From NCBI RefSeq assembly GCF_004797125.1, contig NZ_CP038810.1, positions 868,001-932,000 of the forward strand: DNA of 64,000 nucleotides, read 5' to 3'. Shown in pieces: positions 1 to 64,000 of the stretch. Both the position numbers and the translations under genes were made by a program. Origin of the DNA: Flavobacterium sangjuense. GTDB taxonomy: Bacteria; Bacteroidota; Bacteroidia; Flavobacteriales; Flavobacteriaceae. The notes under the pieces are model-generated. The model was not told where the DNA came from, made no database searches, and saw nothing but the letters and a program-made list of their open reading frames with translations. Positions within the stretch are counted from its first letter, which is position 1. The number at the start of each line of letters is the position of its first letter.

Positions 1-2
1 CC

Positions 3-200
3 AAAAGAGCTACAGCTATTGTGAATATTTTATCTGAAAACAGCGGAATCAGGAAACAAAATTTAACGGCTGCAGGTCGAGGTGAATTTGCACCAATAAT
101 GAGCAATGACACCAACGAAGGCAAAGCTAAAAATCGTAGAATTGAAGTTATTCTAACGCCAAAATTAGACGAGATTTCTAAAATGCTGAATGAGTTTTAA
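3..200 (+). CDS. OmpA-family protein, C-terminal end (partial)
   Basis: The reading frame is open from the window edge to a TAA at 198-200; only the last 65 residues are present. They read like the end of an OmpA/MotB-type peptidoglycan-binding domain: an alanine-rich helix (KRATAIVNIL), an AAGRGE turn, and the typical closing segment KNRRIEVILTP. This fold usually holds the outer membrane to peptidoglycan by binding diaminopimelate. A short tail (LDEISKMLNEF) follows the domain. The N-terminal part, and hence any beta-barrel, coiled coil or lipoprotein signal, lies outside the window. The aldo/keto reductase gene begins 15 bases downstream on the same strand and may be co-transcribed. Confidence 0.75.
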   Translation, partial: KRATAIVNILSENSGIRKQNLTAAGRGEFAPIMSNDTNEGKAKNRRIEVILTPKLDEISKMLNEF

Positions 201-215
201 CAGCACTGCATCAAA

Positions 216-1250
216 ATGAACTACACCACTTTACCCAATACTGCCATAAAAGTCAGCAAAGTTTGTCTGGGCACGATGACTTTTGGCGAACAAAATTCTG
301 AAAGCGATGCGCATTCCCAATTGGATTATGCTATTGAACAAGGCATTAATTTTATTGATACTGCCGAAATGTATCCGATTGCCGCGAGGCAAGAAACTCT
401 TGGACTTACCGAAAAATATATTGGAACTTGGTTAAAGAAATCAGGGAAAAGAGAAAACGTGGTTATTGCCACAAAAATTTCCGGGCCAAACAGAGGCATG
501 GGTTATATTAGAAACCCGTTAGATTTTTCAAAGAAAAGCATACACGAAGCGGTTGATTTGAGTTTAAAAAACCTTCAGACAGAATATATCGATTTGTATC
601 AAATGCACTGGCCGGAGCGTGTTATGAATATGTTTGGGCAACGTGGTCTAGCAAAAATTGACACCCAATGGCAGGAAAATTTCTTCGAAGTGTTGAGCGT
701 TTTTGACGGTTTAATCAAAGAAGGAAAGATAAAACATATTGGTGTTTCGAATGAAAACCCATATGGTGTAATGAAATTTATCAGCGAAAGCGAGAAACAT
801 AATTTACCCAGAATCGTTACGATTCAAAATCCCTTTTCGCTGTTGAACCGTTTGTATGAAGTTGGGCTTTCCGAAATTGGAATGCGCGAAAATGTTGGTT
901 TGTTGGCTTATTCTCCGTTGGGATTCAGCTTTTTGACAGGCAAACATTTGAACGGAATTTTACCAACATCACGTTTGGGATTGTTCCCGCAGTTTTCAAG
1001 ATATTCGAATGCGAATTGTCATAAAGCAACAAAATTATACAAGGAGTTAGCCGAATCAAATGGCTTGACTTTAACCCAAATGGCTTTGGCTTTTGTAAAC
1101 CGACAGGATTTTGTGACTTCAACAATTATTGGCGCGACAACTATGGAACAACTTCGTGAAAACATTGCGGCATTTGAAACCGTTCTGTCTCCGGAAGTTA
1201 TAAGTGAAATCAATAAAATTCAGGAATTAATTCCGAATCCTGCGCCTTAA
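216..1250 (+). CDS. aldo/keto reductase (Tas-like)
   Basis: A 344-residue cytoplasmic NADPH-dependent oxidoreductase of the aldo/keto reductase superfamily, closest in layout to the E. coli Tas protein: the start (MNYTTLPNT, KVCLGTMTFG) and the length fit. The catalytic tetrad can be placed at D48, Y53, K87 and H131, the last in QMHWPER. The late motif STIIGATTMEQL is the cofactor-phosphate binding region. The substrate cannot be read from sequence. The gene follows the OmpA-like gene by 15 bases. Its TAA directly abuts the stop codon of the convergent gene at 1251, so no intergenic terminator exists there. Confidence 0.88.
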   Translation: MNYTTLPNTAIKVSKVCLGTMTFGEQNSESDAHSQLDYAIEQGINFIDTAEMYPIAARQETLGLTEKYIGTWLKKSGKRENVVIATKISGPNRGMGYIRNPLDFSKKSIHEAVDLSLKNLQTEYIDLYQMHWPERVMNMFGQRGLAKIDTQWQENFFEVLSVFDGLIKEGKIKHIGVSNENPYGVMKFISESEKHNLPRIVTIQNPFSLLNRLYEVGLSEIGMRENVGLLAYSPLGFSFLTGKHLNGILPTSRLGLFPQFSRYSNANCHKATKLYKELAESNGLTLTQMALAFVNRQDFVTSTIIGATTMEQLRENIAAFETVLSPEVISEINKIQELIPNPAP

Positions 1251-2633
1251 TTATTCAACAATCAACTTAGACTGATAAAGATTTCCGGTTAAATCTTCAA
1301 CCGTAATCATATACAATCCGGCAGCTAAAGCGGCAATATTTACAGCAGGCGTTGTATCGTTATTCTCAACGGCTTTGGTCAAGACCAATTTGCCTGTTAA
1401 ATCAAAAATTTTCACTTTTGAAAGTGCTATTTCAGAACTGTTTTTAATAAAAACTTCTGTCTCCGCCGGATTTGGATATAAGCTTAAGCCGGCTTTAGTA
1501 AAGTCATTTACACCCATCGAAGTGTCGATAATTTTGTAAATCGTATTGGTCACCGCAACATAAAGTTCGCCATTCATATCTTCGCCAAAAGTATAAATCG
1601 AATAAGTATCACTAGTATTGTAACTCCACGTTATAGTTCCCGTATTGCTCAAGAAAGCAATCTCACCCGAACAATAATCGCCAAAGATATACTTACCTGA
1701 AAAATTTGGGTAAGCACTTCCCGTATAAGCATAACCACCGGTAATAGAACATCTGCCGGAAGCCTGAACGTATTGTGTAAACGGCGCTACGGTTGAGGCA
1801 TAAGGAGGACAAGGGCCTTGAGCACCGGGATAACTTGTATTGGCTTCGTAGCAATTCCATCCAAAATTCAATCCTGTATTTGGTAATGGGGAGGTAATTT
1901 TATTAAGCTCTTCAATCGCATTCTGACCTACATCGGCAATCCATAAATCACCATTCAGACGATTAAAAGAAAACTTCCAAGGGTTTCGCATACCGATAGC
2001 CCAAATTTCATCATTTCCGGCTACGCCCACATAAGGATTGGTCGGAGGTATGCCATAAGGTGAACCCGAATCAACATCGAGACGGAGCATTTTCCCTAAG
2101 TTTTCATTGATGTTTTGAGCTCTGTTACCAGGATCGCCACCGCTTCCACCATCTCCCATTCCGATATAGAGATAACCATCAGGGCCAAATTTTAAAGTAC
2201 CTCCATTGTGATTTGAATAAGGTTGCGGGATTGTCAGTAAAATGCTTGCGCTCGCGGCATTAGCCACATTAGGGTCGGCAGAAACTGAATAGCGGGCAAT
2301 AACGGTTGCACCATCACCAGCACGAGTATAATTTACATAAAAATAACCATTGGTAGCATAATTAGGATGAAACGCCAAACCCAACAATCCTCTTTCACCA
2401 CCTGAAAGAATAGTAGCTGAGGTTAAGGTCAAAAACGGCGTGCTATTTACCGTTCCGTTGGTGTTTACAATTTTGATAATACCACCTTGCTGAACCACAA
2501 ACAGTCGGGCATCATTTGCAGGATGGGTGATTTCTACCGGAGAGGAAAAGCCGGTGGCAAAACTTTGTAAACCGATGACTTGGGCATTCGCAGAAAATGT
2601 AAAAAAGGAAACAATAAGTAATAACTTTTTCAT
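1251..2633 (-). CDS. PQQ-dependent sugar dehydrogenase-like (GSDH) protein with T9SS type A sorting domain
   Basis: A secreted 460-residue protein. The start chosen is the ATG at 2633, which gives a clean signal peptide (MKKLLLIVSFFTFSANAQ); the frame stays open 24 codons further upstream but that extension has no signal character. The body is a six-bladed GSDH-type propeller: HPANDARLFVVQQGG, a GERGLLGLAFHP blade and a glycine/aspartate-rich loop (YIGMGDGGSGGDPGNRAQ) typical of soluble aldose dehydrogenases. The last ~75 residues (SLYPNPAETEVFI through YMITVED to KLIVE) are a type A C-terminal sorting domain, so export by the type IX system to the cell surface or medium is expected. Use of PQQ is inferred from family, not shown. 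Confidence 0.85.
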   Translation of the reverse strand: MKKLLLIVSFFTFSANAQVIGLQSFATGFSSPVEITHPANDARLFVVQQGGIIKIVNTNGTVNSTPFLTLTSATILSGGERGLLGLAFHPNYATNGYFYVNYTRAGDGATVIARYSVSADPNVANAASASILLTIPQPYSNHNGGTLKFGPDGYLYIGMGDGGSGGDPGNRAQNINENLGKMLRLDVDSGSPYGIPPTNPYVGVAGNDEIWAIGMRNPWKFSFNRLNGDLWIADVGQNAIEELNKITSPLPNTGLNFGWNCYEANTSYPGAQGPCPPYASTVAPFTQYVQASGRCSITGGYAYTGSAYPNFSGKYIFGDYCSGEIAFLSNTGTITWSYNTSDTYSIYTFGEDMNGELYVAVTNTIYKIIDTSMGVNDFTKAGLSLYPNPAETEVFIKNSSEIALSKVKIFDLTGKLVLTKAVENNDTTPAVNIAALAAGLYMITVEDLTGNLYQSKLIVE

Positions 2634-2694
2634 AGTAGGATTTTTTAATTTTCGTAAAGTTAGAAATAAAAAGTTTATAATCATACTGTTGCAG

Positions 2695-2723
2695 AAAAAA
2701 CGCAACCGGTTAGGATTGCGTTT
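2695..2723 (-). terminator. rho-independent terminator of the MuiA-family gene
   Basis: Arms AAACGCAA and TTGCGTTT (8 bp) enclose a 10-base loop. On the minus strand the stem is followed by a run of six T. It lies just past the stop codon at 2730 and before the GSDH-like gene, so the two genes are probably separate transcripts. Confidence 0.7.
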
Positions 2724-2729
2724 CTGATT

Positions 2730-4559
2730 TTATAGATTGTCTATGATTTTGTCTTTGGGATATTTGACTTTATAACTTATCCTGATTTTTTTGGTTTCAT
2801 TCGGATTGAGTTTTAAATCCCAGGTTAATATTCCTGTTTCTTTGTTTTCTTTGGCATTACTGTTTTCCAATAATTCAATTTCAATTTCTTTATCTGTGCT
2901 TAATGGATATTGGTCTTTTAGCATAATGTCTGCGGCTTCTTTTTTATTATTTCTAACAGTGATATCATACGTAAAGGTTTGTTCTTTTTTAGAAGATAAA
3001 AATCGTGTTCCCGATTTGTCCACTACTTTTTCGCGTTTGATGGAGATTTTTTTATCTCTTCCCATACTCAGATTCAAGGTGTCTGAAGTTTGATTTGGAT
3101 TGATCATTGTCTTACCTACATACAATCCTTCAAAGATAATATTGGCTTCGCCCGGCAATAAATTATATTTCGAATAATCATTGATTTCTGCCAAAAGAAA
3201 TGCTTCTTTTTCAACTCTTGGTGCAGCATAATATTTATAAGTTGCCGGCAATTTGATTTCTTTTAGCGCAACACTGTGCGGTTTACCATTAGACAAAACA
3301 TCATAAGGAATATCGATATCAAAAGAAACGTTGAGCTGGTTTTCGTTGATTTCGGTATAATCATCCATACCTTGTTTGGTCGTAACAAGAATAACTCCAT
3401 TGCTTCCTCTACTTCCATAAATAGCCGTAGCAGAAGCATCCTTTAAAACATTCATTTTTTTAATAGTTTGAGGCGGAATTTGTCCAAATGTTTCTGCATC
3501 TGTTGGAACTCCATCAACAATATACAAAGGATTACTATTTCCATTAACAGAACCAAATCCACGAATACGAATTGTCTCATCGCTACCCGGAGCTCCAGAA
3601 CCCTTAGCTACATTAACACCTGCCATTTGTCCTTGCAAGGAATTCAATACGGAATTTTTATCTCCATTCCTATACGAATATCCGTAGTTTGGATTTCCAT
3701 ATCTCAAAAACCAAGAGCTCAACAAAGGTGCCTGATTGTTCTGATTTGGATTTCCTGATGATAAGGTTAGATTTACTTTTTTCCAATCAATTCCTGTGTT
3801 TTGTGTTACTTGTGCTTTGTACATCATATTAATTGGCGATGTAATATTTTCGGCACGCAAATCATAAAACGGTGCCCATGAAGCATTGTTGGTAATATAA
3901 TTGATGTCCAAATTCACTACGCCTGCGATTTCATTCATCACCTGAATAATCAGTTTTCCTTTGGAACTTTTCTCTTCTTTTTTGGTGTTGATTTCCAGTT
4001 TTTCGTTAAGGCTTATAAATTTTTTATTGAGCTTGGCTTCTTTTTCCTGTAATGCAACGACCGCATTATCGAGTTCGCTTCGTTTAGTTTTGTAGAAATC
4101 TACCAATTTCATCAATTCGGTTACATTCAAACCCGTATTGGCTCCACCGACCGTTTGATTAGCATCTAATAGTGCAATTGCTTGTTGGTTAGAATAGGTT
4201 TCAATCTGAACTTTTTTGATTTCCTTTTGAACAATTGAAATACTGTCACGCACCTTTTTAATCGCTGGATTGGTTTCATCAATTTCGTATTCCGAAATAT
4301 AATTTTGTGTAAACTGTACCGATAAAACGGTTACCGAATTCGGTGCTCCAATTTGCACAGTGCTTTCGTTCAAATAGTCGGCGACATTTTTTATCACGAT
4401 TTCACTCGTTCCCGAAGGAAGATTTACAGTAGCGGTTTGCGATAATTCGGCAGCATTAAAATATACCGTTGCGGCTTTGACTTTGGCTGTGGTAAAAATT
4501 GGTTTCTGGGCAAAACTTATTGCTGAAATCAAAAATAAAAGAAAGGTTAATTGTTTCAT
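2730..4559 (-). CDS. MuiA-family (DUF4140/DUF4139) protein with inserted TonB-plug-like segment
   Basis: 609 residues with an export signal ([18 protein letters not shown]). The N-terminal part ([19 protein letters not shown], about residues 25-75) is the DUF4140 region, followed by a helical coiled-coil stretch (about 100-205) and a DUF4139 beta-rich region that resumes after residue ~400 and runs to the end, as in the 'mucoidy inhibitor A' family. Between the DUF4139 halves, residues about 300-395 resemble the plug of SusC/RagA-type TonB-dependent receptors: [31 protein letters not shown] and [17 protein letters not shown]. No beta-barrel follows. It is the last gene of an apparent run SIMPL protein, vWA protein, this gene. 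The function of the family is not known; an envelope role is inferred from the signal peptide and neighbours. Confidence 0.82.
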
Positions 4560-4621
4560 GGTTTATGATTTAATGTTTAAATATATAACAAAAAGTTGGA
4601 AAAGATTCGTGTTAAAATTGG

Positions 4622-4646
4622 AAAAGCCATGGTATAAAACCATAGC
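4622..4646 (-). terminator. possible terminator after the vWA lipoprotein gene
   Basis: An 8-bp stem (GCCATGGT at 4626-4633 with ACCATAGC at 4639-4646, one G-T pair on the minus strand) with a 5-base loop, followed on the minus strand by only four T. It could attenuate rather than end transcription into the MuiA-family gene. Confidence 0.4.
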
Positions 4647-4671
4647 CTTCCCACAATCACAATCAACCTCA

Positions 4672-5829
4672 TTACTCAATTGTATATCCTTTTGCTTTTG
4701 CCAAAGTAACTATTGATGAACTGATGGCGTTGCCTAAATCGTCTTGTGATTTTGTTTTTTTGGCTTCGGCATCAATAAATTCCTGACGCTTTTTGGCTAA
4801 TTCGCTGATTTCTTTTTGGATTTTTTCTCTTTCGACAGCTTTTTCAGCGACTATTTGTTTGATTTCTTCTTTGCTTTTGTTTTGATATTCTTTTGGCAAT
4901 TCTTCTTTTTTAAGCTTGGTAATAGCATCTTTGTCCTGTTTTACTTTGTCAACCAAGTCCCAGCTTTCGTTTTTATAAACCGCTTTAGATTTACTTACTG
5001 CACGTTCTGTTTTGTTGGATTTGGAAACACTTTCTGCATTTTGATCCTGCACAGCCTGACTCATTTTTTTCGATTCACCAAGATATCCGTAACCTACATA
5101 AGTGGTGTTGATTTTGTCATTGCATTTAGAAATCTGGTCATCATAAGGCGTTGCGATATATTGAACTACTTGGTTGGAATCGATATTAAAATACTTTCCT
5201 TTTCCGGCGTCTGCACCATCTTTCCATAATAATTGTACACCTGTAGATTGGTTTCCACAAAAGATGGTATTCACATAAATATTGTTTTGCAACGCTTTGT
5301 TTATGGATTCTTTGTAATTAACTCCGCCCTGATTAAAACCTTCATTTCCGGCTATGTAAACGAGTTTCATATTTGAAGTTCCATCATCCCATTTGAGTTG
5401 CTTTGTTGCATCCTGAATTACAGCACCACAATATTCGTTGCCACCATTGGTTCTTAATGAAAACAGCTTTTCTGATATCAAATCCAAATCGGTTGTGAGT
5501 GGTGTTACCTGTCTGATGAAATTGACATCTGGTGATAAATTATCATTTCCATATTCATAAAGTGCAATCTCAATATTTGGCGTTTTACCATCATATTTTA
5601 ATGTCGTCAAAGTATTTACAATATTCCAAAGTCGGGATTTTGCCTGGTCAATTAAACCATCCATACTGTTAGAGGTATCAAGTAATAATGCTACCTGAAT
5701 TTTGGTGTCGCTTGTTGTTACTGGCTTTTCTACTGGTTTTACAGCTAAAGGTTTTGCATTAGAATTGTTGCAGCTGGCAAAGGTTAAAACGGATGTCAGC
5801 AAGCTTGCTAAAAAAAGTGTTGATTTCAT
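4672..5829 (-). CDS. vWA-domain lipoprotein
   Basis: 385 residues. The start has a lipoprotein signal (LTSVLTFASC) with the lipidated cysteine at residue 20, so it should be anchored in a membrane, probably the outer one. Residues ~44-250 form a von Willebrand A domain with the metal-site signature DTSNSM (D51, S53, S55) in VALLLDTSNSMDG. The C-terminal third is highly charged and helical (KEEIKQIVAEKAVEREKIQK), likely a coiled coil. vWA domains generally mediate metal-dependent protein binding; the partner is unknown. The SIMPL-domain gene ends 19 bases upstream, pointing to co-transcription. Confidence 0.82.
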   Translation of the reverse strand: MKSTLFLASLLTSVLTFASCNNSNAKPLAVKPVEKPVTTSDTKIQVALLLDTSNSMDGLIDQAKSRLWNIVNTLTTLKYDGKTPNIEIALYEYGNDNLSPDVNFIRQVTPLTTDLDLISEKLFSLRTNGGNEYCGAVIQDATKQLKWDDGTSNMKLVYIAGNEGFNQGGVNYKESINKALQNNIYVNTIFCGNQSTGVQLLWKDGADAGKGKYFNIDSNQVVQYIATPYDDQISKCNDKINTTYVGYGYLGESKKMSQAVQDQNAESVSKSNKTERAVSKSKAVYKNESWDLVDKVKQDKDAITKLKKEELPKEYQNKSKEEIKQIVAEKAVEREKIQKEISELAKKRQEFIDAEAKKTKSQDDLGNAISSSIVTLAKAKGYTIE

Positions 5830-5848
5830 GATTTCTGTTATTTAAAGG

Positions 5849-6568
5849 TTATTTGATTTTGAATTTTGCTTTTACTTCATAGCGGAGTTTTATCTGACCC
5901 GCGTTATCAATAGCACCATCGTCATAGGATGAATTATTGGATACAACCGAGTTGCTCACATTACTGGTGAAACTTTGCCTGCCATACCAAAAATTATTGT
6001 AGTTTGTATTGACTTCCGGCAATTCTTCTGCCGAAAGTAAACCGTCGATTTCTTCGCCAACGCTTTCCAGCAGATAAGTAGCTTTGGCTTTCGCCGCTTT
6101 CATCGCTTCTATTTTTACTTCTTTGCGTAAACGCTGAATTTCATTATGAGTGGTTTTTGAAATGCGGATACTCTGCGTATATTTATCATTTAAATCTTCT
6201 ACCAGTTGCAGGAAATTGGTTTTGCTGTTCAGCTTTAGTGTAATGGTTTTGGTTCGGTAGCTTGCGTTTCGGTAATTCCACCAGTACCACCAGTACCAAT
6301 TGTTGTTGGTGCTATCTAAAGACAGTGTTTTGGTATCGATTTTGTTTTTCTTCAGTATTTTATAAAAGTCGTTTTGAATGTCATCCAGCTTTACTTTCTT
6401 TCCGCCATCGTCATATTCGCCAAGGACAATTTCAAGTTCAATTTCATCTGGATTAATGCTCATTTCTGCGCTGCCTGTTACTTCAATAAATTTTCGGGTA
6501 TCGAGATTTTGTGCGTTAGCAACAGACAAAGTTACCGTTAGGAATAAAGCTAAAAAGTATGTTTTCAT
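5849..6568 (-). CDS. SIMPL (DUF541) domain protein
   Basis: 239 residues with a cleavable signal peptide (LTVTLSVANAQ), so periplasmic or outer-membrane associated. The SIMPL domain is recognisable from FIEVTGSAEMSINPDEIELE near the start, through the helical middle (AMKAAKAKATYLLESVGEE), to the closing strand IKLRYEVKAKFKIK. Residues 91-97 read WYWWYWW, an extremely aromatic insertion inside the domain. It is the first gene of the run leading to the vWA and MuiA-like genes. A TAnnTTTG-type promoter element lies 26 bases upstream. The molecular role of SIMPL proteins in this phylum is not established. Confidence 0.82.
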   Translation of the reverse strand: MKTYFLALFLTVTLSVANAQNLDTRKFIEVTGSAEMSINPDEIELEIVLGEYDDGGKKVKLDDIQNDFYKILKKNKIDTKTLSLDSTNNNWYWWYWWNYRNASYRTKTITLKLNSKTNFLQLVEDLNDKYTQSIRISKTTHNEIQRLRKEVKIEAMKAAKAKATYLLESVGEEIDGLLSAEELPEVNTNYNNFWYGRQSFTSNVSNSVVSNNSSYDDGAIDNAGQIKLRYEVKAKFKIK

Positions 6569-6593
6569 ATTAGTATTTTTGATGATTACAGCA

Positions 6594-6601
6594 CAAACTT
6601 A
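6594..6601 (-). promoter_or_regulatory. -7 promoter element upstream of the SIMPL gene
   Basis: On the minus strand this reads TAAGTTTG, a full match to the Bacteroidota -7 consensus TAnnTTTG. A TTG-type -33 partner at normal spacing is not evident; the nearest is 26 bases away. Confidence 0.45.
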
Positions 6602-6717
6602 ATACTAGAAAAAACTGCTTTTTCAGCCAAAGTGTGAAATGGCTTTTTGACTTGGTGAAACCATTTGTACAGCGATTTTAAATTGATTTACTTTACATTA
6701 TTAATAGTATTGATAGG

Positions 6718-8541
6718 ATGCGTTCGATTTCATATGTTTTTAGTTTGGGCTTATTGCTGTTTTTGTTTCCGTTGGAGATGAAATCACAGGATACTATTCC
6801 CCCAAAAAAGCAAATGTTATATGAGTCTAAAACCAGTAAAAAAGCTAAAGAATTAACCACTGCTTTAGATAAAAATGATGAAGCACAAATTGCTAAAAAC
6901 TATGAAGATTTAGCAAAGCAATTCATAGACAAAGGCGACAATGTAAAAGGGGAATTATATCTAAAAAGAGCACTTCTCAGTTACACAAAACTGAAACAAA
7001 ATGATGATAAAGCCAGAGTCAGCAGAAACTTAGCCAAAATTCAGGAAAGCCAGAAAAAATTTGTAGAAGCATCCGGTAATTATAAAGAAGCAAGCGAAGT
7101 TGCAGAAGATAAAAAAGACGAGGAACTAAACAAAAATGATTTTAAACGATTAAACAGTTCTTCCAATTCTGAAGCTCAAAAAGGCTATCTGAATTCCAAT
7201 ATCAAGATTTTAGAAAAGTCAGATAAAAAAGAAGAACTGTCCGACGCATATGTCCAAAAAGCGGAAACCAGTTTAAAATCTAACGACACAGACGACGCCA
7301 TTCAAAGTTATAATCAGGCTCTGACATTTGCCAAGGACAAACCTAGTAAAGTAATAGAGATTAAAAATAAAATCGCTACGGTTTATGCATCAAAGAACGA
7401 GTTTGATAAAGCGATTTCCATCAACGAAACTATCTTAGAAGAAGCTCAAAAAAGCAATGATTTCGAAACCCAAATCAAGCAAAAGCAATTATTGGCGACC
7501 ATTTACTTCAAGAAAAGCGAACCCGAAAAAGCAGTTACTTCATTAAAAGAAGCCTATCTTTTAGCATCCAAAAAAGGAAATACAGCCGAAGTTAAAAAGA
7601 GTTTGTCCGCATTATTATCGTATTATAAAAGTCAGGGAAACGAAAAAGAAAGCATTGCTTTATACAACGATTTTTTTCAAAATTTTGACAACATCATTCA
7701 ATCGGACACGACATTAATTGATGCTAAATCGTTTCAAATCACCGAGGACAAAATCAAGCAGCTGGAGAAAGAAAAAACCCTGAAAGACGAATTGATTACG
7801 AGAAAAAACAGCTTTAATTATATGTTGATTGTCGCTGTGTTTTTACTACTGATCTTCTTCGGATTTATCGCCAAAGCTTTATATGCGATTAAGAAAAAGA
7901 ACAAAGAAATCGCTTTGCAATCGTTGCGCAGAGAAATGAATCCACACTTTATTTTCAACAGCCTCAATAGCGTCAACCAATTTATTTCGCAAAACAAAGA
8001 GCTGGAAGCCAATAAATACCTGACCAATTACTCCAATCTGATGCGTAATATGATGGAGAATTCTAACAAAGATTTTGTCACGCTGAGCAACGAAATTGAG
8101 CAGTTAAAAAAGTATCTCGACTTGGAACATCTTAGGTTTCATGACAAATTTGATTTCAAGATTGAAGTCGGTGAAACTTTAGATACCGATGCTGTTTTTG
8201 TCCCGAATATGATTATTCAGCCTCATTTAGAAAACGCCATCTGGCATGGATTGCGCTATAAGGAAACCAAAGGATTACTGCTGCTGAAATTTGAATTGAA
8301 GAAAGATAAAATTGTCGCAATTATTGACGATAACGGCATCGGTTTAACCAAAAGCAACGAACTCAAAACACAAAACCAAAAAGTGCATCAGTCACGCGGT
8401 TTGACTAATACAAAAGAGCGTATTGAACTGTTGAATGATTTGTACAAAAAAGAAATTACCTTTCAAATCAAAGAAAAAGAGTTGCCACAAACCGGAACTG
8501 TAGTCGAAATTATTTTTCCACACATCAACAAAATGTTATGA
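6718..8541 (+). CDS. TPR-containing LytS-type sensor histidine kinase
   Basis: 607 residues. A signal peptide or anchor (FSLGLLLFLFPLEMKSQ) is followed by about 300 residues of helical TPR-like repeats (KGELYLKRALLSYTKL, DDAIQSYNQALTFAK, KAISINETILEEAQK), placing the sensor outside the cytoplasm. A single membrane helix lies at about 366-390. The cytoplasmic part has the His_kinase (LytS/YehU) signature with the phospho-accepting H410 in MNPHFIFNSLNSV and a C-terminal ATPase domain (NMIIQPHLENAIWHG; DDNGIGL; QSRGLTNTKERIELL). The stop overlaps the start of the LytTR response regulator by four bases, which marks them as a two-component pair. The signal sensed is unknown. Confidence 0.92.
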   Translation: MRSISYVFSLGLLLFLFPLEMKSQDTIPPKKQMLYESKTSKKAKELTTALDKNDEAQIAKNYEDLAKQFIDKGDNVKGELYLKRALLSYTKLKQNDDKARVSRNLAKIQESQKKFVEASGNYKEASEVAEDKKDEELNKNDFKRLNSSSNSEAQKGYLNSNIKILEKSDKKEELSDAYVQKAETSLKSNDTDDAIQSYNQALTFAKDKPSKVIEIKNKIATVYASKNEFDKAISINETILEEAQKSNDFETQIKQKQLLATIYFKKSEPEKAVTSLKEAYLLASKKGNTAEVKKSLSALLSYYKSQGNEKESIALYNDFFQNFDNIIQSDTTLIDAKSFQITEDKIKQLEKEKTLKDELITRKNSFNYMLIVAVFLLLIFFGFIAKALYAIKKKNKEIALQSLRREMNPHFIFNSLNSVNQFISQNKELEANKYLTNYSNLMRNMMENSNKDFVTLSNEIEQLKKYLDLEHLRFHDKFDFKIEVGETLDTDAVFVPNMIIQPHLENAIWHGLRYKETKGLLLLKFELKKDKIVAIIDDNGIGLTKSNELKTQNQKVHQSRGLTNTKERIELLNDLYKKEITFQIKEKELPQTGTVVEIIFPHINKML

Positions 8542-9284
8542 CAACAGCCAAAATTAAAAGCGTCATTGTTGAAGATGAAAAAGCGGCAAGAGAAGTACTC
8601 AAAAACTATTTGAGCAAATATTGTCCGCAGGTTGAAGTCATTGGCGAAGCAAAGAACATAAAAGAAGCAGTGCCGCTATTGCACGAAGTACAACCGCAAT
8701 TGGTTTTTTTGGATGTAGAAATGCCTTTTGGAAATGCTTTTGACGTTTTAGAAGCCTGTAAAGATTTGCGGTTTGAAACCATTTTTGTCACCGCTTTTTC
8801 GGAATATTCGCTGAAAGCATTGAACCAAAGTGCAGCTTATTACTTGCTGAAACCCATAAGCATTGAAGAGCTGATTGTGGCTGTAAACAAAGTCCAGCAG
8901 CAAATTGCCAATCATGAAATATTCGACCGAAATAAAATCATTGTGGAAAATTTCAGGGAAACCCAACCCGAAAAAAAGCAAGTGATTTTACCAACATTAG
9001 AAGGTTTTGAAGTGGTGAAAATGGAAGACATTGTTCGTCTTCGCGGAAACGGAAACTTCACCGATATTTATCTTTCTAACGGAAGCAAAAAAATGGTCTG
9101 TCGTTTTTTAAAACACTTTTCCGAGATTCTGCCTTACCCTTTTATGCGTGTTCATAAATCGCATATCATTAATGTGAACTTTGTAAAATCATATAATAAA
9201 GGCGGTTTTGTGACTTTGTTTGATGGAAGTGAAATTGAAATTTCGAGTACTTATAAAGAAGAATTCCTGAAAAAGTTTAAGTAG
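8538..9284 (+). CDS. LytTR-family response regulator
   Basis: 248 residues. An N-terminal receiver domain has acidic residues E12/D13, the phosphorylated D59 in LVFLDVEMP, T85 and K105. It is followed by a LytTR DNA-binding domain from about residue 145 (EDIVRLRGNGNFTDIYLSNG, then FMRVHKSHIINVNFVKSY). It overlaps the kinase gene by four bases (ATGA), indicating translational coupling and a cognate pair. LytTR regulators typically bind paired direct repeats at target promoters; none is obvious next to the gene itself. The stop lies one base from the convergent gene at 9286. Confidence 0.93.
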   Translation: MTTAKIKSVIVEDEKAAREVLKNYLSKYCPQVEVIGEAKNIKEAVPLLHEVQPQLVFLDVEMPFGNAFDVLEACKDLRFETIFVTAFSEYSLKALNQSAAYYLLKPISIEELIVAVNKVQQQIANHEIFDRNKIIVENFRETQPEKKQVILPTLEGFEVVKMEDIVRLRGNGNFTDIYLSNGSKKMVCRFLKHFSEILPYPFMRVHKSHIINVNFVKSYNKGGFVTLFDGSEIEISSTYKEEFLKKFK

Positions 9285-9285
9285 G

Positions 9286-11235
9286 CTAAAATTCAAATTC
9301 TTCTACAGGGGTTTTGTCCGAATCAATACTCGTCGGTTTTTGTTTCAGAAAAAATTTGGCCCGACCTGAAATTTCCAATGGAAAATTTCCAATGGTGTCA
9401 TTAGCCATCAGAATATTGCGTTTGAACATTAGGTTGGTTAGGAATTTTTCGGTTTGTTTTGCCGCCGGTTTTAATTTGTTGTTAGCATCAAACTTTGCCA
9501 TAAAACCTTTCGGATTCGGAATTATTGTTGCCAAAAACAAGCATTGGTTTACGTTTAAATCCCACGGTCTTTTTTGAAAATAAAACTCAGATGCTTCGGC
9601 AATTCCGTATACGTTTGGTCCCCATTCTATGATATTAAAATACACTTCCAGCATTCGGTCTTTAGAACTGATTCGGTTGTTTTCCAAAATATAAACCAAC
9701 AGTATCTCTTCGAGCTTTCTTGACAATGTTTTTTCACGCGTCAGAAAAACATTTTTTACCAACTGCATGCTAATCGTACTGGCTCCACGGGAGAATTTTT
9801 TGGTTCGGATGTTTTTGGTAATCGATTCTCGGAATGCTTCGTTTATAAATCCGCGATGTGTCATGAAAGAAGGGTCTTCACTTGTCAACACACATTTTTT
9901 CAGATAAGGTGACATCAGACTTAAAGGCGTATAATTACCATTTCCGGGACCAACATTAATCGGGCGTTGCAAAACACCTTTATCAACAGCGCGATAAACA
10001 AAATTGCCATTGATTTTATTCAAATCGGCTTCGCCATATTTCGTAATTTTTATGCCATCGGGCTTAAGTTTACTTGTAAAAATTACATCCTTTGGTTTGT
10101 GATTGTTGTATTCAAAATTCAACGCATAACTAAAATTTCCCTGTGCTTCCATACCTTCAAAGTGACGGAATAATCCTTTTGGCAATGACGAAATAAAATC
10201 CTGCGCCTTCATTTTTGGAATCTTCAATTTGAGCGCATAAACTTTATCCTTTTCGTTGGTATACGATATATACGGTTGGCATTTGATGTTATTCAATTGG
10301 ACTGTAGAAGTGCTGTCCAATGCCATAAAACGTTCGCCAACTATCCAGTGATAATCAAAACGGGCGCTTTTTATAATCACGTCTTTATTGGCAATCTTTG
10401 GGTTATTTACAACCAAATCCTGAATCGAAGAATAGCCTTCAATATGCAGTTCGCCACTATTCATTGCTAAATTCTCCAGATTGAAATGAATGGATTTAAA
10501 ACCACTTTTCAGATTAAATTTTTTATCGATATATGGAATTATGATAGTGTCGTTTTTGGCATTGGCAAATGTCAAATCGGCTTTTCTGTCTCTTGGATCG
10601 GCAAAACCGTTGATGCTCCATTGTTGTGAAAATTTATCCGAAGTTACCTGAATTATTGTGGTGAGTTTTTTATTGGCTAAAGCCAATTCATTAAAATCAA
10701 AAACCACTTTGTTGCCTTTGTCGTCTATTCTGAAAGCAAAGCCTTTGACCTGCATGTCTGTCGGAACCAAATCCATCAACTTAGAAGAAATGCGATTTAA
10801 AAGTTTGGCATAATTCACTTCGGCTTTTTCGTCTTTCTCTTTTTTGGAATGTAGAAAAGCATCGAAATTGCTACCGTTTTTGGTTTTCACCAATTGGATA
10901 AATCCTTTGTTTATTTCGAGTTTTCCCAATTGAATATCGCCGACCAAAAGCTTCCAGAAGCTAACGCTGGTTTTCAATTCACCTATGCTTACCAAAGTGT
11001 CTTTTTGATGTGGAACCAGAGAAATGTCATGAAATTCCAAATTGGTCAAGTCATGAAATTCGGCTTTTTGTATAGTAAAATTACATTGGTAATCGCGTTC
11101 AAGTTTGGCATCAATGCGATGAATGACTTTGTCTAAAATCGTATTACGAAAAGCAAAAAGCAACACCAAACCCAACAGCAGAAGAACGCTGATTATTTTG
11201 AGAGAAAGGATTGCTTTTTGTCTTGTTTTTTTCAT
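9286..11235 (-). CDS. AsmA-like/GT51 peptidoglycan glycosyltransferase fusion
   Basis: 649 residues. One N-terminal membrane helix (about 10-33) is followed by some 400 residues of beta-rich sequence resembling AsmA-type proteins (RNTILDKVIHRIDAKL; LGKLEINKGFIQLVK). A GT51 transglycosylase domain sits at about 430-610: EDPSFMTHRG with catalytic E453, GASTISMQLVKNVFL, RKLEEI and MLEVYFNIIEWGPNVYG. There is no transpeptidase domain, so it would polymerise lipid II into glycan strands without cross-linking, at the periplasmic face of the inner membrane. The gene overlaps the upstream GldH-like lipoprotein gene by four bases (ATGA). GT51 identity is firm; the AsmA-like reading of the N-terminal part is inference. 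Confidence 0.85.
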   Translation of the reverse strand: MKKTRQKAILSLKIISVLLLLGLVLLFAFRNTILDKVIHRIDAKLERDYQCNFTIQKAEFHDLTNLEFHDISLVPHQKDTLVSIGELKTSVSFWKLLVGDIQLGKLEINKGFIQLVKTKNGSNFDAFLHSKKEKDEKAEVNYAKLLNRISSKLMDLVPTDMQVKGFAFRIDDKGNKVVFDFNELALANKKLTTIIQVTSDKFSQQWSINGFADPRDRKADLTFANAKNDTIIIPYIDKKFNLKSGFKSIHFNLENLAMNSGELHIEGYSSIQDLVVNNPKIANKDVIIKSARFDYHWIVGERFMALDSTSTVQLNNIKCQPYISYTNEKDKVYALKLKIPKMKAQDFISSLPKGLFRHFEGMEAQGNFSYALNFEYNNHKPKDVIFTSKLKPDGIKITKYGEADLNKINGNFVYRAVDKGVLQRPINVGPGNGNYTPLSLMSPYLKKCVLTSEDPSFMTHRGFINEAFRESITKNIRTKKFSRGASTISMQLVKNVFLTREKTLSRKLEEILLVYILENNRISSKDRMLEVYFNIIEWGPNVYGIAEASEFYFQKRPWDLNVNQCLFLATIIPNPKGFMAKFDANNKLKPAAKQTEKFLTNLMFKRNILMANDTIGNFPLEISGRAKFFLKQKPTSIDSDKTPVEEFEF

Positions 11236-11696
11236 TTTACGCTTTCAACATTCAATCCAATTCCAATTACATTTGGAAGGTATGGTCCTTCAAAACTATG
11301 CGAAAAGGTAATTTTATATTTCCCTTTTTGGAGTTTAAAATTTTCCTCAACTTTATAATTTAAATCGCAAACATCGCCTGCGCATTCTCCCAATTCTTTG
11401 CCGTTATCATCTTTTATAGCTAGATTGATTGTGTGATCTTCTTTTTCACCAGCGGGATTTTCAATACTGAAATTTATCGGAACACTGGCAAACTGATAGT
11501 CATAAACGTGGCTAAACCGAAAAGTAAGATTGTATAGTTTAGAATCATCAGTTATATCAAATTCAAAGGTTTTTGCGTCTGATTTTTGCCAACGGTTTTC
11601 TTCGCCAAAAGTGTCAAATTGGCTAAATTGACCTTGCTTGGAACAGGAAGTTAAAATCGCAAATAAGGACAGCAAGAGTAAAGTTTTTGTTTTCAT
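11232..11696 (-). CDS. GldH-like lipoprotein
   Basis: 154 residues with a lipoprotein signal (LLLSLFAILTSC; lipidated C18). The arrangement of the rest matches the GldH family of gliding-motility lipoproteins: an early F..F..ENRW segment, YNLTFRFSHVYDYQF, a P.NFSIENPAGE strand, LAIKDDNGKELGECAGD and a closing PNVIGIGLNVESVK. Agreement is by pattern only, and this may be a paralogue rather than GldH itself. It is translationally coupled to the GT51 gene downstream. The radA gene ends 57 bases upstream. Confidence 0.55.
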   Translation of the reverse strand: MKTKTLLLLSLFAILTSCSKQGQFSQFDTFGEENRWQKSDAKTFEFDITDDSKLYNLTFRFSHVYDYQFASVPINFSIENPAGEKEDHTINLAIKDDNGKELGECAGDVCDLNYKVEENFKLQKGKYKITFSHSFEGPYLPNVIGIGLNVESVK

Positions 11697-11753
11697 AAGA
11701 GAATATTAATCTATATAAAACGATTTTTTTTTGCTTTTATTGTGTCAAAAAAA

Positions 11754-13115
11754 TTAGCCAAACAACTGTTCGACAACTTCTTCAATTTTGGACACCAAAA
11801 CGATTTTTATTCCGGGAAACTTGGTCGCAATCTTATTGTATTTGGAAACAAAAATCGTTGAAAAACCTAATTTTTCTGCTTCCTGAATACGTTGCTCAAC
11901 ACGGTTTATTGGACGGATTTCGCCCGAAAGTCCAACCTCGCCTGCAAAACAAACATCTTTGCCCACAGCGATATCTTCATTAGAAGACAAGATTGCAGCA
12001 ACAACAGCCAAATCAATCGCCGGATCATCAACAGAAATTCCGCCGGTTACATTTAGGAAAACATCTTTTGTTCCCAAACGGAAGCCGGCACGTTTTTCTA
12101 ATACGGCCAAAATCATATTCAGTCGTTTGGCATTATAACCTGTGGTGCTTCGTTGTGGCGTTCCATAAACTGCGGTCGATACCAACGCCTGAATTTCTAT
12201 CATCAAAGGACGCATGCCTTCCAGTGTTGAGGCAATTGCCGTTCCCGAAAGCTCTTCTTCGCGATGCGAAATTAATATCTCTGATGGATTGGAAACTTCG
12301 CGCAAACCTGAACCTTGCATTTCGTAAATTCCCAATTCGGCAGTAGAACCAAAACGGTTTTTGAGGGAACGGAGTATTCGGTAGACATGATTTCTGTCGC
12401 CTTCAAATTGGAGCACTGTGTCGACCATGTGTTCCAAAATTTTTGGTCCGGCAATGTTTCCGTCTTTGGTGATATGGCCAATTAGTATAACCGGAATATT
12501 GGTTTCTTTGGCAAACTTTATTAACTCTGCTGTAGTTTCCCTAATCTGCGAAATGCTTCCCGCTGTGGATTCTATATAATCGGTGTGTAATGTTTGTATC
12601 GAATCGATGATGACAATATCGGGTTCGGTTTCTACAATATGCCGAAAGATATTTTGGGTTTTGGTTTCGGTTAAAATGTAGCAATTGTCACTATTCGGAT
12701 TAATCCTTTCTGCACGCATTTTGATTTGTTTCTGACTTTCTTCGCCCGAAACATATAAGGTTTTATAAGGTAATTTTAAAGAAATCTGCAGCAGCAAGGT
12801 GCTTTTTCCAATGCCTGGTTCTCCGCCTAAAAGGATTAGTGAACCCGGAACAATTCCGCCGCCAAGCACACGATTTAATTCGCCGTCAGTGCTGTCCATT
12901 CGCACTTCCTGAGTGGAATCGATTTCTTTAATACGAAGTGGTTTTGAAACTCTTTTAGAATCGGTACTCGAAGGTTTCCAACTTGTTTTTTCTTCCTTTT
13001 GAATAATCTCTTCGGCAATGGTATTCCATTCTTTGCACGAATTGCATTGGCCTTGCCATTTGGCATATTGAGCACCGCAATTTTGGCAAAAAAAAGTAGT
13101 TTTTACTTTAGACAT
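11754..13115 (-). CDS. radA: DNA repair protein RadA (Sms)
   Basis: 453 residues, the usual length. A zinc finger uses C10, C13, C24 and C27. A RecA-like ATPase follows with the Walker A motif GGEPGIGKS (97-105), a Walker B strand (DIVIIDSIQT) and the RadA-specific KNRFG motif near residue 253. The C-terminal half is the Lon-like domain (GGISVDDPAIDLAVVAAILS; FAGEVGLSGEIRP). RadA drives branch migration and processing of recombination intermediates. The gene upstream ends with its TAA sharing one base with the radA ATG (TAATG), so the two are translationally coupled. Confidence 0.97.
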   Translation of the reverse strand: MSKVKTTFFCQNCGAQYAKWQGQCNSCKEWNTIAEEIIQKEEKTSWKPSSTDSKRVSKPLRIKEIDSTQEVRMDSTDGELNRVLGGGIVPGSLILLGGEPGIGKSTLLLQISLKLPYKTLYVSGEESQKQIKMRAERINPNSDNCYILTETKTQNIFRHIVETEPDIVIIDSIQTLHTDYIESTAGSISQIRETTAELIKFAKETNIPVILIGHITKDGNIAGPKILEHMVDTVLQFEGDRNHVYRILRSLKNRFGSTAELGIYEMQGSGLREVSNPSEILISHREEELSGTAIASTLEGMRPLMIEIQALVSTAVYGTPQRSTTGYNAKRLNMILAVLEKRAGFRLGTKDVFLNVTGGISVDDPAIDLAVVAAILSSNEDIAVGKDVCFAGEVGLSGEIRPINRVEQRIQEAEKLGFSTIFVSKYNKIATKFPGIKIVLVSKIEEVVEQLFG

Positions 13116-14410
13116 TATTCTTTCTTTTTCTCTTCGGTTGCCGGTGCGTCAGTTGGAGGTGTATCCGTTGGAACAGCTTCTGTCGGCGTATCGGTTGTTG
13201 GTGTTTCTTCCACAACAGGTTCTTCTGCAGCAGTTTCTTTCTTTCCAGGTTTTCCTTTTTTAGGCAATGATTTTTTTAACTCATCCGCTCTTTCAATCAT
13301 CATGTCTTTTGTCAAATCGCCAATTTCTTCGCGTTGAAACGCGGTCATATAGGATTTAACCGCTTTAGCCATTTCCCCTGTTTTTTCATACATCTGTCCC
13401 ATTTGATAATCGGCAAGCATTGATTTTGGATAATTTTTTCTGGCTAATTGCGCCAATTTTTCAAACTCAGGATAGGCTTTGTTTTTTAATATGGCGGCTT
13501 CTATTGCTTTAAAATCATTTAAACGAATTGGTAACTTTAGTGCAAAAGACTTTTCAATCACATCGTATTTTTGAGCTAAATAATCGACGTATCCTGATGG
13601 AAGCACAGCGATTTTTTCGTTAAATTCTGTGGTTGAAATTGGTTGGTACACAGAAAATATCTGATACAAAGCACTTGGAATAGAATTCAAAACCAATGAA
13701 TAATGCGATGCGCCTTTGAAATCGTCAAATCTGTAATTGAGTGTCGGCTTGTTTATTTTTTTGGCAACTTCATCCAAAGCAATAATTCGGTTACGCATTT
13801 TTTTCACATCGCCATCGGCAGAAGAATGATAGTAAAAAATAGGTTTTTGAATGGCTGCTAATCTCTCAGGAAGTTGTTCTTCCATTCCGGTTGGAAGTTC
13901 CGGGCTCATTGAAATATAGGCATCAAAAGTTGGAATGTCTTTGTAGAGATAGCAGTTCAAAAAGCCGGCTGTTGTGTCTAATCCACCAATCATTTTAAAT
14001 GGTGCTGCTCTGTATTTTTTTTCTATATATGGTAATAATTCCAGTCCGATAAACTCAAAGAACGCTTCTCCTTTTTCTGTTGGCAGGCCATTTTCAGTGT
14101 CTACTGCACAGTCAGCTTCGCGTTCGTTATTTTTGTTTTGAGAAATTCCAACGATAATAACTTCAGGCAAATCATCCCAGTAGTTTCCATAACTCAATGC
14201 GCCCTGAAAAGCATCAAAAAGAAAATCACCATCCAATAATACTAAAACAGGATATTTTTGATTCTGATGTCTATCGTATGATGGCGGTAAACCAATCGTA
14301 ATTTCGCGGTCTTCATTTAGTCTTTTAGACGATATGGTATCGGTAACTTTTTTTTGCGAAAAAACAGCGTTGGTACAAATGAAAAATAAAAGCAGGATAG
14401 TTTTTTTCAT
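13115..14410 (-). CDS. esterase-fold (PF00756-like) protein lacking the usual nucleophile serine
   Basis: 431 residues with a signal peptide (LLLFFICTNAVFSQ). The first ~270 residues follow the enterochelin-esterase/esterase D fold: REITIGLPPSYDR, KYPVLVLLDGDFLFD, EVIIVGIS, FFEFIGLELLPYIEKKY. At the nucleophile elbow, where active members have G-x-S-x-G, this protein has MIGGLDTTAGF with no serine, so normal catalysis is doubtful. The second part is helical and TPR-like (YPKSMLADYQMGQMYEKTGE). The end is a low-complexity Pro/Thr/Glu tail of about 50 residues. It lies between a flippase-like gene (59 bases) and radA (one-base overlap). The role is unknown. Confidence 0.78.
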   Translation of the reverse strand: MKKTILLLFFICTNAVFSQKKVTDTISSKRLNEDREITIGLPPSYDRHQNQKYPVLVLLDGDFLFDAFQGALSYGNYWDDLPEVIIVGISQNKNNEREADCAVDTENGLPTEKGEAFFEFIGLELLPYIEKKYRAAPFKMIGGLDTTAGFLNCYLYKDIPTFDAYISMSPELPTGMEEQLPERLAAIQKPIFYYHSSADGDVKKMRNRIIALDEVAKKINKPTLNYRFDDFKGASHYSLVLNSIPSALYQIFSVYQPISTTEFNEKIAVLPSGYVDYLAQKYDVIEKSFALKLPIRLNDFKAIEAAILKNKAYPEFEKLAQLARKNYPKSMLADYQMGQMYEKTGEMAKAVKSYMTAFQREEIGDLTKDMMIERADELKKSLPKKGKPGKKETAAEEPVVEETPTTDTPTEAVPTDTPPTDAPATEEKKKE

Positions 14411-14469
14411 GACAGTAGGATTGGTGGATTAAATAGCACTTTGTTAAATTGACTGGCAATATAACAAAA

Positions 14470-15435
14470 TTATTTATTTCTATTTAAAAGAGGAAGCAAA
14501 ACATAGGAAATCAATCCGAGAAGAATTGCTAAAACGGTTTGTGAAGTCCAGGCCAGCCATCCAAAAGCGGTACCGACATCTTTTGGAATTCCGTAAAGGG
14601 AAAAAATTAATGCAATAGAAAAAGGATACGCACCTAATCCGCCGTTTGAAAAACCAACAGCCAGGCTGCCAAAAATGAAGCCCATGATTACAATGTCAAA
14701 ACTGATTTCCGAAGTTTCGGGCAGCGCGAAGATGGCTACATAAAACATCATCAAATAGGAAAACCATATAAAGAACGAATGAAAAATGTATTTCCATTTG
14801 TCTTTCATTTTATATACTGTAGTAATGCCTTCCACCAATCCTGATAATTTTTTCTTTAGTTTTAGGATTATTTCCCATTCGGCATAAATCCAAATCAAGA
14901 TAAAAATAAAGAACATTATTATACCGGCACATCCGGTAATAATTAGGGATTGCAACGAAACATGCTGACTCAAAAGGAACTGATAAATTTTATCAAACTG
15001 AGAAACAAAACCAATAAAAACAAAAAGAAAAAAGATGAGTAAATCGACTATTCTTTCGGCAACGATGGTTCCGAATGCCTTGTCAAAAGGGACGTTTTCA
15101 TATTTTTTTAATAAAGCAGCACGTGAAATTTCGCCAGAACGGGGAACGGTCAGGTTAACCAAATAAGAAACACAAACGGTAAAGAAATTATTGTAGAATT
15201 TGGTTTCGTAACCCAAATGATTTAGTGCAAATTTCCAACGATAAGCTCTTGACCAATAACCCACGCAGGCAATTAACAACGACAATAAAATATAGTAGTA
15301 ATTTGCCTTTTCAAAACTGATTTTTATCTTCTCAATTTCATCAGGTGTCAAAGTTGTATATTGATAATATATGATTCCGATTCCTATAAAAAGAGGAATG
15401 AGAATCGTCAACCATTTACCGATTTGTTTTTTCAA
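14470..15435 (-). CDS. flippase-like membrane protein (UPF0104/AglD-type)
   Basis: 321 residues with seven to eight hydrophobic helices and family markers: the start WLTILIPLFIGIGIIYYQY, YYILLSLLIACVGYWSRAYRW, SYLVNLTVPRSGEISRA and a late FGSLAVGFSNGGLGAYPF. The family includes the membrane domain of lysyl-phosphatidylglycerol synthases and glycan-lipid flippase-like proteins; this member has no synthase domain. The start codon is TTG (15433-15435), since no ATG is available before the first helix. panD ends six bases upstream, so it should be read with panC-panD. Confidence 0.82.
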   Translation of the reverse strand: MKKQIGKWLTILIPLFIGIGIIYYQYTTLTPDEIEKIKISFEKANYYYILLSLLIACVGYWSRAYRWKFALNHLGYETKFYNNFFTVCVSYLVNLTVPRSGEISRAALLKKYENVPFDKAFGTIVAERIVDLLIFFLFVFIGFVSQFDKIYQFLLSQHVSLQSLIITGCAGIIMFFIFILIWIYAEWEIILKLKKKLSGLVEGITTVYKMKDKWKYIFHSFFIWFSYLMMFYVAIFALPETSEISFDIVIMGFIFGSLAVGFSNGGLGAYPFSIALIFSLYGIPKDVGTAFGWLAWTSQTVLAILLGLISYVLLPLLNRNK

Positions 15436-15441
15436 GAGATT

Positions 15442-15792
15442 TTAGGTCAGGGAATTATTAGTTTCGTTTGGAAAAACCAACCAAGGTTTGAATTTTTTTG
15501 CTTCTTCAAAATCCATTAAAGCATACGACATAATAATGATAATGTCGCCTTTGTGAACTTTTCTTGCTGCCGGACCATTAAGTGTAATATCACCCGAATT
15601 TTTTGTGCCTTTTATAACATAGGTATCAAAACGTTCTCCGTTATTGACATTTACAATGGAAACTTTTTCGCCTTCAATTAAATTTGCCGCTTCCATTAAG
15701 GTTTCGTCAATAGTGATACTGCCAATATAATTTAAATCGGCACCGGTAACTTTTACCCTGTGAATTTTAGATTTTACTACTTCAATTTGCAT
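15442..15792 (-). CDS. panD: aspartate 1-decarboxylase
   Basis: 116 residues, the typical length for the PanD proenzyme. The self-cleavage site is visible as YIGSITID, with cleavage between G24 and S25 that makes the catalytic pyruvoyl group. [20 protein letters not shown] is the conserved second half. The enzyme makes beta-alanine for pantothenate and coenzyme A. It starts 14 bases after panC on the same strand, so both substrates of pantothenate synthetase chemistry are encoded together. Confidence 0.97.
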
Positions 15793-15806
15793 GGCGCAAA
15801 AGTAAA

Positions 15807-16655
15807 TTAATTTAATGAAATCGTATCAATCAATCTGATTTTGTTAACAAAAACTGCGATGAAAGCGCGATATTTTTTGGATTTACTTTTTCTGATACAA
15901 GGCAATAAAGTTGCTTCATCGGCAATTTGAAAATATTCTAATTCAAAACGACTCTGCTTCCCGAATGTTTTTACAACATATTCTGTTACTGCTGTGGCCG
16001 ATTTGGTTTTGAATAAATCCTTGGCCTGCGAAATAGTTTTATAGATGATGGCTGCTTCTTTTCGTTCATCAGCTGATAACCTTTCGTTACGGGAACTCAT
16101 GGCCAAACCATTGGATTCTCTGAAAATTGGGCAACCAATTACGTTAACCTGCAGCTTGGCTTTTTTAACCATTTTTTTGACAATCTGCAATTGCTGAAAA
16201 TCTTTTTCGCCAAAGTAGGCATTAGTAGGTTTTACTATTTCAAAAAGACGCTTTACGATAGTTCCGACACCGTCAAAATGTCCGGGACGAAACTTGCCCT
16301 CCATCTGATTTTCTAATCCGTCAAAATTGAAATGTTGTGAAACCGTTTTCCCTTCATAAATATCATCTACACTTGGCGCAAAGACGATAACATCCTTGGA
16401 AATCTTATTTATTTTTTCGATGTCTTTGTCTAATGTTTTAGGATATTTTGCCAAATCCTCAGCATTGTTAAACTGTGTCGGATTGACAAAAATACTTACG
16501 ACAACCAATGAGTTATGTTGGAGCGCTTCTGCCAATAATGAAAGATGTCCTTCGTGAAGCGCACCCATTGTAGGGACAAAACCAATAGAAGTTTCTTTGT
16601 TTGAAACAGAATTAAGATGAGATACTAATTCGTTTTGAGTGTTAAAAAGGAGCAT
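15807..16655 (-). CDS. panC: pantothenate synthetase
   Basis: 282 residues from the ATG at 16655 ([14 protein letters not shown]). The frame is open 17 codons further upstream, but the shorter form has the normal PanC length. Adenylate-forming motifs are present: [15 protein letters not shown] with H34 and H37, [15 protein letters not shown], and the [14 protein letters not shown] loop. The enzyme joins pantoate and beta-alanine with ATP, using the product of panD next to it. It is the first gene of the minus-strand run and is divergent from the gene at 16762, with about 106 bases between them. Confidence 0.96.
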
Positions 16656-16715
16656 TGGCTTTCGGTAAATGAGTTGCAAACTTACCATTTTCATAAATAA
16701 CTGCATAAATTTTTG

Positions 16716-16723
16716 TACTTTTG
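16716..16723 (+). promoter_or_regulatory. -7 promoter element for the GT5-like/DUF4270/glmS run
   Basis: TACTTTTG fits TAnnTTTG exactly and lies 38 bases before the ATG at 16762. No clear TTG -33 element is present at the expected distance, so promoter strength is uncertain. Confidence 0.5.
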
Positions 16724-16761
16724 CCTGTTTTTTATTGCCAATAAATAAAGTAGATTAGATT

Positions 16762-17568
16762 ATGGAAGATAAGAGGATATTGTATGTATCATCTGAAGTG
16801 GTGCCGTATTTGGCTGAAAATGAGGTTTCTTTACTGTCGTATGATGTTCCCAAAATGATAAATGATCAAGGAGGACAGATTAGAATTTTTATGCCAAGAT
16901 ATGGCAATATTAATGAAAGAAGACATCAATTACACGAGGTAATTCGCTTGTCGGGAATGAATTTAGTAGTTAACGATTTGGATATGCCTTTGATAATCAA
17001 AGTAGCCTCTATCCCAAAAGAAAGAATTCAGGTTTATTTTATAGATAATGATGAGTATTTCAAGAGAAAAGCCACTTTTAGTGATGAAGATGGTGTGCTT
17101 TATCCTGATAATGATGAAAGAGCAATATTCTTTGCTAAAGGTGTTGTCGAAACCGTTAAGAAATTAAATTGGGTTCCGGATATTATTCATGTTCACGGCT
17201 GGTTGGCGAGTTTGTTGCCTATCTACATGAAACATTATTATAAAGACGAAGCCTTGTTTTCTGAAACTAAAATAGTTACTTCGGTATACAGCCAGTCTTT
17301 TGATGGAAGTTTAGATACAGAAATGATAAACAAAATAAAGTTTGACGGCGTGCCTCAAGATGCTATTCAGGAATTAGAATTACCTAATTACGAAAACCTT
17401 ATAAAAGCTGCTGTAAACCACTCAGACGCGGTTGTTATTGCCTCTGAAAATGTGTCGTCAAGTTTAACAAAATTTATAGAATCTTCAGGAAAACCTTTTT
17501 TACCTTTCGCCTCGAAAGACAAAATGACCGAAGCATATACCAACTTTTATAAAGGTATGCTTTCTTAA
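16762..17568 (+). CDS. glycogen/starch synthase-like protein, N-terminal GT5 half only
   Basis: 268 residues that match only the first Rossmann domain of family GT5 synthases: the start RILYVSSEVVPYLAENE, RIFMPRYGNINERRHQLHEV, the region VYFIDNDEYFKRK, and PDIIHVHGWLASLLP. The ADP-glucose binding K-x-G-G motif expected after the first strand is absent (ENEVSLLSYDVPK instead), and the whole C-terminal domain is missing with no remnant downstream. It is therefore unlikely to be an active synthase, though the family may have a conserved role in these bacteria. The DUF4270 gene begins 18 bases later. Confidence 0.75.
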   Translation: MEDKRILYVSSEVVPYLAENEVSLLSYDVPKMINDQGGQIRIFMPRYGNINERRHQLHEVIRLSGMNLVVNDLDMPLIIKVASIPKERIQVYFIDNDEYFKRKATFSDEDGVLYPDNDERAIFFAKGVVETVKKLNWVPDIIHVHGWLASLLPIYMKHYYKDEALFSETKIVTSVYSQSFDGSLDTEMINKIKFDGVPQDAIQELELPNYENLIKAAVNHSDAVVIASENVSSSLTKFIESSGKPFLPFASKDKMTEAYTNFYKGMLS

Positions 17569-17586
17569 AAAAAACAGATATTTTTT

Positions 17587-19407
17587 ATGTACAAAAAATC
17601 AATTTTACGCCCAATTTTAATTGTTGGATTAATAACTATAATTTTCGCCTCTTGCGATAAAGATTTTAATGAATTAGGAACTGACATAGTGGGTGATGAC
17701 CACTTCGGGTTTGATGTTGACAGTACTACTTGGACCGTTAAAGCATACAATCAAAAACTTGGTGCTATTGCCTCAAATAATTTACCTATAAGCCCTCTTG
17801 GATTTTATTCAAATCCTGCTTTCGGAACTACACAAGCCAACTATGTAACTCAGGTAGAATTATCGAATATTAATCCTGTTTTTAACAATACTGATCCAAC
17901 ACTTTATGAAGATCTTCCGGTTATTGATAGTGTGATTATGGATATTCCGTATTTCAAAACCTTAGATAAAACGAATTCTGATGGCACAAAAGATTATGTG
18001 TTAGATTCAATTTTTGGAGCAAAACCATATGATAAAGATACCAATCTGCCTGATTCAAAGTTTAAGTTGAGCGTTTATCAATCTAATTATTTTTTAAGAG
18101 ATTTAGATCCAGCTCAATCTTTAGCAGAGCAACAGTTGTTTTATACCGATCAAAACAGTCTGATTGATAATAATAAAATTCCGGTTTTGTTAAATAATGC
18201 CCCTCTCACTAATCCGCCTACTGGTTCAGAAGGGACACACAATGCTGACGGCCGTGAAAACGAGAACTTTTATTTTGACAAAAGAGAGCACAAATTAACA
18301 ACCTATGAAGAAGATGGAGTTACTAAAAAATACACGCGTTACTTGCCATCAATGAGATTGCATTTGAGAACCGATGTTTTTTATGATAAAATTTTAAATG
18401 CACCAGCGGGTCAATTAGCTTCTCTAGCCAATTTTAAAAATTATTTCAGAGGGATTTATTTTAAAGTTGAAAACGGAAATCCTGGTAACATGGCTATGAT
18501 TAATTTCAAAGCAGGAAAAATTACGATATATTACAAAGAAGATCAAATTACTCCTGATAATGTAACCACGCCAGATGTAAATGAATACAGAAAGGAAAGA
18601 GTAAGTAAAACATTCCCGTTAAACCTTACAGGAAATTCTATTAGTTTGTTGCAAAATTCTAATGAAAACATTGATTATCTGAATGCTGCCAATAGCTCAC
18701 AAGAAGCATCGCGACTATATTTAAAAGGAGGAGAAGGCGCAATGGCTTTTATAGATTTATTTGGCACAACCGATTTGAAAGGATATGTGCTTAATGAAAA
18801 TTATAACGAAAGTCTTCCAATTAGTGCTGCCAATCCCAAATATAACCTCACAGGACCAAATGGTATTTCAGATGAGATAGATGATATTAAATTTAACGGT
18901 TGGTTAATTAACGAAGCAAATCTAACTTTTTACGTAGATAAAGCAGCAATGTCAAACAATTTCCCGGCAACTAATCTGCCTGTTGAACCGAACCGTATTT
19001 TTTTATATGACCTGACAAATAAAAATATCTTGGTTGATTATACGTATGATTATACAAGTAACGGAAGTAACCCTAAATTTAATAAATTTATCCACGACGG
19101 AATTATTCAAACCGAAGATGTAAACGATGGAAGAGGAGACAGAGGTAAAAGATATAGAATAAGAATAACGAACTATGTTAGGAATTTAATTAAAAATGAT
19201 TCTACCAATGTTCGTTTGGGATTGTCGGTTACTGAAAACATCAACAGTATTGGTCTTTCTAAACTAAGAACTCCAAATGCCAACTTCGATAGAGCACCGT
19301 CAATGTCGGTGTTGAATCAGTTGGGAACTGTTTTATACGGGACAAGCCCTGCAGTTCCGGAGGATAAAAAAATGAGACTAAAAATTTATTATACAAAACC
19401 TAATTAA
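17587..19407 (+). CDS. DUF4270 lipoprotein
   Basis: 606 residues with a lipoprotein signal ([20 protein letters not shown]; lipidated cysteine about residue 23). The remainder is beta-rich with DUF4270 features: [12 protein letters not shown], the [14 protein letters not shown] strand, a middle [16 protein letters not shown] and RIFLYDLTN near the end. The function of this family is not established; it is expected at the outer membrane. It sits between the GT5-like gene and glmS (11 bases to glmS) as one transcript. Confidence 0.85.
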
Positions 19408-19418
19408 TATTCAATGTT

Positions 19419-21269
19419 ATGTGTGGAATTGTTGGTTATATCGGATTTAGAGAAGCATACCCAATTGTAATAAAAGGGTTAAAAAGATTAGAGTATAGAG
19501 GCTATGACAGTGCGGGAGTAATGTTATGCGATGGCAATGAACTTAAAATTGCTAAAACCAAAGGAAAAGTTTCTGACCTCGAAGAGAAGTCGAAAGCCAT
19601 TGCTTCCTCTAAAGCTTCCATTGGAATGGGACACACACGTTGGGCAACTCACGGTGTTCCAAATGATATCAATTCACATCCGCATGTATCCAATTCAGGG
19701 AACATAGTAATTATCCACAATGGAATCATCGAAAATTACGAGCCGTTAAAAAAGGAATTACTAAAAAGAGGCTATACTTTTACTTCAGATACAGATACCG
19801 AGGTCTTGGTTAACTTAATTGAAGACGTAAAAAAGAAAGAAAAAATTAAACTCGGAAAAGCGGTTCAAATTGCTTTAAACCAAGTTGTCGGAGCATATGC
19901 CATCTGTGTTTTTGACAAAGAAAATCCGGACGAAATTATCGTAGCAAGATTAGGAAGCCCAATAGCGATTGGAGTTGGAGAAGATGAATTTTTCATTGCT
20001 TCTGATGCTTCTCCTTTCATTGAATACACTTCGAATGCTATTTATTTAGAAGATGAGGAAATGGCTATCGTAAGATTGCACAAACCATTGAAGATTAGAA
20101 AAATTAAAGATGATTCTTTGGTTGACCCTTATATTCAGGAACTTCAAATGAATTTGGAGCAAATTGAAAAAGGCGGTTACGACCATTTCATGCTGAAAGA
20201 AATCTACGAACAGCCTAATGTTATAAAGGATACTTACAGAGGAAGACTTTTGGCTAATCAAGGTATTATTCAAATGGCGGGTGTAGAAGACAATCTTGAA
20301 AAATTCCTTCATGCCGACAGAATCCTAATCGTAGCTTGCGGTACATCATGGCATGCCGGATTAGTTGCCGAATATGTTATAGAAGAGTTTGCAAGAATAC
20401 CTGTTGAGGTTGAATATGCATCGGAATTTAGATATAGAAATCCGATAATCAATAAGAATGATGTGGTGATTGCCATATCACAATCCGGAGAAACAGCCGA
20501 TACTTTGGCCGCCATTAAGTTAGCCAAAGAAAAAGGAGCTTTTGTATTTGGAGTATGCAACGTGGTTGGTTCTTCTATTTCAAGAGAAACAAACGCAGGT
20601 GCCTATACGCATGCCGGACCTGAAATTGGCGTAGCATCAACCAAAGCCTTTACAACTCAGATAACGGTATTGACAATGATAGCTTTGCGTTTGGCCAAAG
20701 CCAAAGGAACATTATCAAATTCTGATTTCCATCGTTATTTACAAGAATTAGAAGTTATCCCTGAAAAAGTAGCTGAAGCATTAACATCAACGAATGAAAA
20801 AGCAAAAGAAATAGCAACTAAATTTAAAGCCGCAACCAACTGTTTATATCTAGGCAGAGGTTATAATTTCCCGGTTGCTTTGGAAGGTGCATTGAAACTT
20901 AAAGAGATATCATATATTCACGCTGAAGGTTATCCTGCTGCTGAAATGAAGCACGGGCCAATTGCCTTAATAGATGAGCAAATGCCTGTAATTGTTATTG
21001 CTCCAAAACAAGGGCATTATGATAAAGTAGTAAGTAATATCCAGGAGATTAAATCAAGAAGTGGTAAAATCATTGCTATAGTTACCAAAGGTGATACACA
21101 AGTAAAAGGATTAGCCGATCACGTTATTGAAATCCCTGAAACTTCGGATGCACTATCACCACTAATTACAACAATTCCATTGCAATTATTATCTTACCAT
21201 ATTGCGGTAATGAGAGGATGCAATGTGGATCAACCAAGAAACTTGGCAAAATCGGTTACTGTAGAATAG
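19419..21269 (+). CDS. glmS: glutamine-fructose-6-phosphate aminotransferase (isomerizing)
   Basis: 616 residues. The N-terminal class II glutaminase domain starts with MCGIVGYIG, so C2 becomes the nucleophile after Met removal; GMGHTRWATHG follows. Two SIS sugar-isomerase domains contain CGTSWHAG, SQSGETADT, ASTKAFTTQ, and the C-terminal DQPRNLAKSVTVE that closes the active site. The enzyme makes glucosamine-6-phosphate for peptidoglycan and LPS in the cytoplasm. It is the last gene of its run and is followed by a strong terminator. No glmS ribozyme is seen; the gap before it is only 11 bases. Confidence 0.98.
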   Translation: MCGIVGYIGFREAYPIVIKGLKRLEYRGYDSAGVMLCDGNELKIAKTKGKVSDLEEKSKAIASSKASIGMGHTRWATHGVPNDINSHPHVSNSGNIVIIHNGIIENYEPLKKELLKRGYTFTSDTDTEVLVNLIEDVKKKEKIKLGKAVQIALNQVVGAYAICVFDKENPDEIIVARLGSPIAIGVGEDEFFIASDASPFIEYTSNAIYLEDEEMAIVRLHKPLKIRKIKDDSLVDPYIQELQMNLEQIEKGGYDHFMLKEIYEQPNVIKDTYRGRLLANQGIIQMAGVEDNLEKFLHADRILIVACGTSWHAGLVAEYVIEEFARIPVEVEYASEFRYRNPIINKNDVVIAISQSGETADTLAAIKLAKEKGAFVFGVCNVVGSSISRETNAGAYTHAGPEIGVASTKAFTTQITVLTMIALRLAKAKGTLSNSDFHRYLQELEVIPEKVAEALTSTNEKAKEIATKFKAATNCLYLGRGYNFPVALEGALKLKEISYIHAEGYPAAEMKHGPIALIDEQMPVIVIAPKQGHYDKVVSNIQEIKSRSGKIIAIVTKGDTQVKGLADHVIEIPETSDALSPLITTIPLQLLSYHIAVMRGCNVDQPRNLAKSVTVE

Positions 21270-21289
21270 TTATCAACATAAAACAACCA

Positions 21290-21318
21290 AAAAGCGAGAC
21301 ATAGTCTCGCTTTTTTTT
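21290..21318 (+). terminator. rho-independent terminator after glmS
   Basis: Arms AAAAGCGAGAC and GTCTCGCTTTT enclose a 3-base ATA loop, ending in eight T. It closes the run begun at 16762. The following ~230 bases to the TonB receptor are AT-rich and hold no gene. Confidence 0.88.
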
Positions 21319-21548
21319 GCTCAAAATTTTAGGATTAATTTAATGAAAGTTTCATTTTGTATGTGCGCATAGTATTTTTTTTAGTAATAATGCCAAATCG
21401 TTAATAAAAACTTAAAAAAGCGCCCAAATGCCATATTATCACTAAGGAAACTTTAAAATAAATTATTAATAAAAATACCCAAGGTTTTTTAATAATGTAA
21501 AAAAAATATTTGTACTTTGGCTTCTTAAACCAACAAAATTATAACCAA

Positions 21549-24383
21549 ATGAAGATCTATTTATTTATCGTTTCATTGTTTTTTTGCGGCATTACCTTTG
21601 CGCAAACTTCAATATCGGGTTCGGTAAAAGACAGTAAGAACCAACCAGTTCCCGGAGCTAATGTTAAGGTGGCTGGTGAAAGTTCCGGAACTGTAACCGA
21701 CAGTGATGGAAATTTTAAATTAACAACCACTAAAAAGCCTCCTTTTGACATCGAAATTTCGAGTGTAGGCTACGGAAGTAAAAAGGTTAGCGTTACATCA
21801 AATAATCAAAATGTTAGTGTAGCTTTAAATGATGAAGAAAATAAACTAGATGAAATCGTTGTCTCTGCATCGAGAACACCTGAGAGAGTTTTAGAATCTC
21901 CGGTGACTATCGAAAGAATGAGTTTGAGAGAAATCAAAAACACTACAGCAGCGACTTATTACGATGGTCTTGAAAATCTAAAAGAAGTTCACTTCAATAC
22001 AAGTAGTTTCTCTTTTAAATCAATCAATACGCGTGGATTTGCCACAGTTGCTAATACCCGATTTTTACAATTGGTTGATGGTATGGACAATTCATCTCCA
22101 GCCCTAAACTTTGTGTTAGGAAACTTAATTGGAGTTTCTGAATTGGATGTTGCCAATGTTGAACTTCTTCCCGGAGCATCTTCTGCATTATATGGTGCAA
22201 ATGCTTTCAACGGAATCATGTTTATGAATAGCAAAAGCCCGTTTACAAATCAAGGGCTGAGCTTCTATTTCAAATACGGTCAAACCACACAGGAAGTTGC
22301 AGGAACCAATGATTATTGGGATTTTGGAATTAGAGCAGCACATGCTTTTACCAAACATTTTGCAGCTAAAGCCAATTTTACTTTTATGAAAGCAACCGAA
22401 TGGATTGCTGATGACAGAAAAGATCTAACGGTTAATAACGTAGGTTCAGATCCAAATCCAAATTATGATGGATTAAACGTATATGGTGATGAGGTGTCAA
22501 CAAATATTAAAAGTGTTGGAATATCATTGGCTAATTTAGGTTTAATACCGGCATCAGCAGTTAACTTGTTACCAAACTATAATGTGGCCAGAACCGGTTA
22601 TGCAGAAAAAGACTTAAATGATAACGGTATTAAAAGTGTCAAAGCCGATTTCTCATTACACTTTAAACCATGGGCTGATGATAATGAAATTATTTTCCAA
22701 CATAAATTAGGTTTAGGAAATACCATTTATCAAGGAGCTAATAGATATGCTTTGAAAAACTTCTTTATAAATCAAACCAGACTTGAGTTTAAAGGGAAAA
22801 ATTATTTTGTCAGAGGATATATAACTGATGAAAATGCAGGAGATTCATATGATATGCGTTTTGCAGCATGGAATGTTAACCGTGCGTGGAAAGATGACCA
22901 AACGTGGTTCGGACAATATGCCGGAGCATATATCCAATCAACTTTAGGTGGAGCAACGCCTCAACAAGCGCATGCAATTGCAAGAACAACAGCAGATACA
23001 GGAAGATTTTTACCAGGTACGCCTGAGTATGCAAGTGCATTAGCTTCAGTGTCAGCAGACCCGAATTTAGTTACAGGTTCTAAATTTCAAGACCAATCTA
23101 AATTATATCATGCCGATGTGAATTATAATTTTAAAGACATTATCAAGGTAGCTGAAATTCAATTAGGAGGTTCTTACAGACAATATGAAATGAATTCAAG
23201 CGGAACAATTTTTACAGATTATGATGGTCCACTTAGATATGATGAATATGGTGCGTATGCACAATTGCAAAAGAAATTAATGAAAGAAGGTCGTTTGAAA
23301 TTTACGGGTTCTGTGCGTTATGATAAATCACAAAACTTCGATGGTTTCGTCTCCCCAAGAGTTTCCTTTGTATATGCTGCAGGAGCTAATAAACAACACA
23401 ACTTCAGAGCATCTTACCAAACAGGATTTAGAAATCCAACTACGCAGGATCAATACATTGGTTTGAATTTAGGGCCATTCGCTTTGATTGGATCAGCACC
23501 GGACAACTTAACAAGATATGTGGAAACATTTGATGTAAGTGCCGCTGGACAAGTAGTTAACGGTGGTGAAGCTACTGCTACATTATCAGGAGTTAATGCT
23601 TATGGCAATTCCTTTACTTTAACTTCTGTACAAGCATTTTCTGCCGCTGTTGCCGCTGGACAACCTTTGCCAACAGCAGCAGCAATTCTGGATGTTGCCG
23701 ATATTGATTTAGTTAAACCGGAAAGAGTACAAGCATTTGATGTTGGTTATCGTTCGGTTATTAAAAATGATTTAACAGTTGATATCACAGGATATTACAA
23801 TATTTACAATGACTTTTTAAATCAATCAAGAGTTGTCGCACCTTACTATGGAGATGTAAACACATTTGATCCAACAAACTTAGCAACCTATGCTCCGGTA
23901 GCCGCTCTTTCAAACGGAGACAGAAGAGTTTACCAAGTGTACAACAACTCTAAAGCGGAAGTTACTTCAATGGGATTCGGGATTGGTTTGTCTAAAAAAG
24001 TGTATAAAGACTTTGAGTTAAGCGCAAATTATAATTATGCCGAGTATACTTTTGACCAAGCTAAAGATCCAAGTTTTATCCCAAGTTTTAACACGCCAAA
24101 ACACAGAGTGAAAGCGTCTTTGGGTAACCAAAAATTATTTAAAAACTTTGGATTTAATACCAACGTAAGATGGAATACTGAATACTTATGGCAATCTTCT
24201 TTTGCCGATGGTATGGTTCCGGAGAACGTGGTTTTTGATGCCCAAATTAATTATGCAATTCCAAAATTGAAATCAGTTTTAAAAGTTGGAGCTAATAACT
24301 TATTCGGAGAAGACTACATTCAAGTAATTGGAGCAGGAGCTATTGGACAACAATGGTTTGCTTCTATAACAATTAATCCATAA
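21549..24383 (+). CDS. TonB-dependent receptor with carboxypeptidase-like regulatory domain
   Basis: 944 residues from the ATG at 21549, chosen because it gives a signal peptide (FIVSLFFCGITFAQ); the open frame reaches 13 codons further upstream. Residues ~20-100 are a CarboxypepD_reg-like beta-sandwich (SGSVKDSKNQPVPGANV), residues ~105-220 a plug (LDEIVVSASRTPERVLESP; ELLPGASSALYGANAFNG), and the rest a 22-strand-type outer membrane barrel ending in NNLFGEDYIQVIG and a terminal Pro. It should import a ligand across the outer membrane. Thirty bases downstream is an SGNH lipoprotein instead of a SusD, so it is not a standard SusCD pair. A TACTTTGG stretch at 21513-21520 resembles a -7 element with one base missing. 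Confidence 0.92.
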   Translation: MKIYLFIVSLFFCGITFAQTSISGSVKDSKNQPVPGANVKVAGESSGTVTDSDGNFKLTTTKKPPFDIEISSVGYGSKKVSVTSNNQNVSVALNDEENKLDEIVVSASRTPERVLESPVTIERMSLREIKNTTAATYYDGLENLKEVHFNTSSFSFKSINTRGFATVANTRFLQLVDGMDNSSPALNFVLGNLIGVSELDVANVELLPGASSALYGANAFNGIMFMNSKSPFTNQGLSFYFKYGQTTQEVAGTNDYWDFGIRAAHAFTKHFAAKANFTFMKATEWIADDRKDLTVNNVGSDPNPNYDGLNVYGDEVSTNIKSVGISLANLGLIPASAVNLLPNYNVARTGYAEKDLNDNGIKSVKADFSLHFKPWADDNEIIFQHKLGLGNTIYQGANRYALKNFFINQTRLEFKGKNYFVRGYITDENAGDSYDMRFAAWNVNRAWKDDQTWFGQYAGAYIQSTLGGATPQQAHAIARTTADTGRFLPGTPEYASALASVSADPNLVTGSKFQDQSKLYHADVNYNFKDIIKVAEIQLGGSYRQYEMNSSGTIFTDYDGPLRYDEYGAYAQLQKKLMKEGRLKFTGSVRYDKSQNFDGFVSPRVSFVYAAGANKQHNFRASYQTGFRNPTTQDQYIGLNLGPFALIGSAPDNLTRYVETFDVSAAGQVVNGGEATATLSGVNAYGNSFTLTSVQAFSAAVAAGQPLPTAAAILDVADIDLVKPERVQAFDVGYRSVIKNDLTVDITGYYNIYNDFLNQSRVVAPYYGDVNTFDPTNLATYAPVAALSNGDRRVYQVYNNSKAEVTSMGFGIGLSKKVYKDFELSANYNYAEYTFDQAKDPSFIPSFNTPKHRVKASLGNQKLFKNFGFNTNVRWNTEYLWQSSFADGMVPENVVFDAQINYAIPKLKSVLKVGANNLFGEDYIQVIGAGAIGQQWFASITINP

Positions 24384-24413
24384 TAATCAATAACAATATA
24401 TAATTTAAAAGTT

Positions 24414-25853
24414 ATGATAAAAAATTTCAAATGGCTATTATTGGTTTCGTTAACCTTTGTAGCATGTAGTAGTGATGATGAAACAGTTGTTAATCCGGAT
24501 TCATCAGACGGTTTGCCTTTAACAGCTGGCTTAGCAGATTTTTCTAAATATGTTGCTCTAGGAGATTCATTTGCGGCAGGTTTTTCAGACAATGCTTTAT
24601 TCATCGCAGGTCAGCAAAACTCCTATCCAAGTATCTTATCGCAACAGTTTGCTTTAGTTGGCGGAGGTGAATTTGTAATTCCGTTTATGAATGATAATAT
24701 TGGAGGTTTTTCATTGGGAGGAACTCAAATTCCACAATTTGGCCCGAGATTGTATTTAGCTCCCGGAAATGTTCCAACACCAGTTGCAGGAACTTCTTCA
24801 ACGGATATTACAACCCACTTAACAGGACCATTTAACAATTTCGGAATTCCGGGAGCTAAGGTTGTTACCTTAGATTTAGCGGGTTATGGAAGCTCAGCAG
24901 GAAATCCTTATTTTGCAAGAATTGCATCTTCTCCTATGGCTACTGTAGTAGATGATGCTGTTGCCACTAATCCTACTTTCTTCTCTTTGTGGATTGGCGG
25001 AAATGATGTGTTGGGTTATGCTACCTCAGGAGGTGTAAGCACTAGTCCAATTACGCCACCGGCAACTTTTGATCTTGCTTATAATGGTTTGATTACTAAA
25101 TTAACTGCCGGAGGTAGAAAAGGAGTTATAGCTAATTTACCATACGTTAATGCATTGCCATATTTTACAACAGTTCCTTACAATCCGGTTCCTTTAGACG
25201 CAGGAACAGCTTCTCTATTGAATTCAGGCTATACTACATATAATAATGGATTATTATATGCTCAGTCATTAGGATACTTAACGGCAGCTGAAGTAGCTCA
25301 AAGAACTATTTCTTTCTCAGCATCAAGCACAAACAGAGTGGTTATTGTAGATGAATATTTAACCGATTTAACAGCGGTTGGAATTCCATCTTACCGTCAG
25401 GCAACTAGCGAAGATTTAATTATTTTACCAGCAAGAAGTTTTATTGGAACTACAGTAGGAGGTAATCCTTTACAGGTAAATGGGGTTTCTGTTCCATTGG
25501 CTGACAATTGGGTTTTATCTAAAAGAGAAATCGATGAAGTAAAAATAGCAACAGATGCTTACAATACAACGATTCAAAATGCAGCTACTGACCACAGTGA
25601 CCAAATAGCACTAGTTGATGCTAAAACAATAATGGCTTCATTAAGCACCGTGGGTATTGTACAAAATGGGTACACTATGACATCAGCTTATGTAACAGGA
25701 AACACCTTCTCATTAGATGGAGTTCATCCAAGCTCAAAAGGTTATGCTTTGATTGCTAATAAATTTTTAGAAGCGATTAATGAAAAATTTGGATCTAATT
25801 TAAAAGGAGTGAATTTGGGACAATACCAGATTTTATTTCCTCCAGTCTTATAA
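24414..25853 (+). CDS. SGNH/GDSL-family lipoprotein
   Basis: 479 residues with a lipoprotein signal (LLLVSLTFVACSS; lipidated C18). The SGNH fold is marked by block I VALGDSFAAGF with nucleophile S52, block III SLWIGGNDVLGYA, and block V SLDGVHPSSKGYALIAN carrying the catalytic Asp-His pair. Such enzymes hydrolyse esters of lipids or acetylated glycans; here it would act on the outer membrane. It lies 30 bases after the TonB-dependent receptor gene, suggesting the pair handles one substrate (esterified ligand cleaved, then imported), which is inference. A terminator follows. Confidence 0.88.
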   Translation: MIKNFKWLLLVSLTFVACSSDDETVVNPDSSDGLPLTAGLADFSKYVALGDSFAAGFSDNALFIAGQQNSYPSILSQQFALVGGGEFVIPFMNDNIGGFSLGGTQIPQFGPRLYLAPGNVPTPVAGTSSTDITTHLTGPFNNFGIPGAKVVTLDLAGYGSSAGNPYFARIASSPMATVVDDAVATNPTFFSLWIGGNDVLGYATSGGVSTSPITPPATFDLAYNGLITKLTAGGRKGVIANLPYVNALPYFTTVPYNPVPLDAGTASLLNSGYTTYNNGLLYAQSLGYLTAAEVAQRTISFSASSTNRVVIVDEYLTDLTAVGIPSYRQATSEDLIILPARSFIGTTVGGNPLQVNGVSVPLADNWVLSKREIDEVKIATDAYNTTIQNAATDHSDQIALVDAKTIMASLSTVGIVQNGYTMTSAYVTGNTFSLDGVHPSSKGYALIANKFLEAINEKFGSNLKGVNLGQYQILFPPVL

Positions 25854-25874
25854 AAAAAGGGTTTTTATTAAATC

Positions 25875-25911
25875 AAACCATCCCGTTTAATTGGGATGGT
25901 TTTTTGTTTTT
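25875..25911 (+). terminator. terminator after the SGNH lipoprotein gene
   Basis: Arms AAACCATCCC and GGGATGGTTT (10 bp) with an 8-base loop, then a T-rich tract (TTTTGTTTTT). It separates the receptor/SGNH pair from atpD. Confidence 0.87.
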
Positions 25912-25952
25912 AGGACGATTCAAAAAATCTTCTTTTTTTTATAAAATAATTA

Positions 25953-25983
25953 TTGATTATTCGATTTATAAAAATTATCTTTG
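25953..25983 (+). promoter_or_regulatory. promoter of atpD-atpC
   Basis: TTG at 25953-25955, a 20-base spacer and TATCTTTG at 25976-25983 match the flavobacterial vegetative promoter TTG-N17-23-TAnnTTTG. Transcription should begin near 25990, leaving a leader of about 50 bases before the atpD ATG. Confidence 0.8.
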
Positions 25984-26040
25984 CGCTCTGAAAAAAGAAT
26001 GTTTTATTCAAACCTAAACAGCTATTTAATAAATACATAA

Positions 26041-27555
<1,515 letters not shown>

Positions 27556-27559
27556 TATA

Positions 27560-27647
27560 ATTATGAATTATGAGTTATAAATTATGAGTTCAATCTCTAA
27601 CTTATAACTCATAACTCAAAACTCATAACTCAAAACTCATAACTAAT
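27560..27647 (+). repeat. 7-bp tandem array with inverted arms between atpD and atpC
   Basis: Left arm: four units of the form (A/G)TTATGA or GTTATAA (27560-27587, plus GTT). After an 8-base spacer, the right arm has seven units AACTTAT, AACTCAT, AACTCAA, AACTCAT, AACTCAA, AACTCAT, AACTAAT (27599-27647). The arms are near reverse complements, so the atpDC transcript can form a long hairpin here. The array ends three bases before the atpC ATG. The same unit occurs at 28580 and 32723. Confidence 0.85.
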
Positions 27648-27650
27648 CAT

Positions 27651-27932
27651 ATGATTTTAGAAATAGTATCACCGGAAGCTACATTATTCAAAGGCGAAGT
27701 CACTTCAGTTTCTTTACCTGGCGTATTGGGTTCGTTCCAAATTTTGAATAACCACGCGCCTATAGTTTCTACCTTGAAACACGGTACCATCAAAATTGAG
27801 GCACCAAGTTTTCACATCCACAAAGAGGTTGCTGATAAGTTTACCAAAGTAAACGATCAAAACTACCTTTTGGAAATCAATTCAGGAACTATTGAAATGA
27901 AAGACAATAAAGTAATTGTATTAGCTGACTAA
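27651..27932 (+). CDS. atpC: F1F0 ATP synthase subunit epsilon, short form
   Basis: 93 residues. It contains only the N-terminal beta-sandwich of the epsilon subunit (LEIVSPEATLFKGEV, LPGVLGSFQILNNHAPIVS, LKHGTIKI) and ends after the strand NKVIVLAD. The C-terminal helical hairpin that inhibits ATP hydrolysis in many bacteria is absent, as is common in this phylum. It follows atpD in the same transcript. Its start codon directly follows a 7-bp repeat array, so there is no Shine-Dalgarno-like sequence. Confidence 0.95.
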   Translation: MILEIVSPEATLFKGEVTSVSLPGVLGSFQILNNHAPIVSTLKHGTIKIEAPSFHIHKEVADKFTKVNDQNYLLEINSGTIEMKDNKVIVLAD

Positions 27933-27953
27933 TACGATTTAAAATAAAAGAAG

Positions 27954-27985
27954 AAAGCTCAACATTATTGTTGGGCTTTTTTTAT
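27954..27985 (+). terminator. terminator after atpC
   Basis: AGCTCAACA at 27956-27964 pairs with TGTTGGGCT at 27969-27977 (one G-T pair) around a TTAT loop, followed by a run of T. It ends the atpDC transcript. Confidence 0.85.
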
Positions 27986-28010
27986 TTGAAGCTTTTCCGG
28001 CTGTTCGCTA

Positions 28011-28043
28011 TATCTTTTTCTTCCAAAAAAGAAAAAGGATACC
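28011..28043. repeat. imperfect palindrome between atpC and bioF
   Basis: TATCTTTTTCTT and AAGAAAAAGGATA face each other around a CCAAAA loop, with one unpaired G. It is flanked by GC-rich segments (CCGGCTGTTCGC before, CCGCTGCCATCCGG after) that stand out in this AT-rich DNA. It could be a second terminator or a dispersed intergenic element; it has no coding potential. Confidence 0.45.
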
Positions 28044-28064
28044 GCTGCCATCCGGGCTATTTAC

Positions 28065-28072
28065 TATATTTG
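28065..28072 (+). promoter_or_regulatory. -7 promoter element for bioF
   Basis: TATATTTG matches TAnnTTTG and lies 41 bases before the bioF ATG. A TTG -33 element is not seen at normal spacing. The predicted start of transcription is about 28079, directly at the small hairpin described next. Confidence 0.5.
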
Positions 28073-28079
28073 ACACGAG

Positions 28080-28095
28080 CCTTGCATAAGCAAGG
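28080..28095 (+). promoter_or_regulatory. 5' leader hairpin of bioF mRNA
   Basis: CCTTGC and GCAAGG form a perfect 6-bp stem with an ATAA loop. It would lie at the very 5' end of the bioF transcript, where such stems can protect mRNA. There is no T-run, so it is not a terminator. Confidence 0.4.
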
Positions 28096-28113
28096 TGAAT
28101 TGACTAAGTAAAT

Positions 28114-29268
28114 ATGAAGCATTTCCCAAAATCACTCCAACAAAAAATCGAACAACGTAAAGCCAATAACGCCTTGCGTCAATTGCCTGTTGCTAATGAT
28201 TTAATCGATTTTGCGTCCAATGATTATATCGGCTTTGCCAAAAACGAAATCCTCTTTCACGACACACATCAGTTTCTTTTAGATAAAAATATAAAAGTAA
28301 ACGGCGCAACCGGTTCGCGTTTGCTTTCGGGAAATCATTCTTTATATAATGAAGCTGAAGACTATATTGCTCAATTTCATAAAACTGAAGCCGCACTGAT
28401 TTTCAATTCGGGTTATGATGCCAATGTTGGTTTTTTCAGTTCCGTGCCACAACGAAATGATATTATTTTATACGACGAATTGTGTCATGCTTCCATTCGT
28501 GATGGCATCCAAATGAGCAATGCTAAAAGTTATAAGTTTTCACATAATGACTTGGAAGATTTGGAACGCTTATTACAAAAACTCATAACTTATAACTCTG
28601 AACTCATAACTGTTTACATCGTCACCGAAAGCGTTTTTTCTATGGATGGCGATTGCCCAAATATGGAAGAACTTACAAATCTTTCTGAAAAACATGGTGC
28701 TTATTTAGTCGTAGACGAAGCGCATGCACTCGGAGTTTTTGGCGAATGCGGACAAGGATTGGTTCAAAGTTTAGGATTGCAGGACAAAGTTTTTGCCCGA
28801 ATCATGACTTTCGGAAAAGGAATGGGTTGCCATGGTGCAGCCATTTTAGGAAGTCAGGAATTGAAAAGTTATTTGGTCAACTTTGCCCGAAGTTTTGTAT
28901 ACACCACAGGCCTTTCTCCTCATTCAGTTGCTACTATTTTGCAATCGTACAAACATTTGACAAAAGGGAAAGAAGCTCTTGAACAATTAAAGGCCAACAT
29001 CATTTTCTTTAATCAGGAGAAAATGCGTTTAGGTATGAAACCGATGTTTGTCTATAGCAAATCGGCAATTCAATGTGCTATCATTCCGGGAAATGAAAAT
29101 GTAAAAAAGATTGCAAACCAACTCCAGCAAAAAGGTTTTGATGTTCGTCCAATAGTATCTCCAACAGTTCCCGAAGGTCAGGAACGTTTGCGTTTTTGTC
29201 TGCACTCTTATAATTCGGAAAGTGAAATCTCCAATGTGTTGGAATTGTTAGCTACCTTTGTTTTTTAA
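28114..29268 (+). CDS. bioF: 8-amino-7-oxononanoate synthase
   Basis: 384 residues of the PLP-dependent alpha-oxoamine synthase family. Landmarks: DLIDFASNDYIGFA, GATGSRLLSGNHSLY, EAALIFNSGYDANVG, SVFSMDGDCPNM, VDEAHALGVFG and the PLP lysine K235 in MTFGKGMG. It condenses a pimeloyl thioester with alanine, the first ring-building step of biotin. Residues L157-T166 are encoded by a 7-bp repeat array read in frame (see the repeat at 28580), placed in a loop before the VTESVFSMDGD strand. The start of the biotin run; the DUF2007 gene follows three bases after the stop. Confidence 0.95.
   Translation: MKHFPKSLQQKIEQRKANNALRQLPVANDLIDFASNDYIGFAKNEILFHDTHQFLLDKNIKVNGATGSRLLSGNHSLYNEAEDYIAQFHKTEAALIFNSGYDANVGFFSSVPQRNDIILYDELCHASIRDGIQMSNAKSYKFSHNDLEDLERLLQKLITYNSELITVYIVTESVFSMDGDCPNMEELTNLSEKHGAYLVVDEAHALGVFGECGQGLVQSLGLQDKVFARIMTFGKGMGCHGAAILGSQELKSYLVNFARSFVYTTGLSPHSVATILQSYKHLTKGKEALEQLKANIIFFNQEKMRLGMKPMFVYSKSAIQCAIIPGNENVKKIANQLQQKGFDVRPIVSPTVPEGQERLRFCLHSYNSESEISNVLELLATFVF
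28580..28614 (+). repeat. 7-bp tandem array inside bioF
   Basis: Five units: AACTCAT, AACTTAT, AACTCTG, AACTCAT, AACTGTT. They match the units of the intergenic arrays at 27599-27647 and 32811-32840. Only one orientation is present, unlike the paired arms elsewhere. The stretch is read as about ten residues (LITYNSELIT) and keeps the frame. Confidence 0.8.
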
Positions 29269-29271
29269 GTT

Positions 29272-29520
29272 ATGGAAGAAGAAAAATTCAAAATGCTACG
29301 TCGCTTTCAGTATTCAAGCGAAGCTATTATTTACCAAGGTAAATTAGAAAGCCAGGGAATTGAAGTGTTTATGAGAGACCAAAATCTTATTGATTCGACG
29401 ATGTACAGCAATCTTTTTGGAGGTATCAAAATGTTTGTCAAAACCGAAGATTTCGAAAGAGCGAATGATATTTTAAATGATGTGAATTTGTTTTCTGTAG
29501 ATGATGATGAACAACTCTAA
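29272..29520 (+). CDS. DUF2007-like small protein
   Basis: 82 residues, cytoplasmic and soluble. FQYSSEAIIYQGKLESQGIEVFMRD (in shorter pieces: an N-terminal strand, a helix, then a strand) followed by NLFGGIKMFVKTEDFERAND is the ferredoxin-like DUF2007 pattern. The family is sometimes called putative signal-transducing but has no assigned function. It lies three bases after bioF and 16 before bioD, so it is made with the biotin enzymes. An internal ATG at codon 8 is a possible alternative start. Confidence 0.75.
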   Translation: MEEEKFKMLRRFQYSSEAIIYQGKLESQGIEVFMRDQNLIDSTMYSNLFGGIKMFVKTEDFERANDILNDVNLFSVDDDEQL

Positions 29521-29536
29521 TTACGAATTTGATTAA

Positions 29537-30154
29537 ATGAAGCTATTCATCACAGGAATCGGTACCGATGTTGGTAAAACTATTGCTTCCGCTATCGTCG
29601 TCGAAGCTTTAGAAGCCGATTATTGGAAACCCATTCAGGCCGGAGATTTAGACAATTCAGACAGTCATAAAGTCAAGTCTTTGATTTCGAATGACAAGTC
29701 TCAATTTCACGAAAATAGCTATAAACTCAACACGCCGGCAAGTCCACATTTGGCTGCACAGCTTGACGGAATCACAATCGATTTAAAAAAAATAACAGAG
29801 CCAAAAACCGATAATCATTTGGTTATTGAAGGCGCAGGTGGAATTCTCGTTCCGCTAAACGACAACGATTGTGTAGTAGATTTAATCAAAAATGACTGTA
29901 AAGTTATAGTGGTTTCACGTCATTATTTGGGAAGTATCAATCATACATTGCTCACGATTGAAGCTTTAAAAAACAGAAAAATTAGCGTTGCAGGAATCAT
30001 CTTTTCTGGTGATGAAAACAAAGCCACAGAAGAAATTATCCTAAAGAAAACCGGCATAAAATTCATTGGCAGAATTGACAACGAACCTTATTTTGACCAA
30101 AATGTAATTGGGTATTACGCTGATAAATTCCGCGAGAATCTTTTAAATTTATAA
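29537..30154 (+). CDS. bioD: dethiobiotin synthetase
   Basis: 205 residues, the usual length. The P-loop GIGTDVGKT (residues 7-15, K14/T15) starts the protein; KPIQAGD and VIEGAGGILVPL are the other hallmarks of BioD. It uses ATP and CO2 to close the ureido ring of biotin from 7,8-diaminononanoate. It is located between the DUF2007 gene and bioA. The 115 bases to bioA are taken up by an inverted pair of 7-bp arrays with a promoter-like element between them. Confidence 0.95.
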   Translation: MKLFITGIGTDVGKTIASAIVVEALEADYWKPIQAGDLDNSDSHKVKSLISNDKSQFHENSYKLNTPASPHLAAQLDGITIDLKKITEPKTDNHLVIEGAGGILVPLNDNDCVVDLIKNDCKVIVVSRHYLGSINHTLLTIEALKNRKISVAGIIFSGDENKATEEIILKKTGIKFIGRIDNEPYFDQNVIGYYADKFRENLLNL

Positions 30155-30264
30155 GAAACAAGAGCAAAGAAGCAAGAAGAAAGAAAAGTTCTTAATGTAT
30201 CTTTGCAATTATAATTTCGAAAGAGCTTCAGTCTTTTCTCTTGCTTCTTTCTTCTATTTTCTTT
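30154..30264 (+). repeat. purine/pyrimidine 7-bp arrays in inverted orientation between bioD and bioA
   Basis: Left arm 30154-30188: AGAAACA, AGAGCAA, AGAAGCA, AGAAGAA, AGAAAAG. Right arm 30234-30264: TTTTCTC, TTGCTTC, TTTCTTC, TATTTTC, TTT. The arms are near complements, with a 45-base centre holding a TAnnTTTG element. The unit differs from the AACTCAT family, but the design (7-bp period, inverted arms, filling the intergenic gap) is the same. The left arm begins on the last base of the bioD stop. Confidence 0.75.
30198..30205 (+). promoter_or_regulatory. -7 promoter element for bioA between repeat arms
   Basis: TATCTTTG fits TAnnTTTG exactly; it is the same octamer as in the atpD and 49972 promoters. 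It lies 64 bases before the bioA ATG. No TTG is seen at -33, where the left repeat arm is. The element could allow bioA and the ketosynthase to be transcribed apart from bioFD. Confidence 0.45.
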
Positions 30265-30269
30265 AAAAA

Positions 30270-31541
30270 ATGAACCTTTCCGAAAGAGACAAATTATACA
30301 ACTGGCATCCTTATACGCAGCATAAAACAGCTGCTGATTTTCCGGCGATTGTCAAAGGCGAAGGAGCTTTGCTTTGGGACGAAAATGGCAAGGAATATGT
30401 TGATGCGATTGCCTCTTGGTGGGTGAATCCGTACGGACATTCTAACAAAGTTATTGCGGATGCGATTTACGAACAGTTAACCACTTTGGAGCATGTTTTG
30501 TTTGGTGGTTTTACGCATGACAAAGCCGTTTTATTGGCCGAAAAGCTGATGACCATTTTGCCAAAAAACCAAAAGAAACTGTTCTATTCTGACAACGGTT
30601 CAACAGCTGTTGAAGTCGCTTTGAAATGTGCATTGCAATACAATTATAACAAAGGAATTAAAAAGACGAAAATCATAGCCTTTGAAGATGCCTTTCATGG
30701 CGATACTTTTGGAGCGATGGCGAGTAGCGGCATTTCCTTTTTTACCAAAGCATTCAAAGGTTCGTTGCTCGAAGTAATCCGGATTCCGGTGCCAACAAAA
30801 GGCAATGAAGAAAAGAGTTTGCAGGCATTACAGAATTTGGTTGTAACCAATGAATATGCAGCATTCATTTTTGAACCTTTGGTACAAGGTGCAGCCGGAA
30901 TGGTAATGTATTCTTACGAAGTTTTAGATAAAATGATTAGTATCTGTAACCAAAATAATGTATTCACCATTGCCGATGAAGTGATGACAGGTTTTGGGAA
31001 AACGGGAAAAACTTTTGCCACTGATTATTTGGTCAACAAACCCGACATGATGTGTTTGTCAAAAGCGTTAACAGGCGGAACAATTCCGATGGCGATAACC
31101 ACTTTTACTCAGGAAGTCTTTGATGGTTTTTATGATGATGACACTAACAAAGCACTCTTTCACGGACATACTTTTACCGCAAATCCAACCGGTTGTGCGG
31201 CAGCTTTGGCAAGTATCAATTTGTTGCAAACGTATGCAATGCAATATAATATTGCCCAAATAAATAAACTGCATTTGGCATTTGAGGCCAAAATAAAATC
31301 ACACCCAAAAGTAAAAACAACGCGTGTTCTCGGAGTCATCTTTGCTTTAGAAATTAAGACCGAAAGCCAGGAAAGTTATTATGGCACAATGCGCAACAAA
31401 CTCTATAATTTCTTTGTTGAAAATGGTGTAATTCTCCGTCCTGTTGGAAACATCGTTTACATTTTACCGCCCTATGTTATTACCAATACCCAACTGGAAA
31501 AAGTCTATACTACTGTCGAAAAAGCGCTTGAAATAGTGTAG
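30270..31541 (+). CDS. bioA: adenosylmethionine-8-amino-7-oxononanoate aminotransferase
   Basis: 423 residues of class III PLP aminotransferases. BioA-specific features are the start LYNWHPYTQHK, ASWWVNPYGHSN, FYSDNGSTAVEVALKCALQY, DAFHGDTFGAMASSG and the PLP lysine K265 in CLSKALTGG. It uses S-adenosylmethionine as amino donor to make 7,8-diaminononanoate, the substrate of BioD. The ketosynthase gene begins 33 bases after its stop. Confidence 0.96.
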   Translation: MNLSERDKLYNWHPYTQHKTAADFPAIVKGEGALLWDENGKEYVDAIASWWVNPYGHSNKVIADAIYEQLTTLEHVLFGGFTHDKAVLLAEKLMTILPKNQKKLFYSDNGSTAVEVALKCALQYNYNKGIKKTKIIAFEDAFHGDTFGAMASSGISFFTKAFKGSLLEVIRIPVPTKGNEEKSLQALQNLVVTNEYAAFIFEPLVQGAAGMVMYSYEVLDKMISICNQNNVFTIADEVMTGFGKTGKTFATDYLVNKPDMMCLSKALTGGTIPMAITTFTQEVFDGFYDDDTNKALFHGHTFTANPTGCAAALASINLLQTYAMQYNIAQINKLHLAFEAKIKSHPKVKTTRVLGVIFALEIKTESQESYYGTMRNKLYNFFVENGVILRPVGNIVYILPPYVITNTQLEKVYTTVEKALEIV

Positions 31542-31574
31542 TTTTGCACTATTAATTCCAATACTAATATTCTT

Positions 31575-32729
31575 TTGAAAAGACCTATTGCCATAACTTC
31601 CATTGCTTCCTTTTCTCCTTTAGGAAAAATGACTGCTGATGTTTGGAAGGAATACCTGAACCCAAAATCATTGATTGTTGAGGCGCCAATAGGCAATACT
31701 ACTGCTCTGGCTGCTCCATTATCTGAAACTTTAGCTAAAGAGGTTCAGGCATTGCGAAACTCGGATGTGAAGTATAAGTCGCTTGACAATTCAGTGCTTT
31801 ATGCTATACTCGCATCAAGAGAAGCGGTAAAAAAAGCAGGTTGGAAGGATTCAAAATTTGGCGTTAACATTGGTTCTTCGCGTGGTGCTACCCAGCTTTT
31901 TGAAAAGCATCATCAGGAGTTTTTAGAAACCGGAAAGACACCAACTCTGGCATCGCCAAGTACAACTTTAGGAAACATTTCCACTTGGGTGGCACACGAT
32001 TTAAAATCAAATGGTCCTGAATTGTCACATTCGATAACCTGCTCCACAGCACTTCATGCTTTGTTAAACGGTATCGCCTGGCTGCAGGCCGGCATGGCAG
32101 ACAGCTTTTTGGTAGGCGGAAGTGAAGCGCCTTTAACGCCGTTTACGATTGCTCAAATGCAGGCATTAAAGATTTATGCTAAGACGAATGATGAATTCCC
32201 ATGTAAAGCTTTAGATTTGGATAAAATCAAAAATTCAATGGTGTTGGGCGAAGGCGCAGCAATGGCGTGTTTGGAAATTGGCGTGCACAATAATGCCCTG
32301 GGTTACGTTACCGGATTTGGTTATGCCACCGACGATTTACAACACAGCATATCAATTACAGATGAAGCGGAATGCTTTCAGAAATCGATGAAAATGGCGT
32401 TGCAAAATGTATCCTTAGACGAGGTTGATGTTGTAGTGATGCACGCGCCGGGAACTTTAAAAGGCGACAAATCAGAATACAAAGCGATACAAAAAGTCTT
32501 CGGGAAAACACTTCCGATGCTGACGACCAACAAATGGAAAGTTGGCCACACTTTTGGCGCTTCGGGAATGCTGAATATTGAATTGGCGCTTTTGATGATG
32601 CAACACCAAGAGTTTATTGGCGTTCCATTTGTTACGGAACAAAATCCGCGTAAAGCGATTCGAAACGTATTGATAAATTCGGTTGGATTTGGGGGTAATG
32701 CGGTGAGTATTTTGTTAAGTAAGTTATGA
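31575..32729 (+). CDS. beta-ketoacyl synthase (KAS I/II-like) in the biotin cluster
   Basis: 384 residues, slightly shorter than FabF. The start is a TTG at 31575: no ATG or GTG lies between it and the in-frame upstream stop, and the next ATG would remove the first strand (RPIAITSIASFSPLG). The Cys-His-His triad is intact: C156 in SITCSTALHALL, H290 in VVMHAPGTLKGD, and H325 in KVGHTFGASGM. The usual EAHGTGT around the first His is changed to MHAPGT. It follows bioA by 33 bases, so a role in making the pimeloyl chain is a reasonable inference, since no bioC or bioH is in the window. The TGA stop is part of a repeat unit. Confidence 0.82.
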   Translation: MKRPIAITSIASFSPLGKMTADVWKEYLNPKSLIVEAPIGNTTALAAPLSETLAKEVQALRNSDVKYKSLDNSVLYAILASREAVKKAGWKDSKFGVNIGSSRGATQLFEKHHQEFLETGKTPTLASPSTTLGNISTWVAHDLKSNGPELSHSITCSTALHALLNGIAWLQAGMADSFLVGGSEAPLTPFTIAQMQALKIYAKTNDEFPCKALDLDKIKNSMVLGEGAAMACLEIGVHNNALGYVTGFGYATDDLQHSISITDEAECFQKSMKMALQNVSLDEVDVVVMHAPGTLKGDKSEYKAIQKVFGKTLPMLTTNKWKVGHTFGASGMLNIELALLMMQHQEFIGVPFVTEQNPRKAIRNVLINSVGFGGNAVSILLSKL

Positions 32730-32842
32730 GTTATAAGTTATGAATTATAAGTTAAAAAGCTTTGTGAAATCTATATCTTCACTTATAAGTTGTAGTTTTC
32801 GATAAAACCCAACTCATAACTCATAACTTATAATTCATAACT
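32723..32842. repeat. 7-bp arrays in inverted orientation between the ketosynthase gene and recX
   Basis: Left arm 32723-32757: GTTATGA, GTTATAA, GTTATGA, ATTATAA, GTTAAAA. Right arm 32811-32842: AACTCAT, AACTCAT, AACTTAT, AATTCAT, AACT. The 53-base centre contains the palindrome ACTTATAAGT. The first left unit supplies the TGA of the ketosynthase gene, and the right arm runs into the TAG (CTA at 32841-32843) of convergent recX. The unit is the same as at 27560 and 28580. It may act as a two-way terminator. Confidence 0.85.
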
Positions 32843-33308
32843 ATTTCTCAAACTCCTTCAATTTCCCATAAACCAAATTACTTTCCCAACCTTTACGCAG
32901 CAAGTAATCACAAAACTTTTTTTTCTTTTTCTGAACATTGGTTTCTCTGATGGTTTCCCAATGCCTTTCGGCTAGTTTGTCAAACGTATCCTGGTATTCT
33001 TCCTCTGTGATTTCGGTTAAAGCGCATTTGATATTGGGTGCAGAAATATGTCGCTGTTTGAGTTCGTTAACAATGCGGTTTTTGCCCCACCCTTTGATAC
33101 GGTGTTTTCCGCGTGCAAAACTTCGGGCGAAGCGTTCTTCGTTTAGAAAATTATGCTGGATTAAATGAACAACAATAGCATCCGTTTCATGGGATTTCAT
33201 TCCCAAATCGCCGGCTTTCTGAACCACTTCCTGATGACAGCGTTCCTGATAAGAACAATAATATTCCAGCTTGAGTTGGGCTTCCTTTAACGTTAGTGCT
33301 TCGTTCAT
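32841..33308 (-). CDS. recX: regulatory protein RecX
   Basis: 155 residues, helical and basic, with the three-helix repeats of RecX: ALTLKEAQLKLEYYCSYQER near the start, AIVVHLIQHNFLNEERFARSFARGKHRIKGWG as the signature core, and the closing CDYLLRKGWESNLVYGKLKEF. RecX binds RecA filaments and modulates recombination. It is convergent with the ketosynthase gene; recA is not next to it. Its stop codon is at the edge of a repeat arm. Confidence 0.92.
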   Translation of the reverse strand: MNEALTLKEAQLKLEYYCSYQERCHQEVVQKAGDLGMKSHETDAIVVHLIQHNFLNEERFARSFARGKHRIKGWGKNRIVNELKQRHISAPNIKCALTEITEEEYQDTFDKLAERHWETIRETNVQKKKKKFCDYLLRKGWESNLVYGKLKEFEK

Positions 33309-33331
33309 TTTTTGGGTTCAAATTTCAAAAA

Positions 33332-33358
33332 CAAAGTTAGGGAATTGTTCGAAACCAA
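33332..33358 (-). promoter_or_regulatory. promoter of recX
   Basis: On the minus strand TAACTTTG (33332-33339) matches TAnnTTTG and a TTG lies at 33356-33358 with a 16-base spacer, one base short of the usual range. It is 23 bases upstream of the recX ATG. Confidence 0.5.
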
Positions 33359-33506
33359 ACGGTCTTTAGGATTAAACGCACGAAAAACAATCAAAAAAAT
33401 CCGCAATTATTCCCGATAACGCATATAAAAACACTGTTTTATAAGTTATTAATAGAAAATGTTCATAAACATAGCGATTTATTGATAATTTATTAATCCA
33501 AACTGC

Positions 33507-33536
33507 TTGTATTTTAGTAATTTAGATGTAGATTTG
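33507..33536 (+). promoter_or_regulatory. promoter of the 2332-aa secreted protein gene
   Basis: TTG at 33507-33509, a 19-base spacer and TAGATTTG at 33529-33536 match the flavobacterial consensus. It lies 93 bases before the ATG. Confidence 0.72.
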
Positions 33537-33629
33537 TTGTCCCATTTTCTACTCAATACAGCTTGACCCTTTTTTGTGCGTACAAAAGAGACGCTATTGC
33601 TTTGGAAATAAATACGATATATCATAATT

Positions 33630-36600
33630 ATGAATTATAAAAAATTACTTGTTGCTTTTGTTTTCTTAGCATTTCTTCCATTGACTTCTTATGGGCAGAC
33701 GTTTTATACAATGTCATCTGGAAATTACACTCAAGATTTTGCCAACATAAGCGGATGGACAAACAATTATGCTTCGGGAACAGGTGCTGCAAATTGGAGA
33801 GTAGCATCAAGTGTAGCTACATCAACCGTTAGCACAACCACAGTTTTTTCATCTGGGACCTCTGGTGGTGTTCAGATAGGAACCACGAGTATGGTGATTT
33901 TAGCTACAGGAAATTTATCAACTGCTACAGATTTATTGTTGGATTTCACTGGACGCACAGCAGGAACAATTTCATTAGATTGGTTAAAAGTAACTAACAC
34001 AGTAAATGCGTCTCCTAAAAGTTCCGATTTAAAAATTCAATATAGTGTTGATAACGGTGTAACTTTTGCAGATTTAACAGGATATACGATTCCAAGAATA
34101 AATAATAATGCAACTGGAGAATCTGGTAGTTTGTCTTCAATAACTTTACCTGCAGCTCTTGATAATAAATCCCAAGTCGTTATAAGATTATACGTTTGGA
34201 ATAATGGTCAAACAGGAGGTTCTGGTAATAGGCCTAAGTATAATATTGATAACATTAATGTAACATCAACCGGCTCATGCACAGCTCCAACAACTCAAGC
34301 ATCTAATATTACTTTTAGTAATGTTGCTGCAACTACCATGGATGTTAACTGGACCAACGGTAACGGTGCGGGAAGAGTGGTAAAAATGAATACTTCAAAT
34401 AGTTTTACTGCACCAACAAATGGTTCTGTTCCTTCCGCTTCTACAACTTATGGCTCAGGAGAGCAAGTAGTTTATGCAGGAACTGGTAGTGGCGCCATAA
34501 GTATTTCGGGTCTTGCTGCTTCTACAACCTACTGGTACAGAGTTTATGAATATTGTACAACGGGTAATATATATCAAACCGCAACCGCAACAAATAATCC
34601 ACTTAGTCAGGCTACAACTTCGCCAACTCCGGCAGTAACTTTAGCGAATAATGGTACGCAAATAACGGCAGCCAATGTGCCTCAGGGAACAACGAATCAT
34701 ATTCTTTCCAGTTTTCAGCTTACAGTGGCGAATGCTACGACCAACCTAACTCAAGCTAGTTTTTTAGCTTTGGGGAATTATCAGGCAGCTGATATTAATG
34801 GTGCTGGTTTTACACTTTGGTATAAGTCAACTAATAATTTTGGCACAGCTGCTACATTAGGAACTGCCTTGAGTTCTACATCAACTGGAAGTGGAGATGT
34901 TTTAACTTTCACTGGGTTTTCGCAAGCATTAGCAGTTGGAACAAGTTATTTTTGGGTAACCGCTAATATTTCATCAACCGCCACAACAACACGATATATC
35001 AATATTGACACAATTGCCAATGCGGACTTGATATTTAGTTCGGGAACAAAATCAGGAAGTGCTTCTGCAGCGGGGAATCAAACTATTACGCCTTTAACTA
35101 AAACAACTATTGCCGACGGAGACTGGGCAAATGCTGCTATATGGTCACCGGCAGGTGTTCCGACCTCGTCTCAAAATGTTGTAATAAATCATATTGTAAC
35201 CTCAATTGCAGTAATAACAAGAGATTCAGGAACCACTACAACCATTAACGCAAACAAGTCTTTGGCAGTAAGTGCTACCTATACGAATAATGGAACAACA
35301 ACTGTAAACGGAACGTTTCAGTTAGACTCAGGAGGTTGGGCAACAGGATCTAATTTCACTTATGGTGTGAGCGGGACTTTAGTTTTCAATAGTTCTACTA
35401 ATTACGGAGTAAACAGCACAGATGTTTTTTGGCCAAGCAGCAACTCCCCATTTAATGTTACGATTCTTCAGGGAGGTATGACCATGAATGCCACTACCAT
35501 TAGAAGTGTGGCAGGAACCTTTAGTGTAGGAGGTGCGGGAGTGACGATTACATCCCCTTCGACGCTTACTATTACAGGAACGTGTCTCATTAATGCAGGA
35601 GGATTTTTTAATAACTCACCTATTTATGGTGCTTCTTCATTGTTGAAATACAACAGTACAGGAACCTATAGAAGAGGCTTTGAATGGCTGGCTAACGGTG
35701 TAGGTACGATTGGAACTACAGCGGGTTATCCAAACAACGTTCAGCTAAGCAACAATACTACTCTTGATTATAACAATGGGAATCCGGCTAATAAGGCTAT
35801 GAATGGTAGTTTGACTATTGATGCAGGTTCTACGTTTACCATGGCTGATACCACTATGGGAGCGCCAAGCGCAGGAACATTAACCATTGCCGGTTCGGTA
35901 ACCAATAACGGTACTTTTACTTTTGCCGATGTGGCGACACCGGTTGTCGTTGCCGGAAACTACACCAATGCAGGAGCTACGACAATGGGAGCTGTAGCCG
36001 CGACAGAACTAAGAATTACAGGAAATTTTATTAATTCAGGGACTACAACTTTAGGTACTTTTTCAGGGTCAGACTTGAGAGTAGGAGGAGATTTTACAAA
36101 CAGCGGTACTTTTACAGCCAATGCAAGAGCCGTTTATTTTACTAAAACAGGAACTCAGTTGGTTACCTCTCCCGGTACATTGACCATTCCCTATTTACGT
36201 ACAACAGGAACAGGAACTACAGTACAGTTGGCAGTGGGAACCAGTCTTATAATATCAGCACCAAATACAGGTAATGCTATTATTTTTGGAGATTCATCGG
36301 ATGTCATTGATATTAATGCAGGAAACACACTAACCATCGGAACTGCAGCTACGGCTAATGTTATTAGTGGTTCAGGAAGTTTCAAAGGAAGTGCCACTTC
36401 AGACTTAAAGTTGTTTGGAACCGGAAGTGTTGGTACATTGAACTTTACTACTGGTTTTCAAAATTTAGGCACTTTTACTATGGATCGTCAGGCAGCAACA
36501 GTTGGTTGTGTATTGGGGACTCCTGTAACCATAAATACTTCTTTGGTGTTAACCAACGGCTTAATTGATTTGGTAGCTAACACTATGACATTAGCTTCTA

Positions 36601-39600
36601 CGTGTAGCAATACTTTTACGGCTACAGGCAATAGTTATGTTATTGCCGATGCTACTGTTGGAGGTGTTTTAAGTAAAGCAATAACCGCAACGAGCACCGT
36701 TTATGTTTTTCCGATTGGAGACAAAGTTGCTTCAACGGATGGTTCACAATACTCGCCGGCTTCGGTTAATTTTACGGCAGGTTCTTTTACCACAGCTTTT
36801 TTTGGAGTTGCCGTAGAAGACGCTAAACATCCAAACATGACAGCTACAACTAATTTTATTTCAAGATATTGGGCAGTGACTACCTCGGGAACATTTACTA
36901 CTCCAACCTATACTTTTGGAGGAACCTATCTTCCGGTTGATGTTAATGGAACAGAATCATTAAGTAAGGCCAATCAATGGAATGGGACAATATGGTCAAA
37001 TGCCGGAGGAAGTATAGGTAGTAATACCTTATCACTTCCGAACTGTTCGAATCTAACGCCACCAAATCATTTCACTGCGGGTCAAAGAGATAAAGATATA
37101 AATATAGTTCAGGGAAGTACAACCTATCTAACAACGAGCATCTACAACTTTGGTAGTGTTACGACAGGCTCTCCATTAGATGTAACGTTTACTATTCAAA
37201 ACTTAGGACAGCAACTATTGACCTTGGGTAGTTCGGGGGGGAATTTGCCAAGTATAACCGGTAATCCACCGTATTCCTTATTAACGCCTTACAGTTATGC
37301 TTCTCCAACGATTTTGGGGATGATTAGTACAACACCAAGTACACAAACTTTTGTCATCAGATTTAATCCTGCTACGGCAGGGACATTTACGGGGAGTATT
37401 ACTATAAAAAGTGATGACCCTGATGAAGGTTCTTATGTTATTAATTTTACAGGAATTGGGATATTGCCAGCGCCGGAGATAAATGTTAAAGGAGTTATAG
37501 CATCTAATCCGACGATTGTTTCGGGGGATACTACTCCGGATTCTCTGGACAATACACAGTTTGCGGCTACTAACATTGGTTCAACACAAACTAAAATATT
37601 TAGAATAGAAAACATTGGTTACTTAGGTTTAAATGTACCTACTATTACCACATCAAATACAACTGATTTCACGGTAACATCATCGGCACCATATACCAAC
37701 ATTCCTTTTAGTGGAACAAATTATGTAGATTTCACCATTACTTTTAATCCACAGGTTTCGGGTTTAAGAACTTCTACTATATCTATTGCGAATGATGATG
37801 CCACTGGCAGCGAAAACCCATATACTTTTGCTGTTGAAGGAAACGGAGTTTGTGTGGCCGCTACTATTTCTTCGGTGACACCGGCTTCAGGGCCAGTAGG
37901 AACACATGTTACTATAACTGCAAGCGGTGTAAGTTTAGCAGGCGCTACCGTAACCTTTAATTCAGTTTCCGCTACAGTACTTTCGAGTTCGGCAACCCAA
38001 TTGGTAGTGGTTGTTCCACCAACGGCAACTACAGGTAATATTAATATTGCCCATGCGGTTTCAGGTTGTGTTACTTCAATTGCTTATACCGTTACTAAAG
38101 TTACCGGTACTTGTTCAGGATTGAACGAACTTATTATGACCGAAGTTTATGATAGTACATTAGGTAGTTTAGGATATATAGAAGTTTATAATGGTACAGG
38201 TAGCACTATAGATTTAACGCCTTATTTTATAAGAAGGTTTGGAGATGCTGCAGCATTAGTTTCCAACACTTATACCGATTATGCATTTAGCCCGGGAATT
38301 ACATCGATAGCTACCGGAACAGTAAGATATGGAAGAATAAGCGCAGACACCAATACAGCTTCGCCTAACTTTGATTTTGCACCACTGGCAGGTGGAATTA
38401 ACGGAGATGATATTTTGTATCTATATCATGGAACCACCATAGTAGATGTGTATGTTGTACCGAATGGAACTGCAGGATATACAGCCAAGCGTAATGTGAC
38501 CACATCCGGACCAAATACGACTAGCAACCCAAGTGATTGGACTCATACAAACACCCCTTCAATAGCTGATTTAGGAACGTTTGCCTACAGTCCGCCGGCT
38601 TCAACTATTCCGTCAACTACCAATCCGGCTGATGTAAGTACATGTCAGTCTACGGCTAGTTTTAGTGTTACCGGAACTCTTGCTCCGGGTCCAGGTGCCT
38701 TAACCTATCAATGGTACTATAATTCGGGTGTAGCAGCAACTTGGACAGCACTAGTAGCGGCAAATTCTTTAGCAGGAGTTGTAGCTTCTGGTTTTACATC
38801 AAATACCTTAACGCTTGATGGTGCCATAGGAACTTATAATGGCTATCAATTTTATTGCAATGTCATTCAAAATACAACTTGCGGAACTGCATCAAATGCT
38901 GCACAATTAGCGGTAAGTGCTTCTACATGGGATGGTACAACCTGGGTTGGCGGAACACCTTCGTTAACGGTTGGTGCAATTATTAATGGTAATTATGATA
39001 CTTCAGTTAATGGAAATATTGAAGCTTGTAGTGTTGTTGTTAATAATACATTTACACTTTCGGTTAAGGCAAATAACTATGTTTTAATTCAAAACAGCCT
39101 AACTGTTAGTACCGGTGGAACAGCAACTTTCGAAAACAATTCGAGTTTAGTTCAAATAAATAATGTTGCCAATTCCGGGAATATAACCTACAAAAGAATT
39201 GCGCAACAAAGAAAATCAGATTACGTTTATTGGTCTTCACCAGTTAGCGGATTTAATTTAAGCAGTCATCCATCTGACGGATACAAATTTTTATGGAATA
39301 CTACGCTTAATAATGCTAATGGTACACAAGGAAACTGGCAAACAGCATCAGGTGTAATGAATGCTGGTCAAGGCTATATAGTGAGCGGACCAAGTACTTT
39401 TAATAATACGGCCAATCAAAACTTAGAAGTGCCTTTTTTGGGAGTCCCAAGAAATGGAGATTATTCGGTTACTATATACAGAGGAACTTATACAGGGGCA
39501 AATTATACACTTCCTGCGCCTAATAATCATGTAGTTACTAATTTAGATGACAATTGGAATTTATTAGGTAATCCATATCCATCCGCTATAAGTTGCAGAG

Positions 39601-40628
39601 GCTTTTTAACTAATAATAACACTCCTTTAACTGGAGCATTATATATTTGGACTCATGGTACGCTTCCATCAACTTCTACAAGCAATCCATTTTATAATAC
39701 GTTCTTTTCTAATTATAATGCGGCTACTGATTATGTGCCTTTTAATTTGACTGGGAATTTAGCGAATCCTAACCCTGATTATTATATTGGAGCAGGACAG
39801 GGATTCTTTGTTACTATGAAGGATGGTGCAGCCGGAAGCGCAACCGTTAATTTCGACAATAGTTTGAGAGATAAGACTTATGTGAACGCAACGGGAACTA
39901 ATTTCTTTAGGACATCACCAGTTTCAACCCACGCCGATATTGAAGGACCTGAATTCAATAGGATTTGGATAGATTTGGTAAAAGATAACCAACCACCGGT
40001 TAGAACAATGTTTGGGTATGTAAGTGGCGCCACTATGCAAAGAGACAATTTATATGATGCTATATCAAAAAGAGATGGTTCATTAAAGATATATTCATTA
40101 CAAAGTGATGAAAGCTTTGTAATACAAGGGCGGTCAATCCCTTTTGAAGAGAATGATATAGTGCCATTAGGAATGGACATCATTCAAAGTGGCGATTATA
40201 AAATAGCTTTAGCAATTGTAGACGGAGTGTTTTCTAATGTATCTCAAAATATCTATTTAGAAGATAAGTACTTAAACATCATATATGATTTAAGACAAAA
40301 CCCATATAGCTTTTCTTCGGTTGCCGGTACATTTGATGATAGATTTGTAATACGCTATACTAATAGCGCTCTTGGCACACCTGATTTCGGAACCACAGAC
40401 AATAATGTTGTGGTAGCTGCTAACCATGGCGAAATGACCATTAAGTCTTTTGTTGAAAACATACAAGAAGTAACAGTGTATGATATGTTAGGAAGAAAAT
40501 TATATTTTGCAAAAGCAATAAATAATGCTAACTTCGTAACTTCTAATATTTCAATGAGTTACCAAACATTGATTGTCAAAATTAAGTTGGAAAGCGGCGT
40601 GACGATTTCAAGAAAAATTATTCTTTAG
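33630..40628 (+). CDS. giant multidomain secreted protein with T9SS type C sorting signal
   Basis: 2332 residues, Ser/Thr/Asn-rich. A signal peptide (FLAFLPLTSYGQ) is followed by a galactose-binding-like region, a fibronectin III domain (about 215-320, ending AASTTYWYRVYEYC), a long stretch of adhesin-like strands (GSVTNNGTFTF, NFINSGTTTLGTF), two choice-of-anchor D domains (about 1160-1400; IYNFGSVTTGSPLDVTFTI), an IPT/TIG domain (SSVTPASGPVGTHVTI), a lamin-tail-like domain (ELIMTEVYDSTLGSLGYIE) and an Ig-like part. Residues 1765-2332 form a module shared with the next gene. It ends in the type C sorting signal (VTVYDMLGRKLYFAKAI to ISRKIIL). It is expected to be exported by the type IX system to the surface, probably as an adhesin. 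A run of seven G lies at 37235-37241. Confidence 0.87.
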   Translation: MNYKKLLVAFVFLAFLPLTSYGQTFYTMSSGNYTQDFANISGWTNNYASGTGAANWRVASSVATSTVSTTTVFSSGTSGGVQIGTTSMVILATGNLSTATDLLLDFTGRTAGTISLDWLKVTNTVNASPKSSDLKIQYSVDNGVTFADLTGYTIPRINNNATGESGSLSSITLPAALDNKSQVVIRLYVWNNGQTGGSGNRPKYNIDNINVTSTGSCTAPTTQASNITFSNVAATTMDVNWTNGNGAGRVVKMNTSNSFTAPTNGSVPSASTTYGSGEQVVYAGTGSGAISISGLAASTTYWYRVYEYCTTGNIYQTATATNNPLSQATTSPTPAVTLANNGTQITAANVPQGTTNHILSSFQLTVANATTNLTQASFLALGNYQAADINGAGFTLWYKSTNNFGTAATLGTALSSTSTGSGDVLTFTGFSQALAVGTSYFWVTANISSTATTTRYINIDTIANADLIFSSGTKSGSASAAGNQTITPLTKTTIADGDWANAAIWSPAGVPTSSQNVVINHIVTSIAVITRDSGTTTTINANKSLAVSATYTNNGTTTVNGTFQLDSGGWATGSNFTYGVSGTLVFNSSTNYGVNSTDVFWPSSNSPFNVTILQGGMTMNATTIRSVAGTFSVGGAGVTITSPSTLTITGTCLINAGGFFNNSPIYGASSLLKYNSTGTYRRGFEWLANGVGTIGTTAGYPNNVQLSNNTTLDYNNGNPANKAMNGSLTIDAGSTFTMADTTMGAPSAGTLTIAGSVTNNGTFTFADVATPVVVAGNYTNAGATTMGAVAATELRITGNFINSGTTTLGTFSGSDLRVGGDFTNSGTFTANARAVYFTKTGTQLVTSPGTLTIPYLRTTGTGTTVQLAVGTSLIISAPNTGNAIIFGDSSDVIDINAGNTLTIGTAATANVISGSGSFKGSATSDLKLFGTGSVGTLNFTTGFQNLGTFTMDRQAATVGCVLGTPVTINTSLVLTNGLIDLVANTMTLASTCSNTFTATGNSYVIADATVGGVLSKAITATSTVYVFPIGDKVASTDGSQYSPASVNFTAGSFTTAFFGVAVEDAKHPNMTATTNFISRYWAVTTSGTFTTPTYTFGGTYLPVDVNGTESLSKANQWNGTIWSNAGGSIGSNTLSLPNCSNLTPPNHFTAGQRDKDINIVQGSTTYLTTSIYNFGSVTTGSPLDVTFTIQNLGQQLLTLGSSGGNLPSITGNPPYSLLTPYSYASPTILGMISTTPSTQTFVIRFNPATAGTFTGSITIKSDDPDEGSYVINFTGIGILPAPEINVKGVIASNPTIVSGDTTPDSLDNTQFAATNIGSTQTKIFRIENIGYLGLNVPTITTSNTTDFTVTSSAPYTNIPFSGTNYVDFTITFNPQVSGLRTSTISIANDDATGSENPYTFAVEGNGVCVAATISSVTPASGPVGTHVTITASGVSLAGATVTFNSVSATVLSSSATQLVVVVPPTATTGNINIAHAVSGCVTSIAYTVTKVTGTCSGLNELIMTEVYDSTLGSLGYIEVYNGTGSTIDLTPYFIRRFGDAAALVSNTYTDYAFSPGITSIATGTVRYGRISADTNTASPNFDFAPLAGGINGDDILYLYHGTTIVDVYVVPNGTAGYTAKRNVTTSGPNTTSNPSDWTHTNTPSIADLGTFAYSPPASTIPSTTNPADVSTCQSTASFSVTGTLAPGPGALTYQWYYNSGVAATWTALVAANSLAGVVASGFTSNTLTLDGAIGTYNGYQFYCNVIQNTTCGTASNAAQLAVSASTWDGTTWVGGTPSLTVGAIINGNYDTSVNGNIEACSVVVNNTFTLSVKANNYVLIQNSLTVSTGGTATFENNSSLVQINNVANSGNITYKRIAQQRKSDYVYWSSPVSGFNLSSHPSDGYKFLWNTTLNNANGTQGNWQTASGVMNAGQGYIVSGPSTFNNTANQNLEVPFLGVPRNGDYSVTIYRGTYTGANYTLPAPNNHVVTNLDDNWNLLGNPYPSAISCRGFLTNNNTPLTGALYIWTHGTLPSTSTSNPFYNTFFSNYNAATDYVPFNLTGNLANPNPDYYIGAGQGFFVTMKDGAAGSATVNFDNSLRDKTYVNATGTNFFRTSPVSTHADIEGPEFNRIWIDLVKDNQPPVRTMFGYVSGATMQRDNLYDAISKRDGSLKIYSLQSDESFVIQGRSIPFEENDIVPLGMDIIQSGDYKIALAIVDGVFSNVSQNIYLEDKYLNIIYDLRQNPYSFSSVAGTFDDRFVIRYTNSALGTPDFGTTDNNVVVAANHGEMTIKSFVENIQEVTVYDMLGRKLYFAKAINNANFVTSNISMSYQTLIVKIKLESGVTISRKIIL

Positions 40629-40682
40629 GAAAGAGTAATTTATTGTTAGTAAACTATAGATTCTATAAAAGGGGAGTTGAAA

Positions 40683-43600
40683 ATGAATGTATTGAATAAA
40701 TATAGTTTATCACTTTTTAAAATAATGCTATTCCTGATTTTAGTGAATAGCACTCCTGCTTTTGCCCAAGATCCATACATAAAAACAAATAGTGGTATCG
40801 GCCAATATGGTTATCTTGAAAAAGATGCTTCAACAACCATGTTACTCAATTCAAATTCACACAGTAATATTTACCAGCTTTTTGGAAGAACGTGGTTAAA
40901 TAGTACCAATATATTAACTTATCCAACTACAGCGGTAAATAATTGTACTCCAGCGACCAATATTGATCAAAGCACCACCGTTGATTATGTTTTTGGTGCC
41001 AATGCTATAGCAGGTTTAATTGCTTATACTTCGGTGCATGCTGATTATTGTGGTGGTTCAAACTCTTATGGTGGTAATCCTAATCAAACAGGGTATAATG
41101 AAAGACAACACTATCTTTTTGATTTATCAGACAGACCTTCGGATGTAACATCAAGTGTTATTCAGTTAAATCCCGGAGCGATAACGTCTCCCTATAATGT
41201 GGTTATGTCTGTAAAGATAGATTTTGGCGCTGTTTCTTCAAGGGTATTGCAGCGTTTTTGGATACAAAATACGGGTACGTTAGCGGAGAACAGTGAAATT
41301 GCAAATGATGGATTTAAAATCTATTACGAACCGGCAACAGGCTCTGAAACCTTTAACGGAACCGAAAGCAATGCAACGATTTACGGAGATTATAACAGTA
41401 ATCCAACCAATAATAATTTGTATGGGCATGATGCTTTAAATATTGCTGTACCAGCGGGTGGATTGAGAGTTTATGTGGTATTAAGTAAGTTTGCGGCTTG
41501 TTTATCAACGGCAAAAACTGTTCAGGTAAGTTTGATAAATGATGGTATGAGTTTTAGCCCGGCTATGGATACTTCATTTACATTGGCCCGTGTTGGACAA
41601 ACTCCTGCTGCGCCTGCATCAATTAATGTTTCTTATGCCAATATAACTTCCGGTCCTTTGGGAGGAACATATTATATTCCATCTGCCTGTTTCCCAACTG
41701 TTGCGAGTGCTGTTACAGCATTGAATGCAAACGGTGTTAATGCGGCAGTTACATTCAATGTTTTGGCAGGTTATACAGAAACCACACCGAATGGAGGATT
41801 TAATATAACCGGCACAGGAACAGCTACCAATACAATAACGTTTCAAAAATTCAGCACGGGAACTAATCCAACATTTACAGCATTTAACCCTCATACAGCA
41901 GGAAGTTATTCAGATGGTATTTTTAAAATTGTTGGATGTGATTATATTACCCTTGATGGCTTTACATTATTAGAAAATAATTTGAATACAACGACAACTG
42001 CTGCTTCAAATAATATGACTGAATTTGGTGTCGGAATATTTTTTTCAGGAGCAACCGCAGCAACCGCTAATGGCTCTCAAAATGTTACGATAAAAAACTG
42101 TACGATTGATTTAGACCGAACCTATACCAATACTATGGGTGTTTATAGTAGTTCAAGTCATACTGCAACGGGTCCAACAGGAACTGTTAGTGCCAGTTTA
42201 GCAGCAGGATCAAATAGTAATTTAACCATTACCGGCAATGCTGTTACTGATGTAAATTGTGGTATTGTTGTAATAGGCTCTTCCACTGCTGCCGCATTCA
42301 ATGATGGATTAGTAATTGGTGGGTCTTTAGCTAATGCTAATACAATAACCAACTATGGAACAGCCAGCAGCGCCACAACTTTTAATTTAAGGACGAGTAC
42401 TGTTAATGGAATTGTTGTTAGAAACACTAAAAATTATAATGTTTCCTATAATAGTCTTACCAGTTCAACAGCAACAACTGTAACTAGCGTTAGAGGGATT
42501 TCTGTTGAGGATTATTCTGCAACTCCAACAGGAACCATCACTAATAGCGTCACTTATAACAATATATCTGTTAGAAGTGCTAACACAAGTGGAGCTATAT
42601 TGGGGATTCAATTAGACGGAACTAATGGTAGTAATAATGCAACCACTACTTCAATCAGTAATAATAACTTCTCAAATTTCGGCTACACGGCAAATTCGTC
42701 AGGAGCAGTTACTTTCATATACTATAATCAGACAGCATTAAATTTAAACATCAACAGTAATACCTTTACCAATAACACTGTTAATACTTCAGGAACTGTA
42801 GTGTTTATAAGAAATTATAGTTCTGCACTTTCCGGTGGTACTGAAAATGTGAATAGTAACAGTATCGTTACTGGTTTTACTAAATCGGTTGCGGGCAATG
42901 GAGTTTGGTTTTATGATTGCGGTACAAATAATCCACATATAGCAGCAGTAATCAATCATAACAGTAATAATTTTTCAAATGTAACCGTTACCGGAGCCAC
43001 AACAATTACGGGTTGGTATAATGTGGGTGCAGCAGGTACCGGTACTTCAAAAACATATCAATATAATACGTTTTCAAATATTACCGGAGGTTCAAGTACA
43101 GTGATTGTAATGGATATTGATAAAGGCAATAATAATATAGATACGAATACAATAAGTAATGTTTCCGGAGGTAGTACTGTTATTGGAATAAATTGTGGCT
43201 CTAACTCAGGAGCAAAAAAGGTTAATGCAAATATAATTTCAGGACTATCAAGTACAACAACTACTTCTGATGTAGTAGCAATATGGGTCGCTGGTGGTGC
43301 AACACAAACGATTACCAATAATGTTATTTCCACACTGACGTCTTCTACGAATGCGGGTTCGTTTAAAGGAATTTACATGGCTATTCCGGGATCATCATCC
43401 AATTCGATAACCGGTAATACAATTAGCGGACTGACAAATAGTAGCACTGGGACTTCTTCTGCTATCAGGGGTATTCACGTTGCTCCGGCTTCCGCTTCTA
43501 ATCCTGTTACCATTTCATCAAATGTTATTTATGATTTAAATGGAGCTACAACGAATACTGGCACAGGAATTTCATCTGCGATTGTTGGGATTTTGATTTC

Positions 43601-46124
43601 AGCTTCTACCTCAAATTCCTATACCGTTAACTTAAATACAATTTATAACCTAAATGCAACTACAACTGCAAATGCTAATATTGGTGTAGCTGCTATTGCT
43701 GCCGGAGGGGTATCATCTGGTGGGACTATGATCAGAAACAGGATTTATGGTCTTACGAACACTGCTACAGGAGCCACACCTTTTATTGTTGGGTTTTGGC
43801 CAGTTGGCGGTAGCTGGACTTTTGCAAACAACATGATATCCTTAAGTAATGGTGCCAATACTAATGGGATGCAATGTATGGGAGTCTATGATCCGGGAGG
43901 AACAAATACAAGAAATTATTATTATAATAGTATTACAATTGGAGGAAGTTCAACCGGGACACAAAATAGTGTAGCCTTGCAATTTAATACGGCGACCAGC
44001 CCTGTTGCTACCGCCAATATTTATAATAACATTTTAAATATGACAAGAACCGGGAATGGTAAGAATTATGCGTTAGCTAATTTAACTTCCGGATTGCCTA
44101 ATATGAATAGTAATTACAACATCCTAAATGCAACTAATGCAGCCACAATAGTCGCGACAAATGGAATTACAGATAATAGCTTTACAACATGGCAGGCAAC
44201 AGGTAAAGATGCAAACAGCCTTACGGAAGCCGTTGTATCTTTTGTAGATATTCCAACAGCAGATTTACACATAAATAACGCTACTTGTAATAGTGGTGAA
44301 GGTGGTGCATTAGTATTAGCTTCACCCAACATAATAGATTATGACAATGACGCAAGAGATGCAACAGCACCTGATATTGGCGCCGATGAATTTTCTACCT
44401 ATACTTCAATATGGGACGGAACAGCATGGTCAACATGGAATGGTGTTAGCTTTTCCTCAGCAATACCAACAGGAAATACCAACTTAGAATTTACAGGAAG
44501 TTATTCTTCACCGGCAAGTTTGGAAGGCTGCGCTTGTACGGTCACCAGTGGAAATGTGGTGTTCAATTCCTCGCATAGTTTGACTTTATTAAAAAAGCTC
44601 ACAGTAGCAGCTGCGCCTACAGCTACCATGACGTTTGAAAATAATTCCAGTTTAGTTCAGATCAACAATAATGTCAACAATTCCGGAAATATTACTTATA
44701 AAAGAACTACGACACCTTATGAGCGTTATGATTACGTTTATTGGTCAAGACCTGTAGCAGATGCAAGAGCTTTATCTACTATATTCAGCGGTTGGCGAAC
44801 AGATTATTCGTTTACTTTCAACACTCAAAATTTTGCAGATTTAGTAACTGCTGCAACAGGCATGGCTCCGGCAGATAGTTTTGATGACAATGGAGATGCG
44901 TGGGTTTATGCTGGTCCAAGTGCAACAATGACATCAGGGAAAGGCTATGCAGTCATGGCGCCAACTTCGGTAACGTTTAGTCCACAAGCACTGCCTACAA
45001 CAGTATCTTTTTTAGGAGTGCCAAACAATGGAGTTATTCCTATAAAAATTTATGAAAGCGCAAATGCAGCGAGCACAACTGATGATTTTAATTTGGTAGG
45101 GAATCCGTATCCATCAGCTATTTTGGCAGATGAATTCATAGCAGATAATGGAGCAAATACATCTGGGACACTTTATTTTTGGACGCATGTTGCAGATGTT
45201 TCGGTTTCTAATCCGGGTCCGAGTGCCTCTAATTTTGTTACAGCGGACTATGCTTTATACAATCTTACAGGCGGAACACGAGCTAGTCTGACAGGAAGCA
45301 CAGTGCCTACAGGTAAAGTAGCTTCAGGGCAGGGATTTTTTATTGAAGCTCAAGCCAATAATGTTGACGTAGTGTTTAATAATTCGATGAGAGACAAAAC
45401 GTATTTAAACAATGATTTTTTTAAAACAACCAACACTACTCTTGAAACCGAAAGAGATAGACTTTGGCTAAATCTTCAAAATCCTGACGGATTGTTTAGC
45501 CAACTTCTTGTCGGATATTTTGAGCAAACAACCTTAGGATTTGATTGGGCTTATGATGGCAGGGTAAATACCTCCAATACGCAGCTTACTTTTTATTCGC
45601 TTTCTCAGAATGAAAAATACAAAATTCAGGCTAGACCTTCATTTTCAGATACAGACTTAGTGACATTAGGTTATTTCAGCATAGCAAATGGTCAGTTTAC
45701 CATTAGTTTAGATCAAAAAGAAGGCATTTTCAATACAGATCAAAATATTTATTTAGAAGATAGAGAGATGAATATTATTCATGATTTAAAACAATCTCCG
45801 TATACCTTCACTACCAATTATGGTAAATATGAAAATAGATTTATTTTAAGATATACCAATGAAGCTCTTGGCACACCTGATTTCGAAACACTAAATAATA
45901 GTGTTGTGGTATCTACTAAGCATGGTGAAATGACTATCAACTCATATATTGAAAAAATACAAGAAGTAACAGTATATGATGTGTTAGGCAGACAATTGTT
46001 CTTTGCAAAAGCAATAAGCAATAACAACTTTGTAACATCTAATATTACGTCGAGTCATCAAACATTAATCGTCAAAATTAAGTTGGAAAACGGCGTTATG
46101 ATTTCAAGAAAAATTATTCTGTAA
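40683..46124 (+). CDS. giant beta-helix secreted protein with T9SS type C sorting signal
   Basis: 1813 residues from the ATG at 40683; a TTG two codons upstream is less likely because a GGGGAG purine tract lies seven bases before the ATG. The signal peptide is LFLILVNSTPAFAQ. The N-terminal ~300 residues have no recognised domain. Residues ~330-1230 are a right-handed beta-helix of pectate-lyase type with many N-x-I/V-x-N turns (ITFQKFSTGTNP, VTIKNCTIDLDRTYTN, SNSITGNTISGLTNSS). Residues ~1242-1813 repeat the C-terminal module of the preceding protein and end in a type C sorting signal (EVTVYDVLGRQLFFAKAIS to ISRKIIL). It is 54 bases after the preceding gene. Surface polysaccharide binding or cleavage is possible; no catalytic residues can be assigned. 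Confidence 0.85.
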   Translation: MNVLNKYSLSLFKIMLFLILVNSTPAFAQDPYIKTNSGIGQYGYLEKDASTTMLLNSNSHSNIYQLFGRTWLNSTNILTYPTTAVNNCTPATNIDQSTTVDYVFGANAIAGLIAYTSVHADYCGGSNSYGGNPNQTGYNERQHYLFDLSDRPSDVTSSVIQLNPGAITSPYNVVMSVKIDFGAVSSRVLQRFWIQNTGTLAENSEIANDGFKIYYEPATGSETFNGTESNATIYGDYNSNPTNNNLYGHDALNIAVPAGGLRVYVVLSKFAACLSTAKTVQVSLINDGMSFSPAMDTSFTLARVGQTPAAPASINVSYANITSGPLGGTYYIPSACFPTVASAVTALNANGVNAAVTFNVLAGYTETTPNGGFNITGTGTATNTITFQKFSTGTNPTFTAFNPHTAGSYSDGIFKIVGCDYITLDGFTLLENNLNTTTTAASNNMTEFGVGIFFSGATAATANGSQNVTIKNCTIDLDRTYTNTMGVYSSSSHTATGPTGTVSASLAAGSNSNLTITGNAVTDVNCGIVVIGSSTAAAFNDGLVIGGSLANANTITNYGTASSATTFNLRTSTVNGIVVRNTKNYNVSYNSLTSSTATTVTSVRGISVEDYSATPTGTITNSVTYNNISVRSANTSGAILGIQLDGTNGSNNATTTSISNNNFSNFGYTANSSGAVTFIYYNQTALNLNINSNTFTNNTVNTSGTVVFIRNYSSALSGGTENVNSNSIVTGFTKSVAGNGVWFYDCGTNNPHIAAVINHNSNNFSNVTVTGATTITGWYNVGAAGTGTSKTYQYNTFSNITGGSSTVIVMDIDKGNNNIDTNTISNVSGGSTVIGINCGSNSGAKKVNANIISGLSSTTTTSDVVAIWVAGGATQTITNNVISTLTSSTNAGSFKGIYMAIPGSSSNSITGNTISGLTNSSTGTSSAIRGIHVAPASASNPVTISSNVIYDLNGATTNTGTGISSAIVGILISASTSNSYTVNLNTIYNLNATTTANANIGVAAIAAGGVSSGGTMIRNRIYGLTNTATGATPFIVGFWPVGGSWTFANNMISLSNGANTNGMQCMGVYDPGGTNTRNYYYNSITIGGSSTGTQNSVALQFNTATSPVATANIYNNILNMTRTGNGKNYALANLTSGLPNMNSNYNILNATNAATIVATNGITDNSFTTWQATGKDANSLTEAVVSFVDIPTADLHINNATCNSGEGGALVLASPNIIDYDNDARDATAPDIGADEFSTYTSIWDGTAWSTWNGVSFSSAIPTGNTNLEFTGSYSSPASLEGCACTVTSGNVVFNSSHSLTLLKKLTVAAAPTATMTFENNSSLVQINNNVNNSGNITYKRTTTPYERYDYVYWSRPVADARALSTIFSGWRTDYSFTFNTQNFADLVTAATGMAPADSFDDNGDAWVYAGPSATMTSGKGYAVMAPTSVTFSPQALPTTVSFLGVPNNGVIPIKIYESANAASTTDDFNLVGNPYPSAILADEFIADNGANTSGTLYFWTHVADVSVSNPGPSASNFVTADYALYNLTGGTRASLTGSTVPTGKVASGQGFFIEAQANNVDVVFNNSMRDKTYLNNDFFKTTNTTLETERDRLWLNLQNPDGLFSQLLVGYFEQTTLGFDWAYDGRVNTSNTQLTFYSLSQNEKYKIQARPSFSDTDLVTLGYFSIANGQFTISLDQKEGIFNTDQNIYLEDREMNIIHDLKQSPYTFTTNYGKYENRFILRYTNEALGTPDFETLNNSVVVSTKHGEMTINSYIEKIQEVTVYDVLGRQLFFAKAISNNNFVTSNITSSHQTLIVKIKLENGVMISRKIIL

Positions 46125-46141
46125 AAAGAACAAAGAATATA

Positions 46142-46185
46142 AAAAAGGTCTCGTCTCGTTACTAATAACGAGACGAGACCTTTTT
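46142..46185. terminator. two-way terminator, 20-bp perfect stem
   Basis: A perfect 20-bp inverted repeat (arms at 46142-46161 and 46166-46185) around a CTAA loop, A-rich before and T-rich after. It lies between the convergent secreted-protein gene and the cupin gene and can end transcription from both sides. Confidence 0.92.
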
Positions 46186-46187
46186 AT

Positions 46188-47045
46188 TTAATATGTTTTT
46201 GTATTTGAAACAGCTTTTTGATTTTTATAATCAATCCATTGCTGTCCTCTCCATTTTCGCATCATATTATCAAGGTTTCGCATGATGAAAACATTGTAAG
46301 CTGCTTTCGATAAATTAGTGATACTTCTTGGGAAAGCTCTTAAACTCATAGAAAATCCGGGAGTGACATATTTCATATAATGCCAATAGCCTTCAGGCAT
46401 GTATAGCATTTCACCATGTTTTAATTCGGTGACCAACCCTTTGGCTTTTTTTAAGGCCGGCCATTTTTCAAAATCAGGATGGTCAAAATCTATGTCTTCC
46501 CTGGAAATTAAGGAATGTGGTACTTTATATAAATACGGGCTTTGATCCGGCGCAAACAAAATACATCTTTTTGTACCGTGAAAATGAAAGTGTAAAATAT
46601 TGGAATAATCAATATCATAATGCATAAAAACCTTAGCGTTTTCTCCGCCAAAAAACAGCATTGGTAATTGTTTTACCAATCGCAACCCAATATCCGGCCA
46701 TTTAAAATCCTCCTTTAAAATGGGAACTTCCTTGATTAGATTATAGAGAAATATTCGATAGTTGGTTGGTTTTGATTGGAGTAAATCAATATAATCTGCC
46801 ATTTTCATTTTGGCATGAGCTTCGTTAAAACCGTCTTTATGCGAAACAGGCCTGTCGTCATAAAGTGGTACTGTTTTATCTCCTGCTACCTTTTTAATGT
46901 AATCTAAATTCCATTTTTCGTAGGCTGGCCAATCTTGAATTAATTGCTCAACAACTACCGGTTTTTGTTTCTTAACATAATTGTTATAGAAATCTTTTTT
47001 GCTAATGGTCTTTACGCGTTCAATTTCTGTTAATGCTAACGTCAT
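46188..47045 (-). CDS. cupin_8/JmjC-like protein
   Basis: 285 residues, cytoplasmic. The fold is the cupin_8 (JmjC-like) Fe(II)/2-oxoglutarate oxygenase: KKQKPVVVEQLIQDWPAYEKW at the start, the metal motif H142-x-D144 in VFMHYDIDYSN, HFHGTKRCILFAPDQSPYLY, and the second histidine H222 in MPEGYWHYMKYV. Family members hydroxylate proteins or RNA-related targets; the substrate here is unknown. A promoter-like sequence lies 46-79 bases upstream, just past the bioB stop. Confidence 0.85.
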   Translation of the reverse strand: MTLALTEIERVKTISKKDFYNNYVKKQKPVVVEQLIQDWPAYEKWNLDYIKKVAGDKTVPLYDDRPVSHKDGFNEAHAKMKMADYIDLLQSKPTNYRIFLYNLIKEVPILKEDFKWPDIGLRLVKQLPMLFFGGENAKVFMHYDIDYSNILHFHFHGTKRCILFAPDQSPYLYKVPHSLISREDIDFDHPDFEKWPALKKAKGLVTELKHGEMLYMPEGYWHYMKYVTPGFSMSLRAFPRSITNLSKAAYNVFIMRNLDNMMRKWRGQQWIDYKNQKAVSNTKTY

Positions 47046-47090
47046 ATAAAGTCTTTTATAAAAAAATGCTCTAAGTCACGAGACAAAGAG

Positions 47091-47124
47091 CAAATTTATA
47101 AAAGCTTTCCGAAAAGAAAGACAA
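47091..47124 (-). promoter_or_regulatory. promoter of the cupin_8 gene
   Basis: On the minus strand TAAATTTG (47091-47098) is a full TAnnTTTG match, with TTG at 47122-47124 and a 23-base spacer, the long end of the range. It lies between bioB and the cupin gene. Confidence 0.5.
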
Positions 47125-47139
47125 GATAAGTTAAAAATC

Positions 47140-48225
47140 TTATTTCCCTTTTGTGGATGATTGCAAATTCCTTTCGATAGTGTGTCCGGGACGCGACCAT
47201 TTTGGCTTTTCTCCCAACGCCTGATATTGTGAATCGACAGCTTCAACTGTTGTAGGCTGCATTGCTTTGATGAATGGTTTTTGAGCAACTAATCCAAGTG
47301 TTTCAAACATTTTCATGTCTTCATTCACGTCCGGATTTGGAGTAGTTAATAATTTATCACCGGCAAAAATCGAATTTGCTCCGGCAAAGAAACACATAGC
47401 TTGACCTTCTCTGGACATTTCCATTCTTCCCGCAGAAAGACGAACCTGAGTTTCAGGCATCACAATTCGGGTAGTAGCTACCATTCGAATCATTTCCCAA
47501 ATTTCAACAGGTTTTTCATTTTCCATTGGAGTTCCTTCTACAGCAACCAAAGCATTAATTGGCACCGACTCCGGTTGTGGATTTAAAGTAGAAAGCGCTA
47601 CGAGCATTCCGGCTCTGTCTTCTATGCTTTCTCCCATCCCAATAATCCCACCACTGCAAACGGTAACATTGGTTTTACGAACATTTTCGATTGTTTCCAA
47701 TCTGTCTTCAAAACCTCGTGTAGAAATTACTTCTTTATAATAATCTTCGGATGTGTCTAAGTTGTGATTGTAAGCATATAAACCTGCTTCAGCAAGACGT
47801 TGAGCCTGATTTTCGGTAATCATTCCCAAAGTACAACATACTTCCATATCCAGTTTGTTGATGGTACGAACCATTTCTAACACCTGGTCAAATTCTTCAC
47901 CGTCTTTTACATTACGCCATGCAGCACCCATACAAACACGAGATGAGCCATTTGATTTGGCACGCAAAGCCTGAGCTTTTACCTGGTTTACGGTCATTAA
48001 ATCATTGCCTTCAATATCGGTATGATAACGGGCAGCTTGTGGGCAATAACCGCAATCTTCAGGACAACCACCGGTTTTTATAGATAGTAAAGTAGAAACC
48101 TGAACAACGTTTGGGTCGTGTTGTTCTCTGTGGATTGTTGCTGCTTCATACAGCAAATCCATCATGGGTTTGTTATAAATAGCAATAATTTCTTCCTTAG
48201 TCCAATTGTGTTTTGTGATGCTCAT
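47140..48225 (-). CDS. bioB: biotin synthase
   Basis: 361 residues from the ATG at 48225 (MSITKHNWTKEEI). An in-frame TTG at 48249 is less likely because it overlaps the -7 promoter element. The radical-SAM cluster cysteines are C54, C58 and C61 in KTGGCPEDCGYCPQ; later motifs include CMGAAWRN, YNHNLDTS and RLSAGRMEMSREGQAMC. BioB inserts sulphur into dethiobiotin, the last biotin step, using a 4Fe-4S and an auxiliary 2Fe-2S cluster. It is about 16 kb from bioFDA and has its own promoter with a palindrome, so separate control is likely. Confidence 0.97.
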   Translation of the reverse strand: MSITKHNWTKEEIIAIYNKPMMDLLYEAATIHREQHDPNVVQVSTLLSIKTGGCPEDCGYCPQAARYHTDIEGNDLMTVNQVKAQALRAKSNGSSRVCMGAAWRNVKDGEEFDQVLEMVRTINKLDMEVCCTLGMITENQAQRLAEAGLYAYNHNLDTSEDYYKEVISTRGFEDRLETIENVRKTNVTVCSGGIIGMGESIEDRAGMLVALSTLNPQPESVPINALVAVEGTPMENEKPVEIWEMIRMVATTRIVMPETQVRLSAGRMEMSREGQAMCFFAGANSIFAGDKLLTTPNPDVNEDMKMFETLGLVAQKPFIKAMQPTTVEAVDSQYQALGEKPKWSRPGHTIERNLQSSTKGK

Positions 48226-48246
48226 AGATGCAATTTTATCGTGCAC

Positions 48247-48277
48247 CAAAAGTAGTTAAATTGTATGTAAGTTACAA
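48247..48277 (-). promoter_or_regulatory. promoter of bioB
   Basis: On the minus strand TTG (48275-48277), a 20-base spacer and TACTTTTG (48247-48254) fit the consensus. Transcription would start about 48240, giving a leader of about 15 bases before the chosen ATG. Confidence 0.75.
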
Positions 48278-48280
48278 TTT
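48258..48280. promoter_or_regulatory. candidate operator palindrome in the bioB promoter
   Basis: AAATTGTA (48258-48265) and TACAATTT (48273-48280) are perfect inverted 8-mers separated by 7 bases. They cover the -33 element and spacer of the bioB promoter, where a bound repressor would block RNA polymerase. The regulator is unknown; biotin control is an inference from the gene. I do not see the same palindrome before bioF or bioA. Confidence 0.5.
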
Positions 48281-48307
48281 TGTTTCACATTAATAGGATT
48301 GTATCTT

Positions 48308-48748
48308 TTAGTCTTGAGCAGACATTTTTCTTCTCCAATATTGTACAGAGACAAAAACAACCATTAAGGCAGAAGCAATACCTTCAAACAAGATTCCGAT
48401 ACAGTATTGATTGGCTGTTGGATCTCCGCCAAATAAAAGATCTGCTGAAAGATTACTAACGTACTCATCACCGCCTCTTATATGTACATAAGCAACTAAG
48501 CTTATGATGCTTAATAAAACGCCTCCAAATGCTGTTGTAGCGGCCGAAAGTAAGTTGGAGACATATCCTGTTTTTCCTTCATCTATGTTAGAACTCAGGG
48601 TTCGGTTAACTCCATAAAATACAAAAAGGATGTTTACCATTCTCAACCAAAGTACGTCTGATAATCCTAAGAAATCTATAACTAAGAAATAGATAGAAAT
48701 TCCGGCAAATATTATAATTGCATTTATAAGTTCTTTTGGCAGTTTCAT
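48308..48748 (-). CDS. small membrane protein of unknown function
   Basis: 146 residues from the ATG at 48748 (MKLPKELINA). The frame extends 13 codons upstream without signal character. Four hydrophobic helices are visible: INAIIIFAGISIYFLVIDFL, a helix around LRMVNILFVFYG, TTAFGGVLLSIISLVAYV, and GIASALMVVFVSVQYW, with a short polar loop (RGGDEYVSNLSADL) between the last two. I do not recognise the family. It lies between bioB and ribF on the same strand, with 59 bases before bioB's promoter region and about 110 after ribF. Confidence 0.65.
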   Translation of the reverse strand: MKLPKELINAIIIFAGISIYFLVIDFLGLSDVLWLRMVNILFVFYGVNRTLSSNIDEGKTGYVSNLLSAATTAFGGVLLSIISLVAYVHIRGGDEYVSNLSADLLFGGDPTANQYCIGILFEGIASALMVVFVSVQYWRRKMSAQD

Positions 48749-48857
48749 GTTGATAGCGTTTAAGTGAATACTAAAGGAGTCTACCAAATTTAAGAAATTA
48801 TCTTTAAAAAGTCAATTATTTAACAGAAAAGGAAAGAAAATAAAAACTAAAATAGAA

Positions 48858-49790
48858 TTATCGCAATTGGTTAATGTAATTTTCTGCCATCACTTTATCT
48901 TTACCCAGCTGGGTTTTTAATGCGTCAATAGTTTCGAATTTTTGTTCTGAGCGCATTCTGTGCAAAAGCGAAACCGTAATTTTTTGACCATACAAATCTT
49001 GTTTGAAATCAAAAAGATTGATTTCAATGGTTTGAGTCGTTCCGTCTACAGTTGGACGCGTACCAATATTCATCATGCCAAAAACAGTTTCCCCGTTTAG
49101 GATACTTTTGGCTACGTAAACACCATTTAGTGGAATGAGTTTGTAATCTTCTTCTATTTTGATGTTTGCCGTCGGATAACCAATAGTTCTTCCCAATTGT
49201 TTGCCTTTAGAAATGATTCCGCTTAGCGAATAATTGTAGCCTAAATAAGTTGTAGCCAATTCGATATTTCCTTCTAAAAGCGCATTTCTTATTTTGGTAG
49301 AACTAATAGAAACTTCGTTGATTTCTGCTGCCGAAATTTGCTCTACTTGAAAGCCATAGGTTTCACCAAAACCAATTAAATCATCTATGTTAGCGGTTCT
49401 GTTTCTGCCAAAGCGATGGTCATGACCGATAATTATTTTTTTGATTTTGAAAACATCAACTAAAACTTCTTTGACAAATTCTTCAGCAGTTAGTCTGGAA
49501 AATTCTTTGTCAAACGGATGCACAACGAGGTTGTCAATCCCTAAGTTATCAAGTAGTTCAATTTTTTCATTTAAGGTGTTGAGTTGTTTCATCTCAGTGC
49601 CTTCCTGAAGTACCATTCTGGGATGTGGAAAAAAAGTAAGTACCAAACTTTCACAATTTAAATCATGAGCGCTTTGGGTAATTTGTGCTAAGATTTTTTT
49701 GTGTCCAAGATGTACACCATCAAAAGTACCAATAGTTACAATTGTTGGCTTAACGGTATTGAATGACTTTATGGAATTGAATATTTTCAA
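48858..49790 (-). CDS. ribF: bifunctional riboflavin kinase/FAD synthetase
   Basis: 310 residues. The N-terminal nucleotidyltransferase has VTIGTFDGVHLGHKKIL and IIGHDHRFGRNR. The C-terminal riboflavin kinase domain has KGKQLGRTIGYPTANI, GVYVAKSIL and the ...EINLFDFKQDLYGQ region. It makes FMN and FAD in the cytoplasm. The start codon is TTG (49788-49790); no ATG precedes the first conserved strand. A TATTTTTG -7-like element lies 18 bases upstream. Confidence 0.95.
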   Translation of the reverse strand: MKIFNSIKSFNTVKPTIVTIGTFDGVHLGHKKILAQITQSAHDLNCESLVLTFFPHPRMVLQEGTEMKQLNTLNEKIELLDNLGIDNLVVHPFDKEFSRLTAEEFVKEVLVDVFKIKKIIIGHDHRFGRNRTANIDDLIGFGETYGFQVEQISAAEINEVSISSTKIRNALLEGNIELATTYLGYNYSLSGIISKGKQLGRTIGYPTANIKIEEDYKLIPLNGVYVAKSILNGETVFGMMNIGTRPTVDGTTQTIEINLFDFKQDLYGQKITVSLLHRMRSEQKFETIDALKTQLGKDKVMAENYINQLR

Positions 49791-49807
49791 AGATAAAATG
49801 TATTCCG

Positions 49808-49815
49808 CAAAAATA
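49808..49815 (-). promoter_or_regulatory. -7 promoter element for ribF
   Basis: TATTTTTG on the minus strand, a full TAnnTTTG match 18 bases before the ribF start. No TTG is present at the -33 position. Confidence 0.4.
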
Positions 49816-49915
49816 TGTTTTAGAAATTTAATATAATAATTTTCATTAAAAAAACACGAATAAATAGGAATTTGTTAAAGTTTTGAGGTATTAACCTAAA
49901 AAACAGAATCGTTAC

Positions 49916-49945
49916 TTGTAAATAATTAAAAGATAACTATCTTTG
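49916..49945 (+). promoter_or_regulatory. promoter of the T9SS metalloprotease gene
   Basis: TTG at 49916-49918, a 19-base spacer and TATCTTTG at 49938-49945. It lies 26 bases before the ATG. Confidence 0.78.
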
Positions 49946-49971
49946 AACGCTTATAACAAACCTAATATATT

Positions 49972-52647
49972 ATGAAAAAAACACTACTACTAACGTTTAT
50001 TGCTGTTTTATTTTTCACAAACAGTAATGGGCAAAATTCACTTTGGGAAAAAGTATCACAAAGTAAGATAAATAATTTGCCAAAAATGGATCGGGCTTCT
50101 ATCCCAAGCAAATACGATTTATATTCTTTAAATTTTAATGCATTAAAAACACAGTTGCAAAATGCTCCTTTAGCATCGAGCAACATCCAGTCAAACGTAA
50201 TTGTTACTTTTCCAAATTCAAATGGGGAAATGCAAAATTACAGAATTTATGAAGCACCAATAATGGAAGCTGGATTGTCTGTAAAATTCCCGGATATAAA
50301 ATCGTATTCAGGAAAAGGTGTTGAAGACCCAACGGCTTCTATCCGTTTTAGTACGACGATTTTTGGACTACATGTAATGTCTCTTTCAGGAAATTCAGGT
50401 ACTTTTTATATAGATACTTATACTAAAGATCTAAATAATTATATCGTTTATAACAGAAACAGTGTCACTGGCAGCAAAACTTTTAGCTGTTTAGTAGAAG
50501 ATGATGCCGAAGCGATTGCTGCTAAAACTACTCCAAATGTAACATTGGTTAACGATGGTTTGTTCAGAGTTTATAGATTAGCTATGGCTTGTACCATTGA
50601 ATATGCTGCATATCATATTACAGCAGCAGGTGTTGGAGGCGGTACATTAGCACAGAGAAAAGCAGCGGTACTTGCTGCAATGAATGTAACAATGACAAGA
50701 GTGAATGGCTTATATGAAAGAGATATGTCTTTGCGTATGAATTTAGTAGCCAATAATGATTTGATTATTTTTGTTACTAGTGATAACTTTACTAATGACA
50801 GTTCTACTAATTTGATTGCAGAAAGTCAAAGCGAAATTGACACCTACATTGGTTCTGCCAATTATGATATTGGCCATACTGTAAGTACCGGTGGTGGTGG
50901 ATTAGCAGGCTTAGGTGTTGTTTGTATAGCAGGCAGCAAAGGAAGAGGGATTACTGGTTCTCCGGCACCTGTTGGCGATCCTTATGATATAGATTATGTA
51001 GCTCATGAAATGGGTCATCAATTTGGAGGGCAACATACTTTTAATAATGATTGTGGAGGTAACAGATCAACTTCTTCTTCAGTAGAGCCGGGAAGCGGTA
51101 CTACTATTATGGGTTATGCCGGAATTTGTGCACCGGATATTCAATCAAATAGTGATGTGTATTTTCATGCTATCAGCATTGCGCAAATGACAACTGTTGT
51201 TACAACTACTGCAACGTGTTCTGTGAATACTGCTAGTGGGAATACTGCACCGGTTGTTGATGCAGGGCTAAATTATACCATTCCAAACGGAACAGCCTTT
51301 ATCTTAAAAGGAACCGCTTCTGATGCTAATGGAGATGCATTAACCTATTGCTGGGAGCAAACAAATACACAGGTTTCTACTCAACCACCAACACAAACAG
51401 CAACTACAGGACCAAATTTCAGATCACGTCCACCTTCAACTTCTCCAAATCGTTATATGCCTGTTTTTTCAGAAGTATTAGCTGGTAACTTGGCTCCAAC
51501 ATGGGAAGTTATTCCAACTGTTGCAAGATCATTCACTTTTGCCTTAACAGTTAGAGATAACAGAACGCCAAACGGAGGACAAACGAATAGAGACAATATG
51601 ATTGTAACATGTGCTGCTGTTGGGCCATTTACGATTACAAATCCTAGTGTTGAGAATGTTTCATGGGGCTTAGGCTCTTCACAAACGATTACTTGGAATG
51701 TTGCCGGCACTACAGCAAATAACATTAATACAGCAAACGTAAACATCTTATTGTCAACGGATGGTGGAGCTACTTTCCCAACGGTTTTAGCAGCTAACAC
51801 TCCTAATGACGGGACACAAACTGTAACAATGCCAACTACCGCTGCTCCTTACTGTCGTATCATGATTGAAGCAGTTGGTAATATATTTTATGCTGTTTCT
51901 AAAAGTGTAGCGCTTGGTTATACAATAGCAACTACATGTAATACTTATACAAATACTACTCCTTTGGTGGTTCCTGATGGAGTTGGGGCTAATTCACCGG
52001 GAGCAATTGTTTCAAATTCAATAAATGTGCCTATAACAGGTACAATATCTGATGTTAATATTGGATTAAACGTATCACATACTTATCCGCAAGACTTAAT
52101 AATTGCAATAAATAACCCTGGAAATACAACTCAGGTTCCTGTTTGGAGTAGAGCGTGTGCAGGGAACGATAATTTTAATGTCACTTTAAGTGATGGTGCT
52201 GCAGCATTTAGTTGTGCAGCTAATATGACAGGAACATTCGCTCCTTCATCACCTTTAGCTCCTTTCAACGGTGGAAGTACTCTTGGGACATGGTCTTTAT
52301 TAGCCGGAGATTTTTATAATGATGATACCGGAACAATTAACTCTTGGTCTATTGAAGTGTGTGCCCAAACGCTAACCTTACTTACGGAAGACTTTGGTTT
52401 AGATCAGTTTGTACTTTATCCGAATCCGGGGAATGGAAATTTCAACATCCGATTTAATTCTTCATCAAGTAATGAAATTGGCGTTGTTGTTCACGACATC
52501 AGAGGTAGAGAAATTTTCAGTAGAAACTATCAAAATACAGGAACATTTGAACAAAACGTTCAGTTGACTTCAGTTCAAGCCGGAGTATATCTTGTAACGG
52601 TTAAAGATGGAAATAGAAAAGAAGTAAAAAAACTTATAATAGAATAA
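49972..52647 (+). CDS. secreted reprolysin-like zinc metalloprotease, T9SS type A
   Basis: 891 residues. The signal peptide (IAVLFFTNSNGQ) is followed by a propeptide-like region (about 25-190). The metzincin catalytic domain has the zinc motif HEMGHQFGGQH (H345, H349, H355; catalytic E346) and a Met-turn near TTIMGYAGICAPD. An Ig/cadherin-like region follows (APVVDAGLNYTIPNG), then a proprotein-convertase P-domain-like part (ISDVNIGLNVSHTYPQDL; GTINSWSIEVC). The last ~75 residues are a type A sorting domain (QFVLYPNPGNGNFNI to KKLIIE). It is expected as an extracellular or surface protease. It has its own promoter and a two-way terminator downstream. Confidence 0.93.
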   Translation: MKKTLLLTFIAVLFFTNSNGQNSLWEKVSQSKINNLPKMDRASIPSKYDLYSLNFNALKTQLQNAPLASSNIQSNVIVTFPNSNGEMQNYRIYEAPIMEAGLSVKFPDIKSYSGKGVEDPTASIRFSTTIFGLHVMSLSGNSGTFYIDTYTKDLNNYIVYNRNSVTGSKTFSCLVEDDAEAIAAKTTPNVTLVNDGLFRVYRLAMACTIEYAAYHITAAGVGGGTLAQRKAAVLAAMNVTMTRVNGLYERDMSLRMNLVANNDLIIFVTSDNFTNDSSTNLIAESQSEIDTYIGSANYDIGHTVSTGGGGLAGLGVVCIAGSKGRGITGSPAPVGDPYDIDYVAHEMGHQFGGQHTFNNDCGGNRSTSSSVEPGSGTTIMGYAGICAPDIQSNSDVYFHAISIAQMTTVVTTTATCSVNTASGNTAPVVDAGLNYTIPNGTAFILKGTASDANGDALTYCWEQTNTQVSTQPPTQTATTGPNFRSRPPSTSPNRYMPVFSEVLAGNLAPTWEVIPTVARSFTFALTVRDNRTPNGGQTNRDNMIVTCAAVGPFTITNPSVENVSWGLGSSQTITWNVAGTTANNINTANVNILLSTDGGATFPTVLAANTPNDGTQTVTMPTTAAPYCRIMIEAVGNIFYAVSKSVALGYTIATTCNTYTNTTPLVVPDGVGANSPGAIVSNSINVPITGTISDVNIGLNVSHTYPQDLIIAINNPGNTTQVPVWSRACAGNDNFNVTLSDGAAAFSCAANMTGTFAPSSPLAPFNGGSTLGTWSLLAGDFYNDDTGTINSWSIEVCAQTLTLLTEDFGLDQFVLYPNPGNGNFNIRFNSSSSNEIGVVVHDIRGREIFSRNYQNTGTFEQNVQLTSVQAGVYLVTVKDGNRKEVKKLIIE

Positions 52648-52666
52648 TCAATTTATAAGTTGAATA

Positions 52667-52702
52667 AAAAATGTCCTCTTGATTATTCAAGAGGACATTT
52701 TT
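52667..52702. terminator. two-way terminator
   Basis: A 16-bp perfect stem (AAAAATGTCCTCTTGA with its complement) around a TTAT loop, A-rich before and T-rich after. It sits between the convergent protease gene and the gene at 52701, and reaches into the latter's stop codon. Confidence 0.9.
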
Positions 52703-53219
52703 ATTTTACAGTAGCCTTAATCGGGTTTATAAGTAGAGGTACTTGACCGACTTTAAAATTTAAATCAAATCGAACAGTATCACCTTCTCGTTTCAAATTT
52801 AAGTTTCCTTCTTGTACTTTATAGTTTCCGGTTTGCCCTTTGCCAAAACCAAAACGACCATAAATCATTTTGGATTGCTGTAAATCTTTTCCGCTAAGGA
52901 TTAAGGTTTGCGTTTTATTATTGATTTCGAAAATAATTTCTTCCCTGTAATTTGCATCCTGAAGGTCTTTTGGAACATTTTTGTCATATCTGTAAATCAA
53001 TACTGAAGTTTCATTTGACTCCGAAATTTGATAATAGAGACTGCCAAATTCATCAGCTTTGACATCCAAACTTTTATTCTTTAAAAGTTCAACAGTACAT
53101 TTTCCTTCTTCAGGACAAACAGATTCTATTACACTTTTATTTGATTCTGAAATGGCCGCTTTTGGACATTTACAAAATGACATCATAAATGCCAGTGGGA
53201 TAAAAAAAAGTCTTTTCAT
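52701..53219 (-). CDS. small secreted or lipoprotein-like protein, unknown function
   Basis: 172 residues from the ATG at 53219 (MKRLFFIPLAFMMSFC). The frame is open 19 codons upstream to overlap pth, but that extension lacks a signal. The start is a short hydrophobic signal with C16; the residues before it (MSF) fit a lipobox poorly, so lipidation is uncertain. The rest is beta-rich (GKCTVELLKNKSLDVKADE; REEIIFEINNKTQTLIL; VRFDLNFKVGQVPLLI). I do not recognise a family. It follows pth by 46 bases on the same strand. Confidence 0.6.
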   Translation of the reverse strand: MKRLFFIPLAFMMSFCKCPKAAISESNKSVIESVCPEEGKCTVELLKNKSLDVKADEFGSLYYQISESNETSVLIYRYDKNVPKDLQDANYREEIIFEINNKTQTLILSGKDLQQSKMIYGRFGFGKGQTGNYKVQEGNLNLKREGDTVRFDLNFKVGQVPLLINPIKATVK

Positions 53220-53265
53220 TTTAATAAAATTTATTTCTTGACGATACTCAAAAAGAGTACCGTTT

Positions 53266-53889
53266 TTATTTACCATTAAAGTTGTTCATGGTTTCGTTTA
53301 ATCCGGCTAAAGCAAAAGATTCAACTATTTGTTTAGCTATTTCAAATCGTTCAGGAAGCTTTTCTTTTTCAGTATCATTCCATTCACCAAGAACATAATC
53401 TACTTGTTGCCCTTTTTTGAATTCATCACTTATGCCAAAACGAAAACGAGGATACTCAGAAGTATTTAAAATAAGCTGAATGTTTTTTAAACCATTATGG
53501 CCGCCATCGGTACCTTTTGCTTTTATGCGAATAGTGCCAAAAGCCAGATTCAAATCATCGGTGATTACCAAAACATTTTCTTTGGCAATGTTTTCTTTTT
53601 GCATCCAATATTGAACCGCTTTGCCACTTAGATTCATGTATGTATTAGGCTTTAGAAGAATAAGTTTCCTTCCTTTGATACTGAATTCTGTGACAGCGCC
53701 AAGCTTAGCCGTTTCAAAAGAAACAGCATGTTTTGAAGCCACATAATCTACTATTTTGAAACCTATATTATGGCGAGTATTTACATATTCGGCACCAATG
53801 TTTCCAAGACCGACGATTAGGAATTTTTTCATTTCTTCTGAGTTTTCAGAGATTATATTTTTTCTAAACAGATTTTTAATCCAATTCAT
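53266..53889 (-). CDS. pth: peptidyl-tRNA hydrolase
   Basis: 207 residues including an N-terminal extension (MNWIKNLFRKN) before the usual start (MKKFLIVGLGN). The catalytic H40 is in NTRHNIGF, with N30 in GLGN, the LLKPNTYMNLSG strand, VITDDLNL and GTDGGHNGLKN. It releases peptides from stalled peptidyl-tRNA. A TACTTTTG element lies only five bases before the first ATG, so use of the internal Met20 from that promoter is possible. It follows rplY with a terminator in between. Confidence 0.95.
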   Translation of the reverse strand: MNWIKNLFRKNIISENSEEMKKFLIVGLGNIGAEYVNTRHNIGFKIVDYVASKHAVSFETAKLGAVTEFSIKGRKLILLKPNTYMNLSGKAVQYWMQKENIAKENVLVITDDLNLAFGTIRIKAKGTDGGHNGLKNIQLILNTSEYPRFRFGISDEFKKGQQVDYVLGEWNDTEKEKLPERFEIAKQIVESFALAGLNETMNNFNGK

Positions 53890-53914
53890 TTAACAAAAGT
53901 AAACTAATTTGATT

Positions 53915-53948
53915 GCATAAAAAAAGCACCAGTAAAACTGATGCTTTT
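53915..53948 (-). terminator. terminator after rplY
   Basis: An 11-position stem with one mismatch (C29/A41 within 53922-53948) and a TAAAA loop, followed on the minus strand by seven T. It separates rplY from pth, at least partly. Confidence 0.75.
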
Positions 53949-53970
53949 CTATAATCGAAAAATAAATTAA

Positions 53971-54576
53971 TTATTTTTTCTTTTTTGCTGCTCCTTTTTC
54001 TGCTTTTGCTGCTTCCTGTGCTGCTTTCATAGCCGCACGAGAAATCTTAACTTGAGCTACAACAGTGTTGTCAGGGTGCATCAATTTAAAGTTTGGTGTA
54101 GGTAATTTTGTTACATACAATTTGTTACCCATTTGTAATTCAGCAATGTTTGCTTCAACATAATCAGGTAGATTTTTTGGTAAAGCTTTCACTTTTAATC
54201 TACGTTGATTCAAGTTCAAAACACCTCCTAAAAGTACACCAGGAGAAGTTCCTGTTACTTTAACCGGTACTTCCATAATGATTTCTTTGTTGTCATCCAA
54301 TTGAAAGAAGTCAATGTGGTTGATTCTGTCCGAAACCGGGTGAAACTGAATGTCCTGCAATACTGCATTGGTAGTTTTACCATCCAAATCTATCACAACT
54401 GTGTGTGCGTTTGGAGTGTAAACCAAGCTTTTGAATGCTTTTTCTTCTGCTGCAAAATGCACTGGTGTTTTTCCTCCGTAAATAACGCAAGGAACCATTC
54501 CAGCATTACGTACCGCCTTAGTCGCAACTTTGCCCACGCTTTCTCTTTGTGATCCTTTAATCGTAATCGATTTCAT
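53971..54576 (-). CDS. rplY: 50S ribosomal protein L25 (general stress protein Ctc type)
   Basis: 201 residues, the long Ctc form: an N-terminal L25 domain that binds 5S rRNA ([21 protein letters not shown]-type segment [26 protein letters not shown]) plus a C-terminal TL5-like beta domain ([19 protein letters not shown]) and a Lys/Ala-rich tail ([18 protein letters not shown]). It is located between prs and pth, a common arrangement in this group, with 39 bases after prs. Confidence 0.96.
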
Positions 54577-54615
54577 TGTAAAATATATTAATTAATAAAA
54601 AAATACTTGTTTGAA

Positions 54616-55557
54616 TTACATCAGGAATTTACCGCTGATGGAATTGTTGTGCTGAACCATGTTCATTACTTCTGCAAAAAGAGGCGCACAACTCACCACT
54701 TTTATCTTATTTGATTCCCTCTTTAACGGAATAGAATCGGTAACTATCAATTCCAGTAATTTGGAATTTTCTATTTTTTCATATGCCTCGCCCGAAAGGA
54801 TAGGATGTGTACAAATAGCTCTTACGCTCAAAGCGCCTTTTTCCATCATCAAATCTGCCGCTTTGGCTAACGTTCCTCCGGTATCGATCATATCATCAAC
54901 CAAAATCACGTTTCTTCCTTTTACTTCACCAATCAACTCCATAGTGTCAATCACGTTGGCAGCTTTTCGTTGTTTGTAACAAATTACCACATCCGATTCT
55001 AAAAACTTAGAATACGCATACGCTCTTTTTGAACCACCCATATCCGGAGATGCGATTGTTAAATTGTCTAACTGCAAACTCTTAACATAAGGCAAAAAGA
55101 TAGTCGATGCAAACAAATGATCTACCGGCATTTCAAAGAAACCCTGAATCTGATCGGCGTGTAAATCCATTGTCATAATTCGGGTCGCTCCTGCAGTTTC
55201 CAATAGTTTTGCTATCAGTTTTGCTCCAATTGGAACTCTTGGTTTGTCTTTTCTGTCTTGTCTTGCGTAACCAAAATACGGAATTACGGGAGTAATGTGT
55301 CGGGCTGATGCTCTTTTAGCAGCATCAATCATTAACAAAAGTTCCATTAAATTGTCGGCACTCGGAAATGTAGAGCAAACAATAAAAACACGCAATCCTC
55401 TTATTGATTCTTCAAAAGAAGGTTGAAATTCACCATCACTAAATTTTGAGAACGTTACTTTACCAAGCGGAACACCATAGTTTTCGGCTATTTGTTCAGC
55501 AAGGTAGACGCTTTGCGAACACGCAAATATCTTTGCTTCTGGTTCTAAATGCGACAT
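54616..55557 (-). CDS. prs: ribose-phosphate pyrophosphokinase
   Basis: 313 residues, the normal length. ATP and ribose-5-phosphate sites: FSDGEFQPSFEESIRG, YFGYARQDRKDKPR, MDLHADQIQGFF, and the PRPP loop VILVDDMIDTGGTL. It makes PRPP for nucleotide, histidine and NAD synthesis. It is the first gene of the run prs-rplY-(pth). A TAAATTTG element lies 86 bases upstream, leaving a leader that contains repeats of GTTA. Confidence 0.97.
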   Translation of the reverse strand: MSHLEPEAKIFACSQSVYLAEQIAENYGVPLGKVTFSKFSDGEFQPSFEESIRGLRVFIVCSTFPSADNLMELLLMIDAAKRASARHITPVIPYFGYARQDRKDKPRVPIGAKLIAKLLETAGATRIMTMDLHADQIQGFFEMPVDHLFASTIFLPYVKSLQLDNLTIASPDMGGSKRAYAYSKFLESDVVICYKQRKAANVIDTMELIGEVKGRNVILVDDMIDTGGTLAKAADLMMEKGALSVRAICTHPILSGEAYEKIENSKLLELIVTDSIPLKRESNKIKVVSCAPLFAEVMNMVQHNNSISGKFLM

Positions 55558-55642
55558 TATAATTTGTTGTTTTTGTCCGATTAATTCCTTGCGGAAGTGC
55601 CTCGAATGTAGTTAGTTAGTTGTTGTTCGTTTTACCGAGGTG

Positions 55643-55650
55643 CAAATTTA
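55643..55650 (-). promoter_or_regulatory. -7 promoter element for prs
   Basis: TAAATTTG on the minus strand matches TAnnTTTG. A TTG at normal -33 spacing is not seen. It would give a leader of about 80 bases. Confidence 0.45.
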
Positions 55651-55716
55651 GAAATTAAATCCAACTCTGAAAGGATATTTTAGAGTATTTTTTTTAGAAT
55701 ATGATATTTTATTTTT

Positions 55717-55724
55717 TACATTTG
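55717..55724 (+). promoter_or_regulatory. -7 promoter element for tRNA-Leu
   Basis: TACATTTG matches TAnnTTTG, 79 bases before the mature tRNA. It is divergent from the prs promoter. No clear -33 TTG. Confidence 0.45.
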
Positions 55725-55802
55725 CACCGTGTTTAAAAGCAAGCAGTCATTTTGGCTTTTGTTTTTCGCGATAAACCAACTGTTGTTGGTTTTGTCTGTC
55801 AA

Positions 55803-55882
55803 GCCCGGATGGCGGAATTGGTAGACGCGCTGGTCTCAAACACCTGTGGGAAACCGTGCCGGTTCGACTCCGGCTCCGGGTA
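55803..55882 (+). tRNA. tRNA-Leu (CAA anticodon)
   Basis: Class II tRNA. Acceptor GCCCGGA pairs with TCCGGGT (G1-U72 wobble), then discriminator A at 55882; CCA is not encoded. D arm GCGGAATTGGTAGACGC; anticodon loop CTCAAAC with anticodon CAA; variable arm TGGGAAACCGT; T arm GCCGG-TTCGACT-CCGGC. The anticodon stem CTGGT/ACCTG has a U-U mismatch at 28-42. A terminator hairpin follows at once. Confidence 0.93.
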
Positions 55883-55967
55883 CAAAAAGCTCTTCGAAAG
55901 AAGGGCTTTTTCTTTTAGGAGCGAGTCAAACATTTTTGTTTGATTGGCTCCGGGTACAAAAAGCTCT
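55872..55967 (+). repeat. 22-bp direct repeat of the tRNA-Leu 3' end
   Basis: The 22 bases at 55872-55893 (last T-stem bases, acceptor 3' strand and the start of the terminator, GGCTCCGGGTAC...) recur exactly at 55946-55967. The 52 bases between include a hairpin around TCAAACATTTTTGTTTGA. This looks like a duplicated tRNA end of the kind left by integration at tRNA genes, or by terminator duplication. Confidence 0.8.
55884..55913 (+). terminator. terminator after tRNA-Leu
   Basis: AAAAAGCTCTTC and GAAGGGCTTTTT form a 12-bp stem (one G-T pair) around GAAA, with a following T-rich stretch. Confidence 0.85.
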
Positions 55968-55992
55968 CCTTTTTAGGGGAGCTTTTTCTTTT
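55958..55992 (+). terminator. second terminator downstream of tRNA-Leu
   Basis: AAAAAGCTCTCC and GGGGAGCTTTTT pair around TTTTTA, then a T-rich tract. It also ends at the stop of the convergent GH32 gene (55993), so it may serve both strands. Confidence 0.8.
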
Positions 55993-57483
55993 TTACCAAA
56001 TCCTTTTCACAGAACTAATTTTTAAATTCTGAATAGGTTTATTCTCATTCGTTATAATACTTAAGACGGAATAGTCTTCATTAGGAAAAAATAAATTGGT
56101 CATTGAGTATTTCCCGTTATTCAATAAAATCTCAATTGAAGATTTATCTAAAATGAGTTGAACATTTGTTATTTTATCTCCTGCTAAAGGCATTACTTGT
56201 GGTTTATTGGCAAAGTTTTCATTGAAATCTATTTTACCCGAATTGCTTCTGTCTGTAACCAAATTACCGCCGGATAATGTAATCGTAAACACTTCTCCGT
56301 TGTTATTGGATAACGAAATTATTGCATCAGAAACTCCGTTTGTTTCAAATGTAATTTGGGCTTGGGATAAATTTAGTGCTTCCTTTTCGAATGGGGTTTT
56401 GACTTCCTTACTTTCAAAAACCGGAGACAGTAAACTAGAAAACTGCGGTATCATTTTTTGATTTAAAAAGTAGAAATAACCATTTGTAGTCAGTTCCAAC
56501 TCTCGTGGTAAAGTCATAGCACTGCGCCAAACTTCGGTTGGCACCTTAGTCGCATATAGCCAATTACTCATCCAGCCCAAAAGAATTTTTTTGTCATTAG
56601 GAACATTTGAAAAAGTAACAGCCGCATAAAAATCAGTACCACTGTCCATCCAAAGAGACTTTTGACTGTTTATAAACTTTTTTCCATCAAAATTTCCAAT
56701 AAAATAACGTGTTCCAGAACCGCCATTTGGTGCTTTGTCTCCGTGATTTACAATCATTACCCATTTGGTTTCGGCAGAACCTTTTACTTTCATTGGGAAC
56801 AAATCAGGACATTCCCAAACGCCTAAATTTTGTACATCATCATCCGGCTTAAAATCGCTTTCAAACTGCCATTCTTTTAAATTAGCTGATGAAAAGATTT
56901 TAATTTTATCTCCAACCGCCAAGACCATATTCCACTTTGAAATAGTTTCATTCCAAAATACTTTTGGGTCTCTAAAATCCTGTTCACCCGAATTATTCAA
57001 CACTGGATTTCCATTGTGTTTTGTCCATGTTTTTCCTTCGTCTACACTATAGGCTAATCCTTGGCTTTCGGTGTTTTTCTTTCCGGCTTTCCAGATTTCG
57101 TCATCGTGATAAGTGAAAATTGCGACCATAGCATTTTTCCCAAAACCAGCTGTGTTTTCTTTATCAATTACAGCACTTCCTGAAAATATCATTCCTAATT
57201 TATCCGGATACAAGGCAATTGGTAAGTGTTTCCAATGCAATAAATCAGTGCTTTCCGCGTGTCCCCAATGCATTGGTCCCCAAACTGTTCCTTCGGGATA
57301 ATATTGGTAAAACAAATGGTATTTGCCATTCAGATAGACCAATCCATTTGGATCATTCATCCAATGGGCTTCGGGCGTAAAATGAAACTGTGGGCGATAA
57401 GGTTCATTATAATAGGCAGCAGATTTTTGGGCCTGACCCAAATAAAAAAAGCAACAAAATAAGAATAAGAGTTTAGATTTCAT
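55993..57483 (-). CDS. GH32 fructan hydrolase (levanase/invertase-like)
   Basis: 496 residues with a signal peptide (LFLFCCFFYLGQAQ), so periplasmic or outer-membrane facing. The GH32 five-bladed propeller has the nucleophile D44 in HWMNDPNGLVY, the transition-state D172 in FRDPKVFW, and the acid/base E224 in GVWECPDLF. The C-terminal ~160 residues are the GH32 beta-sandwich (PFEKEALNLSQAQITFET; IQLVLDKSSIEILL-type strand). It should release fructose from levan, inulin or sucrose. No SusCD pair, fructokinase or transporter is adjacent, so it stands alone here. Confidence 0.93.
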   Translation of the reverse strand: MKSKLLFLFCCFFYLGQAQKSAAYYNEPYRPQFHFTPEAHWMNDPNGLVYLNGKYHLFYQYYPEGTVWGPMHWGHAESTDLLHWKHLPIALYPDKLGMIFSGSAVIDKENTAGFGKNAMVAIFTYHDDEIWKAGKKNTESQGLAYSVDEGKTWTKHNGNPVLNNSGEQDFRDPKVFWNETISKWNMVLAVGDKIKIFSSANLKEWQFESDFKPDDDVQNLGVWECPDLFPMKVKGSAETKWVMIVNHGDKAPNGGSGTRYFIGNFDGKKFINSQKSLWMDSGTDFYAAVTFSNVPNDKKILLGWMSNWLYATKVPTEVWRSAMTLPRELELTTNGYFYFLNQKMIPQFSSLLSPVFESKEVKTPFEKEALNLSQAQITFETNGVSDAIISLSNNNGEVFTITLSGGNLVTDRSNSGKIDFNENFANKPQVMPLAGDKITNVQLILDKSSIEILLNNGKYSMTNLFFPNEDYSVLSIITNENKPIQNLKISSVKRIW

Positions 57484-57542
57484 CGTATGAAATTTACGTG
57501 ATAAAAGTCTAAAGTTAGAAAATAATTAGAAATGAATATGAT

Positions 57543-58892
57543 TTAAAACCCGAGAATCAACCGCGCAATTGCAAAATAAATCATAATCCCGAAAACGTCA
57601 TTGGTTGTAGTGATAAATGGCCCGGTTGCGATTGCCGGGTCAATTTTGTTTTTGTGAAGAAACAACGGAACCAGAGTTCCAAGCATAGCGGCAAAAAGGA
57701 TTACTACTATCATCGAAATCGAAATGGCTATTCCTACATGGTATTGTTGATAGACAACGGAATGAAAAATCAGTAAAAAGACAGAAATGACAGTTCCGGA
57801 TAACATGGCTACAAAAAGTTCTTTTTTGAAGTAATTGCTGCTGAATTCTTTTAGTGAACCGTTGGCCAATCCCTGTACCACAATAGCCGAAGCCTGAACA
57901 CCAATATTTCCTGCAGTTGCCGAAAGCAAAGGGACAAAAATAATAAGGGTTTTGTATTTGTCAAAAGCTGATTCGTTTCCTTTTAAAACAAACGACGCTA
58001 CGATTTCAATTGCCATTCCAATCAAAAGCCAGGGTAAACGTGCTTTTATCATTTCGAAAACGCTGTCGCCCGCTTCAACGTCCTGCGTGATACCAGCCGC
58101 CATTTGGTAATCCTTGTCGGCTTCTTCCTTGATTACGTCAACGATATCATCGATGGTCACACGACCCACCAATCTTCCCATTTCATCTACAACAGGAATC
58201 GCTTCCAGGTCATACTTTTGCATTACTCGTGCAACTTCGGTATTTGGCGTGTCTACATTTACGTAATCTACTTTTTTGATATATACTTCGCTGATTGGCG
58301 TTTTGGTAGAAGTCGTCAATAAATCTTTTAGCGATAATCTTCCTTTCAAACGATTTTCATCATCCACTACATAAATAGAATGAACGCGGGTAACGTGTTC
58401 GGCCTGCATTCGCATTTCTTTGACGCAGGTTAGAACGTTCCAGTTTTCATTAACTTTCACCATCTCTTTCCCCATCAAACCACCGGCAGTAGCTTCGCTA
58501 TAGCGCAACAAGTCGACAATGTCTTTGGCGTGTTCAACGTCTTCAAGTTCCGAGATTACTTCTTCTTTTTTGCTTTGCGAAAGTTCGGCGATGATATCGG
58601 CAGCGTCATCGGTATCCAATTCATCTAATTCTTCTGCAATTTCTTTGGCAGAAAGGCCTTGAAGAATTTTTTCACGAATGTCATCTTCCAGTTCGGGAAG
58701 GATTTCAGCGGTGATTTCACTGTCTAAAATTCTAAAAATATAAGTCGCTTCGTCAATGTCTAATTCATCAAAAATCTCAGCAATATCGGCATGGTGCAAG
58801 TCATTCAACAAAACAGCCAATTCCTGGTCATTTTTTTGATGAATGAGCTGCTCGATTTGCTCTAAGAGTTCTTTGCTGATTTTAAACTGCAT
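57543..58892 (-). CDS. mgtE: magnesium transporter MgtE
   Basis: 449 residues, full length. The N domain (about 1-125; [24 protein letters not shown] in helical repeats), two CBS domains (about 130-250; [19 protein letters not shown] and [19 protein letters not shown]), a plug helix and five membrane helices (about 280-449; [37 protein letters not shown]). It forms a dimeric Mg2+ channel gated by cytoplasmic Mg2+. Its start overlaps the end of rsmA by 11 bases, indicating coupling. Confidence 0.96.
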
Positions 58893-59661
58893 TGGCTTCT
58901 ATTTTTTGAGTGAGTTCTATGAACTGTTCAACGCTTAATTGCTCCGGACGGAGGTCAAAGATAGTATCTTCTTTTAAATTATCCGAAAGGTTGAATGATT
59001 TTAAGCTATTCCGCAATGTTTTGCGGCGTTGCTGGAAACCGGTTTTTACTACCGAAAAGAATAATTTTTCATTACAAGGTAAAGTGAAATTCTCTTTTCT
59101 GCGTAAGCGCAAAACACCCGAATTTACTTTTGGTGGTGGATTAAAAACATCAGGTGAAACCGTAAACAGGTATTCGGCATCATAAAAAGCCTGAACCAAA
59201 ACAGAAAGGATTCCGTAGGTTTTGGTTCCTTTTTTTTCACAGATGCGTTCAGCTACTTCTTTTTGAAACATACCCGAAAACTCAGGAACCTGATGACGTA
59301 ATTCCAAACATTTGAACACAATCTGTGACGAAATATTATACGGGAAATTACCAATGATAGCAAATGGCTTTCCTTCGAAAACTTCGTTGATATTGTATTT
59401 CAGGAAATCTTTAGAAATGATTTTGCCGTGCAGTTTTGGATAATGCGTATCCAAATACGTTACCGATTCAGTGTCGATTTCAATGACATAGGTTTCGGTA
59501 GGTTTTTCCAAAAGATATTTGGTTAAAACTCCCATTCCGGGGCCAATTTCCAAAGTAATATCATAGCCTTCAAAATTCAAAGTGTTGGCTATGTTTTGGG
59601 CAATAGATTCATCCGTTAGGAAGTGTTGTCCGAGATGTTTTTTGGCTCTTACGTCGTTCAT
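58882..59661 (-). CDS. rsmA: 16S rRNA (adenine1518-N6/adenine1519-N6)-dimethyltransferase
   Basis: 259 residues from the ATG at 59661 ([15 protein letters not shown]); a longer frame adds seven residues before the conserved start. SAM-binding motif [16 protein letters not shown], the catalytic [10 protein letters not shown], and the RRKENFTLP.. and [20 protein letters not shown] substrate-binding segment. It dimethylates two adenines near the 3' end of 16S rRNA. mgtE overlaps its end by 11 bases. Confidence 0.96.
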
Positions 59662-59692
59662 ATTGTCTTTGTGAGGGTACAAACCACCGCAC

Positions 59693-59750
59693 TATTTTTA
59701 TTTCTCGCAAAGTCACAAAGGCGCAAAGTCACGATGTTATTTTTATTTCT
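59693..59750. repeat. 8-bp tandem array bracketed by 13-bp direct repeats
   Basis: The array CGCAAAGT, CACAAAGG, CGCAAAGT, CACG (59706-59733) is flanked on both sides by an exact TATTTTTATTTCT (59693-59705 and 59738-59750). This resembles a 32-bp insertion with target-site duplication. The right copy overlaps the stop codon of the DUF4286 gene by one base. Confidence 0.75.
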
Positions 59751-60061
59751 TAATGTTCAGAAATCAACTCCAATTCTGTTCTAAAAGCCAGCATTTTGTC
59801 TCCAAACAACAAAGCACTTTCAGCTCTGAGTTTAGGTGCATCTTCATCATAATAACGCTGCAATGTTTCTTTGGAATCAGTTGTGAATTGAATAGAATAT
59901 GTTGTTCCGCCCATTTCTTCCTCGACCAAAACCTTTACCATGCGGGCAGAAGAAAATTTTCCGGTAGCCAGCATATCGTTGATGTGTTTTTCCTGCATCC
60001 ATTTCATCCATTGGTCGTGAACGCTTTCGTGGATGTTTATTGTTACGTTATAAAGTATCAT
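59750..60061 (-). CDS. DUF4286 family protein
   Basis: 103 residues, soluble. MILYNVTINIHESVHDQWM, MQEKHINDMLATGKFSSAR, GTTYSIQFTTDSKETLQRY and FGDKMLAFRTELELI match DUF4286, a small ferredoxin-like (EthD/antibiotic monooxygenase-like) fold. There is no assigned function. It is located between the TPR gene and rsmA, with short repeat arrays on both sides. Confidence 0.85.
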   Translation of the reverse strand: MILYNVTINIHESVHDQWMKWMQEKHINDMLATGKFSSARMVKVLVEEEMGGTTYSIQFTTDSKETLQRYYDEDAPKLRAESALLFGDKMLAFRTELELISEH

Positions 60062-60070
60062 TTTGAAAAT

Positions 60071-60102
60071 GGTTATTCGGTTATTTGTGTATTCGGTTAT
60101 TC
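60071..60102. repeat. 8-bp tandem array
   Basis: Four units: GGTTATTC, GGTTATTT, GTGTATTC, GGTTATTC. It fills most of the 44-base gap between the TPR gene stop (60106) and the DUF4286 start (60061) and would be the 5' leader or start region of the latter on the minus strand. Confidence 0.75.
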
Positions 60103-60105
60103 GAA

Positions 60106-61884
60106 TTAAAGATTAGTGTCACCGCGTAGTTTTCTGTACTTGTTCCGCGAATCAACGTAGTAAATACTGTCTTCATGTTTGGTGAGCATTTCTTCATAAA
60201 GCGGTTTTGCTTTTTCTACATCTTTCAGTTGGTTGTTATATATTTCAGCTGAAAAATAAAGTGCTTCATCAATATAAATGCAGTCTTTGTGTTTTGTAAT
60301 TATGGCGTCATAGTTAGCTAATGCATTCGTATAATCACCTAATTTTTCATAGATTTTCCCAATGCGTAAAAGCGTTATCGGTTCAATATCTTCGCCTTTG
60401 TGTTCTTTTAAAATCAGTTGAAATGCTGCCAACGATTCCTTCTTTTTATTCTGATATAAAAGAAAATCTGCACGCGCAAATTTCTTCAAAGCCACCTGTA
60501 AAGAATCTTCGACCGTGTTGTCACTGATTAGTAAAAATAAATCCAATGCATCATTGGCAATCAGTTGTGACGAAGCCGATTTCAAGACTTTTAATTGGTG
60601 TGATGCCCATTCAAAATCGGTTTTAAAATAACTGGTTCTGGCGGTTTTTAAACTGGCTTCCTGACCAACCACATCGCCACTCATGTCTTCATCAATTTGG
60701 GAATAATAAATCAACGCCTGATTAAACTTTTCTTCAAATAAATAAATGTCGGCCAATTCCATTTTTACTTCAGCCAATTGATATCTGTTAATCGGCATTT
60801 CCATGGCGCTTTTCAAAATTGCTTTGCCTTTTTCTACATTGTTCAAATGAAAAGCGTTGAAATTAGCCTCTAATTTTAAAAGCGAAAGGGTGTATGGGCT
60901 TACGCCAAATTCCTTAATCAGTGCATCCAGTTCAGCTGTTATGGCCGGATAATCTTTCTCTGTGGCGTGGTCAATTTTCATTTCTATCAAATAGGAATGT
61001 GACTGGATGAGCATTTCTAAATCCTTGGTATTTTCAATTACAAAACTCATAATCTCTTTGGCCGAATCCTGATCATTGTCTTCAATGGCCATTTGACCCA
61101 AATTCACAATATTGAAAAAAGAATCAGGATTTCGTTTGTAAATTGCTTTTTGCTGAATAAAGGCTTTGCCGTATTCTTTTTGTTGAATAAAAAGCCAGCT
61201 TAAGAAATCATTCCAAAAAACATCCTGCGTTTTTTGTGCTCTGAGCAAGAGTGCTTTTTTAAGCGAATCGTTAAAACTGGTATCCACTTCTTCTGTCATA
61301 AATCGGGATAACTGATTTTGAATCAGCGGCAGATTTTGTGGATTTTGATAGGATTCCTGCAGGAACATATCAATCATCAAATCGGTATTGCCCTTTTGCC
61401 CATAAAGCGTAGCCATTTGAAAATTAACAGGCAGTTTAGGGTCTTTTTCCAAGGCAGTTTGGTAAGCCAAAAGTGCATAATCTACCAAGGCCTTTCTTTC
61501 GAAAACATAGGCAATTCCGTATACCTCATTAGCATTTTTCTTGATTTTATCAATCGCCTGATTGTAATATTTATTGGCTTTCTCCTGGTTTTTTTGCAAC
61601 TGATAATTGAATCCCAATTCGACCAAAAGATTGCTTTGCTTGTATTTGTCTATTCGGCTTTCCAACAGTTTTTCAGCTTTGTCAAATTGCTGTAATTGTT
61701 GGTAACACTCAATCGTCCGCTGGAAATAAATAAAAACACCCTCCTGCGATTTTAATAGGTCTTCATAAATCACCAATGCTTTTTCAAATTCGCCACGGTC
61801 AAAATAATTATTCGCCAATTGCTCACTTTGGGCATTTGCCAAAAGCGAAACGAATAAAACCAGTATGGTGAGAATTTTTTTCAT
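60106..61884 (-). CDS. exported TPR-repeat protein
   Basis: 592 residues. The signal peptide (ILTILVLFVSLLANAQ) is followed by tetratricopeptide repeats over nearly the whole length (YFDRGEFEKALVIYEDLLKS; KANKYYNQAIDKIKK; ALLAYQTALEKDPKLPVN; LLRIGKIYEKLGDYTNALANY; NNQLKDVEKAKPLYEEML). There is no membrane helix after the signal and no enzymatic domain. A periplasmic scaffold role is probable but no partner can be named. serS lies upstream with a 46-base perfect inverted repeat structure in the gap. Confidence 0.85.
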   Translation of the reverse strand: MKKILTILVLFVSLLANAQSEQLANNYFDRGEFEKALVIYEDLLKSQEGVFIYFQRTIECYQQLQQFDKAEKLLESRIDKYKQSNLLVELGFNYQLQKNQEKANKYYNQAIDKIKKNANEVYGIAYVFERKALVDYALLAYQTALEKDPKLPVNFQMATLYGQKGNTDLMIDMFLQESYQNPQNLPLIQNQLSRFMTEEVDTSFNDSLKKALLLRAQKTQDVFWNDFLSWLFIQQKEYGKAFIQQKAIYKRNPDSFFNIVNLGQMAIEDNDQDSAKEIMSFVIENTKDLEMLIQSHSYLIEMKIDHATEKDYPAITAELDALIKEFGVSPYTLSLLKLEANFNAFHLNNVEKGKAILKSAMEMPINRYQLAEVKMELADIYLFEEKFNQALIYYSQIDEDMSGDVVGQEASLKTARTSYFKTDFEWASHQLKVLKSASSQLIANDALDLFLLISDNTVEDSLQVALKKFARADFLLYQNKKKESLAAFQLILKEHKGEDIEPITLLRIGKIYEKLGDYTNALANYDAIITKHKDCIYIDEALYFSAEIYNNQLKDVEKAKPLYEEMLTKHEDSIYYVDSRNKYRKLRGDTNL

Positions 61885-61902
61885 GGGTTTTTTATAGAAA
61901 CG

Positions 61903-61948
61903 AACAATGTACTAAAGTAACACTTTTGTGTCCAATTAGTACATTGTT
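61903..61948. promoter_or_regulatory. 13-bp perfect inverted repeat between serS and the TPR gene
   Basis: AACAATGTACTAA (61903-61915) and TTAGTACATTGTT (61936-61948) around a 20-base centre. It is placed symmetrically, 18 bases from the serS stop and 18 from the TPR gene start. No T-run follows on the minus strand, so it does not look like a standard terminator; an operator or mRNA structure is possible. Confidence 0.55.
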
Positions 61949-61966
61949 TGCGAAAGATTAACTTTT

Positions 61967-63238
61967 TTAGTTTATGATGTCAAATCCGGTGTACTTGCGC
62001 AATACTTCCGGGATTACGATACCTTCCGGCGTTTGATAATTTTCAATGATTCCGGCTAAAACTCTTGGCAATGCCAATGAACTTCCGTTCAGGGTATGTG
62101 CTAATTGTGTTTTGCCTTCTTTTCCTTTGAAACGCAATTTCAGACGATTCGCCTGGAACGTTTCGAAATTGGAAACCGAACTAATTTCCAACCATTTATC
62201 CTGTGCTGTAGAAAACACTTCAAAATCATAAGTCAAAGCCGAAGCAAAACCCATATCGCCACCACAAAGACGCAGAATTCGGTACGGTAATTTTAATTCC
62301 TGCAATATTGTTTTCACATGTTCCACCATACCGTCTAAAGCTTCATACGATTTATCAGGATGTTCGATGCGCACTATTTCTACTTTGTCAAATTGATGCA
62401 AACGATTCAAACCACGAACATGTGCGCCATAAGAACCTGCTTCACGACGGAAACATGGCGTATATCCTGTACATAAAATTGGCAGTTCGCTTTCCTGTAA
62501 AATCACATCGCGGAAAATATTCGTTACCGGAACTTCAGCAGTTGGAATTAAATATAAATCGTCGGTTGCATCATGGTACATTTGTCCTTCTTTGTCCGGC
62601 AATTGTCCGGTTCCGTAAGCAGAAGCTTCGTTAACCAAATGTGGCACTTGAAACTCCTGATAACCGGCTTCGGTATTTTTATCTAAGAAATAAGAAATCA
62701 GCGCGCGTTGTAGTTTGGCTCCTTTTCCTTTATAAACAGGAAATCCAGCGCCAGTGATTTTTACGCCCAATTCAAAATCGATGATGTCGTATTTTTTTAC
62801 CAATTCCCAGTGAGGTTGTGCTCCTTCGTGCAAAACAGGAACTTCACCTTCTTCAAAAACGTTTAGATTTTCTTCGGGAGTTTTTCCAACCGGAACAATA
62901 TCTGCAGGAAGATTTGGCAACTGATACATTTTTTCTAAAAGTTCATTCGCCAGCGCCTCTGATTTTTCACCAAGTTCTTTGCTGGTTTCTTTTAGCTGAA
63001 CCGTTTTTAGTTTTAAAATATCGGCTTTTGCTTTTTCACCACTTTTCATCAAATCGCCAATGGCTGATGATAGTTTGTTGGCTTCCGCCAAAGTATTGTC
63101 TAAGGCAACTTGTGTGCTTCTTCTGTTTTCATCTAATGCGATTACTTCTTCCACAAGTGTCTTCACATCCATGTTTCTTTTGGCCAAAGCCGCAATCACT
63201 TTTTCTTTATTATCTCTGATGTAACTTATCTGTAACAT
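61967..63238 (-). CDS. serS: seryl-tRNA synthetase
   Basis: 423 residues. The N-terminal coiled coil (about 28-105) grips tRNA-Ser. The class II core has the TAEVPVTNIF strand, motif 2 CFRREAGSYGAHVRGLNRLH, the SVSNFETFQANRL serine/ATP loop, and motif 3 NGSSLALPRVLAGIIENYQ. It charges tRNA-Ser in the cytoplasm. A TAAATTTG element lies 21 bases upstream. Confidence 0.97.
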   Translation of the reverse strand: MLQISYIRDNKEKVIAALAKRNMDVKTLVEEVIALDENRRSTQVALDNTLAEANKLSSAIGDLMKSGEKAKADILKLKTVQLKETSKELGEKSEALANELLEKMYQLPNLPADIVPVGKTPEENLNVFEEGEVPVLHEGAQPHWELVKKYDIIDFELGVKITGAGFPVYKGKGAKLQRALISYFLDKNTEAGYQEFQVPHLVNEASAYGTGQLPDKEGQMYHDATDDLYLIPTAEVPVTNIFRDVILQESELPILCTGYTPCFRREAGSYGAHVRGLNRLHQFDKVEIVRIEHPDKSYEALDGMVEHVKTILQELKLPYRILRLCGGDMGFASALTYDFEVFSTAQDKWLEISSVSNFETFQANRLKLRFKGKEGKTQLAHTLNGSSLALPRVLAGIIENYQTPEGIVIPEVLRKYTGFDIIN

Positions 63239-63258
63239 GATATTTTTATATATGGACG

Positions 63259-63266
63259 CAAATTTA
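63259..63266 (-). promoter_or_regulatory. -7 promoter element for serS
   Basis: TAAATTTG on the minus strand matches TAnnTTTG and lies 21 bases before the serS ATG. No TTG at the normal -33 distance. Confidence 0.45.
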
Positions 63267-63415
63267 ATGAAATGTTTGATATAACGTTTCCGATATACAA
63301 AAACTTAGGCTTCGGGTTCTACGTATTTAAAGTGTTATCAATATATTAGTTTATAGAATATTTAAGATTAATTCGTATTGATTATTAGTATATTCGCAAA
63401 AATTTTCACAATGCT

Positions 63416-64000
63416 ATGAAGAAAACCTACTTACTATTACTTTGCCTTTCGATATCTACTGTTTTTGCGCAAAGAAACTTAAACAAAACCAATTCGATTG
63501 CTGAAGCTGAAATGAAATCTGCGGAGCAACAAATGAATATTGAAGTCAACCCAAATACGGCTAACTACAATGTTACCTACCACAGATTGGAATTTACAGT
63601 TAATCCAACGGTGAAGTTTATCACAGGAAAAGTGTATACGACCTACACAGCATTGGCAAACATGACTACGGTAACATTTGATTTTGCTAATGAACTAACC
63701 GCGAGTTCGGTTAAAATAGGAGCAACCAATTTGACTTTTGTCGAAAACACCAATAATGAGTTGATTATTACGTTACCTGCGACTCAAACTACTGGAACTT
63801 CAGCTACGGTTGAGATTAATTATTCGGGTGTTCCGCCGCAGAATGGTTTTGATTCGTTTGTTCAGTCAACGCATAACGGCAGTCCAATTATTTGGACACT
63901 TTCAGAGCCATTTGGAGCCAGAGACTGGTGGCCTTGTAAGCAGGATTTGAATGATAAAATTGATACTATAGATGTTTATGTTACTGCACCATCACAATAT
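63416..64000 (+). CDS. M1-family aminopeptidase, N-terminal part (runs off window)
   Basis: 195 residues are present, open to the window edge. The ATG at 63416 is chosen since the one at 63411 meets a stop after two codons. A signal peptide (LLLLCLSISTVFAQ) is followed by a short linker and the N-terminal beta-domain of M1 peptidases: ANYNVTYHRLEFTVNP, FITGKVYTTYTALA, ATVEINYSGVPP, and SEPFGARDWWPCKQDLNDK, where the aminopeptidase substrate-channel loop lies. The zinc site HExxH and any sorting domain are beyond the window. It is divergent from serS. Confidence 0.85.
   Translation, partial: MKKTYLLLLCLSISTVFAQRNLNKTNSIAEAEMKSAEQQMNIEVNPNTANYNVTYHRLEFTVNPTVKFITGKVYTTYTALANMTTVTFDFANELTASSVKIGATNLTFVENTNNELIITLPATQTTGTSATVEINYSGVPPQNGFDSFVQSTHNGSPIIWTLSEPFGARDWWPCKQDLNDKIDTIDVYVTAPSQY

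Follow-up and report, generated by a model that had tools for sequence, protein, structure and literature searches.

Heptamer-repeat arms between a ketosynthase gene and recX in Flavobacterium, with a spacer reversed in a close relative

In a 64,000-nucleotide stretch (the window) of the 3.13-Mb Flavobacterium sangjuense genome, two convergent genes, encoding a beta-ketoacyl synthase and RecX, run into opposed arms built of seven-base units. The locus raises the question of how such an element came to lie at two gene ends, and whether it serves a purpose there. A preliminary description had proposed that it either inserted precisely at the gene ends or arose by tandem growth and is used as a two-way terminator. 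Our analysis confirmed the heptamer hairpin between the ketosynthase gene and recX, with the coordinates and units of the inverted arms as first described (Table 1). The arms do not fill the entire gap, as had been thought, and are separated by a spacer. The ketosynthase stop codon TGA (32727–32729) does sit within the left arm, and the partial unit of the right arm overlaps the recX stop codon (CTA on the + strand, 32841–32843).

Table 1. Features of the ketosynthase–recX locus and of the neighboring heptamer arrays (positions in the window)
Feature	Position	Strand	Remarks
Left arm of inverted pair between atpD and atpC	27563–27590	−	
Right arm of atpD–atpC pair	27599–27647	+	Seven units
Array inside bioF reading frame	28580–28611	+	Third unit AACTCTG
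Beta-ketoacyl synthase gene	31575–32729	+	Assignment checked with Pfam
Left arm	32719–32753	−	Five AAYTYAT-family heptamers (GTTATGA/GTTATAA on +)
Spacer	32754–32810	none	57 bp, non-repeat
Right arm	32811–32838	+	Four heptamers, AACTCAT AACTCAT AACTTAT AATTCAT
Partial unit ending right arm	32839–32842	+	AACT
recX	32841–33308	−	Assignment checked with Pfam

Tandem AACTCAT and its complement contain stop codons in all frames on both strands. A gene entering an array therefore ends there, and precise insertion is unneeded. In Flavobacterium paronense the ketosynthase gene stops one codon earlier, in agreement with a small shift of the stop. The spacer is single-copy in the F. sangjuense genome (next best BLAST match, E = 0.616), and this, with the stops in every frame of the unit, speaks against precise insertion at gene ends. 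Tandem growth, the other origin first proposed, is supported by site 2226491, where the array of the relative Flavobacterium sp. AS60 has precisely one 7-bp unit more.

Folded as RNA, the gap is highly stable on both strands (−39 and −42.3 kcal/mol, z = −8.19 and −8.63), and none of 200 shuffled sequences folded equally well. This stability and the convergent genes would suit a two-way transcription terminator or an RNA-protecting hairpin, as would the hairpin architecture retained despite other heptamers in the atpD–atpC gap of three species and likewise at site 2613613. However, the stem is AT-rich and has no T run, whereas an intrinsic terminator has a G+C-rich stem followed by a T run, and a simple consensus scan called no terminator-like site in the gap. 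Similar arms lie between atpD and atpC, which are co-directional, and the gap is only 12 bp or less in 11 of 64 relatives with a facing recX, including F. paronense (8 bp). The proposed dedicated two-way terminator is thus unsupported, and we consider a terminator or protecting hairpin unlikely. An Rfam search over the arms returned nothing except chance matches below threshold.

The unit belongs, as suggested, to a dispersed family. The two recurrences already noted nearby are real, lying about 5.1 kb (atpD–atpC) and 4.1 kb (bioF) away. Within the window, AAYTYATAAYTYAT at up to one mismatch gave 20 matches against 1.88 expected, a number reached by none of 100 shuffles. Genome-wide, the exact doublet AAYTYATAAYTYAT was found 94 times, compared with 2 for the reversed control, and the narrower AACTCATAACTYAT, which is present in 28 of 60 relatives, 29 times, compared with 0. 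Loose AACT spacing by itself is not enriched, since AACTN{0,9}AACTN{0,9}AACT gave 158 matches vs. 266 in the control. The AAYTYATAAYTYAT matches grouped into 40 sites with 48 arms. Seven sites are inverted pairs, whose spacers range from 8 to 57 bp and are unlike in sequence. The site caller found two units only at 10 of the 40 sites, and some of these ten may be chance matches. The unit takes the forms TAACTCA/TAACTTA, with a lone TAACTGA-like unit at 1233315, and neither AACTCAT nor its complement ATGAGTT has a G run or the G-rich character of a quadruplex. Of the 148 departures from AACTCAT among 183 units called in F. sangjuense, 117 are C-to-T changes at one or the other of its two cytosines (59 and 58), a share biased upwards because the caller treats these changes as free and accepts at most one other mismatch. 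Three near-identical stretches (2242910, 2534037, and 2806657; L095, L099, and L100) each carry the same five-unit array, ending one base from genes of 651–659 codons; the one tested gene among them has a CHU_C type IX secretion signal.

Simple ORF calls placed 37 of the 40 sites in intergenic DNA. The remaining three lie inside reading frames, namely those in bioF and aroA (two arrays) and a match of two units at 1867380, possibly a chance hit. The bioF and aroA arrays carry stop-avoiding units (AACTCTG, AACTCAC); in bioF, an AACTCAT in place of AACTCTG would create an in-frame TAA. The two aroA loops are equal in length in F. sangjuense, AS60, and F. paronense and differ in heptad sequence, the second array reading AACTCATAACTCACAACTCAT, AACTGACAACCGACAACCGAC, and ATTATCAATTATCAACTATCA, respectively. 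Across three ungapped F. sangjuense–AS60 arrays, identity was 50/61 at unit positions 1–4 and 22/49 at positions 5–7. Two further features were seen in this part of the window. A Flavo-1 sRNA (RF01705) lies at 27990–28062 on the − strand, downstream of atpC (71.3 bits vs. a gathering score of 42), and the bioD–bioA gap holds a stretch with 7/14-bp periodicity (AAGAAACAAGAACA, 30153–30186). In relatives, lag-7 arrays occur in 7 of 66 bioD–bioA gaps, as do arrays at lag 6 and at lag 15, and because these lags equal lag 7 the gap was not counted as evidence.

Inverted pairs share one polarity. Where opposite arms lie within 200 bp, the − arm comes first in 7/7 pairs of F. sangjuense, 2/2 of AS60, and 4/4 of F. 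paronense, and in 5/5 pairs of other genomes counted by eye among the matches listed. The polarity is thus the same in all 18 pairs seen (those five among the matches listed), 4 of which are orthologs of F. sangjuense pairs and 14 non-orthologous. AACY pairs in AS60 follow it in 9/9 cases among the matches listed (by eye; two of these pairs were already included above). Not every heptamer obeys the rule: in an AS60 pair of AAATTCC type at 2101458 the C-bearing strand lies on the left. In a genus-wide comparison over 150 genomes, ATGAGTTN{3,33}AACTCAT gave 248 matches and AACTCATN{3,33}ATGAGTT 165; the reversed controls (112 and 135) indicate many chance matches in both sets, the first alone being clearly above its control. 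Two further ideas were rejected. A gap-border rule, by which arms of one strand sit at one border, disagrees with the single + arms, 13 of which are nearest the left border and 7 nearest the right. Telomere-like addition at break ends, as a cause of the polarity, could account for the GTT..AAC pairs, yet the AAATTCC..GGAATTT pair of AS60 at 2101458 disagrees with it.

Strand is also biased in single arrays: of 21 such arrays in co-directional gaps, 19 have AACTCAT on the coding strand (p = 0.0002). Such a bias could mean that an RNA-binding or translation factor recognizes the G-less AACUCAU strand in mRNA, as proposed for TAACTGA repeats, and the arrays at 619436, 1193841, and 1303919 end 1–4 nt before a start codon, as do TAACTGA arrays in the available part of PMC4679880. 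The arms in the recX gap, however, face two gene ends and not starts, arrays abut stops about as often as starts, and orthologous units differ between close relatives. We therefore regard factor-binding sites as quite improbable.

For comparison of the gap among relatives, 80 ketosynthase loci were kept from GTDB genomes. recX faces the ketosynthase gene within 1300 bp in 64 of them; 12 have no recX match, and in the others the genes are further apart. An AAYTYAT doublet is present in the gap of one of the 64 comparable relatives, AS60 (L112), and absent from the other 63. AS60 is taken as the nearest relative on protein identity (ketosynthase 90%, RecX 96%). In AS60 the ketosynthase gene and recX both keep their positions and the element between them is reversed. 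Aligned with its AS60 counterpart in reverse complement, the F. sangjuense gap matches over its full length (local score 163 vs. 96 direct), and the spacer core alone scores 92 reversed vs. 32 direct, the highest of 2000 shuffles being 43. A separate BLAST search found the spacer once in AS60, with 89% identity over query positions 4–65 and, with respect to the ketosynthase gene, in reversed orientation. The two arms in AS60 are unequal, the one next to the ketosynthase gene being short, with a single unit and GTT. An assembly artefact behind the reversal is unlikely because sequencing reads exceed the arm length of about 30 bp. Neither of the two outcomes that would have spoken against the preliminary description, a conserved array of invariant unit number in relatives and a lack of enrichment of the unit elsewhere in the genome, was obtained. 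In another relative (L104) the 338-bp ketosynthase–recX gap holds a different repeat (CACTTCGG-like) and two near-copies of a longer unit.

A spacer reversed between fixed flanks, here between species only, and flanked by inverted repeats of about 30 bp resembles an inverton, a switch inverted by a site-specific recombinase. Identical arms, however, occur at sites with differing spacers, and the arms, made of tandem heptamers, vary in length. No promoter-like site was found in the gap or its region by a sigma-70 type scan, whose consensus does not cover Bacteroidetes promoters. An inverton is accordingly very unlikely. Insertion of a small mobile element (MITE or REP-like) at the end of the gene, oppositely oriented in the two species, would explain arms that look like terminal inverted repeats and a family that is dispersed, but the spacer is single-copy and those of the seven F. 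sangjuense pairs differ in length and sequence. A spacer search in 12 genomes gave good matches confined to F. sangjuense and AS60; the mobile element was rejected as very unlikely.

Periodicity in the 80 ketosynthase loci points to growth in units of seven. Segments with at least 12/14 matches numbered 43 at lag 7, whereas lags 8 and 5 gave 6 and 2. Lags divisible by 3 were also raised (e.g., 27 at lag 6, 53 at lag 21), as expected of coding DNA. In one relative (L107, 3001–4528), the ketosynthase match spans 1528 bp vs. the usual ~1150, which suggests an insertion inside the gene.

AAYTYAT arrays were also found in AS60 at, among others, the counterparts of 1128240 (identical), 2226491, 1303919, and 318320. 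The hairpins at 1128240 and 2226491 retain AAYTYAT in AS60 and neither is inverted. These conserved arrays are a biased set, because several AS60 loci were chosen for holding AAYTYAT. We therefore used 15 F. sangjuense sites placed in AS60 by flanking DNA or synteny alone, which avoids that bias. Period 7 (at least 11/14 matches at lag 7) was present in 9 of the 15 orthologous AS60 segments, compared with 7 of the 69 AS60 gaps that served as background (Fisher p = 9e-5), and at the stricter threshold of 12/14 in 6/15 vs. 3/69 (p = 8e-4). In the same background, lag 8 reached 11/14 in 9 of 69 gaps vs. 7 of 69 for lag 7. Period-8 arrays exist beside the heptads, the AS60 ortholog of 425412 (L301) having period 8 and not 7. 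No AS60 location was found for 155374, 495062, and 2146923, and the two-unit sites 3044264 and 3046210 had no clear AS60 counterpart.

Among these 15 sites, the recX gap alone keeps an AAYTYAT doublet (2432431 has similar units at 10/14), and most of the nine period-7 segments carry another heptamer. The exchange is clear at atpD–atpC, bioF, 442691, 2613613, and 2466315. Between atpD and atpC, AACTCAT in F. sangjuense corresponds to AACCATC and GTTGTCG arms in AS60 and by arms of AATTATC type in F. paronense. The bioF counterpart is AACCGAC in AS60, and F. paronense has no array there. AS60 carries a long AACCGAC/GTTGATA hairpin at 442691, a hairpin of ACTTCGT type at 2613613, and AATTCGT at 2466315. 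AATTCGT is also found at 1993739, where it is near the F. sangjuense unit and the difference may be drift. Sites 2101458 and 2497090 are weak cases, where lag 6 likewise gives 11/14 and 12/14 matches. F. paronense shares AACTCAT with F. sangjuense at 442691 and 2613613, so the heptamer probably changed on the AS60 side. AACYGAC units occurred in 33 of the 100 AS60 matches listed vs. 0 of the 50 F. sangjuense matches listed (counted by eye), indicating that AS60 has a second dispersed family.

Taken together, we think it probable, with moderate confidence, that slippage in 7-base steps combined with template switching between the arms produced these elements, no dedicated function being required at the recX gap. 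Heptamer arrays would lengthen and shorten by polymerase slippage at gene borders, where harm is small. A nascent strand switching template between two arms would keep them alike, and an intermolecular switch between the arms would reverse the spacer; the ketosynthase and recX stops would fall in the arms simply through the stops carried by both strands of the unit. The one-unit difference at 2226491 and the lag-7 excess in the ketosynthase loci support slippage, while the intergenic position of most sites, the stop-avoiding units in bioF and aroA, and the units that differ between species support tolerance over function. Template switching between short inverted repeats is described, in yeast with reference to bacteria, as homogenizing arms and inverting spacers in the available part of PMC8604942. 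Against slippage with template switching stand the single spacer inversion seen, the two uninverted hairpins (1128240 and 2226491), the short left arm in AS60, and the difference between the yeast spacers of 2–5 bp in that part of the paper and the 57 bp of the recX gap. Independent slippage also leaves one heptamer at 40 sites, the pair polarity, and the strand bias without explanation.

A tentative addition, which we hold possible though doubtful, is concerted evolution, in which arrays copy or correct one another through their shared AAC(Y) part by template switching or gene conversion. A new heptamer would then take over many sites, hairpin arms together, with position, 7-base register, and sometimes exact length kept. 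If so, heptamer spread would be a mutational force across the genome, with the aroA loops rewritten at unchanged length.

Under slippage with template switching, the heptamer repeats resemble rapidly evolving side products of DNA copying and not a dedicated switch or terminator. If arrays swap their heptamer with place, register, and hairpin architecture kept, part of the intergenic DNA and even loops in enzymes such as AroA and BioF would be rewritten by copying errors as opposed to ordinary substitution. With closely related species pairs, slippage, template switching, and ectopic copying can be tested directly in bacteria. The case also cautions that conserved intergenic hairpins need not be terminators or regulatory sites. 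In open-licence literature we found no report of AACTCAT arrays in Flavobacterium, nor of heptamer arms with an inverted spacer or of orthologous sites that have exchanged their heptamer.

Heptanucleotide repeats of cyanobacteria are named STRR. The closest known systems are the Xanthomonas GGGAATC and Nostoc GGGGA(C/T)T repeats, which the available part of PMC4692102 describes as dispersed 7-bp tandem arrays of no known function, mostly intergenic and in the majority of four units, with about 70 inverted pairs in convergent orientation; many pairs lie between the same genes in two species, varying in length and sequence. AACTCAT resembles them in its 7-bp tandem unit, its many mostly intergenic sites, and its inverted pairs of one polarity. 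It differs in being AT-rich, with no G-quadruplex potential, and in its strong coding-strand bias, compared with 30% vs. 35% in the Xanthomonas/Nostoc repeats, for which that part of the paper holds neither spacer inversion nor exchange of orthologous heptamers. The same source places several heptanucleotide families in one genome in Calothrix cyanobacteria, with other units and in another phylum. TAACTGA arrays occur in Beggiatoaceae, cyanobacteria, and five Bacteroidetes, with other heptamers alongside (MacGregor 2015, PMC4679880, available part). Like AACTCAT, they have the heptamer shape AACTNNN, are intergenic, and mostly take one orientation toward a downstream start codon. Inverted pairs number one among 170 sets for TAACTGA, as against 7 of 40 sites here. 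The F. sangjuense unit, moreover, is TAACTCA/TAACTTA, and TAACTCA enters the available text of that paper only as a control heptamer, with no direct repeats in the genome concerned. The template switching of PMC8604942 predicts the homogenized arms and inverted spacer of the AACTCAT hairpin, but the accessible part concerns yeast coding genes, with no tandem heptamer arms. The kind of repeat is thus already known from Xanthomonas GGGAATC and from TAACTGA; what is new is the spacer inversion and the exchange of heptamers in place.
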